This document shows positions 1 through 64,000 of a stretch of 64,000 bases of DNA, piece by piece. Numbering within the stretch: position 1 is the first letter of the stretch; each line of letters starts with the position of its first letter. Made by a program: the position numbers and the translations under genes. The DNA is taken from NCBI RefSeq assembly GCF_004342625.1, contig NZ_SMAH01000008.1, forward strand, positions 62,001-126,000. Reading direction: 5' to 3'. The notes below the pieces were generated by a model. It did not search any database. It was not told where the DNA came from and saw only the letters and a program-made list of their open reading frames with translations. The DNA comes from Tepidimonas ignava (GTDB taxonomy: Bacteria; Pseudomonadota; Gammaproteobacteria; Burkholderiales; Burkholderiaceae_C).

Positions 1-99
1 GGTCATCCACAACACAAAGGCCACCGCCAGCACCGACAGCGCCACCGCGCCGGCCGTCATCCATATCCAGGGCGAACCCGATTTGATCCAGTCTCTCAT
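1..99 (-). CDS. pstA: PstA, phosphate ABC transporter permease (N-terminal fragment)
   Basis: This is the first 33 codons of a gene that runs off the left edge. The product begins MRDWIKSGSPWIWMTAG and enters a hydrophobic helix, the usual start of PstA proteins that pair with long-form PstC. PstA is the second inner-membrane permease subunit of the high-affinity phosphate importer. It follows pstC by about 30 bases in the same direction. An in-frame ATG at 120 would add seven residues; neither start has a clear Shine-Dalgarno, so the start is uncertain. pstB and phoU would be expected beyond the edge. Confidence 0.85.
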   Translation of the reverse strand, partial: MRDWIKSGSPWIWMTAGAVALSVLAVAFVLWMT

Positions 100-130
100 G
101 GTGTGTGTACCGGTGTGCATGGGCGCATGC

Positions 131-2413
131 TCAAATGGTTTGGTAGCGCTCGCGCAGCCGCTGCCGCACCAGCTCGGCCAACGTGTTGACAACGAACGTG
201 AACGCAAACAGCACCAGTGCCGACAAAAACAGCAGCCGGTAGTGCGTTTCCCCCACGCCGGCTTCGGGCATCTCCACCCCGATGTTGGCCGACAAGGTGC
301 GAAAACCCGTGAAAATGCTCCAGTCCATCACCGCGGTGTTGCCCGTGGCCATCAGCACGATCATCGTCTCACCCACCGCGCGGCCCAACCCGATCATGAT
401 GGCGGAGAAAATGCCCGGGCTGGCGGTGAGCAGCACCACGCGGGTGAGGGTCTGCCAGGGCGTCGCCCCCAAGGCCAGCGAACCTGTCGTGAGGTGCTTG
501 GGCACCGAAAAGATGGCATCTTCGGCGATCGAGAAGATGGTCGGCGTCACCGCAAAGCCCATCGCGATGCCCACCACCAGCGAGTTGCGTTGCTCGAACT
601 TGATGCCGGCCACGTTGCTGAGCCAGTTGGGCATGTCGCCGCCAAAGAGCGCTGCTTCGATAGGGTGGCCCAGCGTCAAGCACAGCCACACCTGCAACAC
701 GACCACAGGCACCAGCCAAGCCGCCTCCCACCCAGGCGGCACGCGCAGGCGGACCGCCTCGGGCAGCAACGCAAACAGCCACGCCGCAGCAAAAAACGCC
801 AGCGGAAAAGTGGCGATCGTCAGCAACACGCCGGCCAGGTTGTTTTCGACAAACGGCGCCAGCCACAAACCCGCCAAAAAGCCCAACACCACGGTGGGCA
901 GCGCCTGCATCACCTCAATGGTGGGTTTGATCGCACCGCGGATCTTGGGTGACATGAAGTACGCGGTGTAAATCGCCCCCAGCAGCGCCAGCGGGACGGC
1001 CACGATCATCGCGTAGAAGGCCGCCTTGAGCGTGCCATAGGTCAATGGCGTCAGGCTGAACTTGGGTTCGAAGTTGGCGTTGGCCGCCGACGACTGCCAC
1101 ACGTACGCTGGCTCCTCGTAGCTTTCGTACCAGACCTTTTGCCAAACGGCGTAGAACGACACCTCGGGATACTCGTTGTGCACGCGGGCGACGTGCAGGC
1201 GCCCCGCCGCGTCTTGCGCGATGTAGGCGTTGCCGCGCGGCGGGTAGCCCAGCCGCACCAGCGGCTGGTCGGACAGCGGGCGCTGAAACAGCAACCGCTT
1301 GGATGTGGCGAAGTAGCTGCCCAGGTTGCCCTTGGCATCGCCCGCCATGAAGCCCTTGCGGTGGTATTCGGGCTCCAGCACCGTCACCGCGGCCGGCATG
1401 GGCTTGAAGTCGCGGATGTGGGTCAGCTTGAAGCGCGTGCCTTCCTCGCGCACCGGGAACCATTGCGCCACGTTGCCCCGGTCGGTGCCGACGATGATCG
1501 AAAACCCCCCGGACAGCATCGTCAGCGCGGTCACGCGCTCGTTCGCCCCGACCAACTGCACCTTCTCCAACAACTGGGGGGCGGATTTGTCGCTGATGTC
1601 GTAGCGCCAAAGCTCTCGATCGCCCGACAGCACGAACAGTTCGCGCTGCTTGAACTCGATCAATACGTCCCGCACCGACGGGGGCGCGGGCTGGATTTCG
1701 GCCGCGCTGCTTTGCACCTTTTCTTCGCCGGTGATGGGGTTGCGCTCCACGGCCAAGCCACTGACCCACAGGCGTCCGTCGTCCGTCAATGCGGCCAGCG
1801 TGGTTCCGTCCGCGCTGTGCTGCACCGCCAATTTCACCAACGGGCGCTGCTGCGGGTCGATGGCCACCGGCTGCTCACCGACGGGGTATTCCACTTGCGG
1901 CTCGATAATGCGCCGCGCCTCGGCGTCGAAGCTGGTCTTGAACCCCACTTTGGCCACCAGTGCGCGGCCGTCGTCGAGCCCCAACGCCATCACGCTGACC
2001 GCACGGTCGGCGGCTGCCGACGATCGCACGGCGCTGCTAGCCGGCAGCGGCAGCACGACCTCGGCCTGCGGCTGGCCGCTGGCGAAATCGGCAAACACCA
2101 CGCGGCCGTCGGCCTGCGCGCGCACCAAGGCTTCCAGCCGCTCGTCCGCCTGCAACAGCACCGCCGGCTGCTGCGCGTTGCCCGGCGCCGGGTACGACGT
2201 CTGTGCATCCACCTTGGGCGGTGTAAACAGCGGCACCACCACGCTGGCCAGGTAGAAAAAGATGGCCGAAATGGCCACGATCACGCCCAGGCCACCGATG
2301 GTCATCAGGTATTTGAACCAGCGGTCGGTCCACAGCCGCCGGCCCATGGCACGGTCCACACTGAGGACGGTCAGGCTGCGTGCGTTGGCAGCCGCGTTCG
2401 GGTTGTCGTTCAT
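131..2413 (-). CDS. pstC: PstC, phosphate ABC transporter permease, long form with extracytoplasmic domain
   Basis: The product has 760 residues, more than twice the size of E. coli PstC (about 320). One transmembrane helix lies near residues 37-60. A large extracytoplasmic region of roughly 70-430 follows, rich in short beta-like repeats that suggest a propeller fold. The usual six-helix permease domain with the EAA-type loop occupies about 455-760 (for example TPTIFSIAEDAIFSVP and AVGETMIVLMATGN). It forms the membrane channel for phosphate with PstA and receives phosphate from PstS. The long form is known from pseudomonads and some betaproteobacteria. It lies downstream of pstS and a lipoprotein gene, with a hairpin in the 96-base spacer. 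Confidence 0.93.
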   Translation of the reverse strand: MNDNPNAAANARSLTVLSVDRAMGRRLWTDRWFKYLMTIGGLGVIVAISAIFFYLASVVVPLFTPPKVDAQTSYPAPGNAQQPAVLLQADERLEALVRAQADGRVVFADFASGQPQAEVVLPLPASSAVRSSAAADRAVSVMALGLDDGRALVAKVGFKTSFDAEARRIIEPQVEYPVGEQPVAIDPQQRPLVKLAVQHSADGTTLAALTDDGRLWVSGLAVERNPITGEEKVQSSAAEIQPAPPSVRDVLIEFKQRELFVLSGDRELWRYDISDKSAPQLLEKVQLVGANERVTALTMLSGGFSIIVGTDRGNVAQWFPVREEGTRFKLTHIRDFKPMPAAVTVLEPEYHRKGFMAGDAKGNLGSYFATSKRLLFQRPLSDQPLVRLGYPPRGNAYIAQDAAGRLHVARVHNEYPEVSFYAVWQKVWYESYEEPAYVWQSSAANANFEPKFSLTPLTYGTLKAAFYAMIVAVPLALLGAIYTAYFMSPKIRGAIKPTIEVMQALPTVVLGFLAGLWLAPFVENNLAGVLLTIATFPLAFFAAAWLFALLPEAVRLRVPPGWEAAWLVPVVVLQVWLCLTLGHPIEAALFGGDMPNWLSNVAGIKFEQRNSLVVGIAMGFAVTPTIFSIAEDAIFSVPKHLTTGSLALGATPWQTLTRVVLLTASPGIFSAIMIGLGRAVGETMIVLMATGNTAVMDWSIFTGFRTLSANIGVEMPEAGVGETHYRLLFLSALVLFAFTFVVNTLAELVRQRLRERYQTI

Positions 2414-2439
2414 GGAGGGTCGGTTGAGCTCGTGTTCAA

Positions 2440-2483
2440 TCAGCGGTCATGCAAACAAGGGCCGGGGCTTGCGTGCCCCGGCC
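2440..2483 (-). terminator. Terminator-like hairpin between the lipoprotein gene and pstC
   Basis: A 9-bp GC-rich stem (2460-2468 paired with 2475-2483) with a 6-base loop is followed, reading leftward, by CTTGTTTGC. It sits after the lipoprotein stop and before the pstC start. It may be a partial terminator or mRNA-stabilising structure that lets pstS be made in excess of the permease genes. Confidence 0.5.
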
Positions 2484-2509
2484 ACGATGACGAGCGCACA
2501 AAGGCAACG

Positions 2510-3136
2510 TCACTTGCCCGCGCGCAAGCTCTGGAAGCGTTGCCCACGTGCGCTGGGCTTGCCTTTGGCGTACCCCTCTTTGTCCATCACCCACACGACG
2601 GTGGCCCCTTGGGGCCCCGCACCGATGTCGGTGTACGAGTACGGCACTTCACCGTGGGCGGCAAACTCGCGCAACAGGGCAAGATTGTCAAAGACGTAGT
2701 AGCGTCCGTTTTTAAAAACTTCACCGTAGAAGTTGGCCGCGGGCGTCAACTGGCCATCGTAGACCAGTTCGGCCACGCTGGGCTTGCCGGACTTGACATC
2801 GTCGCCGGTGATACCGAAGACGACGGTCTGTCCGGTCGGGCCGGCGCCGATGCGCGTGCGCGTCAGCGCCACTTCCCCGTGGGCCAGGTAGTCCTGGTAC
2901 AGCTTGAAGCTGCCAAACGCGTAGTACCGCCCGTCCTCGGGCAGCACGACGTAAAACTCGGCAGCCTGGGCCGGCGCCGACGTCGGCGCCGCGGCAGCCG
3001 CGGTGGTGGGGGCCGACGCTGCAGCGGCGGCGGGCGCTTGGCCACCGGTGGATTGACCGGTGGCGGCTGGCTGCGAAGCGCAACCTGCCAACCACGCCGC
3101 CAGGGCAGCCGCACTCAAGGCAGGGCGAATCATCAT
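2510..3136 (-). CDS. Predicted lipoprotein with a duplicated ~60-residue repeat, in the pst operon
   Basis: I do not recognise the family. The product (208 residues from ATG 3136, which has GGGG about 7 bases upstream) has a lipoprotein signal ending in LAGC. An Ala/Pro/Thr linker follows, to about residue 60. Two tandem copies of one motif come next. Both contain F-Y, then D/N-G-R-Y-Y-x-F, then AHGEV, then IGAGP-x-G-x-T-V-V, and both end near GKPS. This suggests an internal duplication in a small periplasmic, outer-membrane-anchored domain. A GTG at 3154 overlapping the pstS stop is an alternative start. Its place between pstS and pstC implies a role in phosphate capture, but that is inference from position only. 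Confidence 0.75.
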   Translation of the reverse strand: MMIRPALSAAALAAWLAGCASQPAATGQSTGGQAPAAAAASAPTTAAAAAPTSAPAQAAEFYVVLPEDGRYYAFGSFKLYQDYLAHGEVALTRTRIGAGPTGQTVVFGITGDDVKSGKPSVAELVYDGQLTPAANFYGEVFKNGRYYVFDNLALLREFAAHGEVPYSYTDIGAGPQGATVVWVMDKEGYAKGKPSARGQRFQSLRAGK

Positions 3137-3150
3137 GGCTGCCCCCGCAC

Positions 3151-4131
3151 TCACTTGGTCAACTCATCCACGGCTTTTTTGGCCAGCGTGGCCGGCAGCG
3201 GCACAAAGCCGTCTTTGACCACGACCATTTGCCCTTGCTGCGACAGCACCATCTTGAAGAACTCGCGCTCCAGCGGCGGCAGCGGCTGGTTGGGCTTTTT
3301 GTTGACGTACACGTAGAGGATGCGCGCCAGCGGGTAGCTGCCATCCACCGCATGCTTGGGATCTGGCTCGACGAACGGCTGGCCCTTCTTCTTCGACAGC
3401 GGCAGCGCGCGCACGCCCGAGGTCTTGTAGCCGATGCCCGAGTAACCGATGGCGTTGAGCTGCGTGGCCACCGACTGCACCACCGACGCCGAACCGGGCT
3501 GCTCGGCCACGTTGCGCTTGAAGTCACCCTTGCACAGCGCCACCTCCTTGAAGTAGCCGTAGGTGCCCGACACCGAGTTGCGGCTGTACAGCGCGATGTC
3601 GCGGTTGGCCCACTCACCCGTCAGCCCCACCTGGCCCCACTTGGTGATGTCGCTGGCGTGGCCGCACTTGCGCGTGCTGGAAAAGATCGCGTCCACCTCC
3701 TCGATGCTCAAGCCCTTGATCGGGTTGTCCTTGTGCACGTACACGGCCAGCGCGTCGATGGCCACCGGCACGGGGTGCGGCTTGTAGCCGTGTTTTTTCT
3801 CAAACGCTTCGACCTCCTTGGCGGTCATCAAGCGGCTCATCGGGCCGAAGTTGGACGTACCCTCGGTCAGCGCAGGCGGCGCGGTGGACGAACCCGCCCC
3901 TTGGATCTGGATGTTGACGTTGGGGTACAGGCGCTTGAACTCCTCGGCCCACAGCGTCATCAGGTTGTTGAGCGTGTCCGAGCCGATGCTGGTGAAATTG
4001 CCCGACACGCCCGGGGCTTTTTCGTACTTGGGCAGCGCCGGGTCAACCTGCGCCGCCTGGGCCATGGCATGCTGGGCGGTGAAGCCCAAGGTGACGATGC
4101 CCATCAGGGCGACGAGTTTGTTCAGCTTCAT
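3151..4131 (-). CDS. pstS: PstS, periplasmic phosphate-binding protein
   Basis: The product has 326 residues with a Sec signal peptide ([11 protein letters not shown] to AMAQA). The mature protein has phosphate-binding motifs of the PstS family: GSDT near residue 51, QGAGSS, and the loop [12 protein letters not shown]. It delivers phosphate to the PstC/PstA channel. It is first in the operon, directly behind a Pho box and -10 element. Length and motifs are typical of the PstS subgroup found with long PstC proteins. Confidence 0.95.
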
Positions 4132-4189
4132 CCGTAAAACTCCGTTGACTGGTCACAACCCGGCCACCGCACAAGCGACCGTGCTGCAC

Positions 4190-4223
4190 ATCGTAGGCAC
4201 CGTGTGTGACGGTTTCGTGACAC
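4190..4223 (-). promoter_or_regulatory. Pho box and -10 element of pstS
   Basis: On the minus strand, 4223-4206 reads GTGTCACGAAACCGTCAC, two GTCA half-sites exactly 11 bases apart. It matches 14 of 18 positions of the E. coli PhoB consensus. Ten bases further on lies TACGAT (4195-4190), the spacing expected when PhoB replaces the -35 contact. Transcription would begin near 4183, about 50 bases before the pstS start. The site also lies 90-105 bases upstream of the divergent ppx. Confidence 0.75.
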
Positions 4224-4310
4224 TGTGTTGGTGCGCGCGGCCACGAACCGCGGGCGGCGGCTCTGGTATGCTGGCGGGCTGTTGCTTCACGCCCCCCGAG
4301 CACGCACCGC

Positions 4311-5798
4311 ATGCAAGACGGAACCCTGCTGGCCGCGTTGGACCTGGGCTCCAACAGCTTTCGCCTGGAGATTGGCCGCTACCAAGCCGGCCACATCGAG
4401 CGCGTCGAATACCTGAAGGAGACCGTGCGCCTGGGTGCCGGGTTGGGCAGCGACAAGCAACTGACGCACGAGGCGATGGAGCGGGGCTGGGCCTGCCTGG
4501 CCCGTTTTGCCGAGCGCCTGCGTGGCTTTGACAAGCGTCAGGTGCGTGCGGTGGCCACCCAGACGCTGCGCGAGGCGCGCAACCGCGACGTCTTTGTGCA
4601 GCGTGCCGAGCAGATCCTGGGCTTTCCCATCGACGTCGTGGCCGGCCACGAGGAAGCGCGCCTGATTTACCAAGGGGTCACCCACCTGTTGCCGCAGTCG
4701 GACGAGCGTCGCCTGGTGGTGGACATCGGCGGGCGCTCCACCGAGGTTATCCTGGGCCAGGGGTACCGACCGCAGCGCATGGAGTCGTACCCGCTGGGCA
4801 GCGTGGCGTGGTCAACGCGCTACTTTGCCGGTGGCGCCGTGAGCGAACGCGCGCTGCGCCAGGCGGTGGTGGCGGCGCAGGCGGTGTTGGACGAAGCGCT
4901 GGACCTGTTTCCGCCCGGCCGTTGGGACGCGGTTTACGCATCGTCCGGCACGGCGGGGGCGCTGGCGGACATGCTCGCGCACGCCGGGTTTGCGCCGGGC
5001 GTCATCACGCGCGAGGGGCTGGACTGGATCGCCGACCGGCTGGTGCGCGCCGGGCACGTGGACGCGCTGCGGCTGGAGGGCCTCAAGGATGACCGTCGTC
5101 CGGTGCTGGCGGGCGGCCTGAGCATCATGCTGGCGTTGTTCGAGCTGTTCGGCTGGCACGAGGTGCACCGCGCCCAGGGCGCGCTGCGCCAGGGGGCGCT
5201 GTACGACTTGATCGACCGCGCCCACGACAGCACCGACGTGCGTGAACGCACGGTGCGCTGGCTGGCCCAAAAATTCAACGTCGACGCCGCCCAGGCCGAG
5301 CGCGTGCGCGCCGTGGCGGTGCACCTGTTCGAGCAGGTGGCCGTACCCGATCCTCGCAACGGCCGCTACTCGCAAAAGCTGGCGTGGGCGGCGCGGCTGC
5401 ACGAAATCGGCGCGCACATTTCGCACACCGACGCGCACAAGCACGGCGCCTACATCCTGGACCATGTGGACGCGCCGGGGTTTTCGCTGCCGGAGTTGCA
5501 CCGCCTCAGCCTGTTGGTGCTGGGCCAGCGCGGCAAGCTGCGCAAAGTCGAAGCGGCGCTGCACGACGAGCTGTTTGCCAAGCAGTTGATGTGCCTGCGC
5601 CTGGCGGTGCTGCTGTGCCACGCGCGCAAAGACCCGGCGCTGCACGCGCTGACGCTGCGCTACAGCGCGCGCCAGACCTTCAAACTCAGCGCCGCCCGTG
5701 GCTGGGCCCACCAGTACCCCCAATCGGCCTGGTTGTTGCACGAGGAAGCCGAGGCGTGGGCGCGCACGCCGTGGCGGCTGCAGCTGGCGTTGCTGTAG
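4311..5798 (+). CDS. ppx: Ppx/GppA exopolyphosphatase
   Basis: The product has 495 residues and the ASKHA fold of Ppx/GppA phosphatases. The N-terminal motif LDLGSNSFRLEIG and the later VVDIGGRSTEVI bind phosphate and metal. The C-terminal HD-like half (from about residue 310) is present. It releases orthophosphate from the ends of polyphosphate, or hydrolyses pppGpp if GppA-like. Clustering with ppk1 and pst favours Ppx. It is divergent from pstS and convergent with sixA; the stop codon lies inside a hairpin stem. Confidence 0.93.
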   Translation: MQDGTLLAALDLGSNSFRLEIGRYQAGHIERVEYLKETVRLGAGLGSDKQLTHEAMERGWACLARFAERLRGFDKRQVRAVATQTLREARNRDVFVQRAEQILGFPIDVVAGHEEARLIYQGVTHLLPQSDERRLVVDIGGRSTEVILGQGYRPQRMESYPLGSVAWSTRYFAGGAVSERALRQAVVAAQAVLDEALDLFPPGRWDAVYASSGTAGALADMLAHAGFAPGVITREGLDWIADRLVRAGHVDALRLEGLKDDRRPVLAGGLSIMLALFELFGWHEVHRAQGALRQGALYDLIDRAHDSTDVRERTVRWLAQKFNVDAAQAERVRAVAVHLFEQVAVPDPRNGRYSQKLAWAARLHEIGAHISHTDAHKHGAYILDHVDAPGFSLPELHRLSLLVLGQRGKLRKVEAALHDELFAKQLMCLRLAVLLCHARKDPALHALTLRYSARQTFKLSAARGWAHQYPQSAWLLHEEAEAWARTPWRLQLALL

Positions 5799-5819
5799 GG
5801 CTGCGCGTGCCCTACAGCA
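5791..5819. terminator. Hairpin shared by the convergent ppx and sixA ends
   Basis: An 11-bp inverted repeat (5791-5801 with 5809-5819, loop TGCGCGT) contains the TAG stop of ppx in one arm and the TAG stop of sixA in the other. No U-tract follows on either side, so it may act as a transcript-end stabiliser or a weak bidirectional terminator. Confidence 0.5.
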
Positions 5820-6288
5820 GTTCCGGCGTTTGCACGCACAGCACCACGGTCTGGGCTGCGCCGTCGCGCTCGCGATGGCGCAGCCACCACACGGCCCCCT
5901 TGCGCACCGAGCAGTGCCCCGCCGCCATGCCCAACAGCTGCGCGATGGCCTGCCCCAGCGTGGGCTGATGCCCCACGATCAGCACCGGCTGGCGCGCCTG
6001 CGGCCACTGGGCCACACGCAGCAGCGTGGCCACGTCCGCGCCCGGGGCCAGGTCGGGGTGGATGCGGTACTTGCGTCCCAGCGGCAGCACCGTTTGTTCG
6101 GTGCGCACGGCGGGGCTGCACCAAATGCGCACGTCGTGGGGCAGTTGCCGATCCAGCCACGCGGCCATGCGCGCGGCCTGCTTTTCGCCGCGCGGTGTCA
6201 GGCGGCGCGACAGGTCGTCCCCGCCACCGTCGTCGGTTTCGTCCAGATCTTCGGCTTCGGCGTGCCGCCACAGGATCAAGTCGGTCAT
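5812..6288 (-). CDS. sixA: SixA-like phosphohistidine phosphatase
   Basis: The product has 158 residues and belongs to the histidine phosphatase superfamily. The RHAEAED motif at residues 8-14 carries the catalytic histidine, CSPAVRTEQT supplies the second arginine, and VGHQPTLG the second histidine. This small SixA type removes phosphate from histidine in phosphorelay proteins. It starts 7 bases after the ppk1 stop, so the two are probably co-transcribed. A link to polyphosphate metabolism is suggested only by that neighbour. Confidence 0.85.
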   Translation of the reverse strand: MTDLILWRHAEAEDLDETDDGGGDDLSRRLTPRGEKQAARMAAWLDRQLPHDVRIWCSPAVRTEQTVLPLGRKYRIHPDLAPGADVATLLRVAQWPQARQPVLIVGHQPTLGQAIAQLLGMAAGHCSVRKGAVWWLRHRERDGAAQTVVLCVQTPELL

Positions 6289-6295
6289 CGCGTTG

Positions 6296-8377
6296 TCATC
6301 CTTTGGTGCCGTAGCGATTCATCAGCGTGCTCTGCGCCGACACAAGCCCCGCGCGCGCACCACGCGGGGCGCGCTCCGACGCTTTGACGTAGGTGCCGTC
6401 CGGCTCCAGCAGCCAGGCGTCGCGCTGGTCGCTCAGGTACAGGCGCAGGCACTCGTCCATGATGCGGGCGCGCAGCGCCGCATCTGTTACCGGCCAGGCC
6501 AGCTCCACGCGCCGCAGCATGTTGCGGTTCATCCAGTCGGCGCTGGCCAGCCACAACTCCTCGTGCTCGCCCCAACGGAAGTAAAACACCCGGGAGTGTT
6601 CCAGCAACCGCCCCACGATCGACCGGATGCGCACATGCTCCGTGTACCCCGGCACGCCTGCGGGCAGCACGCACGCACCGCGCACGACGGCGTCGACCAC
6701 CACGCCTGCCTGCGAGGCCTGCACCAAGGCGCGCGCCAGCGGCTCGTCGGTCAGCGCATTCATTTTGAGCAGGATGTGCGCGCCCTGCCCGGCCTTGGCC
6801 GCCGCGGCGCAGGCCTCGATGCGCTCCAGCAGCCCTTTTTGCAGGTGGAAGGGCGCCATCAGCGCTTTGCGCAGGCGCGGCAGGCGGTTTTGGCTGGCCA
6901 GGTGGTTGAACACGGCGTCGACGTCGGCGGTGAGGTCCTCGTCCGCCGTCAGGTACGACAGGTCGGTGTACAGCTTGGCCGTGTCCGGGTTGTAGTTGCC
7001 GGTGGACAGGTGGGCGTAGCGCACCAGCCGGCCGTCCTCGCGCCGGGTGACGAGCAGCATCTTGGCGTGCGTCTTGAGGCCGACGATGCCGTAGACCACC
7101 TGCGCACCCACCGATTCGAGCCGCTCGGCGTGGTCGATGTTGGCTTCTTCGTCGAAGCGGGCTTTGAGTTCCACCACCGCCGTGACCTCTTTGCCACGGC
7201 GCACCGCCTCGCGCAGCAGCTCGGTCATCGCCCCGCGCTTGCCGGTGCGGTAAATGGTTTGCTTGATGGCCAGCACGTTCGGGTCTTCGACCGCCTCGCG
7301 CAGGAAGGCCAACACGGCGTCGAAGTTCTCGTAGGGCTGATGGATCAACACGTCGCCCTGCTTGAGCCGCTCGAAAAACGACTGCCCCGGCGTCAACGCC
7401 ACCGGCCAGCCTGGGGTGTAACGCTCAAAGCGCAACGCCGGCGCGTCGATCTGGTCGACCAACTGGTTGAGGCGCACCAGGTTGACCGGCCCCGGCACCC
7501 GGTACAGGCTCTCGGGCGGCAACTCAAACTGCTGCAGCAAAAAGTTGGCCAAAAAGTCCGAGCACCCGGCCGACACTTCCAAGCGCAGCGCCTGACCAAA
7601 GTGGCGCTGCTGCAAGCCCAGCCGCAGCGCGGTGCGCAGGTTTTTGACCTCTTCTTCGTCCAGCGCCAGGTCCGAGTGACGCGTGACGCGGAACTGCGAA
7701 AACTCCACCACCGTGCGCCCGGGGAACAAGTCCGGCAGGTGCGCGCGAATGATGCTTGAGATCGACACGAAGTGCTGCTGTTTGGAGCCCTTGACCGGCG
7801 GCATCAGCACAAAGCGCTTGAGCGCGCGCGGCACCTTGACGATGGCAATCTCGTGTTCGCGCCCAAAAGCATCGCGCCCACCGAGCCGCACGATGAAGTT
7901 GAGCGACTTGTTGGCCACCTGCGGGAACGGGTGCGCCGGGTCCAGCGCCACCGGCAGCAGCAACGGCTGCACCTGTTCGACAAAGTAGTCACGCACCCAG
8001 CGGCGCTGGCGTGGGTTGCGCTCGCCATGCGCGATGATGCGGATGCCGCGTTTTTCCAGCGCGGGCAGCAGCTCGTCGTTGTAGATCGCGTACTGCCGCG
8101 CCACCAGGGCGTGGATGCGCTCGGTCAGGGCGCGGTAGGTCTCCACCGTGGCCACGCCGCGCTGCTCGTGCGTGAGGCGGGCCATGTGGTGGGGGGCAAA
8201 ACGCACCTCAAAAAATTCGTCCAGGTTGGACGACACGATGGCCAAAAAGCGCAACCGCTCCAGCAACGGCACGTCACGGCGACACGCCCAGTCGAGGACG
8301 CGTTCGTTGAAAGCCAAAATGCTTTGGTCGCGGTCCAAAAAAGCGTGGCGCGGATGGCTCGGTGGCGTCAGGGTCAT
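6296..8377 (-). CDS. ppk: Polyphosphate kinase 1
   Basis: The product has 693 residues, the normal size for PPK1. The N-terminal domain begins with the ESNLDEFFEVR-like segment SSNLDEFFEVRF. The two phospholipase-D-like C-terminal domains carry the autophosphorylated histidine in AHLSTGNYNPDTAKLYTDLS and the second active-site part in ASADWMNRNMLRR. It polymerises the gamma phosphate of ATP into polyphosphate at the inner membrane. It is followed by sixA and lies near ppx, the opposing enzyme. Confidence 0.96.
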   Translation of the reverse strand: MTLTPPSHPRHAFLDRDQSILAFNERVLDWACRRDVPLLERLRFLAIVSSNLDEFFEVRFAPHHMARLTHEQRGVATVETYRALTERIHALVARQYAIYNDELLPALEKRGIRIIAHGERNPRQRRWVRDYFVEQVQPLLLPVALDPAHPFPQVANKSLNFIVRLGGRDAFGREHEIAIVKVPRALKRFVLMPPVKGSKQQHFVSISSIIRAHLPDLFPGRTVVEFSQFRVTRHSDLALDEEEVKNLRTALRLGLQQRHFGQALRLEVSAGCSDFLANFLLQQFELPPESLYRVPGPVNLVRLNQLVDQIDAPALRFERYTPGWPVALTPGQSFFERLKQGDVLIHQPYENFDAVLAFLREAVEDPNVLAIKQTIYRTGKRGAMTELLREAVRRGKEVTAVVELKARFDEEANIDHAERLESVGAQVVYGIVGLKTHAKMLLVTRREDGRLVRYAHLSTGNYNPDTAKLYTDLSYLTADEDLTADVDAVFNHLASQNRLPRLRKALMAPFHLQKGLLERIEACAAAAKAGQGAHILLKMNALTDEPLARALVQASQAGVVVDAVVRGACVLPAGVPGYTEHVRIRSIVGRLLEHSRVFYFRWGEHEELWLASADWMNRNMLRRVELAWPVTDAALRARIMDECLRLYLSDQRDAWLLEPDGTYVKASERAPRGARAGLVSAQSTLMNRYGTKG

Positions 8378-8443
8378 GGTGTGGACATGCGCAGTGGCGC
8401 TTCAACGTCGGCGCCCTCGAGGCGAGGACACCCTGCTGGTATA

Positions 8444-8473
8444 GATGACGTGATGCGTCAGGTATTGTGACAG
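8444..8473 (-). promoter_or_regulatory. Possible degenerate Pho box upstream of ppk
   Basis: Reading leftward, the segment starts CTGTCACAATA and ends CGTCATC. The two GTCA cores lie 22 bases apart, which is two 11-base PhoB repeat units, but the middle unit does not match. It sits about 70-95 bases before the ppk start. I rate it weak. Confidence 0.3.
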
Positions 8474-8549
8474 CCATCTGCAAGCCCCACCAGGGCGCAT
8501 CCACCGCGGTGGGGCCGCCAGGGCTCGCCCCCCCGACGCTCACGCCGCA

Positions 8550-9422
8550 TCACACCCCCACCAGATGACGCCGGTAGCGCACGGGCATGTCCGTCAGGCG
8601 CATCATCAGCGGCAGATCGGCGGTGTTGAAGTCGGGGTCCCACGCCGGCGGCCCCAGCACTTTAGCGCCCAGCCGCAGGTAGCCCTTGAGCAACGCCGGG
8701 GGTTCGACAGGCAGCGTGTCGTCCAGCGCCTGCAGCGGCAGCGGCACGCGCGGCTGCACGCGCCATTCGATCGGGGCCAGATGGAGCTGGCGCACCTGCC
8801 GCCAGATGCTGGCCGCGGCGTGCCCCCCTGCGGCTACGCCATGCGCTCCATCGTACTGCATCGGGATACTGGCGCACCCGATCATCATATCCAGGCCGTT
8901 GCGCACCATAAAATCGGCCAGCGCCTTCCACAGCGCCATGATCACGCCGCCATGGCGGTGTTGTGGGTGGACACACGAGCGGCCCAGCTCCACCATGCGC
9001 TCGCGCCAAGCATGCAGGCGCGTCAGGTCGAATTCCGTGTCGCTGTAATAGCACCCGACCCGTTTGGCTTGCGCCGGGGTCAGGACTCGGTACGTACCCA
9101 CCACGTCGCCGTGCATCGGCTCGCGCACCAGCAAATGCTCGCAGTAGTCGTCAAACAGGTCGCAGTCGTGGCCGGGCAGCGGCGTTTGCAAGCGCGCGCC
9201 CATCTCCAGCGCAAACACCTGGTAGCGCAGCCGTTGCGCCGCACGCACTTCGTCGAGGTGCCGCGCCCACACCACGTGCCAGCCCATCGGGTTCGACGGC
9301 GCCTTGGCACCAACCGCCTCGGCCCGAGCGCCAAGGGCCACTCGCCCCACCGTCGTGGCGTCGGCCAACGAACCTGACCTCGGGTGAGCGGGCAGCACGG
9401 GGGTTGGCAATACATCCATCAT
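8550..9422 (-). CDS. olsB: OlsB-type ornithine N-acyltransferase (GNAT fold)
   Basis: The product has 290 residues. The start at ATG 9422 follows GGAG at good spacing. After a variable N-terminus, residues from about 50 onward match the OlsB/haemolysin-like acyltransferase family: RLRYQVFALEMGA, FDDYCEHLLV, GTYRVL, and ELGRSCVHPQHR. OlsB transfers a 3-hydroxyacyl chain from acyl carrier protein to ornithine, giving lyso-ornithine lipid. The divergent neighbour encodes the second step. Pho-box-like repeats upstream fit the known induction of ornithine lipids under phosphate limitation. The substrate is inferred from the pairing, as some family members have other roles. Confidence 0.8.
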   Translation of the reverse strand: MMDVLPTPVLPAHPRSGSLADATTVGRVALGARAEAVGAKAPSNPMGWHVVWARHLDEVRAAQRLRYQVFALEMGARLQTPLPGHDCDLFDDYCEHLLVREPMHGDVVGTYRVLTPAQAKRVGCYYSDTEFDLTRLHAWRERMVELGRSCVHPQHRHGGVIMALWKALADFMVRNGLDMMIGCASIPMQYDGAHGVAAGGHAAASIWRQVRQLHLAPIEWRVQPRVPLPLQALDDTLPVEPPALLKGYLRLGAKVLGPPAWDPDFNTADLPLMMRLTDMPVRYRRHLVGV

Positions 9423-9484
9423 GGTTGATCTCCGCGGGGTTGTACGGGGCGTCGTGAGCCCCGCACCGCCGCATTGTTCGCGGG

Positions 9485-9517
9485 CTGTGTGACACGGCGT
9501 TGGCGCTTGCGTGTCAA
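9485..9517 (-). promoter_or_regulatory. Three tandem Pho-box-like repeats upstream of olsB
   Basis: Reading leftward from 9517, three adjacent 11-base units are TTGACACGCAA, GCGCCAACGCC and GTGTCACACAG. Each keeps part of the PhoB repeat (cores GACA, GCCA, GTCA at exact 11-base steps). The last unit is the best match. It lies 60-95 bases before the olsB start. Confidence 0.45.
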
Positions 9518-9565
9518 TGGCATGACCACCACCCGAAGGCGGCCGGGCGCGTGCCGTGCGTGCTG

Positions 9566-9583
9566 CTGTCACAACGTCGTCAC
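9566..9583 (+). promoter_or_regulatory. Pho box upstream of olsA
   Basis: CTGTCACAACGTCGTCAC has two GTCA cores exactly 11 bases apart and an intact first CTGTCA half. It faces olsA and lies about 92 bases before its start. A matching -10 at the expected distance is poor (CAGCAT), so promoter placement is uncertain. Confidence 0.55.
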
Positions 9584-9674
9584 ACGGGCGCGGCAGCATC
9601 GGCAACGCACGCCAGCCAGCGCCCACGTGCCAGCCTGATGCGGGCGCCGGCCCCCCTTGCGTTGACCGATCACG

Positions 9675-10556
9675 ATGACGACGCTGTTCCCACCCACCCC
9701 CTCCCGCCACAGCCCTTCCGTCGGCGCGTTGCCCAACCACGCCCGCAGCGACGATGCGCCCCGACGTCCCCCGTGGCGCGTGGGCGCGGCCAGCTGGATG
9801 CGGACATGGCGCCTGGGGGCTCATCTGTTGCGCGGTGTGTCGGCGACACAGTGGGGCTGGGCGCGGCTGCCAGACCCGCAGCGTCACCAACGCATCCAGG
9901 CCTGGGCCCACAATGTGCTCAACACGGTGGGTCTCCGGGTTGCGGTGCGCGGCACGCCGCCAGCTCACGGCACGGGGGCGTGCATCGTGGCCAACCACAT
10001 CTCGTGGCTGGACATCCCCGCGTTGCTGAGCGTGCTGCCCTGCCACTTCGTGGCCAAAGACGAGGTGGCGCGCTGGCCGCTGGTGGGTGGTTTGGCCCAG
10101 CGTGCAGGCACGCTGTTCGTGCCACGTGGCCAAGCGCTGGCGCTGCGCCAACTGCACACCGCGTTGTGCGACCGCTTGCGTTCAGGCGCATCGGTGGCCA
10201 TCTTCCCCGAGGGCACCACCACCGACGGCCGCCATGTGCGCCCCTTCTTTCCCGCCCTGCTGCAACCGGCGATCGACACCGCCACCCTCGTGTGGCCGGT
10301 GGCGTTGCGCTACCGGCGCGGCGACGGGCTGCCCGGCCCCAACGTGTGGGCCTACTGCGGCGAGATGACGTTGTGGCAGTCGATCCGACGTGTGTGCCGG
10401 CAGCCGTCCGGCGTGGTGGAAGTGCACTGGTTACCACCGATCAACCCGGCCCATCTGTCACGCCAGACGCTGGCTCGTCGGGCGCATGCGGCCATCGTCA
10501 GCGCCCTCACTGAATCCCCAGCCGCTTCATGCGCTCCCACAGGTTTTTGCGGCTGA
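9675..10556 (+). CDS. olsA: OlsA/PlsC-type 1-acyl-glycerol-phosphate or lyso-ornithine-lipid acyltransferase
   Basis: The product has 293 residues with the PlsC family signatures: the catalytic HX4D block NHISWLD (near residue 107), a middle motif around LFVPRG, and FPEGTTTDG for phosphate or headgroup contact. A hydrophobic segment around 40-60 could associate it with the inner membrane. Paired head-to-head with olsB, it most likely adds the ester-linked fatty acid to lyso-ornithine lipid; such enzymes can also make phosphatidic acid. The 3' end overlaps the end of arxR by 50 bases on the opposite strand. Confidence 0.8.
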   Translation: MTTLFPPTPSRHSPSVGALPNHARSDDAPRRPPWRVGAASWMRTWRLGAHLLRGVSATQWGWARLPDPQRHQRIQAWAHNVLNTVGLRVAVRGTPPAHGTGACIVANHISWLDIPALLSVLPCHFVAKDEVARWPLVGGLAQRAGTLFVPRGQALALRQLHTALCDRLRSGASVAIFPEGTTTDGRHVRPFFPALLQPAIDTATLVWPVALRYRRGDGLPGPNVWAYCGEMTLWQSIRRVCRQPSGVVEVHWLPPINPAHLSRQTLARRAHAAIVSALTESPAASCAPTGFCG

Positions 10557-11874
10557 TGCCCAAGGCCTCGGCGGTCACACCGATCTGCCAACCGTGATGC
10601 GCGAGGGCGCGCTCGATGTAGGCGCGCTCCTGCTGACGCAGGTAGTCCTCCAAGCGCACCATGCCGTCGCCGTGGCCCGCCGGGCACCACCCGTCGCTGC
10701 CCTGGTCCGACGCAGCGGGCGGTGGCGCCACCGATTCGGGCACCGACTCGCTCAGCAGCAGCGGGTCGAGCTCCTCGTCCACCGCCAACAGGCAGGCACG
10801 CTCGATGGCGTTGCGCAACTGGCGAACGTTGCCGGGCCAGCGCTGCGCCCCCAGCCAAGCCTCGGCGGCCGCGCCAAGCCGGCGTGCCCTGCCGGGATGG
10901 GCCTCGTTCCACTGGGCCACGAAGCGCTGCGCCAACCAGACGATGTCCTCGGGGCGTTCGCGCAGCGGCGGCACGTGCAGGTGCACGACGTTGATGCGGT
11001 AGTACAAGTCCTCCCGAAACTGGCCGGCGCGCACCGCCTCGTGCAACGGCCGATGGGTGGCGAAAATCAGCCGCACGTCGAGCTGCTGCGGTTTTTCCCC
11101 GCCCAGTCGGGTCACCTGGCGGTCTTGCAGCACGCGCAGCAGGCGCGCCTGCAGCGTCAGTGGCATGTCGCCGATTTCGTCCAGAAACAACGTGCCGCCG
11201 CTGGCCTGCTCGAACAGCCCACGGTGCGCGCGTGCCGCCCCGGTGAACGCGCCGCGCTCGTAGCCAAACAATTCGGCCTCGATGAGGCTTTCGGGCAGCG
11301 AAGCCGTGTTGACGGCGATGAACGGGCGCTGCGGCCCAAGCGTGTCGCGGTGCAAACAGCGCGCCAACTCCTCCTTGCCGGCCCCCGACTCACCGGTGAT
11401 CAACACGGTTTGCCAGTGAGGTCCCAGCCGCTGCACGAGCGTGTACAGCCGCCGCATTTCGCCCGAAACGCCCAGCGGGCACGAGCACGTGCCGCCCAAC
11501 CCCGACGGGGTGCGCCCGGGTTGCGCCAAGTGCCGCAGATGGCGCAACAGCCGATCCATGTCCAACGGCTTGGTCAAAAAATCGAGCGCACCGCGGGCCA
11601 ACAGCGTCTCGCGCAGCGCGTGCGACCCGTAGCCGGTGATGAAAATCCAGGGCACGCTTCGCCAGCTCGCCGGCAGCGTTTGGGGCAACTGCGTGCCATC
11701 ACCGTCGCCCAGGCGCACGTCGCTGATGACGACATCGGGTGCCGGGTCGCGCTGCGCCGCCTCGGTCACGTCGCGGGCGCTGCGCCACCAGCGGCAGTGC
11801 ATCCCTTCAAGGTGCAACCGCTCGGTCAACGCTTCGCCCATGAAAGGGTCGTCTTCGATGAGGTCGATCACCAT
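10507..11874 (-). CDS. arxR: ArxR, sigma-54-dependent response regulator
   Basis: The product has 455 residues. A receiver domain (about 1-115) has acidic residues EDD near residue 8 and phospho-acceptor Asp52 in ISDVRLGDGDG. The AAA+ domain has Walker A GESGAGKE (161-168), the sigma-54 contact loop GAFTGA (208-213) and Walker B LFLDEIGD. A Fis-type helix-turn-helix (VTAEALGISRKNLWERM) ends the protein. The start at 11874 has AGGAAG upstream and overlaps the arxS stop. It should bind the two palindromes at 14286-14345 and open the -24/-12 promoter of the arx operon. It resembles AioR of arsenite-oxidase regulation. Confidence 0.88.
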   Translation of the reverse strand: MVIDLIEDDPFMGEALTERLHLEGMHCRWWRSARDVTEAAQRDPAPDVVISDVRLGDGDGTQLPQTLPASWRSVPWIFITGYGSHALRETLLARGALDFLTKPLDMDRLLRHLRHLAQPGRTPSGLGGTCSCPLGVSGEMRRLYTLVQRLGPHWQTVLITGESGAGKEELARCLHRDTLGPQRPFIAVNTASLPESLIEAELFGYERGAFTGAARAHRGLFEQASGGTLFLDEIGDMPLTLQARLLRVLQDRQVTRLGGEKPQQLDVRLIFATHRPLHEAVRAGQFREDLYYRINVVHLHVPPLRERPEDIVWLAQRFVAQWNEAHPGRARRLGAAAEAWLGAQRWPGNVRQLRNAIERACLLAVDEELDPLLLSESVPESVAPPPAASDQGSDGWCPAGHGDGMVRLEDYLRQQERAYIERALAHHGWQIGVTAEALGISRKNLWERMKRLGIQ

Positions 11875-13397
11875 GGTGTGCTTCCTGTTGGCTCGGGGCC
11901 TTGGGTCGGCAGCGCATCCGCCACGCCCGCCGGGTCGGGCGCGGGCACGAACAGCGCTTCCAACACGGTGGCCCACGGTGGCTCGGACACCAGGACCAGC
12001 CGGCCACCGTGGTCGGCCATCAGCCGCGCGCTGACCCACAAGCCCAGCCCGACCCGCCCTTGCCCCTGCCAACCTTGGCCACGAACCAAAGCGTCGAAGC
12101 TTGCTTGCGTCAACGCCGCGCCCGTGTTGGCCACACGCAACCGCCACCCCTGCGCGGTGGCCCGGCCATGCACCAACACCTGCCCACCACGGCCGGCCGC
12201 GGTCAACGCATTCAGGCACAGGTTCAGCACCACCTGCCGCACCGTCAACGCGGGCAGCGCCAGCGTGGGCGAGTTCAATTGCCACCGCAGCGCGACGCCG
12301 GCACGCTCGGCCATCGGCAGCAACAACGTGTGCATGTCGTCCAAATCCTGCGGTTGCAGCGCGTGCTGCTCGCCGCGCGCTTCGTTGAGCAGGGCCTGCA
12401 CCGTGGCGTGGATGTGACGCAAGCCACGCTCCAACACATCCAGCGTGCGCGCCGTCGCATCGTCCAGGCCCCCGCGCAGCCGGCGGTTGTCCAACGCGGC
12501 CAGCATGCCCCCGATGGGGTTGTTGACCTCGTGGGCAATGCTGGCGCTCAGCTGCCCGACCCGGGCCAGGCGTTCGGCTTCCAGCACGTGCCGCTGCAGG
12601 TGCCGCTGCGCATCCAACTGCCGCAACATGGCGGCGTAGGCGCGCGCCAGATCGCCAACGTCGTCGCGGCGTTGCAACAGCGGCTGCAGCGCTTGGTCCA
12701 ACCATGGCTGGGCCCACTCGTCGCTGTGCCCCACTTTGCGCATCGAGTCGCGCAACGCCACTATCGGGCGCGCCAGACGCCAACCCAACCACGCCCCCAC
12801 CACCGCGGCCACGGCCAGCGATACCGCGCCAACCCCGGCCATGCGTTGCAGCAAGGGCTCACGCTGGCGCGTCGTCAACCCCGATGGGTGCACCGCCAGC
12901 ACGGTGCCCAACTGCAGCCCCTCCTCACCAACGATCGGCTCGGCCATCACCAGCACCGGTTGGCGCTCGCCGGCGACCCACGGCAGCAGCATGACGTCGC
13001 GTTCCGTCTGCTGCGACAGCCGCGCCGCCTGCGCCAAATGCGCGGGCAGACCAGACACGTGCAAACCCAGCGGGTAGCGCAGCGGCAGCGACGCGGCCAA
13101 CACCCGCTCGTCGTCGCCCAGCACGACGACCTCACTGGGCTCATCGGGAAACGACGCCCCGGCCGCGCGAACGATCTGGTACGTCTGCCAGACATCCCCG
13201 CGCACCACCGGCTCGACCAGGGCCTGCGCCAGCGTGCGCGCGAGGCGGCGGGTTTCCTCCTGGGCCGTCAGGCGCACCGAGCGGTCCACCACCACCAGCG
13301 CCGCCAACCCCACCAACACCCCTCCCAGCAAGGCCATGCCCACCGTGGTCAGTGGGACCAACCAGCGCAACGGCAGCCGTGCACGCGCAGCGCTCAC
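11868..13397 (-). CDS. arxS: ArxS, membrane sensor histidine kinase
   Basis: The product has 509 residues. A transmembrane helix at about 12-36, a periplasmic domain to about 185 and a second helix at about 188-206 are followed by a HAMP-like linker. The dimerisation domain has phospho-acceptor His289 in SIAHEVNNP, and an HATPase domain follows (N box around NLCLNALTAA, G box VGLGLWVSARLMADHGG). The GTG start lies 4 bases after the arxX stop, with GGGGGTG upstream. It should receive the arsenite signal from the periplasmic ArxX and phosphorylate ArxR. No unusual loss of catalytic residues was seen. Confidence 0.87.
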   Translation of the reverse strand: MSAARARLPLRWLVPLTTVGMALLGGVLVGLAALVVVDRSVRLTAQEETRRLARTLAQALVEPVVRGDVWQTYQIVRAAGASFPDEPSEVVVLGDDERVLAASLPLRYPLGLHVSGLPAHLAQAARLSQQTERDVMLLPWVAGERQPVLVMAEPIVGEEGLQLGTVLAVHPSGLTTRQREPLLQRMAGVGAVSLAVAAVVGAWLGWRLARPIVALRDSMRKVGHSDEWAQPWLDQALQPLLQRRDDVGDLARAYAAMLRQLDAQRHLQRHVLEAERLARVGQLSASIAHEVNNPIGGMLAALDNRRLRGGLDDATARTLDVLERGLRHIHATVQALLNEARGEQHALQPQDLDDMHTLLLPMAERAGVALRWQLNSPTLALPALTVRQVVLNLCLNALTAAGRGGQVLVHGRATAQGWRLRVANTGAALTQASFDALVRGQGWQGQGRVGLGLWVSARLMADHGGRLVLVSEPPWATVLEALFVPAPDPAGVADALPTQGPEPTGSTPW

Positions 13398-13400
13398 GGG

Positions 13401-14285
13401 TCACCCCCAACGGCGCGCCATGCGCGCAATCGGTTCGTACCAACGGGACTGGCCCACGACAAAACCGTCCAGTTGCAACTCCCTGAGCACGTGCGCGCCC
13501 TCGGGGTTGTCGGCCATGCCCAGCAGGGCACGCGTCAGCACGTGCTTGCGTCCGGCGCTCAAGGCCGGCCCCGCCACCACGGGCGGAAACGCGTAGGGCT
13601 GGGACTGCCACAGCACACGCGTGCCCCGCACCCGGCTCGGCTCGCGCGCGCGCAACCACTCCCACACATAACCATCCACGGCCCCCGCATGCGCCAGCCC
13701 TTCGCGCACGGCCTCGACCACGTGCCGGTGGGCATGGGTGAAAAAGGTTCGGGCAAAGAACGTCTCGGGCGTTTGACCTTGTTCCAACAAATGCGCACGC
13801 ACCACCAGGTGCCCGGAATTGGACAACGGGTCGGAAAACGCAAACACGCTGCCTCGCAGGTCGTCCCAGCGCGTCGAGGGTTGCTCCTCGCGCACGATGA
13901 CGTACGCCCGGTAGCTTGGTTGCCCCTGCCACAGCGGCACCGCCAGCAGCGCCAGTGTGTCGCGGTGCAGCACGTACGGGTAGCCGCACAACCAGGCCGC
14001 GTCGAGCGAACCTTGCCGCAAGGCTTCGACCACCCGGTTGTAGCCCGCCAGGGAGCGCAGCTGCACCGGCACGCCGCACGCGTGCGATAGGTACGCCGCC
14101 CAGCGCCGCCACAACCGCAGACGGTCTTCCAGCACCACGGGCGTCACCCCTATCACGATGGGACGCTCCTGGGCCTGCACCAGGCACCATCCGCCCGTCC
14201 AGGCCACCGCGCTGCCCAGCCGCAGCAGGGCACGCCGCCTGACGTCGGCGGTCGACGCTGTGCGGGCCACGTGTCGCGCAACCAT
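13401..14285 (-). CDS. arxX: ArxX, PhnD/AioX-like periplasmic oxyanion sensor
   Basis: The product has 294 residues. An N-terminal RRRALLRLG segment followed by a hydrophobic stretch suggests export, possibly by Tat. The rest matches the phosphate/phosphonate-type binding proteins (PhnD family): VIGVTPV, GYNRVVEALRQGSLDAAWLCGYPYV, and SNSGHLVVRAHLL. AioX, the arsenite sensor of AioXSR systems, belongs to this family. Position ahead of arxS and arxR supports the same role here. ATG 14285 directly abuts one palindrome; ATG 14324 in frame would put that palindrome inside the gene. Neither has a strong Shine-Dalgarno. Confidence 0.83.
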   Translation of the reverse strand: MVARHVARTASTADVRRRALLRLGSAVAWTGGWCLVQAQERPIVIGVTPVVLEDRLRLWRRWAAYLSHACGVPVQLRSLAGYNRVVEALRQGSLDAAWLCGYPYVLHRDTLALLAVPLWQGQPSYRAYVIVREEQPSTRWDDLRGSVFAFSDPLSNSGHLVVRAHLLEQGQTPETFFARTFFTHAHRHVVEAVREGLAHAGAVDGYVWEWLRAREPSRVRGTRVLWQSQPYAFPPVVAGPALSAGRKHVLTRALLGMADNPEGAHVLRELQLDGFVVGQSRWYEPIARMARRWG

Positions 14286-14303
14286 GGTTACCCGATGGTA
14301 ACC
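14286..14303. promoter_or_regulatory. Palindromic operator 1 (probable ArxR site)
   Basis: GGTTACCCGATGGTAACC is a perfect 7-bp inverted repeat around CGAT. It immediately precedes the arxX ATG at 14285, where it could also control arxXSR. Its centre is about 178 bases upstream of the predicted arx start site, typical for a sigma-54 enhancer site. Confidence 0.75.
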
Positions 14304-14329
14304 ACACAACCACCCATGGCCCATCCGGT

Positions 14330-14345
14330 GTTACCCGAAGGTAAC
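14330..14345. promoter_or_regulatory. Palindromic operator 2 (probable ArxR site)
   Basis: GTTACCCGAAGGTAAC repeats operator 1 with only the centre changed (CGAA for CGAT), keeping 6-bp arms. Its centre is 43 bases from that of operator 1, about four helical turns, so two dimers would lie on the same face of the DNA. Confidence 0.75.
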
Positions 14346-14444
14346 CGTTGGCCACCGCCCCCACACCGTTGCGCGGCCCGCGCACACCGTCAAAGCCCTT
14401 CGTGCCCCAGGGTTGTCCGCGACCGTGCGTGGGTTGAACGCTGG

Positions 14445-14462
14445 TTGGCACAGCGCTTGCTT
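14445..14462 (+). promoter_or_regulatory. Sigma-54 (-24/-12) promoter of the arx operon
   Basis: TTGGCACAGCGCTTGCTT matches the sigma-54 consensus TGGCAC-N5-TTGC with correct spacing. The GG is at 14447-14448 and the GC at 14459-14460. Transcription would start near 14472, some 34 bases before the first arx reading frame. The nearby activator gene encodes a GAFTGA-containing protein. Confidence 0.9.
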
Positions 14463-14505
14463 AATCCAGCAAGCCATCGATCACAACCACCACCAGGAGA
14501 CAACC

Positions 14506-15735
14506 ATCGAACGCCAAGCCTTGCGGGCTGACCGCCCCCTGCTGCACGCCGAAGCCTCGTGCCTGCCGCTGCGCAGTCGGCACGGCCAGTGCCGCGCCTG
14601 CGCCAACGCATGCCCCCGCGGGGCGTTGATTGTGGACGTGCAAGGTGTGACGTTGTCGGACGATTGCACGGGCTGCGGTGTGTGCGTGGCGGCCTGCCCC
14701 ACCGAGGCGCTGATGCTGCCCGAGCTGCTGGACGAGCCAATGGCCACCCCGTCCGCAAGCGCCGCCACGGGCCAACGTCGCAGCGTGGAGTGCCGGATGG
14801 TACCCGAGGCGCGCCGTGAAGCCGGCGCCACGGTGCTGCCCTGTCTGGGCGCGCTGCGCGTGGGGCAGTTGCTCCAATGGGTCCAGCAAGGCCAAACGGT
14901 GACCATCGTCGACCGCGGGTGGTGCCGCGACTGCCCAACGCGCGGGGCCGCCACACCGGCGGCGCAGTCCGCCGACGGCCCAAGCGGCGCCGCGCCCCTG
15001 CCCGCCGCGGCGTGCATGCCCGCGGCCGACGCCGTGGAAACCGCCAACCTGTGGCTCGAAGCCCTGGGGGCCAGCGAGCGCGTGACGGTGGTGTCAGCAC
15101 CGTTGCCGGTGTCGCTGCGCCCGGCGGCGCTGCCCCCGGCCGACGACGCCGGGCCGACGCTCGATCGACGTGCCTTTTTCCACCACGCGGTTCAGCGCCC
15201 GGCCGGGCGCCACCGGCAAGTCCAGCCGATGGGGGGCAACGGGCGCGCCGCGTACCCGGCGTCGCAACGCAAGCCGTCGCCGGAGCGCACCCGGCAACAC
15301 CAGGCGTTGCAGGCGCTGGCGCAGCGCCAAGGGACGGCGGTGCCCGCGGAGTTTTACCCCCAATTGCACGCCAGTGACGCCTGTTGCGACGACCGCATGT
15401 GCGTCGCGCTGTGCCCCACGACCGCACTGACGGCGGCCGACGACGGGGCCACGGCACGGCTGCTGTTCGACCCGGCGCACTGCATCGCCTGCCGCGCCTG
15501 CGAACGCGCCTGTCCCCACGGGGCGCTGACCCTGCAAGCGTACGGCGGCGCGGCCACCGTGCAAACGCTGGCCACCCACGCCCGCTTGGTGTGCCGCGGT
15601 TGCGGCGACACCTACGCCGCCACCGGCTCCCCCAGCGTGGACAACGGCCTGTGCCCGTTGTGCCGCAAAACCCAGTCTTTCATCGATGACGCCCGACGCC
15701 AACTGTTTGGCGCGGGACCGCTGCCGCTGGTGTAG
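14506..15735 (+). CDS. arxB2: ArxB2, multi-cluster 4Fe-4S ferredoxin-type protein
   Basis: The product (about 409 residues) has two ferredoxin-like halves. CRACANACP and CTGCGVCVAACP lie near the N-terminus, and CCDDRMCVALCP and CIACRACERACP near the C-terminus. A CxxC...CxxC ribbon (VCRGCG, LCPLCRK) follows. It is the first gene of the arx operon and probably passes electrons to or from ArxAB. The start is unusual. The good AGGAGA at 14495 sits 6 bases before ATC 14506; the next in-frame candidate is TTG 14521, and ATG 14413 lies upstream of the predicted transcript start. The middle third, between the halves, is low-complexity and unrecognised. Confidence 0.82.
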   Translation: MERQALRADRPLLHAEASCLPLRSRHGQCRACANACPRGALIVDVQGVTLSDDCTGCGVCVAACPTEALMLPELLDEPMATPSASAATGQRRSVECRMVPEARREAGATVLPCLGALRVGQLLQWVQQGQTVTIVDRGWCRDCPTRGAATPAAQSADGPSGAAPLPAAACMPAADAVETANLWLEALGASERVTVVSAPLPVSLRPAALPPADDAGPTLDRRAFFHHAVQRPAGRHRQVQPMGGNGRAAYPASQRKPSPERTRQHQALQALAQRQGTAVPAEFYPQLHASDACCDDRMCVALCPTTALTAADDGATARLLFDPAHCIACRACERACPHGALTLQAYGGAATVQTLATHARLVCRGCGDTYAATGSPSVDNGLCPLCRKTQSFIDDARRQLFGAGPLPLV

Positions 15736-15768
15736 TTCACTTTGCCACCCACGAGAGGAGAAACGACG

Positions 15769-18255
15769 ATGGGCTTGATGGAAAAAATCGTACCGCCTGC
15801 GCTGTCGCGGCGACGCTTTTTGCAGGCCACGGCCGCCAGTGGTGCCGCGGCGTCCCTGGTCGGCGGCCAGACGCTGCAACCCACCCAGGCGCAACCCGCC
15901 GCGGCCGCCCAGGGCAGCCAGACGACGATCACCAAGAACATCTGCCACCAGTGCCCGGCGCGCTGCGGCATCGACGTCTACACCACCGATGGCCGCGTGC
16001 ATGCCATTTACGGCAACACCGACCACCCCATCGCCAACGGCAAGCTGTGCCCCAAAGGCCCCTTGGGCACCTACATCCTGTACGACCCAGACCGCTTCAA
16101 GGGCCCCATGAAGCGCACCAACCCCAAAAAAGGGCGCAACGAAGACCCGAAATTCGTGCCCATCAGTTGGGATGAAGCGCTGCAAACGGTGGCCGACCGC
16201 CTCAACGCCTTGCGCGACAAGGGCGAAAGCCACCGCTTCGCCCTGGTGTATGGCCGCGGTTGGGGCGCCAGCTGCGCCGGCCTGCAAGGCACGTTCGGCA
16301 AGCTGTACGGCAGCCCCAACGTCGGTATTGGCCACAGCTCGATGTGCTCCGACGGCAGCATCAAAAGCAAACAGGCCACCGACGGCAACGGCAGCTACAA
16401 CGCGCACGACTACCGCAACTGCAACTACCTGTTGCTGTTCGGCTGCGGCTTCCTGGAGGCGTTCCGGCCGTACAACAACGTGATGCAAATGTGGGGCTAC
16501 ATGCGCACCAAGAGCCCCAAGACGCGCGTGACCGCCGTGGACGTGCACATGAACACCACGCTGGCGGCCAGCGACCGGGCGCTGCTGATCAAGCCCGGCA
16601 CCGACGGCGCGCTGGCGCTGGCCATCGCCCACTACATCCTGGTCAACGGGCTGTGGGATAAAAAATTCGTCGGCGACTTCAAAGACGGCGTCAACCGGTT
16701 CAAGCCCGGCCAAACCGTCCAAGCCGACACCTTTGACGAGAAATGGGTCAAAGGGCTGGTCGATTGGTGGAATATCGAACTCAAAGACCGCACGCCGAAG
16801 TGGGCCGCAGAGGTCACCACCATCTTGGAGCGCGACATCGTCGCCACCGCACACGAATTCGGCACGACCCGCCCCGCGATGGCGATTTTCGAGCGCGGCG
16901 CGCACGCCCACAGCAACGGCATCCTCAACGGCATGGCCATCCACTCGCTCAACGCGTTGGTGGGCTCGCTGTTCGCCAAGGGCGGCATGATGTACCAAAT
17001 GGGTGTGCCCTACGGTCCGCTGCCGGTCAACGAAGAGGACTACATGGACGATTACGCCAAAAACGGTCCATGGAAAAAGTACCCCCGCATCGACCTCAAG
17101 GGCCACGAGGACGGCTACCTGCTCGCCAACAACATGCTGCAGGAGGTCGGCCCCAACTCGCTCAAGGGCAAGCCGTACAAGCTCGACACCATCATGTTCT
17201 ACCAGAACAACGCGGTGTGGACGGCGCCCAACGGCCAGCAGTGGGAGGAAGCCCTCAAGGAGCTGTTCGTCATCGACACCAGCCCGTTCCCCGGCGAAAC
17301 CGCGATGATGGCGGACCTGATTTTGCCGGACCACACCTACCTGGAGCGGTTGCAGGACGCGCCGACCTACCCGTTCGAGGGCTGGCCGATGACGCAGCTG
17401 CGCGTGCCGGCGATCAAGCCGCTGTACGACACCAAGTACTACGGCGACGTGCTGATCGAAATCGGCAAACGCATCAAAGGCCCCATGGGCGAGTACTACA
17501 AAGCCCTCAAAGACACGGAAAACGTGTTGCGCCACCTGGCCAAGGGCTTCGAAGCCAACCCCGGCGACAACGGCGTCAAGGACTTCGAGAGCTGGAAAGA
17601 AAAAGGCGTCTGGTACAAAAAGCCCTACCTGTGGCAACAACGCGATGGTGAGTTCTACGAGTGGGACGGCAAGGATTACACCAAGAAAATGACCCCAGAA
17701 GAGGTCAAGGCCAAGCTGCTCAAAACCCCATCCGGCAAATTCGAATTCCGCTCCGGCTGGCTCGAAACCAACGCCGACTGGATCGCCGCCAAGACGGGCC
17801 GTGACAAAGCCAAGCTGATGTTCCCGCATTGGGAAGAGCCCAAGCACCCTGGTGGCGGCGACCTGTACATGGTCACGCCCAAGGTGGCGCTGCACGCCGA
17901 AGGCCGCGGCGGCAACATCCCGGTGGCGATTTCGCTGCTGCAACCGGTCATGGGCGGGCGCGATCAGGTGTACATCGAAATCCACCCTGAAACGGCGCGC
18001 AAGCGCGGCATTCGCGACGGCGACCTGTGCCGCATCAAGTCGGAAGTGGGTTCCATCACCGGCCGGGTGCGTTACTTCGAGGGTGTGCGCCCCGACACCT
18101 TGGTGTTCCCGATGGAGCACGGCCACTGGGCGATGGGACGTTGGGCCAAGGGGCGCGCCCCCGGTCACTCCGGCGAGGTGACGGTCAACCAGAGCGACCG
18201 GATCTCAGGCCAGTGCAATTACTACTCGACCAAGGTCACGATCGAAAAGGTCTGA
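15769..18255 (+). CDS. arxA: ArxA, molybdopterin arsenite oxidase catalytic subunit
   Basis: The product has 828 residues and is a DMSO-reductase-family enzyme close to ArrA/ArxA. A Tat signal (SRRRFL, 13-18) directs folded export. The 4Fe-4S motif is C59-x2-C62-x3-C66-x27-C94. GRGWG lies at 162-166, a motif I recall as separating ArxA from arsenate reductase ArrA. Cys193 in HSSMCSDG is the likely molybdenum ligand. Later segments bind the two molybdopterin guanine dinucleotides. ATG 15769 has GAGGAG about 8 bases upstream. The enzyme should oxidise arsenite to arsenate in the periplasm, passing electrons through ArxB to ArxC. Identity rests on the motifs plus the complete arx gene order. Confidence 0.88.
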   Translation: MGLMEKIVPPALSRRRFLQATAASGAAASLVGGQTLQPTQAQPAAAAQGSQTTITKNICHQCPARCGIDVYTTDGRVHAIYGNTDHPIANGKLCPKGPLGTYILYDPDRFKGPMKRTNPKKGRNEDPKFVPISWDEALQTVADRLNALRDKGESHRFALVYGRGWGASCAGLQGTFGKLYGSPNVGIGHSSMCSDGSIKSKQATDGNGSYNAHDYRNCNYLLLFGCGFLEAFRPYNNVMQMWGYMRTKSPKTRVTAVDVHMNTTLAASDRALLIKPGTDGALALAIAHYILVNGLWDKKFVGDFKDGVNRFKPGQTVQADTFDEKWVKGLVDWWNIELKDRTPKWAAEVTTILERDIVATAHEFGTTRPAMAIFERGAHAHSNGILNGMAIHSLNALVGSLFAKGGMMYQMGVPYGPLPVNEEDYMDDYAKNGPWKKYPRIDLKGHEDGYLLANNMLQEVGPNSLKGKPYKLDTIMFYQNNAVWTAPNGQQWEEALKELFVIDTSPFPGETAMMADLILPDHTYLERLQDAPTYPFEGWPMTQLRVPAIKPLYDTKYYGDVLIEIGKRIKGPMGEYYKALKDTENVLRHLAKGFEANPGDNGVKDFESWKEKGVWYKKPYLWQQRDGEFYEWDGKDYTKKMTPEEVKAKLLKTPSGKFEFRSGWLETNADWIAAKTGRDKAKLMFPHWEEPKHPGGGDLYMVTPKVALHAEGRGGNIPVAISLLQPVMGGRDQVYIEIHPETARKRGIRDGDLCRIKSEVGSITGRVRYFEGVRPDTLVFPMEHGHWAMGRWAKGRAPGHSGEVTVNQSDRISGQCNYYSTKVTIEKV

Positions 18256-18285
18256 TGACCACGACAGACGAACAAGGAGACGAAC

Positions 18286-19044
18286 ATGGCGAAATGGGGC
18301 ATGGTCATCGACCTGGACAAGTGCACCGGCTGCCAAGCCTGCACCACCGCCTGCGCGATGGAGAACAACCGGCTGCCCGGCGAAAACTGGCAAGACGTGC
18401 TGTTCTACCATGAGGGCACGTACCCGAACGTCAAAATCCAGTGGTTCCCGCGCCCGTGCATGCACTGTGAGAACCCGTCGTGCGTGAGCGTGTGCCCGAC
18501 CGGGGCCACCTACAAGATGAAGGACGGCGGCTACGTGCTGATCGACTGGAACAAATGCATCGGCTGCAAAGCCTGCATGGTGGCGTGCCCGTACGGGGTG
18601 CGCTTCTACACCGACGAAAAGGCCGTCGTGCAGCCCGATGTGCGCAGCGTCTTCCCGGGCAAAAACGGTCGCCAGTGGGATCCCCCCTACAAAGGCCCTT
18701 ATGACGATCCCACCCACGGTGTCGGCATCCAACCGCATGGCGTGGTGTCCAAGTGCACTTTCTGCTACCACAAAACCAGCACCGCGCCCAAAGGCGTGGC
18801 GGATCTCGACGAGGACGATCCCGCCACCAAGGAGCACACCCCCGCGTGCGTGCGGGTGTGCCCGCCCAAGGCGCGTTACTTCGGTGACCTGGATAACCCC
18901 AACAGCAAGGTCAACAAACTGATCGCCGACAAGCGTGGTGTGCGGCTGCTGGACCACACGGGCAACAAGCCGCAGGTGTACTACCTGTCGGGTGGCGCAG
19001 GCGCGGCCGTGCCCAGCACCCGTGCCGATGAACGCAAGGCCTGA
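18286..19044 (+). CDS. arxB: ArxB, four-cluster iron-sulfur subunit
   Basis: The product has 252 residues and is a DmsB/PsrB-type electron-transfer subunit. Four cysteine groups bind 4Fe-4S clusters: CTGCQACTTAC, CMHCENPSCVSVCP, CIGCKACMVACP, and CTFC with CVRVCP. It has no signal peptide and is expected to be exported attached to ArxA. It follows arxA by 30 bases with AAGGAGA upstream, and links the molybdenum subunit to the membrane protein ArxC. Confidence 0.9.
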   Translation: MAKWGMVIDLDKCTGCQACTTACAMENNRLPGENWQDVLFYHEGTYPNVKIQWFPRPCMHCENPSCVSVCPTGATYKMKDGGYVLIDWNKCIGCKACMVACPYGVRFYTDEKAVVQPDVRSVFPGKNGRQWDPPYKGPYDDPTHGVGIQPHGVVSKCTFCYHKTSTAPKGVADLDEDDPATKEHTPACVRVCPPKARYFGDLDNPNSKVNKLIADKRGVRLLDHTGNKPQVYYLSGGAGAAVPSTRADERKA

Positions 19045-19065
19045 TATCGACAAGGAGACGACAAC

Positions 19066-20223
19066 ATGACCACCTTGGCCTCATCACGTCCCGCCGCACC
19101 CGCTGGCAGCCCGATGGGCATCGTGCTCATCGTCGCGCTGGTCGGTTTGGTGGCCAGCGCTGCTTACGTCATCGGCCAACTGATGGCCCATGGGCACACC
19201 GCCTACAACGGCGACAGCCGCGGCATCTTCTGGGGGTTGCCGATCGTCACGTACGACTTCTTCCTGCTGTCGTCCACCGGGCTGGCCATGCTGGCGTCGG
19301 TGTGGACGGTGTTCCGGGTCGAAGCCTACCGGCCTATCGCGCGCCGTGCGCTGTGGCTGGCGGTGGCGGCTCTTGTGGGTGGCGTGGCCGCGCTGTTCCT
19401 TGAGCTCGGCTACCCGCTGCGCGCCATGTTCATGATCCCCTTCTCCGGCGCCACCAGCGCGCCGCTGTTTTGGAAGGTCTGGGGCGTGATCGTTTACTCG
19501 CTGGCGCTGCTGTGGCTCATCGTCGGCTGGCTGCTGCCCGGGCGCGACGAACCGCCGCGCGCCGCGGCCGTGCTGGCGTTGGTGGCGGCGGTGTACATCA
19601 CGTTCGTGGCCGGCGGCGTGTACGGTTGGATGTCGATGCGTCCGTTCTGGTACGGCGGCGAGATGTCGCTGGCGTTCTTGGTGGAGTCGCTGCTGGGTGC
19701 GGTCACGTTCGTCATCATCTTCACCCACCTGGCCCATGGCTTCAACGCCGACCGCCTGGACGAGCCGACGCGCACGCTGTTTGCCGGGCGCCTGGGCGGC
19801 TTGTTCGCGATCCTCATGATCGCGCACGCGTTTTTCGTGGTTTCGCGCCTGATCGCTGGGCTGTACGCCAACGCCGATGGCATGCAGGTGTGGCACCACC
19901 TCTGGAGCCGCCCGATGTTCCAGGTCGAACTGTGGGTCGGGCTGGGCCTGCCGATCGTGCTGACCGCAGTGCCCTCGCTGCGCCGCAACCTGCAGCTCCA
20001 ATTGCTGGCCGCCGTCGTGGCCGTGGTGGCGCTGTTCGTCGCGCGCTACGACTTCGTCATCGGCGGGCAGTTGGTGCCCTTGTTCAAAGGCAGTTGGGTG
20101 CACGGCCTGCTCGAGTACCACCCCTCGGCGGCGGAGTGGGCGGTGCTGGCGCTGTCCATCTTCCTGTCCAACACCATCAACGCCCTGGGCGAAAAACGCC
20201 TGGCTTTGGATGAACGCGCATGA
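19066..20223 (+). CDS. arxC: ArxC, NrfD/PsrC-type membrane anchor and quinone-reacting subunit
   Basis: The product has 385 residues with about ten hydrophobic helices, as in NrfD/PsrC proteins (for example GIFWGLPIVTYDFFLLSSTG near residue 50 and the last helix around EWAVLALSIFLSNTINALGEK). It anchors the ArxAB heterodimer on the periplasmic face and exchanges electrons with the quinone pool. AAGGAGA precedes the ATG. The last codons overlap the arxD start by ATGA, so translation is coupled. Confidence 0.9.
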   Translation: MTTLASSRPAAPAGSPMGIVLIVALVGLVASAAYVIGQLMAHGHTAYNGDSRGIFWGLPIVTYDFFLLSSTGLAMLASVWTVFRVEAYRPIARRALWLAVAALVGGVAALFLELGYPLRAMFMIPFSGATSAPLFWKVWGVIVYSLALLWLIVGWLLPGRDEPPRAAAVLALVAAVYITFVAGGVYGWMSMRPFWYGGEMSLAFLVESLLGAVTFVIIFTHLAHGFNADRLDEPTRTLFAGRLGGLFAILMIAHAFFVVSRLIAGLYANADGMQVWHHLWSRPMFQVELWVGLGLPIVLTAVPSLRRNLQLQLLAAVVAVVALFVARYDFVIGGQLVPLFKGSWVHGLLEYHPSAAEWAVLALSIFLSNTINALGEKRLALDERA

Positions 20224-20888
20224 GCGATCCCTTGTCCTGTGCGGCCACCGGTGATGCTCCCCAACCCATCACCGACCGCCTTGCCCGAGCCGACGCGTAC
20301 TGGCTGCTGGCTCGGGCCTTTTTGCCTCCTCCACGCGGATGGTTGTTGTCCCAGTGGAGCGAGCCGCTGCTGAGCGACTTGGCCGATCTGGCCCCCACCC
20401 TGGGCCTGGACCTGACCCGGCTGCACACGGCCGTGGCCACCGTGCAAGCCCAGCGGGCGGCCCTGGAAAGCGCGGGCGGGCCGATGGCCGACTGGTTGGT
20501 GGCGTATTCGGCCATCTTCCTAACCCCCCCTGTGGATGCCCCTCTCAACACGGGGCTGCTTTTGGAGGGCTCGCTGGCCGGCACCGTGGCGCAACAGGCG
20601 GCCCAGTGCTACCGCGAGGGGGGCTTTGCACCTGCCGAAAACTTCCGGGACCTGCCGGACCACGTGGCCATGCAATTGGAGTTCGTGGCCCATTTGCTCG
20701 AACGCGCCGAGCAAGGTGACGAAGCGGCCGAGGCGCTGGCGGAGGATTTTGTGCGCCATTTCGTGGCGGCTTGGGCCCCGTTGCTGGAACAAGCGTGCCA
20801 GCGCGCCACGGCGCGGGAACCCGGCGCCCTCGTGTGGGCGGCGCTGGCGCAGGTGATTCAACAGCTGCTGCCCGCGCCCACGGTCTGA
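20220..20888 (+). CDS. arxD: ArxD, TorD-family molybdoenzyme chaperone
   Basis: The product has 222 residues, all-helical in appearance, and matches the TorD/DmsD family. Features include RADAYWLLARAFLPPP near the start, the LLEGSLAGT region and PENFRDLPDHVAMQLEFVAH, a version of the family's conserved DH-exposing motif. Such cytoplasmic chaperones hold the Tat-exported molybdenum subunit until cofactor insertion. It overlaps arxC and is followed after 9 bases by a cytochrome c gene. Confidence 0.88.
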   Translation: MSDPLSCAATGDAPQPITDRLARADAYWLLARAFLPPPRGWLLSQWSEPLLSDLADLAPTLGLDLTRLHTAVATVQAQRAALESAGGPMADWLVAYSAIFLTPPVDAPLNTGLLLEGSLAGTVAQQAAQCYREGGFAPAENFRDLPDHVAMQLEFVAHLLERAEQGDEAAEALAEDFVRHFVAAWAPLLEQACQRATAREPGALVWAALAQVIQQLLPAPTV

Positions 20889-20897
20889 CCGGCTTCG

Positions 20898-21413
20898 ATG
20901 GTGTTGCGGTCGCACTGCGTTGCGCGTTGGGCGATCGGGGGCCTGTTGGTGGCGCTGGCCTGGAGCGGTGCTGTTCATGCCGAGCTTGCGGGCGACGACT
21001 ACCAAACCCGGGCGGCGCCGCTGACCGACGCCGAGCGTCAGCAGCGCGAACGCCAGTTGCGCGCCGAGCAAGAGCGGCAAGCCGCCGCCGAGCGTGCGGC
21101 GGCCGAGCGCCGCCGCAGGCTCCAAGAGGCCCTGGCCGCCTGGAAAGCCGCACGTCCCCCAGGCGCCCAGCTTGTGGAGCAGCGCTGCACCCGCTGCCAC
21201 ACGGCGGACGTGATCCAGCCCGCCAGTCGCGGCACGGTGGGCTGGCTGTGGACGGTGGCTCGCATGCGTTTGCACGGCGCCGACATCGACGTCGCGCAGG
21301 CGTTGACCGTGGCTCGCTACCTGGCTGAACGCGGCGCGGCGAACCGGCCCGCCCTCGACGCACCGCCGGACGAAGCCACGCTGCTGTCGATGCGGCGGCC
21401 GCCACCCCAGTGA
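20898..21413 (+). CDS. Small monohaem cytochrome c at the end of the arx operon
   Basis: The product has 171 residues. A Sec signal ends near VHAEL. A charged, probably coiled segment of Arg, Glu and Ala follows (about 40-85). The haem site is CTRCH at about 98-102; a methionine in VARMRLHGAD may be the second haem ligand. A disordered Pro-rich tail ends the protein. It starts 9 bases after arxD on the same strand, so it is probably co-transcribed. A periplasmic electron carrier working with ArxABC is the likely role; I do not know it as a standard arx gene. Confidence 0.75.
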   Translation: MVLRSHCVARWAIGGLLVALAWSGAVHAELAGDDYQTRAAPLTDAERQQRERQLRAEQERQAAAERAAAERRRRLQEALAAWKAARPPGAQLVEQRCTRCHTADVIQPASRGTVGWLWTVARMRLHGADIDVAQALTVARYLAERGAANRPALDAPPDEATLLSMRRPPPQ

Positions 21414-21551
21414 CGCCGACGACCGTGTCCGCCCCGTGCGTGCGCACGACGTCGCGGTACCCCCTTGGCGGAGCCGTCGACCCGCAGCATGATGCCCGCA
21501 GCCGGTTCCGCTTGAACTATGATGGCGGCACCAGCGTCCACGGAGCACGCG

Positions 21552-22328
21552 ATGTTCGGCCGCCGCCGCCCCGTTCACATCGGGCTGTCCGCCCGGATTT
21601 TCCACCCGGAGTCGGGTGGCAGCGGTCTGCGCAGCAAAACGTTGCAGGTGCTGGAGCAATCGGTGGCGCAATGGGCGGCGTCGCGTGACACGCTGGTGCT
21701 GATGATCCCTTCGGTGCTGCAAGACGGTGCCTTGCGGCGCAGCAGCATCCGGGTGCGCGACTACGCGCAGTACCTGGACGGTCTGATTTTGCAGGGTGGC
21801 GCCGACGTCAGCCCGCGCGCTTACGGTGAGGAGCCCCTCAAGCCCGAGTGGACGGGCGACCCCGTGCGTGACGCCTACGAGCTGGAACTGGTGCACGAAT
21901 TCCTCGAGGCGGGCAAACCCATTTTGGGCATTTGCCGCGGCATGCAGCTCATCAACGTCGCGTTTGGAGGCAGCCTGTACCAGGACATCGGGACCATGGT
22001 CGACGGCGCCATCGAGCACGAGAGCCCGAGCTACGACCGCCATCGGCACGAGGTGGTGCTCAACCCCGACGGCTGGCTGCAACGCTGGAACGGCGCTCTG
22101 CCAGGACGGCTGGTGGCCTCGGTGCACCACCAGGCGGTCAAGCGGCTGGGACGCGATCTGGTGGTCGAAGCCACGGCGCCCGACGGCGTCATCGAGGCGA
22201 TCCGTCTGCAGGGGCGCCCGTGGGTGATGGGGGTTCAGTGGCACCCCGAGTTCCACCCGCTCGACGACCCCGCGATGCTGGACCCGACGCCGATGCTGGA
22301 GGCGTTTTTGGAGGCCGCGCGCCGCTGA
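21552..22328 (+). CDS. Class-I glutamine amidotransferase-like hydrolase (peptidase C26, PuuD type)
   Basis: The product has 258 residues. The nucleophile elbow is GICRGMQLINVAFGG. The distal catalytic pair lies in MGVQWHPEFH. Family members cleave gamma-glutamyl bonds, for example gamma-glutamyl-GABA in putrescine breakdown. No other Puu gene is nearby, so the substrate is open. ATG 21552 is chosen because GGAG lies 6 bases upstream. It ends 22 bases before the convergent glmM stop. Confidence 0.82.
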   Translation: MFGRRRPVHIGLSARIFHPESGGSGLRSKTLQVLEQSVAQWAASRDTLVLMIPSVLQDGALRRSSIRVRDYAQYLDGLILQGGADVSPRAYGEEPLKPEWTGDPVRDAYELELVHEFLEAGKPILGICRGMQLINVAFGGSLYQDIGTMVDGAIEHESPSYDRHRHEVVLNPDGWLQRWNGALPGRLVASVHHQAVKRLGRDLVVEATAPDGVIEAIRLQGRPWVMGVQWHPEFHPLDDPAMLDPTPMLEAFLEAARR

Positions 22329-22350
22329 CCTTTCGCGCTGCGCGCCGGCC

Positions 22351-23694
22351 TCAGGCGGGCACGGTCGGCGCAGCCGCCTGCGCCAGCGCATCGGCCCAGC
22401 GCTGCGCCTGCGCGGCGTCGCGTGCCTCGACCATCACGCGCAGCACCGGTTCGGTGCCGCTGGCGCGGATCAACACCCTGCCCTGTCCCTGCAGCGCCGC
22501 TTCGGCGTCGGCCTGGACTTGCGCCAACGCGGGCAGCGTGCGCCAATCGCACCCCGGCTGGATGCGCACGTTGCGCAGCACCTGGGGGTACAGCGCCAGG
22601 CCCTGCAGCAGATCGGCCAACGGGCGCTGGCGGCGCACGCACGCCTGCAGCACCTGCAGCGCCGCGACGATGCCGTCCCCGGTGGTGTGCTTGTCGAGGA
22701 TGATCAGATGGCCCGACCCCTCACCCCCCAGACGCCAGCCGCGCCGGTGCAGCTCTTCCAGCACGTAGCGGTCGCCCACCTTGGCGCGCGCCAGCGCCAC
22801 GCCGCGCCCGGCCAGCGCCTGCTCCACGGCCATGTTGGTCATCAACGTGCCCACGACGCCGGGCACCCCCTCGCCACGCGCCAGGCGGTCTTCGGCCAGC
22901 AGGTACAGCAATTCGTCACCGTTGAACAGCCGCCCATGGGCATCGACCATCTGCAACCGGTCGGCGTCCCCGTCCAGCGCCAGCCCCAGGTCGGCCCCGT
23001 GGGCGCGCACCGCGTCGACCAGGGTTTGCGGATGCGTGGCGCCCACGCCGTCGTTGATGTTGCGCCCGTTGGGGCTGCAGCCGATCGCCACGACGTCGGC
23101 GCCGAGCTCGTGGAACACCGCGGGTGCAATGTGGTAGGCGGCCCCGTGCGCCGCATCGACGACGATTTTGAGCCCGCGCAGCGACAGCTCCGACGCAAAG
23201 GTGCTTTTGCAAAACTCGATGTAGCGCCCCGCCGCATCGTCCAGCCGGCGCGCCCGGCCCAACGCGCTGGAATCGGCCCACGCCGGGGGCTGTGCCAGCG
23301 CGGCTTCGACCGCCAGCTCCCACTCGTCCGGCAGCTTGGTGCCCTGGGCGCTGAAAAACTTGATGCCGTTGTCGGGGTAGGGGTTATGGCTGGCGCTGAT
23401 GACCACACCCAGCGTGGCGCGCTGCGCGCGCGTCAGGTACGCCACGGCGGGCGTGGGCACCGGCCCCAGCAGCACCACGTCCACCCCGGCCGAGTTGAAG
23501 CCAGACTCCAGCGCCGACTCCAACATGTAGCCCGAGATACGGGTGTCTTTGCCGATCAGCACCGTCGGATGGGGCTCGCTGCGCTTGAGCACCTGCCCCA
23601 CCGCGTGCGCCAGACGCAACACGAAGTCGGGCGTGATGGGCGGTTGCCCCACCGTGCCGCGAATGCCGTCGGTGCCAAAGTATTGGCGTGTCAT
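22351..23694 (-). CDS. glmM: Phosphoglucosamine mutase
   Basis: The product has 447 residues, typical for GlmM. The phosphorylated catalytic serine is Ser102 in [10 protein letters not shown]. The metal site is in [13 protein letters not shown], the sugar-binding loop GGEGSGH, and the C-terminal phosphate loop [15 protein letters not shown]. It converts glucosamine 6-phosphate to glucosamine 1-phosphate for UDP-GlcNAc and the cell wall. The ATG overlaps the folP stop (ATGA). The order ftsH-folP-glmM is common in proteobacteria. Confidence 0.97.
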
Positions 23695-24557
23695 GCTGCC
23701 TCCCTTGCGTTCAAAGCCTGCCACACCCGCAGCGCCTGCACGGTGGGGGCCACGTCGTGCACCCGCACGATGCGCGCCCCCCGCTGCACCGCCAGCAACG
23801 CCGCGGCCACGCTGGCGCCCACACGGCGCGCGGCCACGTCCTCGCCCGTGATGCGCCCCAGCGTGGACTTGCGCGACCAACCCGCCAGCAGCGGATAGCC
23901 CAGCGTCAGCAGCTCCGGCTGGCGCGCCAGCAGGTCCAGGTTTTGCTCCACCGTTTTGCCAAACCCAATGCCGTAGTCCAGCACCACGCGCTCGCGGGCC
24001 ACGCCCCGGTCCCGCACGGCCTGCGCACGCGCGGCCAAAAAGTCACGCACCTGCGACACGGCGTCGCCTTGCATCGGCTGCACCTGCATATCCTGGGGCT
24101 GGCGGTGCATGTGCATCAGCACCACGCCGCAGCGGGGGTGCTGGGCCACCACGTCGAGCGCACCGGTGCGCCCGTCCGCGCTGGCGCGCCGCAGGGCCCA
24201 CACGTCGTTGATGATGTCCGCCCCCAGCTCCAGGCACGCGGCCATGACCTCGGGCTTGTAGGTGTCCACGCTGATGGGCACGCCCCAGCGCACCGCTTCG
24301 CGCACCACCGGCACAACGCGCGCCAGCTCCTCCTCCAACGGCACCGGCGGCGCGCCCGGGCGGGTGGATTCCCCGCCGATGTCGAGCATGTCGGCCCCTT
24401 CGCGCAGCAGGGTTTCGGCGTGGCGCAACCCGCTGGCGGCATCGGCATGCGCGCCGCCGTCGGAAAACGAGTCGGGCGTGACGTTGACGATGCCCATCAC
24501 CTGCGGGCGGCTGAGGTCGATGACAAAACGGCTGGTCTGCCAAGGCGCGGCGGTCAT
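23691..24557 (-). CDS. folP: Dihydropteroate synthase
   Basis: The product has 288 residues. The pterin and phosphate loops are intact: [26 protein letters not shown], and the late SRKS. It condenses 4-aminobenzoate with dihydropterin diphosphate in folate synthesis and is the sulfonamide target. It is translationally coupled to glmM. A strong terminator for ftsH sits just upstream (24571-24600), so folP-glmM may have its own promoter or rely on read-through. Confidence 0.97.
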
Positions 24558-24570
24558 GGGCGGTATTGTG

Positions 24571-24600
24571 AAAGAAAAACCGGGCCTTTCGGGCCCGGTT
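24571..24600 (-). terminator. Rho-independent terminator after ftsH
   Basis: The 9-bp stem AACCGGGCC (24578-24586) pairs with GGCCCGGTT (24592-24600) around a 5-base loop. Reading leftward it is followed by TTTCTTTC. It lies between the ftsH stop and the folP start, where it would reduce read-through into folP-glmM. Confidence 0.85.
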
Positions 24601-24626
24601 GGGTTGGTGGCACACCCTCGGCCGCG

Positions 24627-26555
<1,929 letters not shown>

Positions 26556-26713
26556 CGAAAACTCCTGCCTACCAACCGTTGACGCGACGCCCGCTGCCGC
26601 GGGCACCCACCCTTGACGGGCCATGTGCGGCCATTGTAGGCGTTATCAAGCCCGCATGGCGACCGTTGGGCGGCCAACCCTGGCTATCACGCGGATAGCC
26701 TCGCCGTTGGCCG

Positions 26714-27400
26714 TCACCCGATCAGACCGCGCGCCACCAAAAAGGTTTCGGCCGATTGCGGCCGCGACGCCTTGGGCTTGTGCGCCTTGACGGTGCGAAA
26801 GTGCTGGCGCAGCCGACGCACCGCGCCGTCGTAGGCGCCACCATGGAACACCTTGACCACCAGCGCGCCCTCGGGCTTGAGGTGCTGCACCGCAAAGTCC
26901 ACCGCCAGCTCGATCAGGTGCTCGATGCGCGCCGCGTCCACCTCCTCGATGCCGCTGAGGTTGGGCGCCATGTCGGACACCACCAGATCGACCGCGCGTT
27001 GCGGGACCTTGCCGCCCAACGCTTGTTGCAGGGTCGCTTGCAGCGCCTGCAGCGTGGCCTCGTCACGAAAATCGCCCTGCAGGATGTGCACGCCGTCGAT
27101 CGGCTCCACGGGCAGCAGGTCCACCCCCACCACCACGCCGCGCAGCCGCACGTGGCCCGCGGCGTCGGTGACCGTGCCCAGGCGACGCCGCAGGTACTGG
27201 CACCACGCACCCGGGGCGCACCCCAAGTCCACGATGCACTGCCCGGGGCGCACCAGGTGGTACGTCTCGTCGAGCTCCTGCAATTTGTAAGCGGCGCGCG
27301 CGCGGTAGCCGTCTTGCTGCGCACGGCGCACCCAGGGGTCGGTGACATGCTGGTTGAACCAGGCCTTGTCCACCTTTTTGCTTTGGGTCCGAACTTTCAT
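26714..27400 (-). CDS. rlmE: RlmE (FtsJ/RrmJ), 23S rRNA U2552 2'-O-methyltransferase
   Basis: The product has 228 residues. Motif I for S-adenosylmethionine is VDLGCAPGAWCQYL. The catalytic K-D-K-E set is recognisable: a lysine in ARAAYKLQE, an aspartate in VVSDMAPN, a lysine in GALVVKVFHG and a glutamate near the end in SAETFLVARG. It modifies the A-loop of the large ribosomal subunit. Divergent from yhbY with a 49-base spacer, and upstream of ftsH, it keeps the yhbY/rlmE/ftsH order seen in many proteobacteria. Confidence 0.96.
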   Translation of the reverse strand: MKVRTQSKKVDKAWFNQHVTDPWVRRAQQDGYRARAAYKLQELDETYHLVRPGQCIVDLGCAPGAWCQYLRRRLGTVTDAAGHVRLRGVVVGVDLLPVEPIDGVHILQGDFRDEATLQALQATLQQALGGKVPQRAVDLVVSDMAPNLSGIEEVDAARIEHLIELAVDFAVQHLKPEGALVVKVFHGGAYDGAVRRLRQHFRTVKAHKPKASRPQSAETFLVARGLIG

Positions 27401-27449
27401 GGACCGCACTATAGGCCCGTTGCGCCGTGCATGGGGGATAATCCCGCCC

Positions 27450-27929
27450 ATGCCAGCCTTGCACCTGACCCCCGCCGAACGCGCCCAGCACCGGGGCGCG
27501 GCCCACCACCTGGAGCCCGTCGTGATGATCGGCGCCGGGGGGCTGACCGAGGCCGTCGTGGCCGAAGTGGACGCGGCGTTGAACGCCCATGGGCTCATCA
27601 AGGTGCGCGTGCTGGAAGGCGAACGCGCGCAGCGCGAAGCCTGGCTGGCCGAGCTGGCCGAGCGGCTGAACGCCGCGCCGGTGCAACACATCGGCAAGCT
27701 GCTGGTGCTGTGGCGCCCGCTGCCCGCCAAGGAAAAAGCCCCCGCCGGCGAACGCAAGCCCGGCCCGCGCGAGTACAAGGTCGTCAAGCCCGCCAAGCAG
27801 CCCGGGCGGCGCCCCGAGATCAAGACCGTGCGTGTGCTGGGCAACCAGCGTCTCACCCCCGGCGGCTTGGTCAAAAAAGCCAAAAAACGCCAAAAGAGCG
27901 CCAAAAAGGCCGCGGCGGCGGGGCGTTGA
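27450..27929 (+). CDS. yhbY: YhbY-family CRM-domain RNA-binding protein
   Basis: The product has 159 residues. The first 100 form the CRM domain: LTPAERAQHRGAAHHLEPVVMIG, then GLTEAVVAEVDAALNAHGLIKVRV and IGKLLVLWRP. The KH-like fold binds pre-50S ribosomal RNA and aids assembly. The tail (about 105-159) is an Ala/Lys-rich extension absent from the 97-residue E. coli protein, probably adding RNA affinity. It faces rlmE, another 50S assembly gene. Confidence 0.9.
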   Translation: MPALHLTPAERAQHRGAAHHLEPVVMIGAGGLTEAVVAEVDAALNAHGLIKVRVLEGERAQREAWLAELAERLNAAPVQHIGKLLVLWRPLPAKEKAPAGERKPGPREYKVVKPAKQPGRRPEIKTVRVLGNQRLTPGGLVKKAKKRQKSAKKAAAAGR

Positions 27930-27977
27930 TCGCGGGGTGGCCAGCACCGCCACCGATGTCGTGGCATGCTTGCGGGC

Positions 27978-30041
27978 ATGAACACCCGCACCGACACCGC
28001 TTTCCTTGACAACCCCCTGCTGGCGCTGGAGCCGCTGCCGCGCTACAACGCGGTTCAACCCGCGCACGTGCAGCCGGCCATCGAGGCCCTGCTGCACGAG
28101 GCCGAAGCGGCGCTGCAAGCCGCCACCGCCCCCGAGCACCCGGCCGACTGGCAAGCGCTGGCGCGCACGCTGGACGTCGCCACCGAGCGCCTGGGGCGCG
28201 CCTGGGGGGTGGTCAGCCACCTCAACGCCGTGGCCGACACGCCCGAGCTGCGCGCCGCCTACAACGCCCTGCTGCCGCGGGTGACGGAGTTTTGGACGCG
28301 TTTGGGCGCTGACGAGGCCTTGTACGCCAAGTACAAGGCCATCGACCCCACGCGGTTGGATGCCGTTCAGCAGCGGGCGCGCGAGCTGGCGCTGCAGGGC
28401 TTTGTGCTGGGCGGCGCCGAGCTGCAAGGCGCGGCCAAGGAACGCTTCGCCGCCATCCAGGAACGTCAGGCCGAGCTGGCGCAGCGCTTCAGCGAACACG
28501 TGCTGGACGCCACCGACGGCTGGCACTGCGACATCGACCCGGCCCAGGCCGCCGGCCTGCCCGACGACGTGCAAGCCAGCGCCCGCGCGGCCGCCGAGGC
28601 GGCCGGCAAAGCTGGCCAATTGCGGCTGGGCTTGAAGCTGCCGGTGTACCTGCCGGTGATGCAGTTCGCGCACGACCGCGAGCTGCGCGCGCGCCTGTAC
28701 CGCGCCTACGGCACGCGCGCCAGCGACCAGGCTGAAGGCGAGCTGGCCCGGCTGGACAACACCGCCATCGTGCGCGAGCTGCTGGCGCTGCGCCACGAGG
28801 AAGCGCAGCTGCTCGGGTACCCGAGCTTTGCCCACCTGTCGCTGGTGCCCAAAATGGCCGAATCGCCCGAGCAGGTGCTGGCTTTTTTGCGCGACTTGGC
28901 GCAACGCGCGCGCCCCTGGGCGGAGCGCGACGTGGCCGACATGCGGGCCTTTGCGGCATCGGCGCTGGGGCTGAGCGACCCGCAGCCGTGGGACTGGACC
29001 TACATCGCCGAAGCGCTGCGCCAGCAGCGCTACGCCTACAGCGAGCAGGAGGTCAAGCCCTACTTTCCGCTGCCACGGGTGCTGCAAGGTCTGTTCGACA
29101 TCGTGGGCACGCTGTTCGAAGTGCGCTTCGAGCCGATGGAAGCACCGGTGTGGCACCCGTCGGTGCAAGCGTTTGCGCTCCATCGCGACGCCGAGCTGCT
29201 GGGGCACTTTTACCTCGACCCGGTGGCGCGCGCGGGCAAGCGCGGCGGCGCTTGGATGGACGACGCCCGCAGCCGCTGGCGCCGGCCCGACGACGGTCGC
29301 CTGCAAACCCCGGTGGCCTACCTGGTGTGCAACTTTGGCGAAGGCGCGGGCGGCCGCCCGCCGCTGCTGACGCACGACGACGTCACGACGCTGCTGCACG
29401 AGTTCGGGCACGGCTTGCACCACCTGCTGACGCAGGTCGATGAGCACGACGTCGCGGGCATCAGCGGCGTGGAGTGGGACGCGGTGGAGCTGCCCAGCCA
29501 GTTTCTGGAAAACTTTGGCTGGGACTGGGAAGCCTTGCAACGCCTCAGCGGCCACGTCGACACGGGCGAACCGCTGCCGCGCACGCTGTACGACAAGATG
29601 CGCGCCGCGCGTCACTTCCAGAGCGCGCTGCAGCTGCTGCGGCAGGTCGAATACGCGCTGTTCGACATGCGGCTGCACCTGGAAGGGGCGCCGGGCGGCG
29701 ACGTCATGGCGCTGCTGGAGCAGGTGCGCGACGAAGTGGCCGTGCTGCGCCCACCGGCGTGGCACCGCATGCCGCACAGCTTCAGCCACATCTTTGCCGG
29801 CGGCTACGCGGCCGGCTACTACAGCTACCTATGGGCCGAAGTGCTCAGTGCCGACGCCTTTGCGGCCTTCGAAGAAGCCGCCGCCGAGCGTGGCAGCGTG
29901 CTGGACACCGCCACCGGGCGGCGCTTTCGGCAAACCATCCTGGAAGTCGGCGGCAGCCGCCCGGCGCTGGCGTCGTTTCGCGCCTTTCGCGGGCGCGAGC
30001 CGCGCATCGACGCGCTGCTGCGCCAGCTGGGTCTGGCGTGA
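27978..30041 (+). CDS. prlC: Oligopeptidase A (M3 zinc metallopeptidase)
   Basis: The product has 687 residues, normal for PrlC/OpdA. The zinc site is HEFGHGLHHLL with a downstream glutamate in SGVEWDAVELPSQF. The C-terminal substrate-binding segment SHIFAGGYAAGYYSYLWAEV is intact. It degrades cytoplasmic oligopeptides, including cleaved signal peptides. ATG 27978 is preferred to ATG 27966 because it begins the conserved N-terminus; neither has a strong Shine-Dalgarno. Confidence 0.95.
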   Translation: MNTRTDTAFLDNPLLALEPLPRYNAVQPAHVQPAIEALLHEAEAALQAATAPEHPADWQALARTLDVATERLGRAWGVVSHLNAVADTPELRAAYNALLPRVTEFWTRLGADEALYAKYKAIDPTRLDAVQQRARELALQGFVLGGAELQGAAKERFAAIQERQAELAQRFSEHVLDATDGWHCDIDPAQAAGLPDDVQASARAAAEAAGKAGQLRLGLKLPVYLPVMQFAHDRELRARLYRAYGTRASDQAEGELARLDNTAIVRELLALRHEEAQLLGYPSFAHLSLVPKMAESPEQVLAFLRDLAQRARPWAERDVADMRAFAASALGLSDPQPWDWTYIAEALRQQRYAYSEQEVKPYFPLPRVLQGLFDIVGTLFEVRFEPMEAPVWHPSVQAFALHRDAELLGHFYLDPVARAGKRGGAWMDDARSRWRRPDDGRLQTPVAYLVCNFGEGAGGRPPLLTHDDVTTLLHEFGHGLHHLLTQVDEHDVAGISGVEWDAVELPSQFLENFGWDWEALQRLSGHVDTGEPLPRTLYDKMRAARHFQSALQLLRQVEYALFDMRLHLEGAPGGDVMALLEQVRDEVAVLRPPAWHRMPHSFSHIFAGGYAAGYYSYLWAEVLSADAFAAFEEAAAERGSVLDTATGRRFRQTILEVGGSRPALASFRAFRGREPRIDALLRQLGLA

Positions 30042-30049
30042 TCGGCAGG

Positions 30050-30073
30050 GCCGCCGCCGGGCACCGCGGCGGC
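30050..30073. terminator. Hairpin between convergent prlC and rpiA
   Basis: GCCGCCGC (30050-30057) pairs with GCGGCGGC (30066-30073) around an 8-base loop. No U-tract follows. It fills the 34-base gap between two convergent genes and may protect or end both transcripts. Confidence 0.4.
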
Positions 30074-30075
30074 GG

Positions 30076-30780
30076 TCAACCCGCGGCGCCGTCAAAGGTG
30101 ACGGTGCGCACCCCTTCAGGCGTGCCCAGCAGGCACACGTGCGCACGTTGGTGCGCGAACACCCCCACCGTCACCACGCCCGGCCAATCGTTGACCATGC
30201 TCTCGAACGCCGGCGGGTCGGTGATTTGCAGCCCGGTCACGTCCAGGATGTGCTGGCCGTTGTCGGTGACCAGCGGCGCACCGTCGCGCAGCCGCAACCG
30301 CGCCGTACCCCCCAGCGCCGCGAACTGGCGGATGATGCGCTGCGCCGCCATCGGAATCACCTCCACCGGCAGCGGGAATCGCCCCAACACCGGCACCCAC
30401 TTGGACTGGTCGGCGATGCACACAAAACGGCGCGCTTGCGCGGCGACGATTTTTTCCCGTGTCAGCGCCGCGCCGCCACCCTTGATCATGTAGCCACGCG
30501 GGTCGATCTCGTCGGCCCCGTCGATGTACACGGCCAGCTCCTCGACCTCGTTGGCGTCGAAGACGCGGATGCCGTGCGCGCGCAGCCGCTGGGTGGTCGC
30601 TTCCGAGCTCGACACCGCGCCGACGATGCGCTCGCGCTGCTCAGCCAGCGCGTCGATGAAGCAGTTGACCGTGGAGCCCGTGCCGACCCCGATGATGTGC
30701 CCATGCCCCACGTAGTCCAGCGCGGCGCGGCCCACCAGGGCCTTGAGTTGGTCTTGGGTCATCGGCTCGGCAGCAGGCAT
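30076..30780 (-). CDS. rpiA: Ribose-5-phosphate isomerase A
   Basis: The product has 234 residues. It contains [15 protein letters not shown], the [10 protein letters not shown] loop, the active-site DGADEID and the [11 protein letters not shown] substrate loop. It interconverts ribose 5-phosphate and ribulose 5-phosphate in the pentose phosphate pathway. The ATG at 30780 has GAGGAG 7 bases upstream. It is divergent from pyrD over 53 bases. Confidence 0.97.
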
Positions 30781-30833
30781 CGTTGGCTCCTCGCGGGCAG
30801 GGTTGAGGGGGTACGCAATGCGACAATTATCCA

Positions 30834-31901
30834 ATGAGCTGGATTCCCTACGGCCTGACGCGCCGCGCCTTGTTCGCGCTGGACCCCGAACACGCCCACG
30901 AGCTGACGCTGCACACCCTGCAGCGGTTGCAACACACACCGCTGCTGGGGTTGCTGGCGCAGCCGCGTGTGCACGACCCCATTCGGCTGGCGGGGCTCAT
31001 GCTGCCCAACCGCGTGGGGCTGGCCGCTGGGTTGGACAAAAACGCGCAATGCATCGACGCCTGGGCGGCCATGGGGTTTGGCTTTGTCGAGGTGGGCACC
31101 GTCACGCCCAGGCCCCAGCCCGGCAACCCCAAGCCGCGCCTGTTTCGTCTGCCCCAAGCCCAAGCGCTCATCAATCGCTTTGGCTTCAACAACGAGGGGC
31201 TGGAGGCCTTCGTCGCCCACGTGCGCGCCAGCCGCGTGCGCCAGCAGGGGCAGCCGGCGTTGGTGCTGGGCCTCAACATCGGCAAAAACGCCGACACCCC
31301 CATCGAGCGCGCGGTGGAGGACTACCTGCTTGGGCTGCGCGGCGTGTACCCGTACGCCGACTACGTCACCGTCAACATTTCCAGCCCCAACACGCGCAAC
31401 CTGCGCCAACTGCAAAGCGACGAAGCCCTGGAGCGGTTGCTCGCCGCGCTCACCGACGAGCGTGCGCGGCTGGCTGACCAGCATGGCGTGCACCGCCCCC
31501 TCTTCCTGAAGATCGCCCCCGACCTGGACGAGGCGCAGATCGGCGCCATCGCCGACGCGCTGCAGCGCCACGGTATCGATGGGGTCATCGCCACCAACAC
31601 CACGCTGGCGCGCGAGGCGGTGCAAGGCTTGCCCCACGCGGACGAAGCCGGCGGGCTGTCCGGCGCGCCGCTGGCCGCACCAAGCAACCGCGTCATCGCG
31701 GCGCTGCGGGCGCGCCTGGGGCCGGGTTTCCCCATCATCGGTGTCGGGGGCATCCTCAGTGGCGACGACGCCGTGGCCAAGCTGCGCGCCGGCGCCGACG
31801 CGGTGCAGCTCTACACCGGGCTGATTTACCGCGGGCCGGCGTTGGTCACGGAGGCGGCGCGGGCGCTGCGCGACCACGCGCCTGGCACCCGCGCGGGGTG
31901 A
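30834..31901 (+). CDS. pyrD: Dihydroorotate dehydrogenase (quinone), class 2
   Basis: The product has 355 residues. An N-terminal membrane-contact helix pair ([20 protein letters not shown]) marks the quinone-dependent class 2 type. FMN and substrate motifs follow: [18 protein letters not shown], and [15 protein letters not shown] with the catalytic serine. The FMN phosphate loops are GVGGI and LYTGLIY. It oxidises dihydroorotate to orotate in pyrimidine synthesis at the inner membrane. Confidence 0.97.
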
Positions 31902-31907
31902 TGATCG

Positions 31908-31925
31908 GTCAGCCCCAGGGCTGAC
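31908..31925. terminator. Short hairpin between convergent pyrD and the Usp gene
   Basis: GTCAGCCC and GGGCTGAC are directly opposed with almost no spacer, giving about 7 usable base pairs. There is no U-tract. It is the only structure I see in the 59-base gap, and weak evidence for transcript-end formation. Confidence 0.3.
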
Positions 31926-31960
31926 GCGGGCGCCCACGCACCGGCAGCGCGGATGCCGCG

Positions 31961-32893
31961 TCACGCCGACGCCTGCAGCGTTGACACCAGCACGTCGCAT
32001 GGCACCTGCGCCAGCGCGTGCTTGGTGACGCTGCCCAACAGCAGTTCCTCAGCCGCGCTGACACCGTGCTTGCCAATGACGACCAGGTCGCAATCGCGCT
32101 GCACGGCCTCGTAGACCAGGGCGGGCGCCGCGTCGCCCTCGTGCAGCACGGTTTGGTAGCGCGTCGGGGGCCAGCCCCGTTGCTGCGCCAGGTGGTGCAA
32201 ACCGTTGCGAGCGCGCTCCCGGGCGCGTTGGCGGTACAGCTCAATCATCTCGTCGTCAACCCCAGCAAAGCGCAGCTTTTCCTCGTAGGGCACGGTGTAG
32301 GCATGCAACAGCCAGATGTTGGCCTGCGGCGCCACCGCAGCCGCCAGGTCAAGGGTGGGAGCCGACCAAGGGGAAAAATCCACCGCCACGAGCACACGCT
32401 GGTAACTCCGCTGCGGCGGCTGCCGCACGACCAGCACAGGTTGGCCCGCCTTGCGCAGCAGGCGCTCGACGGTGGTGCCCAGCACCGGCAACTGCGCGCC
32501 GCCCCGCCCGCTGGCCCCCAGCACCACGCAGTACGGTTGGCATTGCCGCGCGACCCCGTCGATGTCGCGCACGGGGTGCCCCTCGACCAAGGCCGCATGC
32601 ACGGCGAGCGCGGGCGACTGCGCCCGCATCGCATGCACGAGTTCTTCCAGCGTCGCTCGGGCATCGGCCACGATGCGCTCACGGGGCTGGGCCCCGCCGA
32701 GCCATGTCGTCAGCTCGGTTATCCAGTCGTGTTGCAGCACGTGCAGCACCGTCAGGTGCGTGCCCAGGCCTTGCGCCAGGCGTGCGGCGCGGTGCACGGC
32801 GGCCTGCGCGCCAGGGGAAAAATCGGTTGCCGCCACCACGCCCCCCTGCGGCAACGTGGTCGGCCACGTGGTGGTCGTGACGCCCTCGCTCAT
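31961..32893 (-). CDS. Tandem-domain universal stress protein
   Basis: The product has 310 residues and two UspA domains (about 15-150 and 160-310). Each starts with a beta strand ending in DFSP and ends with an ATP-loop pattern: GASGRGG...GTTVERLLRKA in the first, GKHGVSAAEE...GSVTKHAL in the second. Tandem Usp proteins of the UspE type respond to stress or bind ATP to control a partner. It overlaps the antiporter gene by ATGA, suggesting it regulates that transporter. Confidence 0.85.
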   Translation of the reverse strand: MSEGVTTTTWPTTLPQGGVVAATDFSPGAQAAVHRAARLAQGLGTHLTVLHVLQHDWITELTTWLGGAQPRERIVADARATLEELVHAMRAQSPALAVHAALVEGHPVRDIDGVARQCQPYCVVLGASGRGGAQLPVLGTTVERLLRKAGQPVLVVRQPPQRSYQRVLVAVDFSPWSAPTLDLAAAVAPQANIWLLHAYTVPYEEKLRFAGVDDEMIELYRQRARERARNGLHHLAQQRGWPPTRYQTVLHEGDAAPALVYEAVQRDCDLVVIGKHGVSAAEELLLGSVTKHALAQVPCDVLVSTLQASA

Positions 32894-34566
32894 GGATCGG
32901 CTCCTGGACCAACGTTGGCCGGGCGCATGACACTGGCCAGGTGTTGCGCGGCGTGCAACGCTGCGTCGCGGTAAGGTTGATAGATGTGCTGCACATCAAG
33001 CCGCTGCAGCTCCTCCAGCGCTGCCTCGTCGCGGGCGGCCACCGCGATCGGGCCTCGGTAGCCCGCGATGCGCAGCGCGTACACGAGCGTGCGGGCCGAT
33101 GCCACCAGGGGCAGCGTCACCACCACCCACCGGGTGGACGACAACGGCAGTGACTCCAAGAAGTCGGGGTTTTCGGCGTCGCCGTAGTGCACCGGCAAGT
33201 GTTGGCGCTTGAGTTCGCGCACCAGCTCCGGGTCATGGTCGAGCCCGACCGCGGTGACACCACGCTGGTGCAGCTCGCGCAGCAGCCGGCTGCCGTAGCG
33301 CCCCAGGCCGAACACCAGCACATCCGCCTCACCGCTGCGCGGTGGGTGGCGGTCCACGGCCAACTCGCGGTACGGTCGCCTCCGCTCAAAGATGTCAAGC
33401 CACGGGGCCAGGCGCTCGTACAACGGGTGGGAGTACAGAATCATGTACGTCGACAGGGTGATCGTGATCAGCCCGACCAGCGTGGTCAGCCCCAACGCCT
33501 GCGTATCGATGTGGCCCAGCGAGATGCCCATGGCCACGAAGACGATCGAAAACTCGCTGATCTGCGCCACCGTCAGGCCCGCCAAAAAGCCCGTGCGCTT
33601 GCGGTAGCCCATGTAGCCCATGATCGCCATGACGATCAGCGGGTTGCCCACAAGCACAAACTGCGACAACACCAGCGCGGGCACGAGCTCCTGCCCCAAC
33701 GTGGACAGATCCAACTCCGCCCCGAGGTGTATGAAAAAAAACAGCAACAAAAAATCGCGAACACCGCCCAGCCGGGCGTTGATCGCTTCCCGGTAGTGGG
33801 TCGAGGCCAGCGTGAACCCCGCGACGAACGCGCCGGCCTCCATCGAAAAACCGGCCCAGGCCCCCAGCGCCGCCAGGCCCAGACCCCAGGCCAGGGCAAA
33901 AATCAGCAGCAACTCCTGGGAGCGCGCCATCATCGCGGTCACCCGCGGCAACACCCAGCGCATCAAGCCTGCAATCAGCGCCACCGCCAACACCACCCGC
34001 CCGACCAACGACCCCACGACGCCCCAGCCAACGGCACCATCGGCACCCTCGGGAGCCCTCAGGGCGCTCATCGCCATCATGGCCAGCACCACCGCCAGGT
34101 CCTGCACGATCAAAAAACCCACCGCGATGCGCCCGTGCAGCGAGTCGAGCTCCCGCTTGTCGGTCAGCAGCTTGACGATGATGATCGTGCTCGAAAAGGT
34201 CAGCGCCACCGCCACGTACAGCGCCGTCATCACGTCTTTGCCCAGCGCCAGGATCAATCCAAACCCCAGGGCGATCGTGAAGGCCAGCTGCCCCAGGCCG
34301 GTGGCCAGCGCCACAGGGCCGATGTGCCGTACGTGGTGCCAGTCGAGTTTGAGCCCGACGATGAACAGCAGCACCGTCACGCCGATTTGGGCCAGCAGCG
34401 CCACCTGGTCGTGCGCCTTGACCCACCCCAGGCCCGCAGGGCCCAACGCGATGCCGACCACGATGTAAGCGATCAGCACGGGCTGACGCAAACGCACGAA
34501 CATCGCCCCTGCAGCCGCAGCCACCAGCAGCAGCATGGCGAATTCGGCGAAGGGATCGATCGTCAT
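32890..34566 (-). CDS. CPA2-family monovalent cation:proton antiporter with TrkA-N domain
   Basis: The product has 558 residues. About 12 transmembrane helices (to about 400) form the Na+/H+-exchanger fold (TFSSTIIIVKLLTDK, GFLIVQDLAVV). A cytoplasmic TrkA-N Rossmann domain follows, with GLGRYGSRLLREL near residue 425. The arrangement fits KefB/YbaL-type K+ efflux systems. No KefG/KefF partner is present; instead a Usp gene is translationally coupled downstream. The transported ion is inferred from the family. Confidence 0.85.
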   Translation of the reverse strand: MTIDPFAEFAMLLLVAAAAGAMFVRLRQPVLIAYIVVGIALGPAGLGWVKAHDQVALLAQIGVTVLLFIVGLKLDWHHVRHIGPVALATGLGQLAFTIALGFGLILALGKDVMTALYVAVALTFSSTIIIVKLLTDKRELDSLHGRIAVGFLIVQDLAVVLAMMAMSALRAPEGADGAVGWGVVGSLVGRVVLAVALIAGLMRWVLPRVTAMMARSQELLLIFALAWGLGLAALGAWAGFSMEAGAFVAGFTLASTHYREAINARLGGVRDFLLLFFFIHLGAELDLSTLGQELVPALVLSQFVLVGNPLIVMAIMGYMGYRKRTGFLAGLTVAQISEFSIVFVAMGISLGHIDTQALGLTTLVGLITITLSTYMILYSHPLYERLAPWLDIFERRRPYRELAVDRHPPRSGEADVLVFGLGRYGSRLLRELHQRGVTAVGLDHDPELVRELKRQHLPVHYGDAENPDFLESLPLSSTRWVVVTLPLVASARTLVYALRIAGYRGPIAVAARDEAALEELQRLDVQHIYQPYRDAALHAAQHLASVMRPANVGPGADP

Positions 34567-34634
34567 ATCCCTGTGCCGATTCAGCGTCGCGTGGATGGTT
34601 CCCCTGGCCGCGCCCGCGTCACCAGAGGCCGTCG

Positions 34635-35765
34635 TCAGGCCAGGAGCGTCGCCACCACCTCGCCCACCGCCAGCGCGCTGGTCAGGCCCGGGGATTCGAA
34701 GCCCAGCAGATGCACCAGGCCCGCCCAGCCGTGCTGCTCCGGGCCCACCGGCGCGAAGTCCGGCGCGGGTTCGTCGGGGCCGTGGATTTTGGGCCGGATG
34801 CCGGCGTAAGCCGGCTGCAGCGCGTCGGCTGGCAACCCGGGCCAGTAGCGGCGGATGGCGGCTTCGAACGCCGCCTGGCGTGTGCCGTCAACGTCGTAGG
34901 TCAAGGTCTGCGGCGACGCATCGGGCAGCCACTGCAGGTCGGGGCCAAACCGGGCTTGTCCACCAAGGTCCAACGTCAGGTGCACGCCCAGCCACGCGTC
35001 GCGCGGCACCGGGTACACCAGACAATCCACCGGCGCCGCCCCCCGCAGCGCGAAGTAGTGCCCCTTGGCGTAGCGTGGGCGTGGCCACGCCTGCGGGGGC
35101 GGCCCCTGCACCGCGCGGGCCACGTGGCACGCCCACAAACCGGCCGCGTTGACCAGCACGTCGGCCTGCAGCGCAAAGGCTTCGCCTGCCAGCGTGTGGC
35201 CATGCACACGCCAGCCACCCTCGCCGCGCGCGCCGATCGGCTCAGCCCCCTCGAACACCGACCCCAACGCCACCACACCGCCGGCGCGCTGCACATCGGC
35301 GTGCAGCGCCTGCATCAGCGCGTGGCTGTCCACGATGCCGGTGGTAGGCGACCACAACGCCGCCGCTGCACGCAGCGCGGGGGCGCGCCGCTGCACCTGC
35401 GCCGCGTCCAGCGGCTGCACCGGCACGCCGTTGGCCGCCGCGCGCCGGGCCAGCCCCTCCAGCGTCGCTTCATCGGCCGCCTCGGCGGCCACCACCAGCT
35501 TGCCACAGCACCGATGCCCCACCCCCGAGCGCTGCGCGTAGTCGTACAGCAGCGCCTTGCCGCGCACGCACAGGCGGGCCTTCCATGACCCGGGCGTGTA
35601 GTACAGCCCGGCGTGGATGACCTCGCTGCTGCGCGAACTGACGCCGGTACCGATCGCCGTGGCGCGCTCCAGCACCACCACCTCGCGCCCGGCCTGTGCC
35701 AGCGCGCGCGCCACCGCCAGGCCGATGACGCCCGCGCCGACGACCAGGGCACCCACGCGATCCAT
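34635..35765 (-). CDS. FAD-dependent oxidoreductase, L-2-hydroxyglutarate oxidase (LhgO)-like
   Basis: The product has 376 residues and the DAO fold. The FAD site is VVGAGVIGLAVARALAQAG. SSRSSEVIHAGLYYTPGSWKARLCVRG is the conserved block of the LhgO/L2HGDH group. GIRPKIHGPDEPAPDF and HLLGFESPGLTSALAVG end the protein. Enzymes of this group oxidise L-2-hydroxyglutarate to 2-oxoglutarate using the quinone pool. Related glycerol-3-phosphate or amino-acid oxidases remain possible. It precedes dsbB's 3' end by 18 bases. Confidence 0.75.
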   Translation of the reverse strand: MDRVGALVVGAGVIGLAVARALAQAGREVVVLERATAIGTGVSSRSSEVIHAGLYYTPGSWKARLCVRGKALLYDYAQRSGVGHRCCGKLVVAAEAADEATLEGLARRAAANGVPVQPLDAAQVQRRAPALRAAAALWSPTTGIVDSHALMQALHADVQRAGGVVALGSVFEGAEPIGARGEGGWRVHGHTLAGEAFALQADVLVNAAGLWACHVARAVQGPPPQAWPRPRYAKGHYFALRGAAPVDCLVYPVPRDAWLGVHLTLDLGGQARFGPDLQWLPDASPQTLTYDVDGTRQAAFEAAIRRYWPGLPADALQPAYAGIRPKIHGPDEPAPDFAPVGPEQHGWAGLVHLLGFESPGLTSALAVGEVVATLLA

Positions 35766-35783
35766 CGCCGCAAGCCCGCGCCT

Positions 35784-36308
35784 TCAGCGGCGGCGCGCGC
35801 CCCCCACCAGCAGGGTCAGGCACACGGCGGCCATGGCCACGAAGTTGAGAAACGACCAGTTGGCGATCGTCAGCCCCAGCCAGGTCCAGTCGATCGCGGT
35901 GCAGTCACCACTGCCGCGAAAGATCATCGGAATGGCCCGCTTGAGGGGGAAGGCCTCGATCATGCCGTAGAAATCCCGTCCGCAGGCTTGGATCTCGGGA
36001 GGGAACCACTGCAGCCACGACTGCCGCGCCGCGACGAAGGCCCCCAACCCCGCCACCACCAGCGCGGCGGCGATGAGCCCCAGGCGCGCCCCACGACGGG
36101 GCAGCGCGGCGGCCAGCGCGGTCAGCAGCGCCACCCCGACGAGCGCGTAGCGCTGCACGATGCACATCGGGCACGGCTCCAGCCCGACGACGTGCTGCAG
36201 GTACAGCCCAAAGCCCAGCAGCCCCAGGCACCACAGGGCCACCCCCGCCGCCACAACGCGTGGCCGGGCGGCCAGCGTTGCCCACCCACCCCGTTCGGCC
36301 ACGTTCAT
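35784..36308 (-). CDS. dsbB: DsbB, disulfide bond formation membrane protein
   Basis: The product has 174 residues and four transmembrane helices. The first periplasmic loop has the redox pair C46-P-M-C49. The second has a cysteine in IQACGRDF and another in GSGDC. DsbB reoxidises DsbA and passes electrons to quinone. The overall architecture is canonical. It lies 25 bases before the fpr 3' end on the same strand, so fpr-dsbB may be co-transcribed. Confidence 0.93.
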   Translation of the reverse strand: MNVAERGGWATLAARPRVVAAGVALWCLGLLGFGLYLQHVVGLEPCPMCIVQRYALVGVALLTALAAALPRRGARLGLIAAALVVAGLGAFVAARQSWLQWFPPEIQACGRDFYGMIEAFPLKRAIPMIFRGSGDCTAIDWTWLGLTIANWSFLNFVAMAAVCLTLLVGGARRR

Positions 36309-36333
36309 GGTCGCCGGCCCCTTGCGCGCCGCC

Positions 36334-37113
36334 TCAGTTGGCGTCGGCAAACGCACGCTCGATGACGAACTGCCCCGGCGTGCTGGTGTTGCCTTCGACA
36401 AAGCCGTAGCGCTCGCACATGGCCTTGAGGTCGCGCAGCATGGCCGGGCTGCCACAGATCATCACGCGGTCGGTCTCCGGGTTGAGCTGGGGCAAGCCCA
36501 GCTCGCGCGCCATCTGGCCGCTTTCCACCAGTTGCGGAATGCGCCCCTGGCGCTCGAACGGCTCGCGCGTCACCGTGGGGTAGTAGCGCAGCTGCTGGCG
36601 CACCATGTCACCCAAAAACTCGTGCTGCGGCAGCTCCTGGGTGATGTAGTCGCGGTAGGCCAGCTCGGCCACCAGGCGCACGCCGTGCACCAGCACCACG
36701 TGCTCGAAGCGCTCGTAGGTGGCGGGGTCGCGGATGATGCTCATGAACGGCGCCAGGCCGGTGCCGGTGCCGAACAAATACAGGTGTTTGCCCGGCAACA
36801 GGTAGTCGATCACCAGCGTGCCGGTCGGCTTGTGCCCGACGATGATGTGGTCGCCCGGCTGAATGTGCTGCAGGCGGCTGGTCAGCGGACCGTCGGGCAC
36901 CTTGATGCTCAAAAATTCCAGGTGCTCCTCGTAGTTGGCCGACACGATGCTGTACGCACGCAGCAGCGGCTTGCCGTTGTCCAAGCGCAGGCCGATCATC
37001 GTGAACTGCCCGTTGAGGAAGCGCAGGCCCGCGTTGCGCGTGGTCTTGAAGGAAAACAGGCGATCGGTCCAGTGGTGCACGCTGAGCACGCGCTCGTCGT
37101 CGAAAGCACTCAT
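36334..37113 (-). CDS. fpr: Ferredoxin/flavodoxin-NADP+ reductase, Fpr type
   Basis: The product has 259 residues. The FAD site is RAYSIVSANYEEHLEF and the NADPH side LFGTGTGLAPFMSIIRD and MICGSPAMLRDL. The short Fpr form ends in VIERAFADAN, near the usual C-terminus. It exchanges electrons between NADPH and ferredoxin or flavodoxin for iron-sulfur assembly and oxidative-stress repair. A TTGACA lies 77-82 bases upstream (37195-37190), but a matching -10 was not found. Confidence 0.94.
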   Translation of the reverse strand: MSAFDDERVLSVHHWTDRLFSFKTTRNAGLRFLNGQFTMIGLRLDNGKPLLRAYSIVSANYEEHLEFLSIKVPDGPLTSRLQHIQPGDHIIVGHKPTGTLVIDYLLPGKHLYLFGTGTGLAPFMSIIRDPATYERFEHVVLVHGVRLVAELAYRDYITQELPQHEFLGDMVRQQLRYYPTVTREPFERQGRIPQLVESGQMARELGLPQLNPETDRVMICGSPAMLRDLKAMCERYGFVEGNTSTPGQFVIERAFADAN

Positions 37114-37181
37114 GATGTCGGGTCGATGGTTGAATGGCTACGAATCAAGCAGAAGCCTAATACCCCCACGGGCATTGAACG

Positions 37182-37195
37182 TTGACGACTGTCAA
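37182..37195. promoter_or_regulatory. Small palindrome in the fpr/yggX spacer
   Basis: TTGACGACTGTCAA has 5-bp arms around GACT. It overlaps the only TTGACA facing fpr, so it could be an operator. No known regulator consensus was recognised. Confidence 0.35.
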
Positions 37196-37304
37196 ACACC
37201 CTTCGTGCGCGCCGCGGCGCCCGCTCGGGTACAGTGTCATCTGTGGCGGCACCGCGCACGGGAGGCCGTGCCGCGCGGCGTCGAAAGCCGCATCGTAGCA
37301 AACC

Positions 37305-37349
37305 CTTCATGCCCTTACGCCCCAGTCATCATGACCGTAAGGCATGAAG
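37305..37349 (+). promoter_or_regulatory. Long imperfect inverted repeat before yggX
   Basis: CTTCATGCCCTTACG (37305-37319) is opposed by CGTAAGGCATGAAG (37336-37349). There are 14 matching pairs with one bulged C. The 16-base loop contains a second palindrome, GTCATCATGAC. The structure ends 31 bases before the yggX ATG. It may be a regulatory RNA hairpin or a protein site; it is not a terminator because no U-tract follows. Confidence 0.5.
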
Positions 37350-37379
37350 CACCCCACCCTCAATGATCAGGAGTTCGCC

Positions 37380-37655
37380 ATGGCACGCATGGTCCGTTGC
37401 ATCAAGCTTGGCGTCGAGGCCGAAGGCCTGGACTTCCCGCCCTACCCCGGCGAGCTGGGCAAGCGCATCTACGACAACGTCAGCAAGCAGGCGTGGCAGG
37501 AGTGGCTGCGCCTGCAAACGATGCTGGTCAACGAAAACCGCCTCAACCTGGCCGACGCGCGGGCGCGTCAGTACCTGGCGCGCCAGATGGAAAAGCACTT
37601 TTTTGGTGAAGGCGCCGACGTGGCCGCCGGCTACGTGCCGCCCACCCAAGCGTGA
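37380..37655 (+). CDS. yggX: YggX, probable Fe(2+)-trafficking protein
   Basis: The product has 91 residues, the normal length. The N-terminal [11 protein letters not shown] contains the conserved Cys7, followed by [25 protein letters not shown] and the C-terminal MEKHFFGEG. It protects iron-sulfur enzymes against oxidation. ATG 37380 has AGGAG 6 bases upstream. It overlaps mnmC by GTGA and faces fpr across a 266-base spacer. Confidence 0.95.
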
Positions 37656-39604
37656 GCGCGGTGGTGCAGTGGCTGCCCGACGGCACGCCACAAAGCACGC
37701 TGTACGGCGACATCTACCGCAGCCGCGGCGCCGACGGCCAGGGTGGTTGGGCCCAAGCCCAGCATGTCTTTTTGCGCGGCTGCGGGCTGCTGGCCCAGCC
37801 TGATCAGCCCGCGGCGTGGGCGCACGTCCCGCGCTGGCACGTGTTGGAAAACGGCTTCGGGCTGGGGCTGAACTTCCTGGCCACGTGGCAGGCCTGGCGC
37901 GAGCAGCCCGACGCTTCGGCCGAGCTGCACTACATCGGCATCGAAGCCCACCCGGCCCGGGCCGACGACGTGCTGCGCAGCGCCGCCGCGTTTGCCGAGC
38001 TGCAACCGCTGGCGCAGCGGTTGGCGGCGGTGTGGCGCGGTTTGCTGCCTGGCGTGCACCGCTGGACCTGGGACGACACCGGTCCCCAGGGCCAGCCGCG
38101 ACGGCTGCACCTGACGCTGTGCATCGGTACGGCGCAGCGTTGGCTGCGCGAGCTCGACACCCCCGTGGACAGCGTCTACCTGGACGGCTTTGACCCGGCG
38201 CGCAACCCCGACATGTGGTCGCCCGAGCTGCTGCGAGCCGTGGCACGGCTGTGCCGGCGCGGCACGCGGCTGGCCACCTGGAGCGTGGCGCGGGCGGTGC
38301 GTGACGGCCTGCGTCAGGCCGGGTTTCGCGTCGAGCGCGCCGCGGGCCTGCCACCCAAGCGGCACTGTCTGCGCGCGGTGTACGACCCCGCTTGGCAGCC
38401 ACGCACGGCGCTGCGCGCGCCCCTGCAACCACGACCGGGACGGGCGTTGGTGGTGGGGGGTGGCTTGGCGGGGGCGGCTGCGGCGCACAGCCTGGCGCAG
38501 CGCGGGTGGCAGGTCACGGTGCTGGACCGCGCGGTCGCGCCCGCGGCCGGCGCTTCGGGCCTGCCGGTGGGTCTGCTGGCACCGCACGTTTCGCCCGACG
38601 ACGCCCCACTGTCACGCCTGACGCGCGCTGGGCTGGGGGCCACCTTGCAGCGCGCGCAGCGGCTGCTCACGCCCGGGCTGGGCTGGGCCCCCACCGGGGT
38701 GCTGGAGCACCAGCTCGAAGGCCGTCACGCGCTGCCCCCAGCGTCGGCGTGGCACCCTTGGGGCGAGCACTGGAGCAGCCCCGCCACCACCGCCCAGCGC
38801 CGACAAGCCAACCTGCCGACCGAGGCCCAGGCGCTGTGGCACGGCTGCGGCGCCTGGCTGCGCCCCGCGGCGCTGGTGCAGGCGCAGCTCGCGCACCCCA
38901 ACGTCGCCTGGCATGGTGGCCAGGCCGTGGCGTCGCTGGCGCGCGAGGCCGACAGCTGGCACGCGCGCGATGCCCAGGGTCGCTGTGTGGCGGTTGCGGA
39001 CGTGGCCGTCGTGTGCGCGGGGTTTGACACCGCCACGCTGCTGGCGCCGCTGGGCTGTCGCCTGCCCTTGCACGCCCTGCGCGGCCAGGTGGCTTGGGCA
39101 CGCATGGCCGACTGGCCGCCCGAGCTCCAGACCGCGCTGCCGCCCTGGCCCGTCAACGGCCACGGCTCGCTGGTGGCAGGCGTGCCGGCTGGCCCCGCCG
39201 GTGAGCCGATCTGGTGCATGGGCTCGACCTTTGTGCGGGGCCGCACCGACACCGCGCCCACCGCCGACGAGCACACCGCCAACTTGGACAAGTTGCAGCG
39301 CCTGCTGCCCAGCGCCGCCGGGGCGCTGGCACCCCACTGGCCCCAAGCACAGGCGTGGGCCGGGGTGCGCTGCACGGTGCCAGACCGCTTCCCCATCGTC
39401 GGCGCCGTGGACCCCCAACGTTGGCCGGGCTTGTGCGTGCTGACCGGGCTGGGGGCACGCGGGTTGACCCTGTCGGTGCTGGCGGGCGAGGTGCTGGCCG
39501 CGCAACTGCACGGCGAACCCTGGCCGCTGGAGCCGGCGCTGGCCCACAAGCTGCTGGCGCTGCGTTGGGGCCGGTCAAGCCCCCATGGCGCGGGGCCTTG
39601 CTGA
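37652..39604 (+). CDS. mnmC: MnmC, bifunctional tRNA mnm5s2U biosynthesis enzyme
   Basis: The product has 650 residues in two parts. The N-terminal methyltransferase (to about 240) contains [17 protein letters not shown] and [18 protein letters not shown]. The C-terminal FAD oxidase starts at [20 protein letters not shown] and ends at [18 protein letters not shown]. It turns cmnm5-uridine at the tRNA wobble position into nm5 and then mnm5. The GTG start at 37652 overlaps the yggX stop. Both halves appear intact. Confidence 0.95.
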
Positions 39605-39706
39605 CGCACGTCAACGGCAACGAGGGCGCCTGGGCCTACAATTCGCCCCCTACGGGCGCATCGGCCGCCGCCGCCCCGGCGGGGCGTGCGCCCCAATGGT
39701 CTTGCC

Positions 39707-40036
39707 ATGACACACGTCGTAACCGAAGCCTGCATCGCTTGCAAGTACACCGACTGCGTGGATGTCTGCCCCGTGGACTGCTTCCGCGAAGGGCCCAATT
39801 TTTTGGCCATCGACCCGGATGAATGCATCGACTGCGCGGTGTGCATCCCCGAGTGCCCCGTGGGTGCCATCTACGCCGAAGAAGACGTGCCCAAGGACCA
39901 GCAGCACATGATCGCGCTCAACGCCGAGCTGGCCAAGCTGCCCACCTGGAAAAGCATCACCAAGCGCAAAGCCCCGCTGCCCGACGCCGACAAGTACAAG
40001 GACATGACCGGCAAGCTGTCGCTGTTGCAGCGCTGA
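39707..40036 (+). CDS. fdxA: FdxA, seven-iron ferredoxin
   Basis: The product has 109 residues. [17 protein letters not shown] and [14 protein letters not shown] bind one 3Fe-4S and one 4Fe-4S cluster. A long charged C-terminal extension is typical of this family. It is a low-potential electron carrier. The reductase gene starts 11 bases downstream, so they probably form an operon and a working pair. Confidence 0.95.
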
Positions 40037-40046
40037 GGTGGCCGCC

Positions 40047-41111
40047 ATGGCCACGCCGGACGGTGCCCCTGCGGTGGATGCCGACGCCGTCGTCATCGGC
40101 GCCGGCCCGGCGGGTTTGTGGGCCGCGTTCGAACTGGGGTTGCAAGCGCTTGGCGTGCATGTGCTCGACAGCCTGCCCCACGCAGGCGGGCAGTGCGCCG
40201 AGCTGTACCCCGACAAACCCATTTACGACATCCCCGGTGTGCCGGTGTGCACCGGGCAGGAGCTGACGCACCGTCTGCTGCAGCAGCTTCAGCCGCTGCA
40301 GGTGCCGCTGCACCTGGGTCACACGGTGGCTGGGCTGCAGGCCGACCGCACCGGCCACGGCGACGGTTGGCGCCTGCACACCGCACAGGGCATGACGCTG
40401 CGCTGCCGCGCCCTGGTCATCGCCGCGGGCGTTGGCGCGTTTGTGCCGCGACCGCTGGCTGTACCGGGGTTGGAGGCTTGGCAGGATCAACAGGTCTTTT
40501 ACACCGATCCGCCCCCCGCCGTTTGGTTGGACCGCCACGTCGTCGTGGTCGGTCCGGGCGAAGCGGCGGTGCGGTTGGCGCTGCACACCGCCGCCCACGG
40601 TGCGGCCCGCGTGACCCTACTGCACCGCACCGACCGCTTCGCGATCGACCCCGCGCTGGACGATGAATTGCAGGCCGCCATTGGTGCCGCCCGGGTGCAC
40701 CTGTGCCTGGGCCAACCGGTGGGCGTTGTGAGCGATCCGGACGGCCGTCTGCTCGCGCTGGAGGTGGCCACCGCACGGGACGAGCGCCTGAGCCTGCCGG
40801 TGGATGTGTTGCTGCCACGGCTGGGCTTGCATCCGCGTCTGGGCCCGATCGCCGAGTGGGGCTTGGCCATGGAGCGCAAACACCTCGTTGTGGAGCCGGG
40901 CACCTTGCAGACCTCCACCCCCGGCATCTACGCGGTGGGCGACGTCGTGCACTACCCCGGCAAACGCAAGCTCATCCTGTGCGGTTTTCACGAAGCCACG
41001 TTGGCCGCGTGGGCCATCGCCGAGCGGCTGCGGCCGGGGCAGCGCATCCCCTTGGAATACACCACCACCAGCCCCCGCCTGCGCGCGCTGCTGGGAGCCG
41101 ACGCGCCCTAG
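40047..41111 (+). CDS. Thioredoxin-reductase-like ferredoxin-NADP+ reductase (type 2 FNR)
   Basis: The product has 354 residues. The FAD site is VVIGAGPAGLWAAFELGLQ, the NADPH site VVVGPGEAAVRLALHTA, and the C-terminal FAD motif STPGIYAVGDVVHYPGKRK. It lacks the redox CxxC of thioredoxin reductase, and the GGQC..YPDKPIYDIPG block is typical of type 2 FNR. It likely reduces or oxidises the adjacent FdxA. ATG 40047 has GAGG upstream; a GTG at 40038 is possible. Its end overlaps thiD by 4 bases. Confidence 0.88.
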   Translation: MATPDGAPAVDADAVVIGAGPAGLWAAFELGLQALGVHVLDSLPHAGGQCAELYPDKPIYDIPGVPVCTGQELTHRLLQQLQPLQVPLHLGHTVAGLQADRTGHGDGWRLHTAQGMTLRCRALVIAAGVGAFVPRPLAVPGLEAWQDQQVFYTDPPPAVWLDRHVVVVGPGEAAVRLALHTAAHGAARVTLLHRTDRFAIDPALDDELQAAIGAARVHLCLGQPVGVVSDPDGRLLALEVATARDERLSLPVDVLLPRLGLHPRLGPIAEWGLAMERKHLVVEPGTLQTSTPGIYAVGDVVHYPGKRKLILCGFHEATLAAWAIAERLRPGQRIPLEYTTTSPRLRALLGADAP

Positions 41112-41980
41112 CCCGTGATGCGGCGCAACTGCATAGGCTGCGGTGCCCAGCCGTGGTTGAGCGGACCGCTGCCCTGCCCCAGGCGCACGTGCGCACCGGC
41201 CTGCAACGCCTGACGGACCCAGGCGTGGGCGGATTGCACCGCCTCTTCCAGCGTCTGGCCCAGCGCCAGGTACGACGCGATCGCCGACGACAGCGTGCAG
41301 CCGGTGCCGTGCAGGTTGGGGCTGGGGATGCGCTCACCGCGCAACCAGACCCAAAAGGCAGCCGGCTCGCTGGCGATGGCCAGCAGGTCGGTCACCACCT
41401 CGCCGCTCAGGTGGCCGCCTTTGAGCAACACGGCACGCGCGCCCCGTTGCAGCAGCTCCGCCGCGGCGGCTTCGAGCTCGGACGCATCGCTCAAGGCGCG
41501 GCCCAGCAACAGCCCGGCCTCGTCCAGGTTGGGCGTGACCACCGTGGCACGGGGGAACAGCTCGTGCACCAGGCGTTGCACCGTGTCGGGCTCGATCAGC
41601 GTGTCGCCGCTGGTGGCCACCATCACCGGGTCGAGCACCACGTTGGGCAAGCGGTAGGTGTCGATGGCCCAGGCGACCGCCTCGACGATGTCGGGCGCGT
41701 GCAGCATGCCGATCTTGACCGCGTCGACGCCGATGTCTTCCACCACCGCCGCGATCTGCTCCTTCAGAAACGAAGCCGGTACCGCGTGGATGGCCCGCAC
41801 GCCCAACGTGTTTTGCGCCGTCAGGGCCGTGATCGCGGTCATACCGTAGCAGCCCAGGGCCGCCATCGTCTTGAGGTCGGCCTGGATCCCGGCGCCGCCG
41901 CCGCTGTCGCTGCCGGCGATCGACAGCACACGTGGGTAACGCCACACGTCGGGGTGAGCAAGGTCGTTGAGGTGCGACAT
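41108..41980 (-). CDS. thiD: Hydroxymethylpyrimidine/phosphomethylpyrimidine kinase
   Basis: The product has 290 residues with the ribokinase fold: AGSDSGGGAGIQADLKTMAALGCYG at the start, DPVMVATSGD, LKGGHL and the anion hole GTGCTLSSAIASYLA. It phosphorylates HMP and HMP-P to HMP-PP for thiamine synthesis. It is divergent from thiO across 42 bases. I found no room for a TPP riboswitch in that gap. Confidence 0.95.
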   Translation of the reverse strand: MSHLNDLAHPDVWRYPRVLSIAGSDSGGGAGIQADLKTMAALGCYGMTAITALTAQNTLGVRAIHAVPASFLKEQIAAVVEDIGVDAVKIGMLHAPDIVEAVAWAIDTYRLPNVVLDPVMVATSGDTLIEPDTVQRLVHELFPRATVVTPNLDEAGLLLGRALSDASELEAAAAELLQRGARAVLLKGGHLSGEVVTDLLAIASEPAAFWVWLRGERIPSPNLHGTGCTLSSAIASYLALGQTLEEAVQSAHAWVRQALQAGAHVRLGQGSGPLNHGWAPQPMQLRRITG

Positions 41981-42022
41981 ACATCAATTATGCGGCCGGC
42001 GCGCTCGGGTACGATCGCGCGC

Positions 42023-43150
42023 ATGAGCAACCCTTTGAGCGCAACCATCCTGGGCGCAGGTCTCCTGGGCCGGCTGTTGGGCGTGGCGCTGGTGCGCGCC
42101 GGCTGGCAGGTCGAACTGCGCGAACAGGCCCCCGACCCTGAGCACGCGGGCGGTGCTGCGCGCGTGGCCGCGGCCATGCTGGCGCCCCTGGCCGAGTCGG
42201 CCGTGACCGAGCCCAACGTCGTGGCCATGGGCCTGTACGCGCTGCCACGCTGGCAGGCACTGTGCGCCAGCCTGCCGCGGCCGGTGTTTTTTCAGCGCGA
42301 GGGCACGCTGATCCTGTGGCACCGGCAAGACGCGCGCGAAGCCCACCGCTTCGAGGCGCTGCTGCGCGCCACCGCGGCCCGTCTGGGCAGCCTGCCCGAG
42401 CCGCAGCCGCTGCACGCCGAGCAGCTGGCCCAGTGCGAACCCGCGGTCGCGGGCCGGTTTGCCCAGGCGCTGTACCTGCCCGGCGAGGGTCAGCTCGATG
42501 GCCGCGCCATGCTGGAGGCGCTGCTGGCCGAATTGCACGCCCACGGCGCCGTGGTGCGGTGGGGCGCGGCCAGCACCTTGGCCGACGCCATGGCCGCAAG
42601 CCACCGCCCTGGCCACTGGGTGTTCGACTGCCGTGGCCTGGGTGCCCAAGCCGAGTGGCCCGCCGATGGCGCTGCGGGCAGCGGACCGCTGCGCGGTGTG
42701 CGCGGCGAGGTGGTGCGCCTTTACGCGCCTGACGTCACGCTGCAGCGTCCCACGCGGCTGCTGCACCCGCGCTACCCGATCTACATCGCCCCCAAGGAGC
42801 GGCATGTCTTCGTCATCGGCGCCACCGAAATCGAAGCCGACGACCGCTCGCCCGCCAGCGTGCGCTCGACGCTGGAGCTGCTCAGCGCCGCCTACGCCGT
42901 CCACCCCGGTTTTGCCGAAGCGCGCATCCTGGAGCTCAACACCGAGTGCCGCCCCACCCTGCCCGACAACCTGCCGGCCGTGCGTGTGCGTGCCCCGCGC
43001 GTGGTGCAGCTCAACGGCCTGTACCGCCACGGCTACCTGGTCGCGCCTGCCGTGTGCGACGCCGTGCTGCAGTACGTGCTCGAAGGGCACACCGCGCTGG
43101 CGCAACAACTCGGGTTGACGTTTGTGACCCCGGAGACCTTGACCGCATGA
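42023..43150 (+). CDS. thiO: ThiO, FAD-dependent glycine oxidase
   Basis: The product has 375 residues and the DAO fold. The FAD loop is ILGAGLLGRLLGVALVRAGWQV. AAAMLAPLAE, RGVRGEVVRL and LNGLYRHGYLVAPAVCDAVL are the family blocks. It oxidises glycine to the imine used by ThiG for the thiazole ring. Translation is coupled to thiS (ATGA overlap at 43147). Confidence 0.92.
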   Translation: MSNPLSATILGAGLLGRLLGVALVRAGWQVELREQAPDPEHAGGAARVAAAMLAPLAESAVTEPNVVAMGLYALPRWQALCASLPRPVFFQREGTLILWHRQDAREAHRFEALLRATAARLGSLPEPQPLHAEQLAQCEPAVAGRFAQALYLPGEGQLDGRAMLEALLAELHAHGAVVRWGAASTLADAMAASHRPGHWVFDCRGLGAQAEWPADGAAGSGPLRGVRGEVVRLYAPDVTLQRPTRLLHPRYPIYIAPKERHVFVIGATEIEADDRSPASVRSTLELLSAAYAVHPGFAEARILELNTECRPTLPDNLPAVRVRAPRVVQLNGLYRHGYLVAPAVCDAVLQYVLEGHTALAQQLGLTFVTPETLTA

Positions 43151-43356
43151 ACATCGTGCTCAACGGCCAGCCCCTCGCCTTGCCCGACGCCGCGTGCGTG
43201 GCCGACGCCGTCGACCACGCCACCCACGCGCTGGGGCTGCGGCCACCTTTTGCGGTGGCGCTCAACCTGCATTTCGTGCCACGGGCACAATACGCGCACA
43301 CGCCGCTGCGCGAGGGGGACCGCTTGGAAATCATCACCCCCATCACCGGTGGCTGA
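43147..43356 (+). CDS. thiS: ThiS, sulfur carrier protein
   Basis: The product has 69 residues and a ubiquitin-like pattern: MNIVLNGQPLAL, VALNLHFVPRAQY, GDRLEIITPITGG. The C-terminal Gly-Gly is where the thiocarboxylate forms and sulfur is passed to ThiG. It overlaps thiO and is followed after 12 bases by thiG. Confidence 0.95.
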   Translation: MNIVLNGQPLALPDAACVADAVDHATHALGLRPPFAVALNLHFVPRAQYAHTPLREGDRLEIITPITGG

Positions 43357-43368
43357 CCCCCCCACACC

Positions 43369-44187
43369 ATGGATGCCAACCCAAACCCGTCGAACCACCC
43401 CGATCCCCTGATCCTGTACGGCCAGGCGTTCGCCTCGCGCCTGCTGCTGGGCACCTCGCGTTACCCCTCGCCCGCGGTGCTGGAGCAGGCCGTGCAACGG
43501 GCCAGGCCCTGCATGTTGACCGCCTCCCTGCGGCGCCACGGCGCCCTGGGCGCCGACGCCAGCCACGGCTTTTGGACGCTGCTGCAGCGCCTGGGGGTAC
43601 CGGTGCTGCCCAACACCGCGGGATGCCACAGCCTGCAAGAGGTCATCACCACCGCCGAAATGGCGCGCGAGGTGTTCGGCACCGACTGGATCAAGCTTGA
43701 GCTCATCGGCGACGACTACACCCTGCAGCCCGACACCGTGCAACTGCCCGCCGCGGCGGCCGAGCTCGTGCGCCGCGGCTTCAAGGTGCTGCCCTACTGC
43801 ACCGAAGACCTGGTGCTGTGCCAGCGGCTGCTGGACGCCGGCTGCCAGGCCGTCATGCCGTGGGCGGCCCCGATCGGCACCGGCCAGGGGCCGGTCAACC
43901 CCTACGCCATGCGCGTGCTGCGCGAACGCCTGCCCGACGTGCCGCTGATCGTGGACGCGGGCCTCGGACTGCCCTCGCACGCCTGCCAGGTGTTGGAGTG
44001 GGGCTACGACGCCGTGCTGCTCAACACCGCCGTGGCGCAGGCCCGCGACCCCGTGGCCATGGCCGGGGCGTTTGCCGACGCCGTGGCCGCCGGCCGCGCG
44101 GCCTACCGCGCTGGCGCCATCGAGCCCCAAACCGCAGCCCAGCCCAGCACCCCGGTGCTGGGCACACCGTTTTGGCACCAACCCTGA
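43369..44187 (+). CDS. thiG: Thiazole synthase ThiG
   Basis: The product has 272 residues, a TIM barrel. SRLLLGTSRYPSP, the segment IKLELIGDDYTLQPD with the Schiff-base lysine in the FKVLPYC strand, and MPWAAPIGTGQG are the family marks. VDAGLGLPSHACQVLEWGYDAVLLNTAVAQA closes the barrel. It builds the thiazole phosphate from deoxyxylulose 5-phosphate, dehydroglycine and ThiS thiocarboxylate. The tail of about 25 residues is Ala/Pro-rich. Confidence 0.95.
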   Translation: MDANPNPSNHPDPLILYGQAFASRLLLGTSRYPSPAVLEQAVQRARPCMLTASLRRHGALGADASHGFWTLLQRLGVPVLPNTAGCHSLQEVITTAEMAREVFGTDWIKLELIGDDYTLQPDTVQLPAAAAELVRRGFKVLPYCTEDLVLCQRLLDAGCQAVMPWAAPIGTGQGPVNPYAMRVLRERLPDVPLIVDAGLGLPSHACQVLEWGYDAVLLNTAVAQARDPVAMAGAFADAVAAGRAAYRAGAIEPQTAAQPSTPVLGTPFWHQP

Positions 44188-44191
44188 CGCC

Positions 44192-45142
44192 ATGCCAGCG
44201 CCCTTGCACGTTCCCGCCCCCGAAGCCGCCGCGCAAGCCATCGCCGCAGCCCACGCCGACTTGCGCATCGAGCGCGACGCCGACCCGCACGCCGTGCCCG
44301 CCGACGGCAGCGTCTACGCGGTCACGCACGCGGCCGCGCGCCGCTTGGGCTTTGGGCCGGCCGACGCAGCCGTGCTCGCCAGCGCGTGGGTGCGCCGCGC
44401 CACCCGCCTGGGGTTGCAGCCCCACGATTGGCCCGACGACCCGCAGGATTTTGGTTTGGCGCTGCACCCCCAACCGTTCCCCCCCTGCCCGCACGACATG
44501 GGCCTGTACGCCGTGCTGCCCAACGCCGACTGGGTGGCGCGCATGGCCGCAGCGGGGGTGCCCACGTTGCAGTTGCGCTTCAAGCACGACGACCCGGGAC
44601 GCATCGCGAGCGAGGTGCAGGCGGCGGTGCGCGCCGTCGAGGGGACGTCCGCGCGGTTGTTCATCAACGACCACTGGCGTGCCGCGCTGGACGTAGGTGC
44701 CTACGGCGTGCACCTGGGGCAAGAGGACCTCGACACCCTCACGCCCGACGATATCGCCACCCTGCGTGCCAGCGGCTTGCGGCTGGGCATCAGCACCCAC
44801 GGCTACGCCGAACTGGTGCGCGCGTGGCGGCTGGGGCCCAGCTACCTCGCACTGGGGGCGGTGTTCCCGACCACGCTCAAGGCCATGCCCACCGCCCCTC
44901 AAGGGGTCGGCCGCTTGCGCGCTTACGCCCGCCTGGTGCGTGCGGTGCCCATCGTCGCCATCGGTGGCATCGGTCTGGCCGAGCTGCCTGCCGTGGCGGC
45001 CAGCGGCGTCGGCGCCTTTGCGGTGGTGCGCGCCATCGTGCAGGCCCCCGACCCCGAAGCGGCTGCACGTGCGTTGATGCAACGCTGGGGCGAGCTGCGC
45101 GCTGACGCGCGACGCGATCACCCGCCCCCAACTGGGCTATAA
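44192..45142 (+). CDS. thiE: ThiE, thiamine-phosphate synthase with N-terminal extension
   Basis: The product has 316 residues; the ThiE barrel itself occupies about 105-305. It contains LYAVLP, QLRFKHDD, LFINDHW, GVHLGQEDL, GISTHGY and GAVFPTT. The first ~100 residues are an extra region with SVYAVTHAAARRLGFGPADAAVLASAW, resembling no family I can name with certainty. The enzyme joins HMP-PP and thiazole phosphate. The stop codon overlaps the -10 element of the next gene, tRNA-Asn. Confidence 0.9.
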   Translation: MPAPLHVPAPEAAAQAIAAAHADLRIERDADPHAVPADGSVYAVTHAAARRLGFGPADAAVLASAWVRRATRLGLQPHDWPDDPQDFGLALHPQPFPPCPHDMGLYAVLPNADWVARMAAAGVPTLQLRFKHDDPGRIASEVQAAVRAVEGTSARLFINDHWRAALDVGAYGVHLGQEDLDTLTPDDIATLRASGLRLGISTHGYAELVRAWRLGPSYLALGAVFPTTLKAMPTAPQGVGRLRAYARLVRAVPIVAIGGIGLAELPAVAASGVGAFAVVRAIVQAPDPEAAARALMQRWGELRADARRDHPPPTGL

Positions 45143-45143
45143 T
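45138..45143 (+). promoter_or_regulatory. -10 element for tRNA-Asn
   Basis: TATAAT occurs 11 bases before the mature tRNA 5' end and overlaps the last codon of thiE. The -35 region at the expected distance (CGATCA) is poor. Transcription would begin almost at the tRNA 5' end. Confidence 0.55.
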
Positions 45144-45154
45144 AGAGGTCTTGT

Positions 45155-45230
45155 TCCCCGATAGCTCAGTCGGTAGAGCGCCGGACTGTTAATCCGTAGG
45201 TCCCTGGTTCGAGCCCAGGTCGGGGAGCCA
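45155..45230 (+). tRNA. tRNA-Asn (GTT)
   Basis: A 76-base cloverleaf with encoded CCA. The acceptor stem TCCCCGA pairs with TCGGGGA. The D-stem is GCTC/GAGC, the anticodon loop CTGTTAA with anticodon GTT, and the T-arm GGTTCGAGCC. It is followed at once by a strong terminator. Confidence 0.97.
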
Positions 45231-45243
45231 ACCGATCACACGT

Positions 45244-45271
45244 AGCCCGCCGGCCGGCGGGCTTTTGTTTT
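45244..45271 (+). terminator. Rho-independent terminator after tRNA-Asn
   Basis: AGCCCGCCGG and CCGGCGGGCT are abutting arms (about 8 usable pairs with a 4-base loop), followed by TTTTGTTTT. It begins 14 bases after the tRNA. The rest of the gap to 45421 holds nothing I recognise beyond an AGGAG at 45402. Confidence 0.9.
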
Positions 45272-45420
45272 GGGCGACCTGGCAACCACCAGCCCCTGTG
45301 ACGGGTCTGCGAGGCGGACCACGCGGGCCAGCTCTGAGCCCGCGCCTCCCCCAAACAGGGGATGGACATCGCCGCGCAGGGCATGCATCATTTCTATTTT
45401 TAGGAGTTTGCGCGCCAACC

Positions 45421-46782
45421 ATGACCAGCCACGGCCCGAGTGTGGGCAACCCCGCGCCAGCCACCGACGTGCCAGCGTGGCCGATGTCGGGTGAAGCTGC
45501 GCTTGCGCTGGTTGCCGACTGGCGCTGGGCCATGGATGCGCAGCTGCGCATTGTCCGCGTGGAGAGCTTGCACCCCGAGCGGCCGCTGCCTGCGCTGGAC
45601 ACGCTGTTGGGGCACGCTCCTTGGGACAGTCCTGGCTTCCACCTGCCGGCCGCCCAGTGGCGCCATCATCAGCGGGTGCTGTGGGCACACAAACCGTTTC
45701 GGGGCTTGGAGCTGGCTTGGCGCACGCCCGGTCGACGTGCACGCTGGTGCGCCATCAGCGGGCTGCCCCAGTTCGATGAGCGGGGGCATTTTGCCGGCTA
45801 CGTGGGCGTGGCCCAAGACATCACCCCACGCAAGCGGGCCGAAGTCGCGTTGCGCGAGACGCGCGCCGAGCTCGATGCCACGTTGCGAGCGCTGCCTGAC
45901 TTGCTGTTCGAAATCGACCGTGACGGGGTGTTTCACCGCGTGCACTCGCCCGACAGCAACCTGCTGGCCGCGCCGGCCGGCGCCATCGTTGGGCGCAACC
46001 ACCGGGATCTGCTGCCCCCCGATGTGGTGGCGGTGGGCGAAGCCGCCATGGCCGAAGCCGAGCGGCGTGGCCACGCGCGCGGCTACCGCTACTCGCTGGA
46101 ACTGCCGATGGGGCGGCGCTGGTTTGAGCTCTCGGTGGCGCGCAAGCAGATGCCCGGCCCGGGGCCAACGCGCTTCGTGATGCTGGTGCGCGACGTCACG
46201 GCGCTCAAGCAACGCGAAGACGAACTGACCGAGCTCGCGTTCATCGACCCGCTCACGGGCCTGGCCAACCGCCGGCTGCTGCTGGACCGCATTGAGCAAG
46301 CGGTGCTGCGCCAGCAACGCGAACCGGGCTGGTGCGCGTTGCTGTTCATCGACCTCGACGATTTCAAGCAAATCAACGACCGCCATGGCCACGCGGCGGG
46401 CGACGCCGTGCTGCGAATGCTGGCGCACCGCTTGCGCGGCAGTGTGCGTGGTTCCGACCCTGTGGGGCGGCTGGCCGGGGATGAATTTTTGGCGCTGCTG
46501 ACCGATATCGGGCAGGCGCCGCTGCGCGCACAGCGCATCGCGTTGCGAGCCGCACGCATGATCGTGCAGGCCATGGCGGAGCCGGTGCCGCTGGGCGACC
46601 ACACCGTGCAGGCCAGCTGCAGCGTGGGCGTGCTGTTGTTCCGTGGCTGCCAGCCGCTGCCCGCGCTGCTGGCCCAAGCCGATGAGTTGATGTACCGCGC
46701 CAAGGACGCTGGCAAAGGGCGCGTCATGGTGCGCTGGTACGGGCGCAGCGGCCCCGCCGCCGCGCCAGCGCCGGACCTCTGA
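45421..46782 (+). CDS. Diguanylate cyclase with two PAS-like sensory domains
   Basis: The product has 453 residues. Two PAS-like domains (about 25-140 and 145-275; the first ends YVGVAQDITPRKRAE, the second VMLVRDVTALKQRE) precede a GGDEF domain (about 280-440). Its signature reads AGDEF in VGRLAGDEFLAL; Ala at the first position is common in active enzymes. FIDLDDFKQINDRHGHAAGD is intact. It makes c-di-GMP in response to an unknown cytoplasmic signal. No signal peptide or membrane helix was seen. Confidence 0.85.
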   Translation: MTSHGPSVGNPAPATDVPAWPMSGEAALALVADWRWAMDAQLRIVRVESLHPERPLPALDTLLGHAPWDSPGFHLPAAQWRHHQRVLWAHKPFRGLELAWRTPGRRARWCAISGLPQFDERGHFAGYVGVAQDITPRKRAEVALRETRAELDATLRALPDLLFEIDRDGVFHRVHSPDSNLLAAPAGAIVGRNHRDLLPPDVVAVGEAAMAEAERRGHARGYRYSLELPMGRRWFELSVARKQMPGPGPTRFVMLVRDVTALKQREDELTELAFIDPLTGLANRRLLLDRIEQAVLRQQREPGWCALLFIDLDDFKQINDRHGHAAGDAVLRMLAHRLRGSVRGSDPVGRLAGDEFLALLTDIGQAPLRAQRIALRAARMIVQAMAEPVPLGDHTVQASCSVGVLLFRGCQPLPALLAQADELMYRAKDAGKGRVMVRWYGRSGPAAAPAPDL

Positions 46783-46797
46783 GCGGGCTGCGGTCAC

Positions 46798-47031
46798 TCA
46801 GCGACGCAGCGCGGCGTCGAGCTGATCCACCAGTTCCGCCCAGTCGGCGTCTTCGCATTTGGCGTCACGCAAAAAGCGGGCTTGCGCCGGCGTCCACCAC
46901 GGGGCGTCGGCCAGCGCGACGTTGGCCGGCAGGGGCGCGTGCCGCTCCAGGAAGGCGCGCATCGACGCTTCGTCGTTGGGCAGGCCAAGCTGCGCAAACA
47001 GCTCGGCCAGGTCGTGTATTGGTCGTTCCAT
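46798..47031 (-). CDS. DUF2789 family small protein
   Basis: The product has 77 residues, acidic and mostly helical. Its sequence has the pattern LAELFAQLGLPNDEASMRAF, then LADAPWWTPAQARFLRDA, then a final ADWAELVDQLDAALRR. This fits the uncharacterised DUF2789 family of proteobacteria. It lies 19 bases before dnaB's start side on the opposite reading order, in the same direction as dnaB but downstream. Function unknown. Confidence 0.8.
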   Translation of the reverse strand: MERPIHDLAELFAQLGLPNDEASMRAFLERHAPLPANVALADAPWWTPAQARFLRDAKCEDADWAELVDQLDAALRR

Positions 47032-47050
47032 ACCGTGCTCCCGTACGCGT

Positions 47051-48475
47051 TCAGTAACCTGTATCGTACCCGGCCAGGTTTTCGAACCGCGTCAACGCGC
47101 TCAGGAACGCCAGCTTGACCGTGCCGGTGGGCCCGTTGCGCTGCTTGCCGATGATGATTTCCGCCACCCCCGGCTCCTTGCACTGGTCTTTGGTGTAGTA
47201 CTCGTCGCGGTAGATGAACATGATGATGTCGGCGTCCTGCTCAATGGCGCCTGATTCGCGCAAGTCCGACATCATGGGCCGCTTGTCGGTGCGCTGCTCG
47301 ACGCCGCGGTTGAGCTGCGACAGCGCGATCACCGGGCACTGCAACTCCTTGGCCAGCATCTTGAGGCCGCGCGAGATTTCGCCGAGCTCCGTGGCGCGGT
47401 TTTCGTCGCTGTTGCCACCGCCGCTCATCAGCTGCAGGTAGTCCACGACGATCAGGCCGAGCTTGCCGCATTGGCGCGCCAGCCGACGCGCGTTGGCGCG
47501 CAGCTCGGCCGGCGTCAGGCCGGGTGTCTCGTCGATGTACAGCGACACGTGGCGCAGCTTTTCGATCGCCTCGGTCAGGCGCGGCCATTCGTCGGGCGCC
47601 AGCTTGCCGGTGCGCAGGTGGCTTTGGTTGATGCGCCCGATCGACCCCACCACCCGCACCGCCAGTTGCGCCGCGCCCATTTCCATCGAAAACACCGCCA
47701 CCGGCAGGCCCTCGTGCAGGGCCACGTGCTCGGCGATGTTGATGGCGAAGGCCGTTTTACCCATGCTCGGGCGCGCGGCGATGATGATCAGGTCGCCCGG
47801 CTGCAAGCCGGCGGTCATGCGGTCCAGGTCGATGAAGCCGGTGGGCACCCCGGTGATGTCGTTGGGGTTGTCGGCCATTTCCTGCACACGGTCCAGCAGC
47901 TCGACCACGAGCTTGTCCATCGACTGGAAGCCCTGCTTCATGCGGCTGCCTTCTTCGCCGATGGACAGGATTTTTTGCTCGGCCTCGTCCAGGATCGTGG
48001 CCACCGGCTTGCCGCGCGGCGCGAAGGCTTGCGCCGCGATGTCGTCGCTGGCGGCGATGAGCTTGCGCAGGATGGCGCGCTCGCGCACGATTTCGGCGTA
48101 GCGCCGGATGTTGGCCGCGCTGGGCACGTACTGCGCCAACTGGTTCAGGTAGGCCAGCCCACCCACCTCGTCGGCGCGGCCCAGGCTGGCCAAGTGCTCG
48201 TGCACCGTGATGACGTCGGCAGGCTTGCCGGCGCCGATCAGGGCGTCGATGGCGGCGAAGATACGCTGGTGCTCAGGGCGGTAAAAGTCGCTCTCGGTGA
48301 CGAGGTCGGCCACGCGGTCCCACGCGGCGTTGTCCAGCAGCAGCCCGCCCAGCACGCTGGACTCGGCCTCCAGGGAGTGAGGAGGTACCCGCAGCGCCGC
48401 CAGTTGGGGGTCGTGCTCCAGCGGGGGCAGCAGCGGCGACAGCGCCGCCAGGGGGTCGATCGATGCATCGTTCAT
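47051..48475 (-). CDS. dnaB: Replicative DNA helicase DnaB
   Basis: The product has 474 residues. The N-terminal domain (VPPHSLEAESSVLGGLLLDN) leads to the RecA-type ATPase with Walker A ARPSMGKTAFAINIA, Walker B GLIVVDYLQLM and the C-terminal arginine-finger region RESGAIEQDADIIMFIYRDE. It unwinds DNA at the replication fork. The chosen ATG begins the usual variable N-terminus; a second ATG 21 bases upstream is possible. No intein or insertion is seen. Confidence 0.96.
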   Translation of the reverse strand: MNDASIDPLAALSPLLPPLEHDPQLAALRVPPHSLEAESSVLGGLLLDNAAWDRVADLVTESDFYRPEHQRIFAAIDALIGAGKPADVITVHEHLASLGRADEVGGLAYLNQLAQYVPSAANIRRYAEIVRERAILRKLIAASDDIAAQAFAPRGKPVATILDEAEQKILSIGEEGSRMKQGFQSMDKLVVELLDRVQEMADNPNDITGVPTGFIDLDRMTAGLQPGDLIIIAARPSMGKTAFAINIAEHVALHEGLPVAVFSMEMGAAQLAVRVVGSIGRINQSHLRTGKLAPDEWPRLTEAIEKLRHVSLYIDETPGLTPAELRANARRLARQCGKLGLIVVDYLQLMSGGGNSDENRATELGEISRGLKMLAKELQCPVIALSQLNRGVEQRTDKRPMMSDLRESGAIEQDADIIMFIYRDEYYTKDQCKEPGVAEIIIGKQRNGPTGTVKLAFLSALTRFENLAGYDTGY

Positions 48476-48525
48476 CGCACGCGATTGTGGCAGCATCCGC
48501 GCCCGCCCGCGCCGCTTGGCGTGCT

Positions 48526-51180
48526 TCAGCCAGCCTGGCCCGCCAGCCAACGCTGGCGCCAACCGGGGGCGTCGTGGTGGCGGCACAGTTCGGCAAAGTC
48601 GGCTTCGGCCAGCGCCGCCGAGAACAGCCACCCCTGCATGACATCGCAGCCCACCGCAGCCAGGAACTGCGCCTGCTGCACCGTTTCCACCCCTTCGGCC
48701 ACGGTGCTCAAGCCCAGCGTGCGGGCCAGTTGCACGATGGCGCGGATGATGGCCTCGTCGTCCGCATCGCGGCCGATGTCTTGCACGAAGGCGCGGTCGA
48801 TCTTGAGCCGGCGAAAACCCAGCCGGCGCAGGTACGCCAGTGACGAGTAGCCGGTGCCGAAGTCGTCGATGGCGATGGGAAAGCCAGCTTGCACCAGGGG
48901 CTGCAGCGTGCGGCGCACGACGTCGGCGTGGCCCGCCGCCACCGATTCGGTGACTTCCAGCTCCACGCGCTGCGGTGGCAACGCCAGGCTTTGCACCAGC
49001 GCCTGCAGCCGCTCGGCAAAACCAGGCTGGCGCACCTGCAGCACCGACACATTGACGGCCACGTACGGCGCGTCGGGCAGGTCGCTCCAACGGCGCGCCG
49101 CGGCCAGCGCCTCGCGCAGCACCCAGTCGCCGATCTCGACGATGCGGCCGGTGTCTTCGGCCACCGGAATGAATTCCGCGGGCGATACCTCGCCCCACTC
49201 GGGGTGGCGCCAGCGCAGCAGCGCTTCGGCGCCGACGATGCGTCCGTCGCGCAAATCGACCTGGGGCTGGTATTGCAAGTACAGCTCGCCACGCGTCAGC
49301 GCCATGCCCAGCGCGGTGCTGAGGCGCAACAGGCGCTCGGCACGCTGCTGCTGCGCCGCGGCGTAAAAGCGCACCGTGTTGCGCCCGGCGGCTTTGGCTT
49401 CGTGCATGGCCGCGTCGGCACGGCGCAGCAACGCGTCCACCTCCTGCCCATCGTCGGGAAACAGCGCCACCCCCACGGAGCCCCCCAGCGCCAACTCGCC
49501 GTCGGGCAGCCGGTGCGGCTGCCCCAGCACGCTCAGCATGGTGCGCGCCCACTGCGCCGCCTGGGCGGCATCGGCACCGGGCAAGACGACCACAAACTCA
49601 TCGCCGCCGGTACGGGCGGCCACATCGCCCACACGCAACTGCTGCGTCAGGCGCCGCGCCACCTCGGCCAGCACGGCGTCACCGACGCTGAGGCCCTGCG
49701 ACTCGTTGACGGCTTTGAAGTGGTCCAGATCCAGCACCAACACCGCCAGGGGCTTGGCGTCGGCGCGTGCCTCCTCCAGCAGGCGCTGCAACACCGTGTA
49801 CAACTGCGTGCGGTTGGGCAACCCGGTCAACTGGTCAAACCGCGCCAACTGCTCGATGCGCTGCTGTGCGGCGCGCCGCTCGCTGATGTCGCGCGTCACC
49901 CCCAGCACTTCCCACCGCCCGCTGTCGGGTTCGCGCACCAGGCGCGTCACCACCTCGGTCCACACCAGCGAGCCGTCTTTGCGGCGCTGGGGCAACTCCA
50001 GCACCTCCACCACGCCTGTGTCCAGCGTACCCGCGTCCAGGGCCGCCAAGCGCTCGACCAGACGTTCGCGCACACGCCGCGCGTCGTCGGGCAGCAGCAC
50101 CGCGTCCAGCGGCTGCGCCATGACCTCCTCGGGCGTGTAGCCACGCAGCCGTTGCACCGCCGGGCTGACGTAGGTGAACCGCTGCGTGCGTGGGTCCAGC
50201 GTCCAGATGACGTCCGCCACCGACTCGGTGATCTGGCGGTACCGCCGCTCGCTGCGGCGCAGCTCCGCCGTCGCCGCGCGCACCTGCCGGCGTAACCACA
50301 GCGTGGCCAGCCCCAGGGCCAGGGCCGCGGCCAGCAGGCCGCCCACCGCCGGCAGCACCCACGCCGGCCAGCGCACCACGCCCTGGGGCATGGCCCAACG
50401 CCGCATGATTTGGTGGTAGGGCGACGCCGGGTCGGCACTCCAGCGTTGCAGATGGCGATCGATCGCCCTCAGCACGTCGGTGTGGCGCCCTTTGGGCACG
50501 GCGTAGTACAGCCGCGCGGGGTTGAACACGATGGGCGTGCTGACCAACCCGTACGCCCGCATGTGGTAGTCGCCAAAGTGCACGTTGGTCGCCGCCGCAT
50601 CAGCCCGCCCTTGCGCCACCGCCTCGAAAGCCGCGGCAAACGACGCTACCGGCACCCACTCGGTGCGCAGGTCGAAGCCTTCGACCATGCTTTGCAGCAC
50701 TTGTTGTTGCACACTGCCCTGCAGCACCGCGACGCGTCGCCCATCCAGGTCCAGCAGGGTCGTCACGCGCACCGAGGGGCGGCTGTAAATCTGCGACCAA
50801 CTCAGCAGCGCGGGCTGCTGATGAAAGTCGAAGCGGGCCTGCCGCTCCGGTGTGGCGGCCACGTCGGGCATTAGGTCCAGCGCACCGGCCTGCAGTTGCT
50901 GCAAGCACCACTCCCATTCGCACGCCACGAACTGCAGCGACCACCCTTCCTCGGCGGCGATGGCCTGCAGCAGCTCGACCAGGCTGCCGCTGGCAGACCC
51001 GTCGGAAGCGCGCATCACCTTGGGCGGGTTGTCGTAGTACCCCACCCGCAGCGTCAGGGCATGCAGCGGCGCAGCCGTCAACAACCATGCCAGCCAACCC
51101 AAGCGCACGCACGCCCGTCCAGCGCGGCGTGCACGCTGGACGAGCCGTTGACGCGCGCGCACAGCCCAAGTCCCTGCCAT
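48526..51180 (-). CDS. Periplasmic-sensor c-di-GMP enzyme: SBP_bac_3-TM-PAS-GGDEF-EAL
   Basis: The product has 884 residues. An N-terminal signal helix precedes a family-3 solute-binding domain (about 40-265), which probably binds an amino acid or similar ligand outside the membrane. A transmembrane helix near 275-297 leads to a PAS domain (about 305-430), a GGDEF domain with intact GGDEF, and an EAL domain with EALLRW and DDFGTGYSSL. Both catalytic motifs look intact, so it may make and degrade c-di-GMP. It shares no operon with dnaB beyond orientation. Confidence 0.87.
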   Translation of the reverse strand: MAGTWAVRARQRLVQRARRAGRACVRLGWLAWLLTAAPLHALTLRVGYYDNPPKVMRASDGSASGSLVELLQAIAAEEGWSLQFVACEWEWCLQQLQAGALDLMPDVAATPERQARFDFHQQPALLSWSQIYSRPSVRVTTLLDLDGRRVAVLQGSVQQQVLQSMVEGFDLRTEWVPVASFAAAFEAVAQGRADAAATNVHFGDYHMRAYGLVSTPIVFNPARLYYAVPKGRHTDVLRAIDRHLQRWSADPASPYHQIMRRWAMPQGVVRWPAWVLPAVGGLLAAALALGLATLWLRRQVRAATAELRRSERRYRQITESVADVIWTLDPRTQRFTYVSPAVQRLRGYTPEEVMAQPLDAVLLPDDARRVRERLVERLAALDAGTLDTGVVEVLELPQRRKDGSLVWTEVVTRLVREPDSGRWEVLGVTRDISERRAAQQRIEQLARFDQLTGLPNRTQLYTVLQRLLEEARADAKPLAVLVLDLDHFKAVNESQGLSVGDAVLAEVARRLTQQLRVGDVAARTGGDEFVVVLPGADAAQAAQWARTMLSVLGQPHRLPDGELALGGSVGVALFPDDGQEVDALLRRADAAMHEAKAAGRNTVRFYAAAQQQRAERLLRLSTALGMALTRGELYLQYQPQVDLRDGRIVGAEALLRWRHPEWGEVSPAEFIPVAEDTGRIVEIGDWVLREALAAARRWSDLPDAPYVAVNVSVLQVRQPGFAERLQALVQSLALPPQRVELEVTESVAAGHADVVRRTLQPLVQAGFPIAIDDFGTGYSSLAYLRRLGFRRLKIDRAFVQDIGRDADDEAIIRAIVQLARTLGLSTVAEGVETVQQAQFLAAVGCDVMQGWLFSAALAEADFAELCRHHDAPGWRQRWLAGQAG

Positions 51181-51211
51181 GCCGCGATGGTACGTCACAA
51201 ATGCGGCCGCT

Positions 51212-51243
51212 TCCAAAGCACAAAGCCCGCACGTGGCGGGCTT
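51212..51243 (-). terminator. Terminator after tRNA-Val
   Basis: AAGCCCGC (51223-51230) pairs with GCGGGCTT (51236-51243) around a 5-base loop. Reading leftward it is followed by TGTGCTTTGG, a weak U-tract. It lies 13 bases beyond the tRNA 3' end. Confidence 0.7.
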
Positions 51244-51256
51244 GGGACTGGCAAAC

Positions 51257-51333
51257 TGGTAGGCGCGATTGGACTCGAACCAACGACCCCCACCATGTCA
51301 AGGTGGTGCTCTAACCAGCTGAGCTACGCGCCT
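51257..51333 (-). tRNA. tRNA-Val (GAC)
   Basis: A 77-base cloverleaf on the minus strand with encoded CCA. The acceptor stem AGGCGCG pairs with CGCGCCT. The anticodon stem-loop is CCACC-TTGACAT-GGTGG with anticodon GAC, and the T-loop is GGTTCGAGTCC. It is transcribed separately from relA, from a promoter in the 51334-51422 gap. Confidence 0.95.
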
Positions 51334-51354
51334 GGGTCGGTGTCGGTTGGTGAC

Positions 51355-51370
51355 CGCACTGTGCAGTGCG
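51355..51370. repeat. 16-base palindrome in the tRNA-Val leader
   Basis: CGCACTGTGCAGTGCG has 7-bp arms around TG. It lies between the -10 element and the tRNA, so it would form a hairpin in the 5' leader of the precursor. No known operator was recognised. Confidence 0.45.
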
Positions 51371-51387
51371 TTTCCGACAGAGCCAAG

Positions 51388-51393
51388 AGTATA
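51388..51393 (-). promoter_or_regulatory. -10 element for tRNA-Val
   Basis: TATACT on the minus strand, preceded by a T6 run that may also serve as the U-tract of a weak relA terminator. It would start transcription about 48 bases before the tRNA. No good -35 was found. Confidence 0.5.
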
Positions 51394-51422
51394 GCGCAAA
51401 AAAGGCCTGATGCCGCACGCCA

Positions 51423-53648
51423 TCAACGGCGCCACACCTTGATCACGCCGGGCACGTCCGACAGCACCGCCATCACGCGCGCCACCTTCGAGGCGTCGCT
51501 CACCTCCACCGTGAAGGTCATCCACGCCATGTCGCGCACGGTCTGCGTTTGCACGCCAATGACGTTGATTTTTTCGCGCGCGAAGGCCTCGGTGATGTCG
51601 CGCAGCAGGCCTTGGCGGTCTTGCGCCTGCACGCCAACGTCCACCGCGTACACGGGGGCGTGCGGACCGCTGGCCGGTGTGTGCGCCCACGCCACGTCGA
51701 TGACACGCCCGGGCTGGCGCGCGGCCAGCGCCGCGAAGTCGGGGCAGTCGGCACGGTGCACGCTAACCCCCTTGCCGCGCGTGATGAAGCCGCGAATATC
51801 GTCCGGCGGGGCTGGCTTGCAGCAGCGTGCCAACGTCGTCATCAGCGCGCCCACGCCCACCACCAGCACATCCGCGTTGGACGCGCGGGTGGTCGTGCGA
51901 GGCTTTTTGAGCACGGGTGCGGCCGGCTGCGCCGCCGGGGCCACGGCCGCGGGCGCCAACTGCTGCTCGATGGCGCGCAGCGTGATGGCTTCTTTGCCCA
52001 CCGCTTCGAACAGCGCCTCGGGCGTGGCGTAGCCCAAGGCTTGGGCCAAGGCTTCCAGGCTGGTGGCGGTGCGCCCTTCGCGCTGCAGCAGCCGCTCCAC
52101 CTGCTCACGCCCGCGGGCGATGTTTTCCTGCGCCGCCAGCGCGTTGAACCAGGCGCGCACCTTGGCCTTGGCGCGGTGGCTGACCAGGTACCCTGCCTCG
52201 GGGTTGAGCCAGTCGCGCGATGGGCCGCCTTCCTTGGCGGCGATGATCTCCACCGTTTGCCCCGTGCTCAGCGGCGTGTTGAGCGGCACCATCTGGCCGT
52301 CCACCTTGGCCCCTCGGCAGCGGTGGCCAAGGTCGGTGTGCACGGCGTAGGCAAAGTCCACCGGGGTGGCGCCCTTGGGCAACTCGACGATGGCCGCCTG
52401 GGGCGTGAAGACGTAGATGTGGTCGTCGAACAGCCCGTGCGCGAGCCCCGTGAGGTCGCTTTGCCACGCCAGCAGTTGGCGCAGCACGGCGATCTTGGCG
52501 TCGTAGGACGAACTCGCGCTGACCCCCGCGTAGCCCTTGGTGCCGGCTTCCTTGTAGGCCCAGTGCGCGGCCACGCCGTGCTCGGCGTGCTCGTGCATGG
52601 CGCGGGTGCGGATCTGGATTTCGAACGCTCGGCCCTGTTCGTCGCGCACCACCGTGTGCAGCGACTGGTAGCCGTTGGGCTTGGGGCGGGCGATGTAGTC
52701 GTCGAATTCCTCGGGCACGGGCGTGTAGTGCTCGTGCACCCAGGCCAGCACGCGGTAGCACTCGTCCACGGTGTCGACGATGACGCGCAGCGCCCGCAGG
52801 TCGTACACCTGCTCGAACGACAGCCCCTTGCCGCGCATCTTTTTGACGATGCTGTAGATGTGCTTGGGGCGTCCCTGCACCTGGGCCTGCAGGCCAAGCT
52901 GGCGAAGCGCCATTTCCAGCCGCTGGCGCACCTGCTCGACGTGGGCCTCGCGCTCGACGCGCTTTTCGTCCAACAACCGCGCGATGGTCTTGTAGGTGTC
53001 GGGCTCCAGAAAACGAAACGCGAGGTCTTCCAGCTCCCACTTCAGTTGCCCGATGCCCAGCCGGTTGGCCAACGGCGCGAACACGTGCAGCGACTCGGCC
53101 GCCAGCGCGCGCGGGGGCGGCAGCTTGCTGGCGGCGTAGTGGCGCAGCGTTTGCAGGCGCGAAGCCAGCCGCAGCAGCACCACACGCAGGTCGCGCGAAA
53201 ACGCCAGCAGCATCTTGCGCACGTTTTCGGTTTGGGCGCGATCGAGCTCGCTGCCGCCCGCGCCAGCGTCGGGTGCCGGCGCCCTTGCGCGCGCCTGCCG
53301 CTGCAGCTGGATGAGCTTGTGCGTCTCCAGCGCCACCTCGGCCAACGACTCGCCAAACGCCTTGGCGATGCTCTCCCGCGGGCGCGCCAGGTAGCCCACC
53401 GCGTACACCAGGTACGCGCAGGCTTGCAGCTCGGCGGTGCCGCCGATGCGCGCCAGGATCTGCGCCACGCCGTCAGCGTGCTGCAGCGCAGGCTCGCCGG
53501 TGTCCAAACACTCGGGCGCCAACAGCGGCTCGGCAAAGGCGCGTGCCCGAGCCAGGGCACGCTGGTCGTGCGCCTGCGGCGAGTCCAGCGCCGCGTGGAT
53601 GACGGCGGCGCTGGCCGCGTCCGTCGTGGTTGGGGTGACGCTGATCAT
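51423..53648 (-). CDS. relA: RelA, (p)ppGpp synthetase
   Basis: The product has 741 residues in RelA/SpoT order: HD-like, synthetase, TGS, and ACT regions. The synthetase motifs are intact (GRPKHIYSIVKKM, YDLRALRVIV, KPNGYQSLHTVV, EIQIRTRAMHEHAEHGVAAHW). In the HD region the metal-binding HD pair is lost (LVYAVGYLARP in place of an HD-V-ED block), so hydrolysis is unlikely and the gene is RelA rather than SpoT. It makes the starvation alarmone on stalled ribosomes. It overlaps the upstream hydrolase gene by ATGA. Confidence 0.93.
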   Translation of the reverse strand: MISVTPTTTDAASAAVIHAALDSPQAHDQRALARARAFAEPLLAPECLDTGEPALQHADGVAQILARIGGTAELQACAYLVYAVGYLARPRESIAKAFGESLAEVALETHKLIQLQRQARARAPAPDAGAGGSELDRAQTENVRKMLLAFSRDLRVVLLRLASRLQTLRHYAASKLPPPRALAAESLHVFAPLANRLGIGQLKWELEDLAFRFLEPDTYKTIARLLDEKRVEREAHVEQVRQRLEMALRQLGLQAQVQGRPKHIYSIVKKMRGKGLSFEQVYDLRALRVIVDTVDECYRVLAWVHEHYTPVPEEFDDYIARPKPNGYQSLHTVVRDEQGRAFEIQIRTRAMHEHAEHGVAAHWAYKEAGTKGYAGVSASSSYDAKIAVLRQLLAWQSDLTGLAHGLFDDHIYVFTPQAAIVELPKGATPVDFAYAVHTDLGHRCRGAKVDGQMVPLNTPLSTGQTVEIIAAKEGGPSRDWLNPEAGYLVSHRAKAKVRAWFNALAAQENIARGREQVERLLQREGRTATSLEALAQALGYATPEALFEAVGKEAITLRAIEQQLAPAAVAPAAQPAAPVLKKPRTTTRASNADVLVVGVGALMTTLARCCKPAPPDDIRGFITRGKGVSVHRADCPDFAALAARQPGRVIDVAWAHTPASGPHAPVYAVDVGVQAQDRQGLLRDITEAFAREKINVIGVQTQTVRDMAWMTFTVEVSDASKVARVMAVLSDVPGVIKVWRR

Positions 53649-54619
53649 GGCGCCAGCAAAAAGTCTCGCACCACCTGCACCTGGTCAGGCTGCACCAGCA
53701 TCGGGGCATGGCCCACGCCGGCGAATTCCACCAAGCGCGCGCGCGGCCCACGCTGCGTCATGGCCTCGGCCGTGGCACGCGACAGCAGATCCGACTGCGC
53801 GCCGCGCAGCAGCAACGTCGGGCAGGTGATGGCGTCGTACAGGGCCCACAGCATGGCTTCGCTGGCCTGCGCCGCAGACGCCGCGGCGTCCCGCGCCGCC
53901 GCGGGGTCGGCCTGCTGCGCGGCTTGCTGCGCCTGGGCCAGCGCGCGAAACGGCACCGCCAGCGCGGGGTCGTAGTGCAGCCGCCAGCCGCCACCCGGGG
54001 CGGGGCGCAGCATCGGGCGGGTCAACGCCAACCACTGCTCACGGGTGTGCGGGCCGAAGGTCGGCGACGCCGCCCACAGCGCATCGGCCGCCTCGTCCAC
54101 GCTGGCAAACACCGGGTCGCCGCCGATGTAGCGCGCGATGCGCTGCAGCGACGCCGGCTCGATGACCGGGCCGACGTCGTTGAGCACCAGCTTGTGAATG
54201 GCCATGGCCGGCTGCGCCGCGATGGCCATGCCGATGAGGCCGCCCATGCTGGTGCCCACCCAGTCGATCGCCAACGGCTCGGCCGCGCCGGTGCGCTCCG
54301 CGTGCCGCTGGCGCAAATGCCCGATGAGTTGAGCCACATCGGCCACGTAGGTAGGGATTTGGTAGGCCATGGGGTCGTCGAGCCAATCGCTCTCGCCCCG
54401 GCCCGCCACGTCCACCGCCACCACCATCATGTGCGGCGCCAGGGCCTGCGCCAGCACGTCAAAGTCACGCGCCTGCCGCGTGAGGCCATGCACACACACC
54501 ACCACGCGCGCCGGCGAGGCTTGGCCGGTGGCGTTCCACGACCACCACGCCAGGTGGCGTGGGCCGCCCCCGCGGGCGGCCGGTCCGGCGACGGGCATAC
54601 GATGCAAGGTGGGTTCCAT
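53645..54619 (-). CDS. Alpha/beta hydrolase
   Basis: The product has 324 residues. The oxyanion segment is VVCVHGLTRQARDFD, the nucleophile elbow GTSMGG, and the catalytic histidine is in VEFAGVGHAPM, with an acid in the intervening loop. The substrate is unknown; esterases and acyl hydrolases of this type are common. The stop overlaps the relA start, so the two are translationally coupled, which is unusual company for relA. Confidence 0.82.
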   Translation of the reverse strand: MEPTLHRMPVAGPAARGGGPRHLAWWSWNATGQASPARVVVCVHGLTRQARDFDVLAQALAPHMMVVAVDVAGRGESDWLDDPMAYQIPTYVADVAQLIGHLRQRHAERTGAAEPLAIDWVGTSMGGLIGMAIAAQPAMAIHKLVLNDVGPVIEPASLQRIARYIGGDPVFASVDEAADALWAASPTFGPHTREQWLALTRPMLRPAPGGGWRLHYDPALAVPFRALAQAQQAAQQADPAAARDAAASAAQASEAMLWALYDAITCPTLLLRGAQSDLLSRATAEAMTQRGPRARLVEFAGVGHAPMLVQPDQVQVVRDFLLAP

Positions 54620-54700
54620 GGTGTGACGAAGGCGGTGGCGGATAATGGCTGTTGTTCGTAACGGTGACGTGATCCTAGCGGATCGGCAAGGAGGCCAACC

Positions 54701-55471
<771 letters not shown>

Positions 55472-55491
55472 CCACGATCCCACAACCGGGG

Positions 55492-56217
55492 TCATTGCAG
55501 CGCGATGCTGCCTGACACCGTCACGCTCAGCGTGCCCTGCCCCGGCTCCAGCGGCAACGGCGCTGCCTCTGCGGGCCCAACGGCCAGGGTGGCGGCGCGC
55601 AGCACCGGCGGTGGGCTGCCCGCGTCGAGGTTGCCCACGTTCGCCTCGTGCAGCACCCAGCCGCGCGCGCCAAAGGCCTGGGCCACCTCGTCCGCCTGGC
55701 GCCGAAAGGCCTCGATGGCGCGCCGACGCAGCGCCACCTGGGCCGCCTGTTGCGTGGTCGGCGCCACGCCCATGCGCACCGACGCCACCGCCATGCCCGG
55801 TGCGGACTGGGCCAACGCGGCCAGCGCCGCCACGTCACGCCCCTGCACGACGATCTCGGCGCTGCCCTGCCAGCCCACGATCTGCCCCTCGCGCCCGTAG
55901 CGCGGCTGCACGACGAACGCGCCGGTGCTGAGCTCCACCCCTTCGCCCGGCGCCCGCGCGCGCAACGCGGCCAGCGCGTGGCGCAGCGTTTCCGCCAACT
56001 GCGCTTGCACCGCGGCAGCGTCGGACGCCTGCGCACGGGTCTGCAGGGCCACGGTCACCCAGTCGTGGTTGACGCGCTCGGAGGCCTGGGCGCTCAGGTG
56101 CACGAGGCGCTGGGGCGCCGCTGGCGCCTCCCCCGCCCACACGTGCGACACCATCAACGCGGCCACCCAACCCAGTGCCCACCACCCTCGGCGGGCGCAT
56201 CGCCTATCGTTTGGCAT
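55492..56217 (-). CDS. SIMPL-domain (DUF541) periplasmic protein
   Basis: The product has 241 residues with a signal peptide ending near VWAGEA. The SIMPL pattern is present: LSAQASERVNHDWVTVALQT near the start and a long helical region. It ends in LPLEPGQGTLSVTVSGSIALQ, the usual C-terminal strand. E. coli YggE, a member, is linked to oxidative-stress tolerance. The family's biochemical role is unsettled. It starts 146 bases from the divergent ompR. Confidence 0.85.
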   Translation of the reverse strand: MPNDRRCARRGWWALGWVAALMVSHVWAGEAPAAPQRLVHLSAQASERVNHDWVTVALQTRAQASDAAAVQAQLAETLRHALAALRARAPGEGVELSTGAFVVQPRYGREGQIVGWQGSAEIVVQGRDVAALAALAQSAPGMAVASVRMGVAPTTQQAAQVALRRRAIEAFRRQADEVAQAFGARGWVLHEANVGNLDAGSPPPVLRAATLAVGPAEAAPLPLEPGQGTLSVTVSGSIALQ

Positions 56218-56363
56218 GGCGGCTTTCTCCACATGATCAACGCGGGCCCCAGTATGCCGCAGACCCGGTGTGGGTGGCAGCGCCGTCACACCCCGTTACG
56301 CACGTTGCCGGCGTTTGCCCGCACAATGCGCACCATGCTTGGTTTGACCGATGGGTACGACGC

Positions 56364-57086
56364 ATGACGCCACGCCGCCCCGCCCGCCTGATCATCGTCG
56401 ACGACGACGCGCGCATCCGCGAGCTGCTGCAGCGCTACCTGGCCCAAGAGGGCTTCGAGGTGCTGCTGGCCGAAGATGGCGCCCGCCTGGACCGCTTGCT
56501 GCAGCGCGAGACGGCCGACCTGATCGTGCTGGACCTGATGCTGCCGGGCGAGGATGGCCTGTCGATCTGCCGCCGGTTGCGCGCCGCGGGGGAGCAAACA
56601 CCCATCATCATGCTCACCGCCAAGGGCGAGGACGTGGACCGCATCATCGGTCTGGAGTTGGGCGCCGACGACTACCTGCCCAAGCCGTTCAACCCACGTG
56701 AGCTGCTGGCGCGCATCCACGCGGTGCTGCGCCGCCGGCCGCCCCCCGAGGCCCCCGGCGCCGCCGCGGCCGACGGCGCGGTGGTCAACTTCGGTCCGTT
56801 CACGTTCGACCTGGGGCGTCGACGCCTGCTGCGCGATGGCCAAGAAATCACGCTGACGACGGGCGAATACGCGATGCTCAAGGCCCTGGTGCGTCACCCA
56901 CGCCAGCCCATGTCGCGCGACAAGCTGGCCCAGTTGGCGCGTGGGCGTGAGTTCGAGCCGTTCGACCGCAGCCTCGACGTGCAGGTGTCGCGCCTGCGCA
57001 AGCTCATCGAGCCCGACCCGGCCAATCCGCGCTACATCCAGACCGTGTGGGGTGTGGGCTACATGTTCGTGCCGGATGACCGATGA
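56364..57086 (+). CDS. ompR: OmpR-family response regulator
   Basis: The product has 240 residues. The receiver has VDDD near residue 12, the phospho-acceptor aspartate in LIVLDLMLPGEDG and the conserved KPF. The winged-helix DNA-binding domain ends RYIQTVWGVGYMFV. The best match is OmpR itself among related regulators. Its stop overlaps the kinase start (ATGA), so the pair is coupled. Confidence 0.9.
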   Translation: MTPRRPARLIIVDDDARIRELLQRYLAQEGFEVLLAEDGARLDRLLQRETADLIVLDLMLPGEDGLSICRRLRAAGEQTPIIMLTAKGEDVDRIIGLELGADDYLPKPFNPRELLARIHAVLRRRPPPEAPGAAAADGAVVNFGPFTFDLGRRRLLRDGQEITLTTGEYAMLKALVRHPRQPMSRDKLAQLARGREFEPFDRSLDVQVSRLRKLIEPDPANPRYIQTVWGVGYMFVPDDR

Positions 57087-58399
57087 GCCTGTTTTGGCGC
57101 AACTTCTTGCTGCTGGTGGCGCTGCTGACGGTCAACGCGCTGGCGTGGTTCCAGGCGCTACGCACGCTGGAGCAAGAGCCGCGCGCGCTGCAAAGCGCGC
57201 AGGCGCTGGCGTCGTTGGTCAACCTGACGCGCGCCTCGCTCATCTACACCGACCCGATTGCGCGCGTGGCGCTGGTCAAAACGCTGGTGGACGAGGAAAA
57301 CGTGCGCATCGCCGTGCGCGAGCCCACCGACACCCATCGGCCGTTCGCGGCCGGGACGCTGGGGGCGCGGGTGGCGCAGGCGCTGCAGGAGCGGCTCGGC
57401 CCCGGCACCCTGGTCGCGCAGGAGGTCAACGGCTTCGATGGGTTGTGGATCGGCTTTGCCATCGAGGACGAAAAATACTGGCTGCTGGCCGACCCGGCCC
57501 GCTTGGCCGGGGTGCAGGGACGCACCTGGCTGGTGTGGGGCGCCACCGCGGTGGGGTTGTCCCTGGTCGGCGCCGTGCTCATCACCCGACTCATCAACCA
57601 GCCGCTGCAACGCCTGGCGCGCGCCGCCGAGCGCGTGGGTGAAGGTGACTTTGAGGGTGCGCGCCTGAGCGAACGCCTGCCCACGCGCGAAATCGCCCAC
57701 GTCAACCACGCCTTCAACGCCATGGCCGAGCGCCTGGCGCGCGCCGAGGCCGACCGCCGCCTGATGCTGGCTGGCATTTCGCACGACCTGCGCACGCCGC
57801 TGGCGCGCCTGCGGCTGGAGGTGGAGCTGGGCGTGCCCGACGCCGACACCCGTGAGCGCATGGCCGGCGACATCGCCGACGTGGACGCGATCTTAGGGCA
57901 GTTTTTGGACTTCGCACGCGAGCGCCCGCTGCAAAGCGAGCCGCTGCCGTTGCACGAGGCGGTGCAGCGCGCATGCGCCAAGTACCAAGCGCGCGAAGGG
58001 GTGGTGCTGGATGTGCGCGTGCCCACCGAGCTGCAGGCTCGCGCCGATCCGACGGCGCTGCACCGTGTGTTGGTCAACCTGATGGAAAACGCCGTGCGCT
58101 ACGGCCGTGGCACTGACGGCGTGGTGCGCATCGACCTGCTTGGCGAACACGACGGGGCAGCCAACGTGCGGCTGGTCGTGCGCGACCATGGCCCGGGCGT
58201 CGATGCCAAGGTGCTGCCACGCTTGACCGAGCCGTTTTTTCGCGCCGAGCAGGCGCGCTCCACGCCCGGCAGCGGGCTGGGGCTGGCGATCGTGCAGCGC
58301 ACCCTGCAACGCATGCGCGGGCAGTTGCGGCTGGAGCTGCCCGAAGGCGGTGGTCTGGCGGCGATCGTCACCCTGCCCGCGGCCACCCCGGCGGGATGA
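57083..58399 (+). CDS. envZ: EnvZ-like sensor histidine kinase
   Basis: The product has 438 residues. A transmembrane helix (about 5-22), a short periplasmic domain and a second helix (about 153-172) precede HAMP. The phospho-acceptor histidine is in GISHDLRTPLARLR. HATPase motifs NLMENAVRYGRG and PGSGLGLAIVQRTL are intact. It is the partner of the OmpR-type regulator, probably sensing osmotic or envelope conditions. It ends 5 bases from the convergent ispDF stop. Confidence 0.9.
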   Translation: MSLFWRNFLLLVALLTVNALAWFQALRTLEQEPRALQSAQALASLVNLTRASLIYTDPIARVALVKTLVDEENVRIAVREPTDTHRPFAAGTLGARVAQALQERLGPGTLVAQEVNGFDGLWIGFAIEDEKYWLLADPARLAGVQGRTWLVWGATAVGLSLVGAVLITRLINQPLQRLARAAERVGEGDFEGARLSERLPTREIAHVNHAFNAMAERLARAEADRRLMLAGISHDLRTPLARLRLEVELGVPDADTRERMAGDIADVDAILGQFLDFARERPLQSEPLPLHEAVQRACAKYQAREGVVLDVRVPTELQARADPTALHRVLVNLMENAVRYGRGTDGVVRIDLLGEHDGAANVRLVVRDHGPGVDAKVLPRLTEPFFRAEQARSTPGSGLGLAIVQRTLQRMRGQLRLELPEGGGLAAIVTLPAATPAG

Positions 58400-58404
58400 C
58401 GGCG

Positions 58405-59610
58405 TCACGCCGCGCCGATGCCGCGGTGCAGCAGCACGACCGCCCGCGCTTCGATGGCCAAACCTTGCCCCACCGGCCCCAGCCGCTCGGCCGTTTTGGC
58501 CTTGACGTTGACGGCCGACGCCGCCACGCCCACCGCGCGCGCGACGTTGGCTTGCATCGCCGCGCGGTACGGCCCCAGCCGCGGCGCCTGCGCCACCACG
58601 GTGGCGTCGACGTTGACCGGCTGCCAGCCCCGGGCACGCACTTCGGCCGCCACCCGCGCCAGCAGGGCCATCGAGTCCGCGTCCCTGTAGCGTTCGTCCG
58701 TGTCGGCAAACCAGGTGCCGATGTCGCCCAGGCCGGCCGCGCCCAGCAGCGCGTCGGTGATGGCGTGCAGCAAGGCGTCGGCGTCGGAGTGGCCGAGCAG
58801 CCCGCGCTCGTGCGCGATCTCCACGCCCCCCAGCACCAGGCGGCGCCCGGGCACCAGGGCGTGCACGTCCCAACCTTCGCCCACGCGCCACGGCGCGGGC
58901 TCGGTCGTGCTCAGCAGGGCTTGGGCCACGGCGAAATCCTCCGGGTAGGTCAGCTTGATGTTGTGCGTGCGGCCGCGCACCAGCCGGGGGGCCAGGCCGA
59001 GCGCCTCGACCGCGCTGGCCTCGTCGGTGATGCCGGCAAACCCCGTGGCCTCGTGCGCCTGCAGCGCGCGCGCCAGCACCCCGAGACGAAACATCTGCGG
59101 CGTCTGCGCCAGCCACTTGTCGTCACGCGGCAACGTGGCCAGCACCCGACCGCTGGCGTCGGCCTGCTTGAGCGTGTCGGCCAGCGGCAGTGCCAGCAGC
59201 CCCCCCACGGGGTCGTCACGGCACGCGTCCAGCAACGCCGCCACGTCGCCGGGCTGCAGCAGGCAGCGGGCGGCGTCGTGCACCAGCACCCAGTCATCGT
59301 CTTGGGCGCCGTGCGCCTGCCATTGCCGCAGCCCAGCCAGCACACTGGCCGCGCGCGTGGCCCCGCCCACGCGCCACACCCACACCCCGTCGGGGGGTGT
59401 CCAAGGGTGATCGTCGTCGGGGGCCAGCACCACGGCCACGCCTGCCACGTCCGGCACAGCGCGCAGTGTCGCCAACGTGTGGTCCAACACGCTGCACGGC
59501 CCCAGCCGCTGGTACTGTTTGGGCACGGACAGCCCGCTGCGGCTGCCGGTGCCCGCTGCGGGCACCAGCACCCAGCAACGCGCCGGCGATCGGTTGGTGA
59601 CATGCCTCAT
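58405..59610 (-). CDS. ispDF: IspDF, fused MEP-pathway enzyme
   Basis: The product has 401 residues. IspD (about 1-235) has [26 protein letters not shown] and [10 protein letters not shown]. IspF (about 242-401) has the zinc ligands in GEGWDVH and [18 protein letters not shown], then [11 protein letters not shown] short linker near [12 protein letters not shown] joins them. IspD makes CDP-methylerythritol; IspF makes the cyclic diphosphate. The gene is divergent from mfd. The two activities bracket the IspE step of the pathway. Confidence 0.93.
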
Positions 59611-59638
59611 GGGCGGCGATTCTAGAATGCACCCCCTC

Positions 59639-62600
59639 ATGGATCTGCCGCGCTTACACCCCGGACAACGTTACGTCTCGCCCTGCCCCAGCGCCAGTGC
59701 CGACGCGCTGCTGTTGGCGCGCATGGCCGCGCGCGACCGCGACGCCGGCCAGCCCACCGTCATCGTCTGCGCCGACGCCGCCGACGCCCAGCGCCTGCTG
59801 GATGAGTTGCCCTGCTTCGCGCCCGGGCTGCGCTGCGCGCTGTTTCCCGACTGGGAGACGCTGCCGTATGACACCTTTTCGCCGCACCAGGATTTGATCT
59901 CGGAGCGGCTGGCCACGCTGTGGCGCATCCTGCAGCGGCGTGCCGACGACGGCGTCGACGTCGTGCTGGTGCCGGCCAGCACGGCGCTGTACCGGCTGGC
60001 CCCGCCGTCGTTTTTGGCCGCGTACACCTTCCACTTCCGCAGCGGGCAGCAGCTCGATGAAGCCAAGCTGCGCGAGCAATTGGTGCTGGCCGGCTACCAG
60101 CACGTCACGCAGGTGGCCAGCCCCGGTGAGTACGCGGTGCGCGGCGGTCTGATCGACCTGTACCCGATGGGGTCGGCGCTGCCGTACCGCATCGACTTGT
60201 TTGACAACGAAATCGACTCCATCCGCGCCTTCGACCCCGACACCCAGCGCAGCCTGTACCCGGTGCCCGAAGTGCGGCTGCTGCCAGGGCGGGAGTTTCC
60301 GCTGGACGACGCGGCCCGCGCGCGCTTTCGCGCCCGCTGGCGCGAGCTGCTCGAGGGCGATCCGACCAAGAGCCGGCTGTACAAGGACATGGCCAACGGC
60401 GTGGCGGGCGCCGGCATCGAGTACTACCTGCCGCTGTTTTTCGACGACACCGCCACGGTGTTCGACTACATCGGGCCGCAGGCGACGCTGGTGCTGCACG
60501 GCGACGTGGACGCGGCGCTGCAGCGCTTTTGGGACGACACGCGCGAGCGCCACCGCCTGGCGCAGGGCGACCCCGAACGCCCGGTGCTGCCGCCCCCGAC
60601 ACTGTTTTTGACCGTGGAACAATTCTGGCAGCGCGCCAAGCCCTACCCGCAATGGGCCCTGCGGCCGGCCGAAGCGCCGCAGGTTGCCGCCGCCTGGGGC
60701 CACGCCGTGCAAACGTTGCCGCCGCTGGCCGTGCAACGCGGCGCCGACGAGCCGCTGCAGCGCCTCAAGGACCATCTGCAGCGCGGCGGCGCGCGCGTGC
60801 TGCTGCTGGCCGACAGCGACGGCCGGCGCGAAAACCTGCTGGACTTCGTGCGCGCCAGCCACCTCGACCCCGCGGTGTTCGACGGCATCGACGCGTTCCT
60901 GGCCAGCCAGGCCCGCCTGGGCCTGGCCACCGCCCCGCTGGCGGCTGGCTTCGCCTGGGTCGAAATGGGCGTCGACTTGGTCACCGAGACCGAGCTGTTC
61001 GCCAGCGGTCCCACGTTGCGCCGCCGCCGCAAGCAGGAAGCCGCCAGCGACGTTGAAGCCCTGATCAAAGACTTGAGCGAGCTGCAGCCCGGCGACCCGG
61101 TGGTGCACGCTCAGCACGGCATTGGCCGCTACCGCGGCTTGGTCAACCTCGACCTGGGCGAGAAAAACCCCGACGGCACCCCCGCGCTGCAAGAGTTTTT
61201 GCATCTGGAATACGCCCAGGGCGCCACGCTGTACGTGCCGGTGTCGCAGCTGCACCTGATCAGCCGCTACAGCGGCGTCAGCGCCGACGAGGCCCCCCTG
61301 CACCGCCTGGGCAGCGGCCAGTGGGACAAGGCCAAGCGCAAAGCCGCCGAGCAGGTGCGCGACACCGCCGCCGAGCTGCTCGACGTCTACGCCCGCCGCG
61401 CCGCGCGGCAGGGCCACGCGTTCCGCTTCGACGCCAAAGACTACGGGGCGTTCGCCAACGATTTCGGCTTCGAGGAAACGCCCGACCAGCGTGCCGCCAT
61501 CCATGCCGTCATCCAGGACATGATCAGCCCGCGCCCGATGGACCGCCTGGTGTGCGGCGACGTCGGCTTTGGCAAGACCGAGGTAGCGCTGCGGGCGGCG
61601 TTCGTGGCCGTCAGCGGCGGCAAGCAAGTCGCGCTGCTGGCCCCCACCACGCTGCTGGCGGAGCAACACTACCAAACGCTGAAAGACCGCTTTGCCAAGT
61701 GGCCGGTGCGCATCGCCGAGATGAGCCGCTTTCGCACGCCCAAAGAGATCGCCGCCGCGTTGCGGGGGCTGGCCGATGGCACCATCGACATCGTGGTGGG
61801 CACGCACAAGCTGCTGAGCGAAAAAACCCAATTCAAAAACCTCGGGCTGCTCATCATCGACGAGGAGCACCGCTTCGGCGTGCGCCACAAAGAGGCCATC
61901 AAGGCCCTGCGCGCCGAGGTGGACGTGCTGACGCTGACCGCCACCCCCATCCCGCGCACGCTGGGCATGGCGCTGGAGGGGCTGCGCGACCTGTCGGTGA
62001 TCGCCACCGCGCCGCAGCGGCGGTTGGCCATCAAAACCTTCGTGCGCGAAGAAAACCACGGTGTCATCCGCGAAGCGGTGCTGCGCGAGCTCAAGCGCGG
62101 CGGGCAGGTGTACTTTTTGCACAACGAGGTCGAAACCATCGACAACCGCCGCGCCCAGCTCGAGCAACTGCTGCCCGAGGCGCGCATCGCCATCGCCCAC
62201 GGCCAGATGCCCGAGCGCGAATTGGAGCGCGTGATGCGCGACTTCGTCGCCCAGCGCTTCAACCTGCTGCTGTGCTCGACCATCATCGAGACCGGCATCG
62301 ACGTGCCCACGGCCAACACCATCATCATCAGCCGCGCGGACAAGTTCGGTCTGGCGCAGTTGCATCAGTTGCGTGGGCGCGTCGGGCGCAGCCACCATCA
62401 GGCCTACGCCTATTTGCTGGTGCCCGACCTGCAAGGCCTGACCAAACAGGCCGCCCAGCGGCTGGAGGCGATCCAGCAGATGGAGGAGCTGGGCAGCGGC
62501 TTTTACCTGGCGATGCACGACCTCGAAATCCGCGGCGCGGGCGAGGTGTTGGGCGAGGCGCAAAGCGGCAACATCACCGAAATCGGCTTTCAGCTCTACA

Positions 62601-63124
62601 ACGACATGCTGGCCGAAGCGGTGCGCGCGCTGCGCGAGGGTCGCGAGCCCGACCTGCTCAAGCCGCTGGCCGCCACCACCGACATCAACCTGCACGCGCC
62701 GGCCCTGCTGCCGCAGGACTACTGCGGCGACGTGCACCTGCGTCTGAGCTTTTACAAAAAACTGGCTACGGCCAAGACGCACGACCAGATCGACCGCCTG
62801 GTCGAGGAAATCGTGGACCGCTTCGGCAAGCTGCCCCCGGCGGCGCACAACCTCATCGACGTGCACCGCCTGCGCGTGCTGGCGCAGCGCTACGGCGTGG
62901 TCAAGATCGACGCAGCGCCCAGCCACATCCTCATCACCTTCGGCCCCAACCCGCCGGTGGAGCCGCTGCGCATCATCGAGCTGATCCAGAAAAACCGCCA
63001 CATCAAGCTCGCGGGCCAAGACCGCCTCAAGATCGAGCGCGCCCTGCCCGAGCCGCGCGACCGCGTACAACTGGTGCGCGACGTGCTGCGCAGCCTGGGG
63101 CAGCCGCTCACCGCCACCGTTTGA
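59639..63124 (+). CDS. mfd: Mfd, transcription-repair coupling factor
   Basis: The product has 1161 residues, full length. The N-terminal UvrB-homology region (to about 350) precedes the RNA-polymerase-interacting domain ([14 protein letters not shown]). The translocase has Walker [17 protein letters not shown] and the DEEH box [10 protein letters not shown]. The C-terminal TRCF domain closes the protein. It removes stalled RNA polymerase and recruits UvrA. ATG 59627 in frame would add four residues; neither start has a Shine-Dalgarno. Confidence 0.96.
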
Positions 63125-63160
63125 CCCCGCTGGCCAGCCCCCCACACGGAGTCCCCTGCC

Positions 63161-63805
63161 ATGAGCACGTCGTCCCCCGCCGCCCACGCGCAGCCCGACG
63201 CGGCGTTGACCGCGCCACGCCACACCTGGTTCGACGACGCCCAGGCGCTGCTGACGGGCACGCTGATCGTCGCGCTGGGCCTGGTGCTGCTCAAACACGC
63301 CGGTTTTGTCACCGGCGGCACCGTGGGCCTGGCGTTCGTGGCCCACTACGCCACCGGCTGGCCCTTCGGCGCGCTGGTGTTTGCCATCAACCTGCCGTTT
63401 TACGCACTGGCCTGGGTGCGCATGGGGGTGGCATTCACGCTCAAGACCATCCTGGCCGTGGCGCTGCTGGCCGCGTTCACCGAGGCCATGCCGCATTGGA
63501 TGGGGGTGCAGCACCTCAGCCCGCTGTTTGCCGCCGTCGCGGGTGGTTTGCTCATCGGCGTGGGTTTCATCATCCTGTTTCGCCACCGGGCCAGCTTGGG
63601 CGGTTTCAACACGCTGGTGCTGTGGCTGCAAGAGCGCCTAGGTTGGCGCGCGGGCTTCACCCAGCTCGTCATCGACAGCGGCATCTTGCTGGCGGCCTTG
63701 CCGTGGGTGGATCTGCCCCGGCTGGCCTTGTCGGTGCTGGCCGCCGCCGTGATGAACCTGACGCTGGCCATCAACCACAAGCCGGGGCGGTACGTGGCGT
63801 ACTGA
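63161..63805 (+). CDS. YitT-family membrane protein
   Basis: The product has 214 residues with five or six hydrophobic helices (for example AQALLTGTLIVALGLVLLKHAG and the glycine-rich FVTGGTVGLAFVAHYATGW). The latter is typical of the YitT/DUF161 membrane family, whose function is unknown. GGAG lies 8 bases before ATG 63161. It follows mfd by 36 bases and precedes serB by 54 bases. Confidence 0.8.
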   Translation: MSTSSPAAHAQPDAALTAPRHTWFDDAQALLTGTLIVALGLVLLKHAGFVTGGTVGLAFVAHYATGWPFGALVFAINLPFYALAWVRMGVAFTLKTILAVALLAAFTEAMPHWMGVQHLSPLFAAVAGGLLIGVGFIILFRHRASLGGFNTLVLWLQERLGWRAGFTQLVIDSGILLAALPWVDLPRLALSVLAAAVMNLTLAINHKPGRYVAY

Positions 63806-63859
63806 CCCCCCAACGCCGCGCGGCCGGGCCGGCGGCGCAGCGCACGATAATCGCGAGCC

Positions 63860-64000
63860 ATGACCCAACCGATCGAAATCGCCCCCGGCCTCACCGTTCG
63901 GGGCTTCACGCCGCCGTTGCGCCTGCGCGACTTCAAGCTGATCGCGTTCGACATGGACTCCACGCTGATCAATATCGAGTGCGTGGACGAAATCGCCGAC
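63860..64000 (+). CDS. serB: Phosphoserine phosphatase SerB (N-terminal fragment)
   Basis: The gene runs off the right edge; 47 codons are present. The HAD motif I, FDMDSTLI, followed by NIECVDEIAD, is the signature of SerB, which makes serine from phosphoserine. The start ATG 63860 lacks a strong Shine-Dalgarno but gives a sensible N-terminus of about 27 residues before motif I. Confidence 0.9.
   Translation, partial: MTQPIEIAPGLTVRGFTPPLRLRDFKLIAFDMDSTLINIECVDEIAD

Follow-up and report, generated by a model that had tools for sequence, protein, structure and literature searches.

The 64,000-nucleotide stretch of Tepidimonas ignava DNA analysed here (the window) carries a standard arx cluster, in which arxX, arxS and arxR diverge from arxB2, arxA, arxB, arxC and arxD; relatives of ArxX, ArxS, ArxR and ArxA were found. 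On the minus strand, arxX (13401–14285) encodes a periplasmic phosphonate/arsenite-type binding protein (Pfam Phosphonate-bd, 208.6 bits), arxS (11868–13397) a sensor histidine kinase that matches HATPase_c above the cut-off and HisKA and HAMP slightly below theirs, and arxR (10507–11874) an NtrC-type response regulator. The latter combines a receiver domain, a sigma-54 AAA+ domain with the GAFTGA loop, and a Fis-type helix-turn-helix (HTH) domain with the recognition helix ISRKNLWE. On the plus strand follow arxB2 (14506–15735; iron-sulfur protein), arxA (15742–18255; molybdenum subunit of an anaerobic arsenite oxidase, with an open reading frame from TTG and ATG 15769 as the likelier start), arxB (18286–19044; iron-sulfur subunit, up to 97% identical to relatives), arxC (19066–20223; NrfD-like membrane subunit) and arxD (20220–20888; TorD-like chaperone). 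ArxA scores below the ArrA cut-off in NCBIfam, there is no ArxA model among the NCBIfam matches, and no AioA above the family cut-off was found in the genome. Of the named relatives among the best 80 of 131, Tepidimonas sediminis is nearest to this locus (ArxA 92%). Adjoining arxR, the product of positions 8550–10157 (minus strand) contains an Acetyltransf_5 domain (119 bits) and matches a FeeM-like N-acyl amino acid synthase below threshold.

The genome has one sigma-54 gene (rpoN) and six Sigma54_activat matches; four of these are strong, ArxR among them. A six-frame search of the window returns GAFTGA once, at 11253 on the minus strand inside ArxR, in agreement with the first-pass annotation, which had named this operon as the source of the only GAFTGA activator there.

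The spacer between arxX and arxB2 measures 220 bp, from the arxX start at ATG 14285, a position common to relatives (an alternative in-frame ATG lies at 14324), to the arxB2 start near 14506. Since there is no in-frame ATG, GTG or TTG between the predicted transcript start and TTG 14521, arxB2 starts at either ATC 14506 or TTG 14521. The sequence AGGAG at 14496–14500 precedes the ATC, and T. sediminis (L009) has the identical ACAACCATC; translation of arxB2 may begin at this rare codon. A transcription terminator was sought in the spacer, and none was found.

Two palindromes, both predicted ArxR operators, lie within this spacer. The distal one, GGTTACCCGATGGTAACC (14286–14303), is an 18-mer of the form GGTTACC-CGAT-GGTAACC that abuts the arxX start codon; the proximal one, GTTACCCGAAGGTAAC (14330–14345), is a 16-mer of the form GTTACC-CGAA-GGTAAC. 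As already described in the first-pass annotation, they are near-identical copies of one site, with starts 43 bp apart and the arms GTTACC and GGTAAC in both, and both fit the 16-bp form GTT-N10-AAC of AioR/ArxR-type sites. The proximal palindrome is followed 100 bp further on by a predicted sigma-54 promoter, TTGGCACAGCGCTTGC (14445–14460, plus strand; TTGGCAC-AGCGC-TTGC), with GG at −24 and GC at −12. Transcription would start near 14472, 12 bases past the −12 element, which puts the centres of the palindromes (14294.5 and 14337.5) some 177 and 134 bp upstream of that point, close to the 178 and 135 bases estimated at first.

Within the window, GTTACCNNNNGGTAAC is matched three times at up to two mismatches, compared with 0.55 expected from shuffles (one shuffle in 100 reached three), and its two exact matches are the distal and proximal palindromes. 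In the whole genome (2.71 Mb, 32 contigs), exact GTTACC-N4-GGTAAC occurs at these two places only, and the reversed-pattern control nowhere. At up to two mismatches, the 19 places found genome-wide compare with 52 for the reversed control, so that degenerate single sites are meaningless. A wider ArxR regulon was considered on account of the single one-mismatch site in the genome, C3:75605, which lies directly upstream of an iron superoxide-dismutase-like gene; this site was treated as chance because it is unpaired and because loose matches are fewer than in the control. The promoter has the only exact TGGCAC-N5-TTGC in the window (14446–14460). Matches with at most one mismatch are at chance level there (10 found, 11.9 expected), and the weight of the promoter therefore comes from its conservation.

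Conservation was assessed in the best 80 of 131 relatives together with the window, by scanning the 400 bp before arxB2 or arxA. Eight of these 81 loci, with a contig end too near the genes, were omitted from site counts, and the raw counts include close relatives several times (Aromatoleum, Ectothiorhodospira, Thiocapsa). A search of other arx loci for the same palindrome, as had been proposed, finds tandem sites in 30 of the 37 loci with divergent arxX (window included), and at least one site with up to two mismatches in 35 of them. The sites depend on nearby arxXSR: none occurs in the 16 loci that have at least 3 kb upstream and no tblastn match to the window's ArxX, ArxS or ArxR within the fetched stretch. 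Dinucleotide-shuffled sequence yields a site in 0.9% of cases and never a pair. Eleven further loci without detected arxXSR, all on short contigs, include three with a site and one with a pair; nine with arxR in another orientation include one with a pair. The pair is absent from seven of the 37 divergent loci, and L080 has no site at all before arxB2; this locus has a palindrome pair at 13288 and 13320 (spacing 32 bp), some 2.3 kb downstream of arxD.

When exact inverted repeats (arms of 6, gaps 0–12) are tallied without reference to any motif, GTTACC with a gap of 4 comes first, in 19 of 36 loci (window excluded), the next best repeat reaching six. In nine aligned loci of the window's clade, at a mean identity of 53%, what stays invariant is essentially the two palindromes, the arxX CAT and the promoter TGG/TTGC. 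Chance palindromes are excluded by the window shuffles, the uniqueness in the genome, the conservation in relatives and the motif-free count. The middle four bases vary freely, and the conserved half-site is GTTAC[C/G], with frequencies at its fixed positions inflated by the picking of sites by motif. Of the recognition sequence first proposed, GTTACC-CGA(A/T)-GGTAAC, the half-site is thus retained in the form GTTAC[C/G]; the CGA(A/T) core was too specific. Neighbouring sites are spaced by four or three helical turns, with 21 of 33 spacings at 42–44 bp and 10 at 30–34 bp.

Palindromes also occur in other places. A further exact copy lies inside the arxB2 coding region, about 0.25–0.55 kb from its start, in three cases (L048:7294, L051:7290, L152:4617). 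In three groundwater betaproteobacteria with arxXSR undetected on the contig (L037, L050, L064), a different palindrome, G[TC][TC]GCC-N4-GGCAAC, is found 30 bp before arxB2.

With at most one mismatch and no more than 250 bp upstream, a −24/−12 element is present in 23 of the 37 divergent loci, in none of the 16 without arxXSR and in three of the nine with another arrangement, at a shuffle rate of 0.7–1.3%. It is absent at this threshold from 14 of the 37; palindromes accompanied by a poor promoter occur in Thiocapsa (L020/L021), in Ectothiorhodospira (L025/L026) and in L048, L061 and L081. Measured between the −12 C and the nearer palindrome's centre, distances cluster near 65, 76, 87 and 99 bp, with single values of 108.5, 117.5, 122.5 and 144.5 bp; the window, at 122.5 bp, is among the longest. 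Across 26 loci, excluding any whose promoter has more than two mismatches, these distances are periodic, with a vector length R of 0.74 at a period of 11.4 bp that none of 5000 jittered sets equalled (p 0.0004 with one entry per distinct distance). A set of 22 hand-picked loci under the same exclusion, with distances typed by hand, gives R 0.742 at 11.4 bp and 0.54 at 10.5 bp; the best period exceeds that of B-DNA. Despite its longer spacer, the window is 1.0 bp off the phase of the other hand-picked loci. Such phasing is what looping from one helix face would require.

Bending by IHF was considered as a general rule and rejected, as IHF-like sites between operators and promoter are found in some relatives only and not in the window, whose GC-rich spacer has no IHF consensus. 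Exact sites occur in three of 28 spacers (L011, L013, L033), and seven of 28 have a site with at most one mismatch (adding L014, L016, L017 and L062), against shuffle rates of 0.002 and 0.029, respectively; in L011, L013, L014 and L016 they lie near 49 bp from the −12 element.

Taken as a two-way control region, the spacer would work as follows. Arsenite would be sensed by periplasmic ArxX and the kinase ArxS. Phosphorylated ArxR dimers would bind both GTTACC-N4-GGTAAC palindromes, four helical turns apart, and then oligomerise. From there, ArxR would contact sigma-54 RNA polymerase waiting at 14445–14460, about 122 bp further on and on the same helical face, and so activate transcription of arxB2ABCD. 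With the distal palindrome set against the arxX start codon, occupied sites would probably also lower expression of arxXSR. Judged from sequence, a tandem ArxR-bound enhancer that drives sigma-54-dependent arxB2ABCD transcription, coupled to autoregulation of arxXSR, is very probably the correct reading; conservation, phasing and covariation with the ArxR helix (see below) all favour the first-pass suggestion that the tandem sites are upstream activating sequences of the sigma-54 promoter.

The autoregulatory part of this reading is suggested by the position of the distal palindrome, which leaves no gap to the arxX start codon. In eight of 17 loci inspected, all of the window's clade, an in-frame arxX ATG lies one base past the distal half-site (GGTAAC[C/G]ATG); L078 and L085 have an arxX start 0–1 nt from it. 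The start region of arxXSR would be covered by bound ArxR, and negative autoregulation is likely in these species. These positions would also suit palindromes that serve mainly as an autoregulatory operator of arxXSR, with the arxB2 promoter driven otherwise, and as no sigma-70 promoter for arxXSR was recognised in 14200–14560, that promoter may overlap the sites. The sites are, however, phased to the −24/−12 element, and in L040, L039 and L086 about 100–160 bp separate them from the arxX start that lies closest to the protein match. Moreover, L087 has arxXSR downstream of arxD on the same strand and still keeps both palindromes and an exact promoter before arxB2, from which it follows that the sites belong to the enzyme operon. 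A mainly autoregulatory operator is thus improbable.

Still less credible is a role of the palindromes as RNA hairpins, in attenuation or in masking of the arxX start, instead of as DNA operators. The distal palindrome would form a 7-bp stem right before the arxX AUG, but folding is unexceptional (z −1.3 and −1.7), the proximal site falls outside the arxX leader in most loci, and both sites are kept in sequence and not merely in pairing, with variable middle bases.

The ArxR recognition helix varies together with the operator. The helices SRKN (28 loci, three without a site), SRKS (two) and SRKT (two) pair with GTTACC; at base 6 of the half-site, C is found in 79 of 100 SRKN half-sites (G in 19), in seven of eight for SRKS and in five of six for SRKT. 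TRKT (L044, L067, L069) pairs with GTTACG in 10 of 10 half-sites. In seven loci from alphaproteobacteria, arxXSR lies upstream on the same strand and the helix is SRTT, GRTT or GRST; these loci have no GTTACC site, and by eye all seven carry GT[TC]CGG-N4-CCG[AG]AC palindromes. One of these, GTTCGGATTTCCGAAC in L029, is the sequence that AioR of Agrobacterium tumefaciens GW4 is reported, in the text available, to protect before mcp (PMC5335332). The ArxR of L029 has GAFSGA in place of the usual sigma-54 contact loop GAFTGA. A strict one-residue recognition code was rejected: GTTACC accompanies SRKT in Thiocapsa as well as TRKN in Sulfuricella, and base 6 can therefore not be put down to any one residue.

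In a phylogeny of 45 ArxR sequences with the HTH left out and operator labels assigned by hand (GTTACC as default), the operator class changes twice, which is the minimum, and each time together with the helix. The operator therefore follows the regulator and not the enzyme, with two changes on the tree behind the covariation. Binding by a regulator other than ArxR may be weighed against this, as the genome encodes three further strong sigma-54 activators; that the site type tracks the ArxR helix type, that sites are missing from all 16 loci where arxXSR was not found, and that the exact site is nowhere else in the genome make it very unlikely. ArxR remains the favoured ligand.

NtrC-type enhancers, such as those of glnA and others, consist of paired palindromes of about 16–17 bp that share a helical face and lie far upstream of a −24/−12 promoter; they differ from the window sites in sequence and regulator. 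Closer counterparts are the AioR upstream activating sequences of aioBA, which, as far as the accessible text of the reports goes, share with the window the form GTT-N10-AAC, two tandem copies, an RpoN −24/−12 promoter and adjacent XSR genes (PMC3834237, PMC5335332, PMC6011840). AioR reportedly binds GTT-N10-AAC (PMC5335332); all 12 aioBA operons that have aioXSR are described as carrying a −24/−12 region and two palindromes in tandem, the AioR-type sites lying 100–200 nt upstream and only where XSR genes are present (PMC3834237, both in the portions available). Compared by eye with the published 16-letter AioR motif from 12 aioBA regions, as given in the available part of PMC5335332, each window palindrome is off at position 7, with C where A/G is given. 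The window differs from aioBA in that its operon is arx and divergent, its half-site is GTTACC as opposed to GTTCGG, and its palindromes are spaced by 43 bp as opposed to 33 bp in NT-26 and Agrobacterium. In NT-26 and another Agrobacterium strain, AioR has the helix SRTT, and aioB is preceded by two sites of the GTTCGG type at a spacing of 33 bp. A Paraburkholderia AioR with the helix SRKS is accompanied by the GTTACC site GTTACCGGACGGTAAT, and in Burkholderiales aio loci GTT-N10-AAC stands before aioB in seven of 11, six of them with GTTAC; by the strict pattern, these loci mostly have one site, not two. The palindrome type is consequently not peculiar to ArxR, since AioR of the aerobic arsenite oxidase uses the same type.

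For arx itself, Badilla et al. (2018; PMC5908839, in the text accessible) predicted an RpoN promoter, tggcaaggctattgct, and a putative ArxR site in Alkalilimnicola ehrlichii MLHE-1, drawing on homology to AioR of NT-26. This case involves the same genes and the same idea as the window, but the putative 14-base site, gtaacaattcaagc, is not a palindrome of the window's type. Two 2019 papers state, in their available portions, that control of arx by ArxXSR had yet to be shown (PMC6549141, PMC6683785), and no mapped ArxR site was found in the open literature searched. By their sequence, the sites would count among the sigma-54 enhancers of the AioR/ArxR class, and they are defined here for the ArxR of beta- and gammaproteobacteria. 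New here are the distal site abutting the arxX start codon, a contact absent from the first-pass annotation, and the occurrence of the same tandem beside other molybdoenzyme operons.

The latter emerged from a search with the tandem pattern GTTACCNNNNGGTAACN{26,28}GTTAC, which is present in three of 369 genomes sampled from the class and two of 398 from the phylum; these samples overlap, both contain the window's genome, and the phylum sample has one reversed-control match. The other genomes with the pattern are G772 and G895, of one genus in the gammaproteobacterial class, and G318, of the window's order. In G895, one tandem separates an XSR set (44, 32 and 48% identity to that of the window) from an operon of an ethylbenzene-dehydrogenase-like (EB_dh) haem protein, a NapC/NirT cytochrome, an iron-sulfur protein, NrfD and the start of a molybdoenzyme. 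A second precedes an iron-sulfur protein and an 838-aa molybdoenzyme that is below every NCBIfam cut-off. Both contexts recur in G772 on short contigs (loci L145, G895:C27, and L146, G895:C69; L147 and L148 in G772). A palindrome with one half-site beside a NuoA-like gene (G895 C149) is probably chance. G318 (L152, G318:C1:18001-36000) has arx with its own tandem and, 7.5 kb away, a second one at 11808 and 11850, before an 886-aa molybdoenzyme that is 26% identical to ArxA and below all NCBIfam cut-offs; a scan recognised no −24/−12 element there. The two extra molybdoenzymes share only 27% identity. It is conceivable, though somewhat doubtful, that the XSR regulator and its tandem GTTACC palindrome together make up a portable cassette, one whose recognition code can be read and which has been attached to several different enzymes of the DMSO-reductase family. 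If so, genome searches for the tandem could reveal unrecognised arsenic- or antimony-metabolising enzymes.

With an operator, a spacing rule and a match between helix and operator, control of arx by ArxXSR becomes testable with short DNA probes, and arx and related loci can be recognised by their control region. The loci also offer a small natural data set on how the recognition helix of an NtrC-type regulator sets its DNA specificity.
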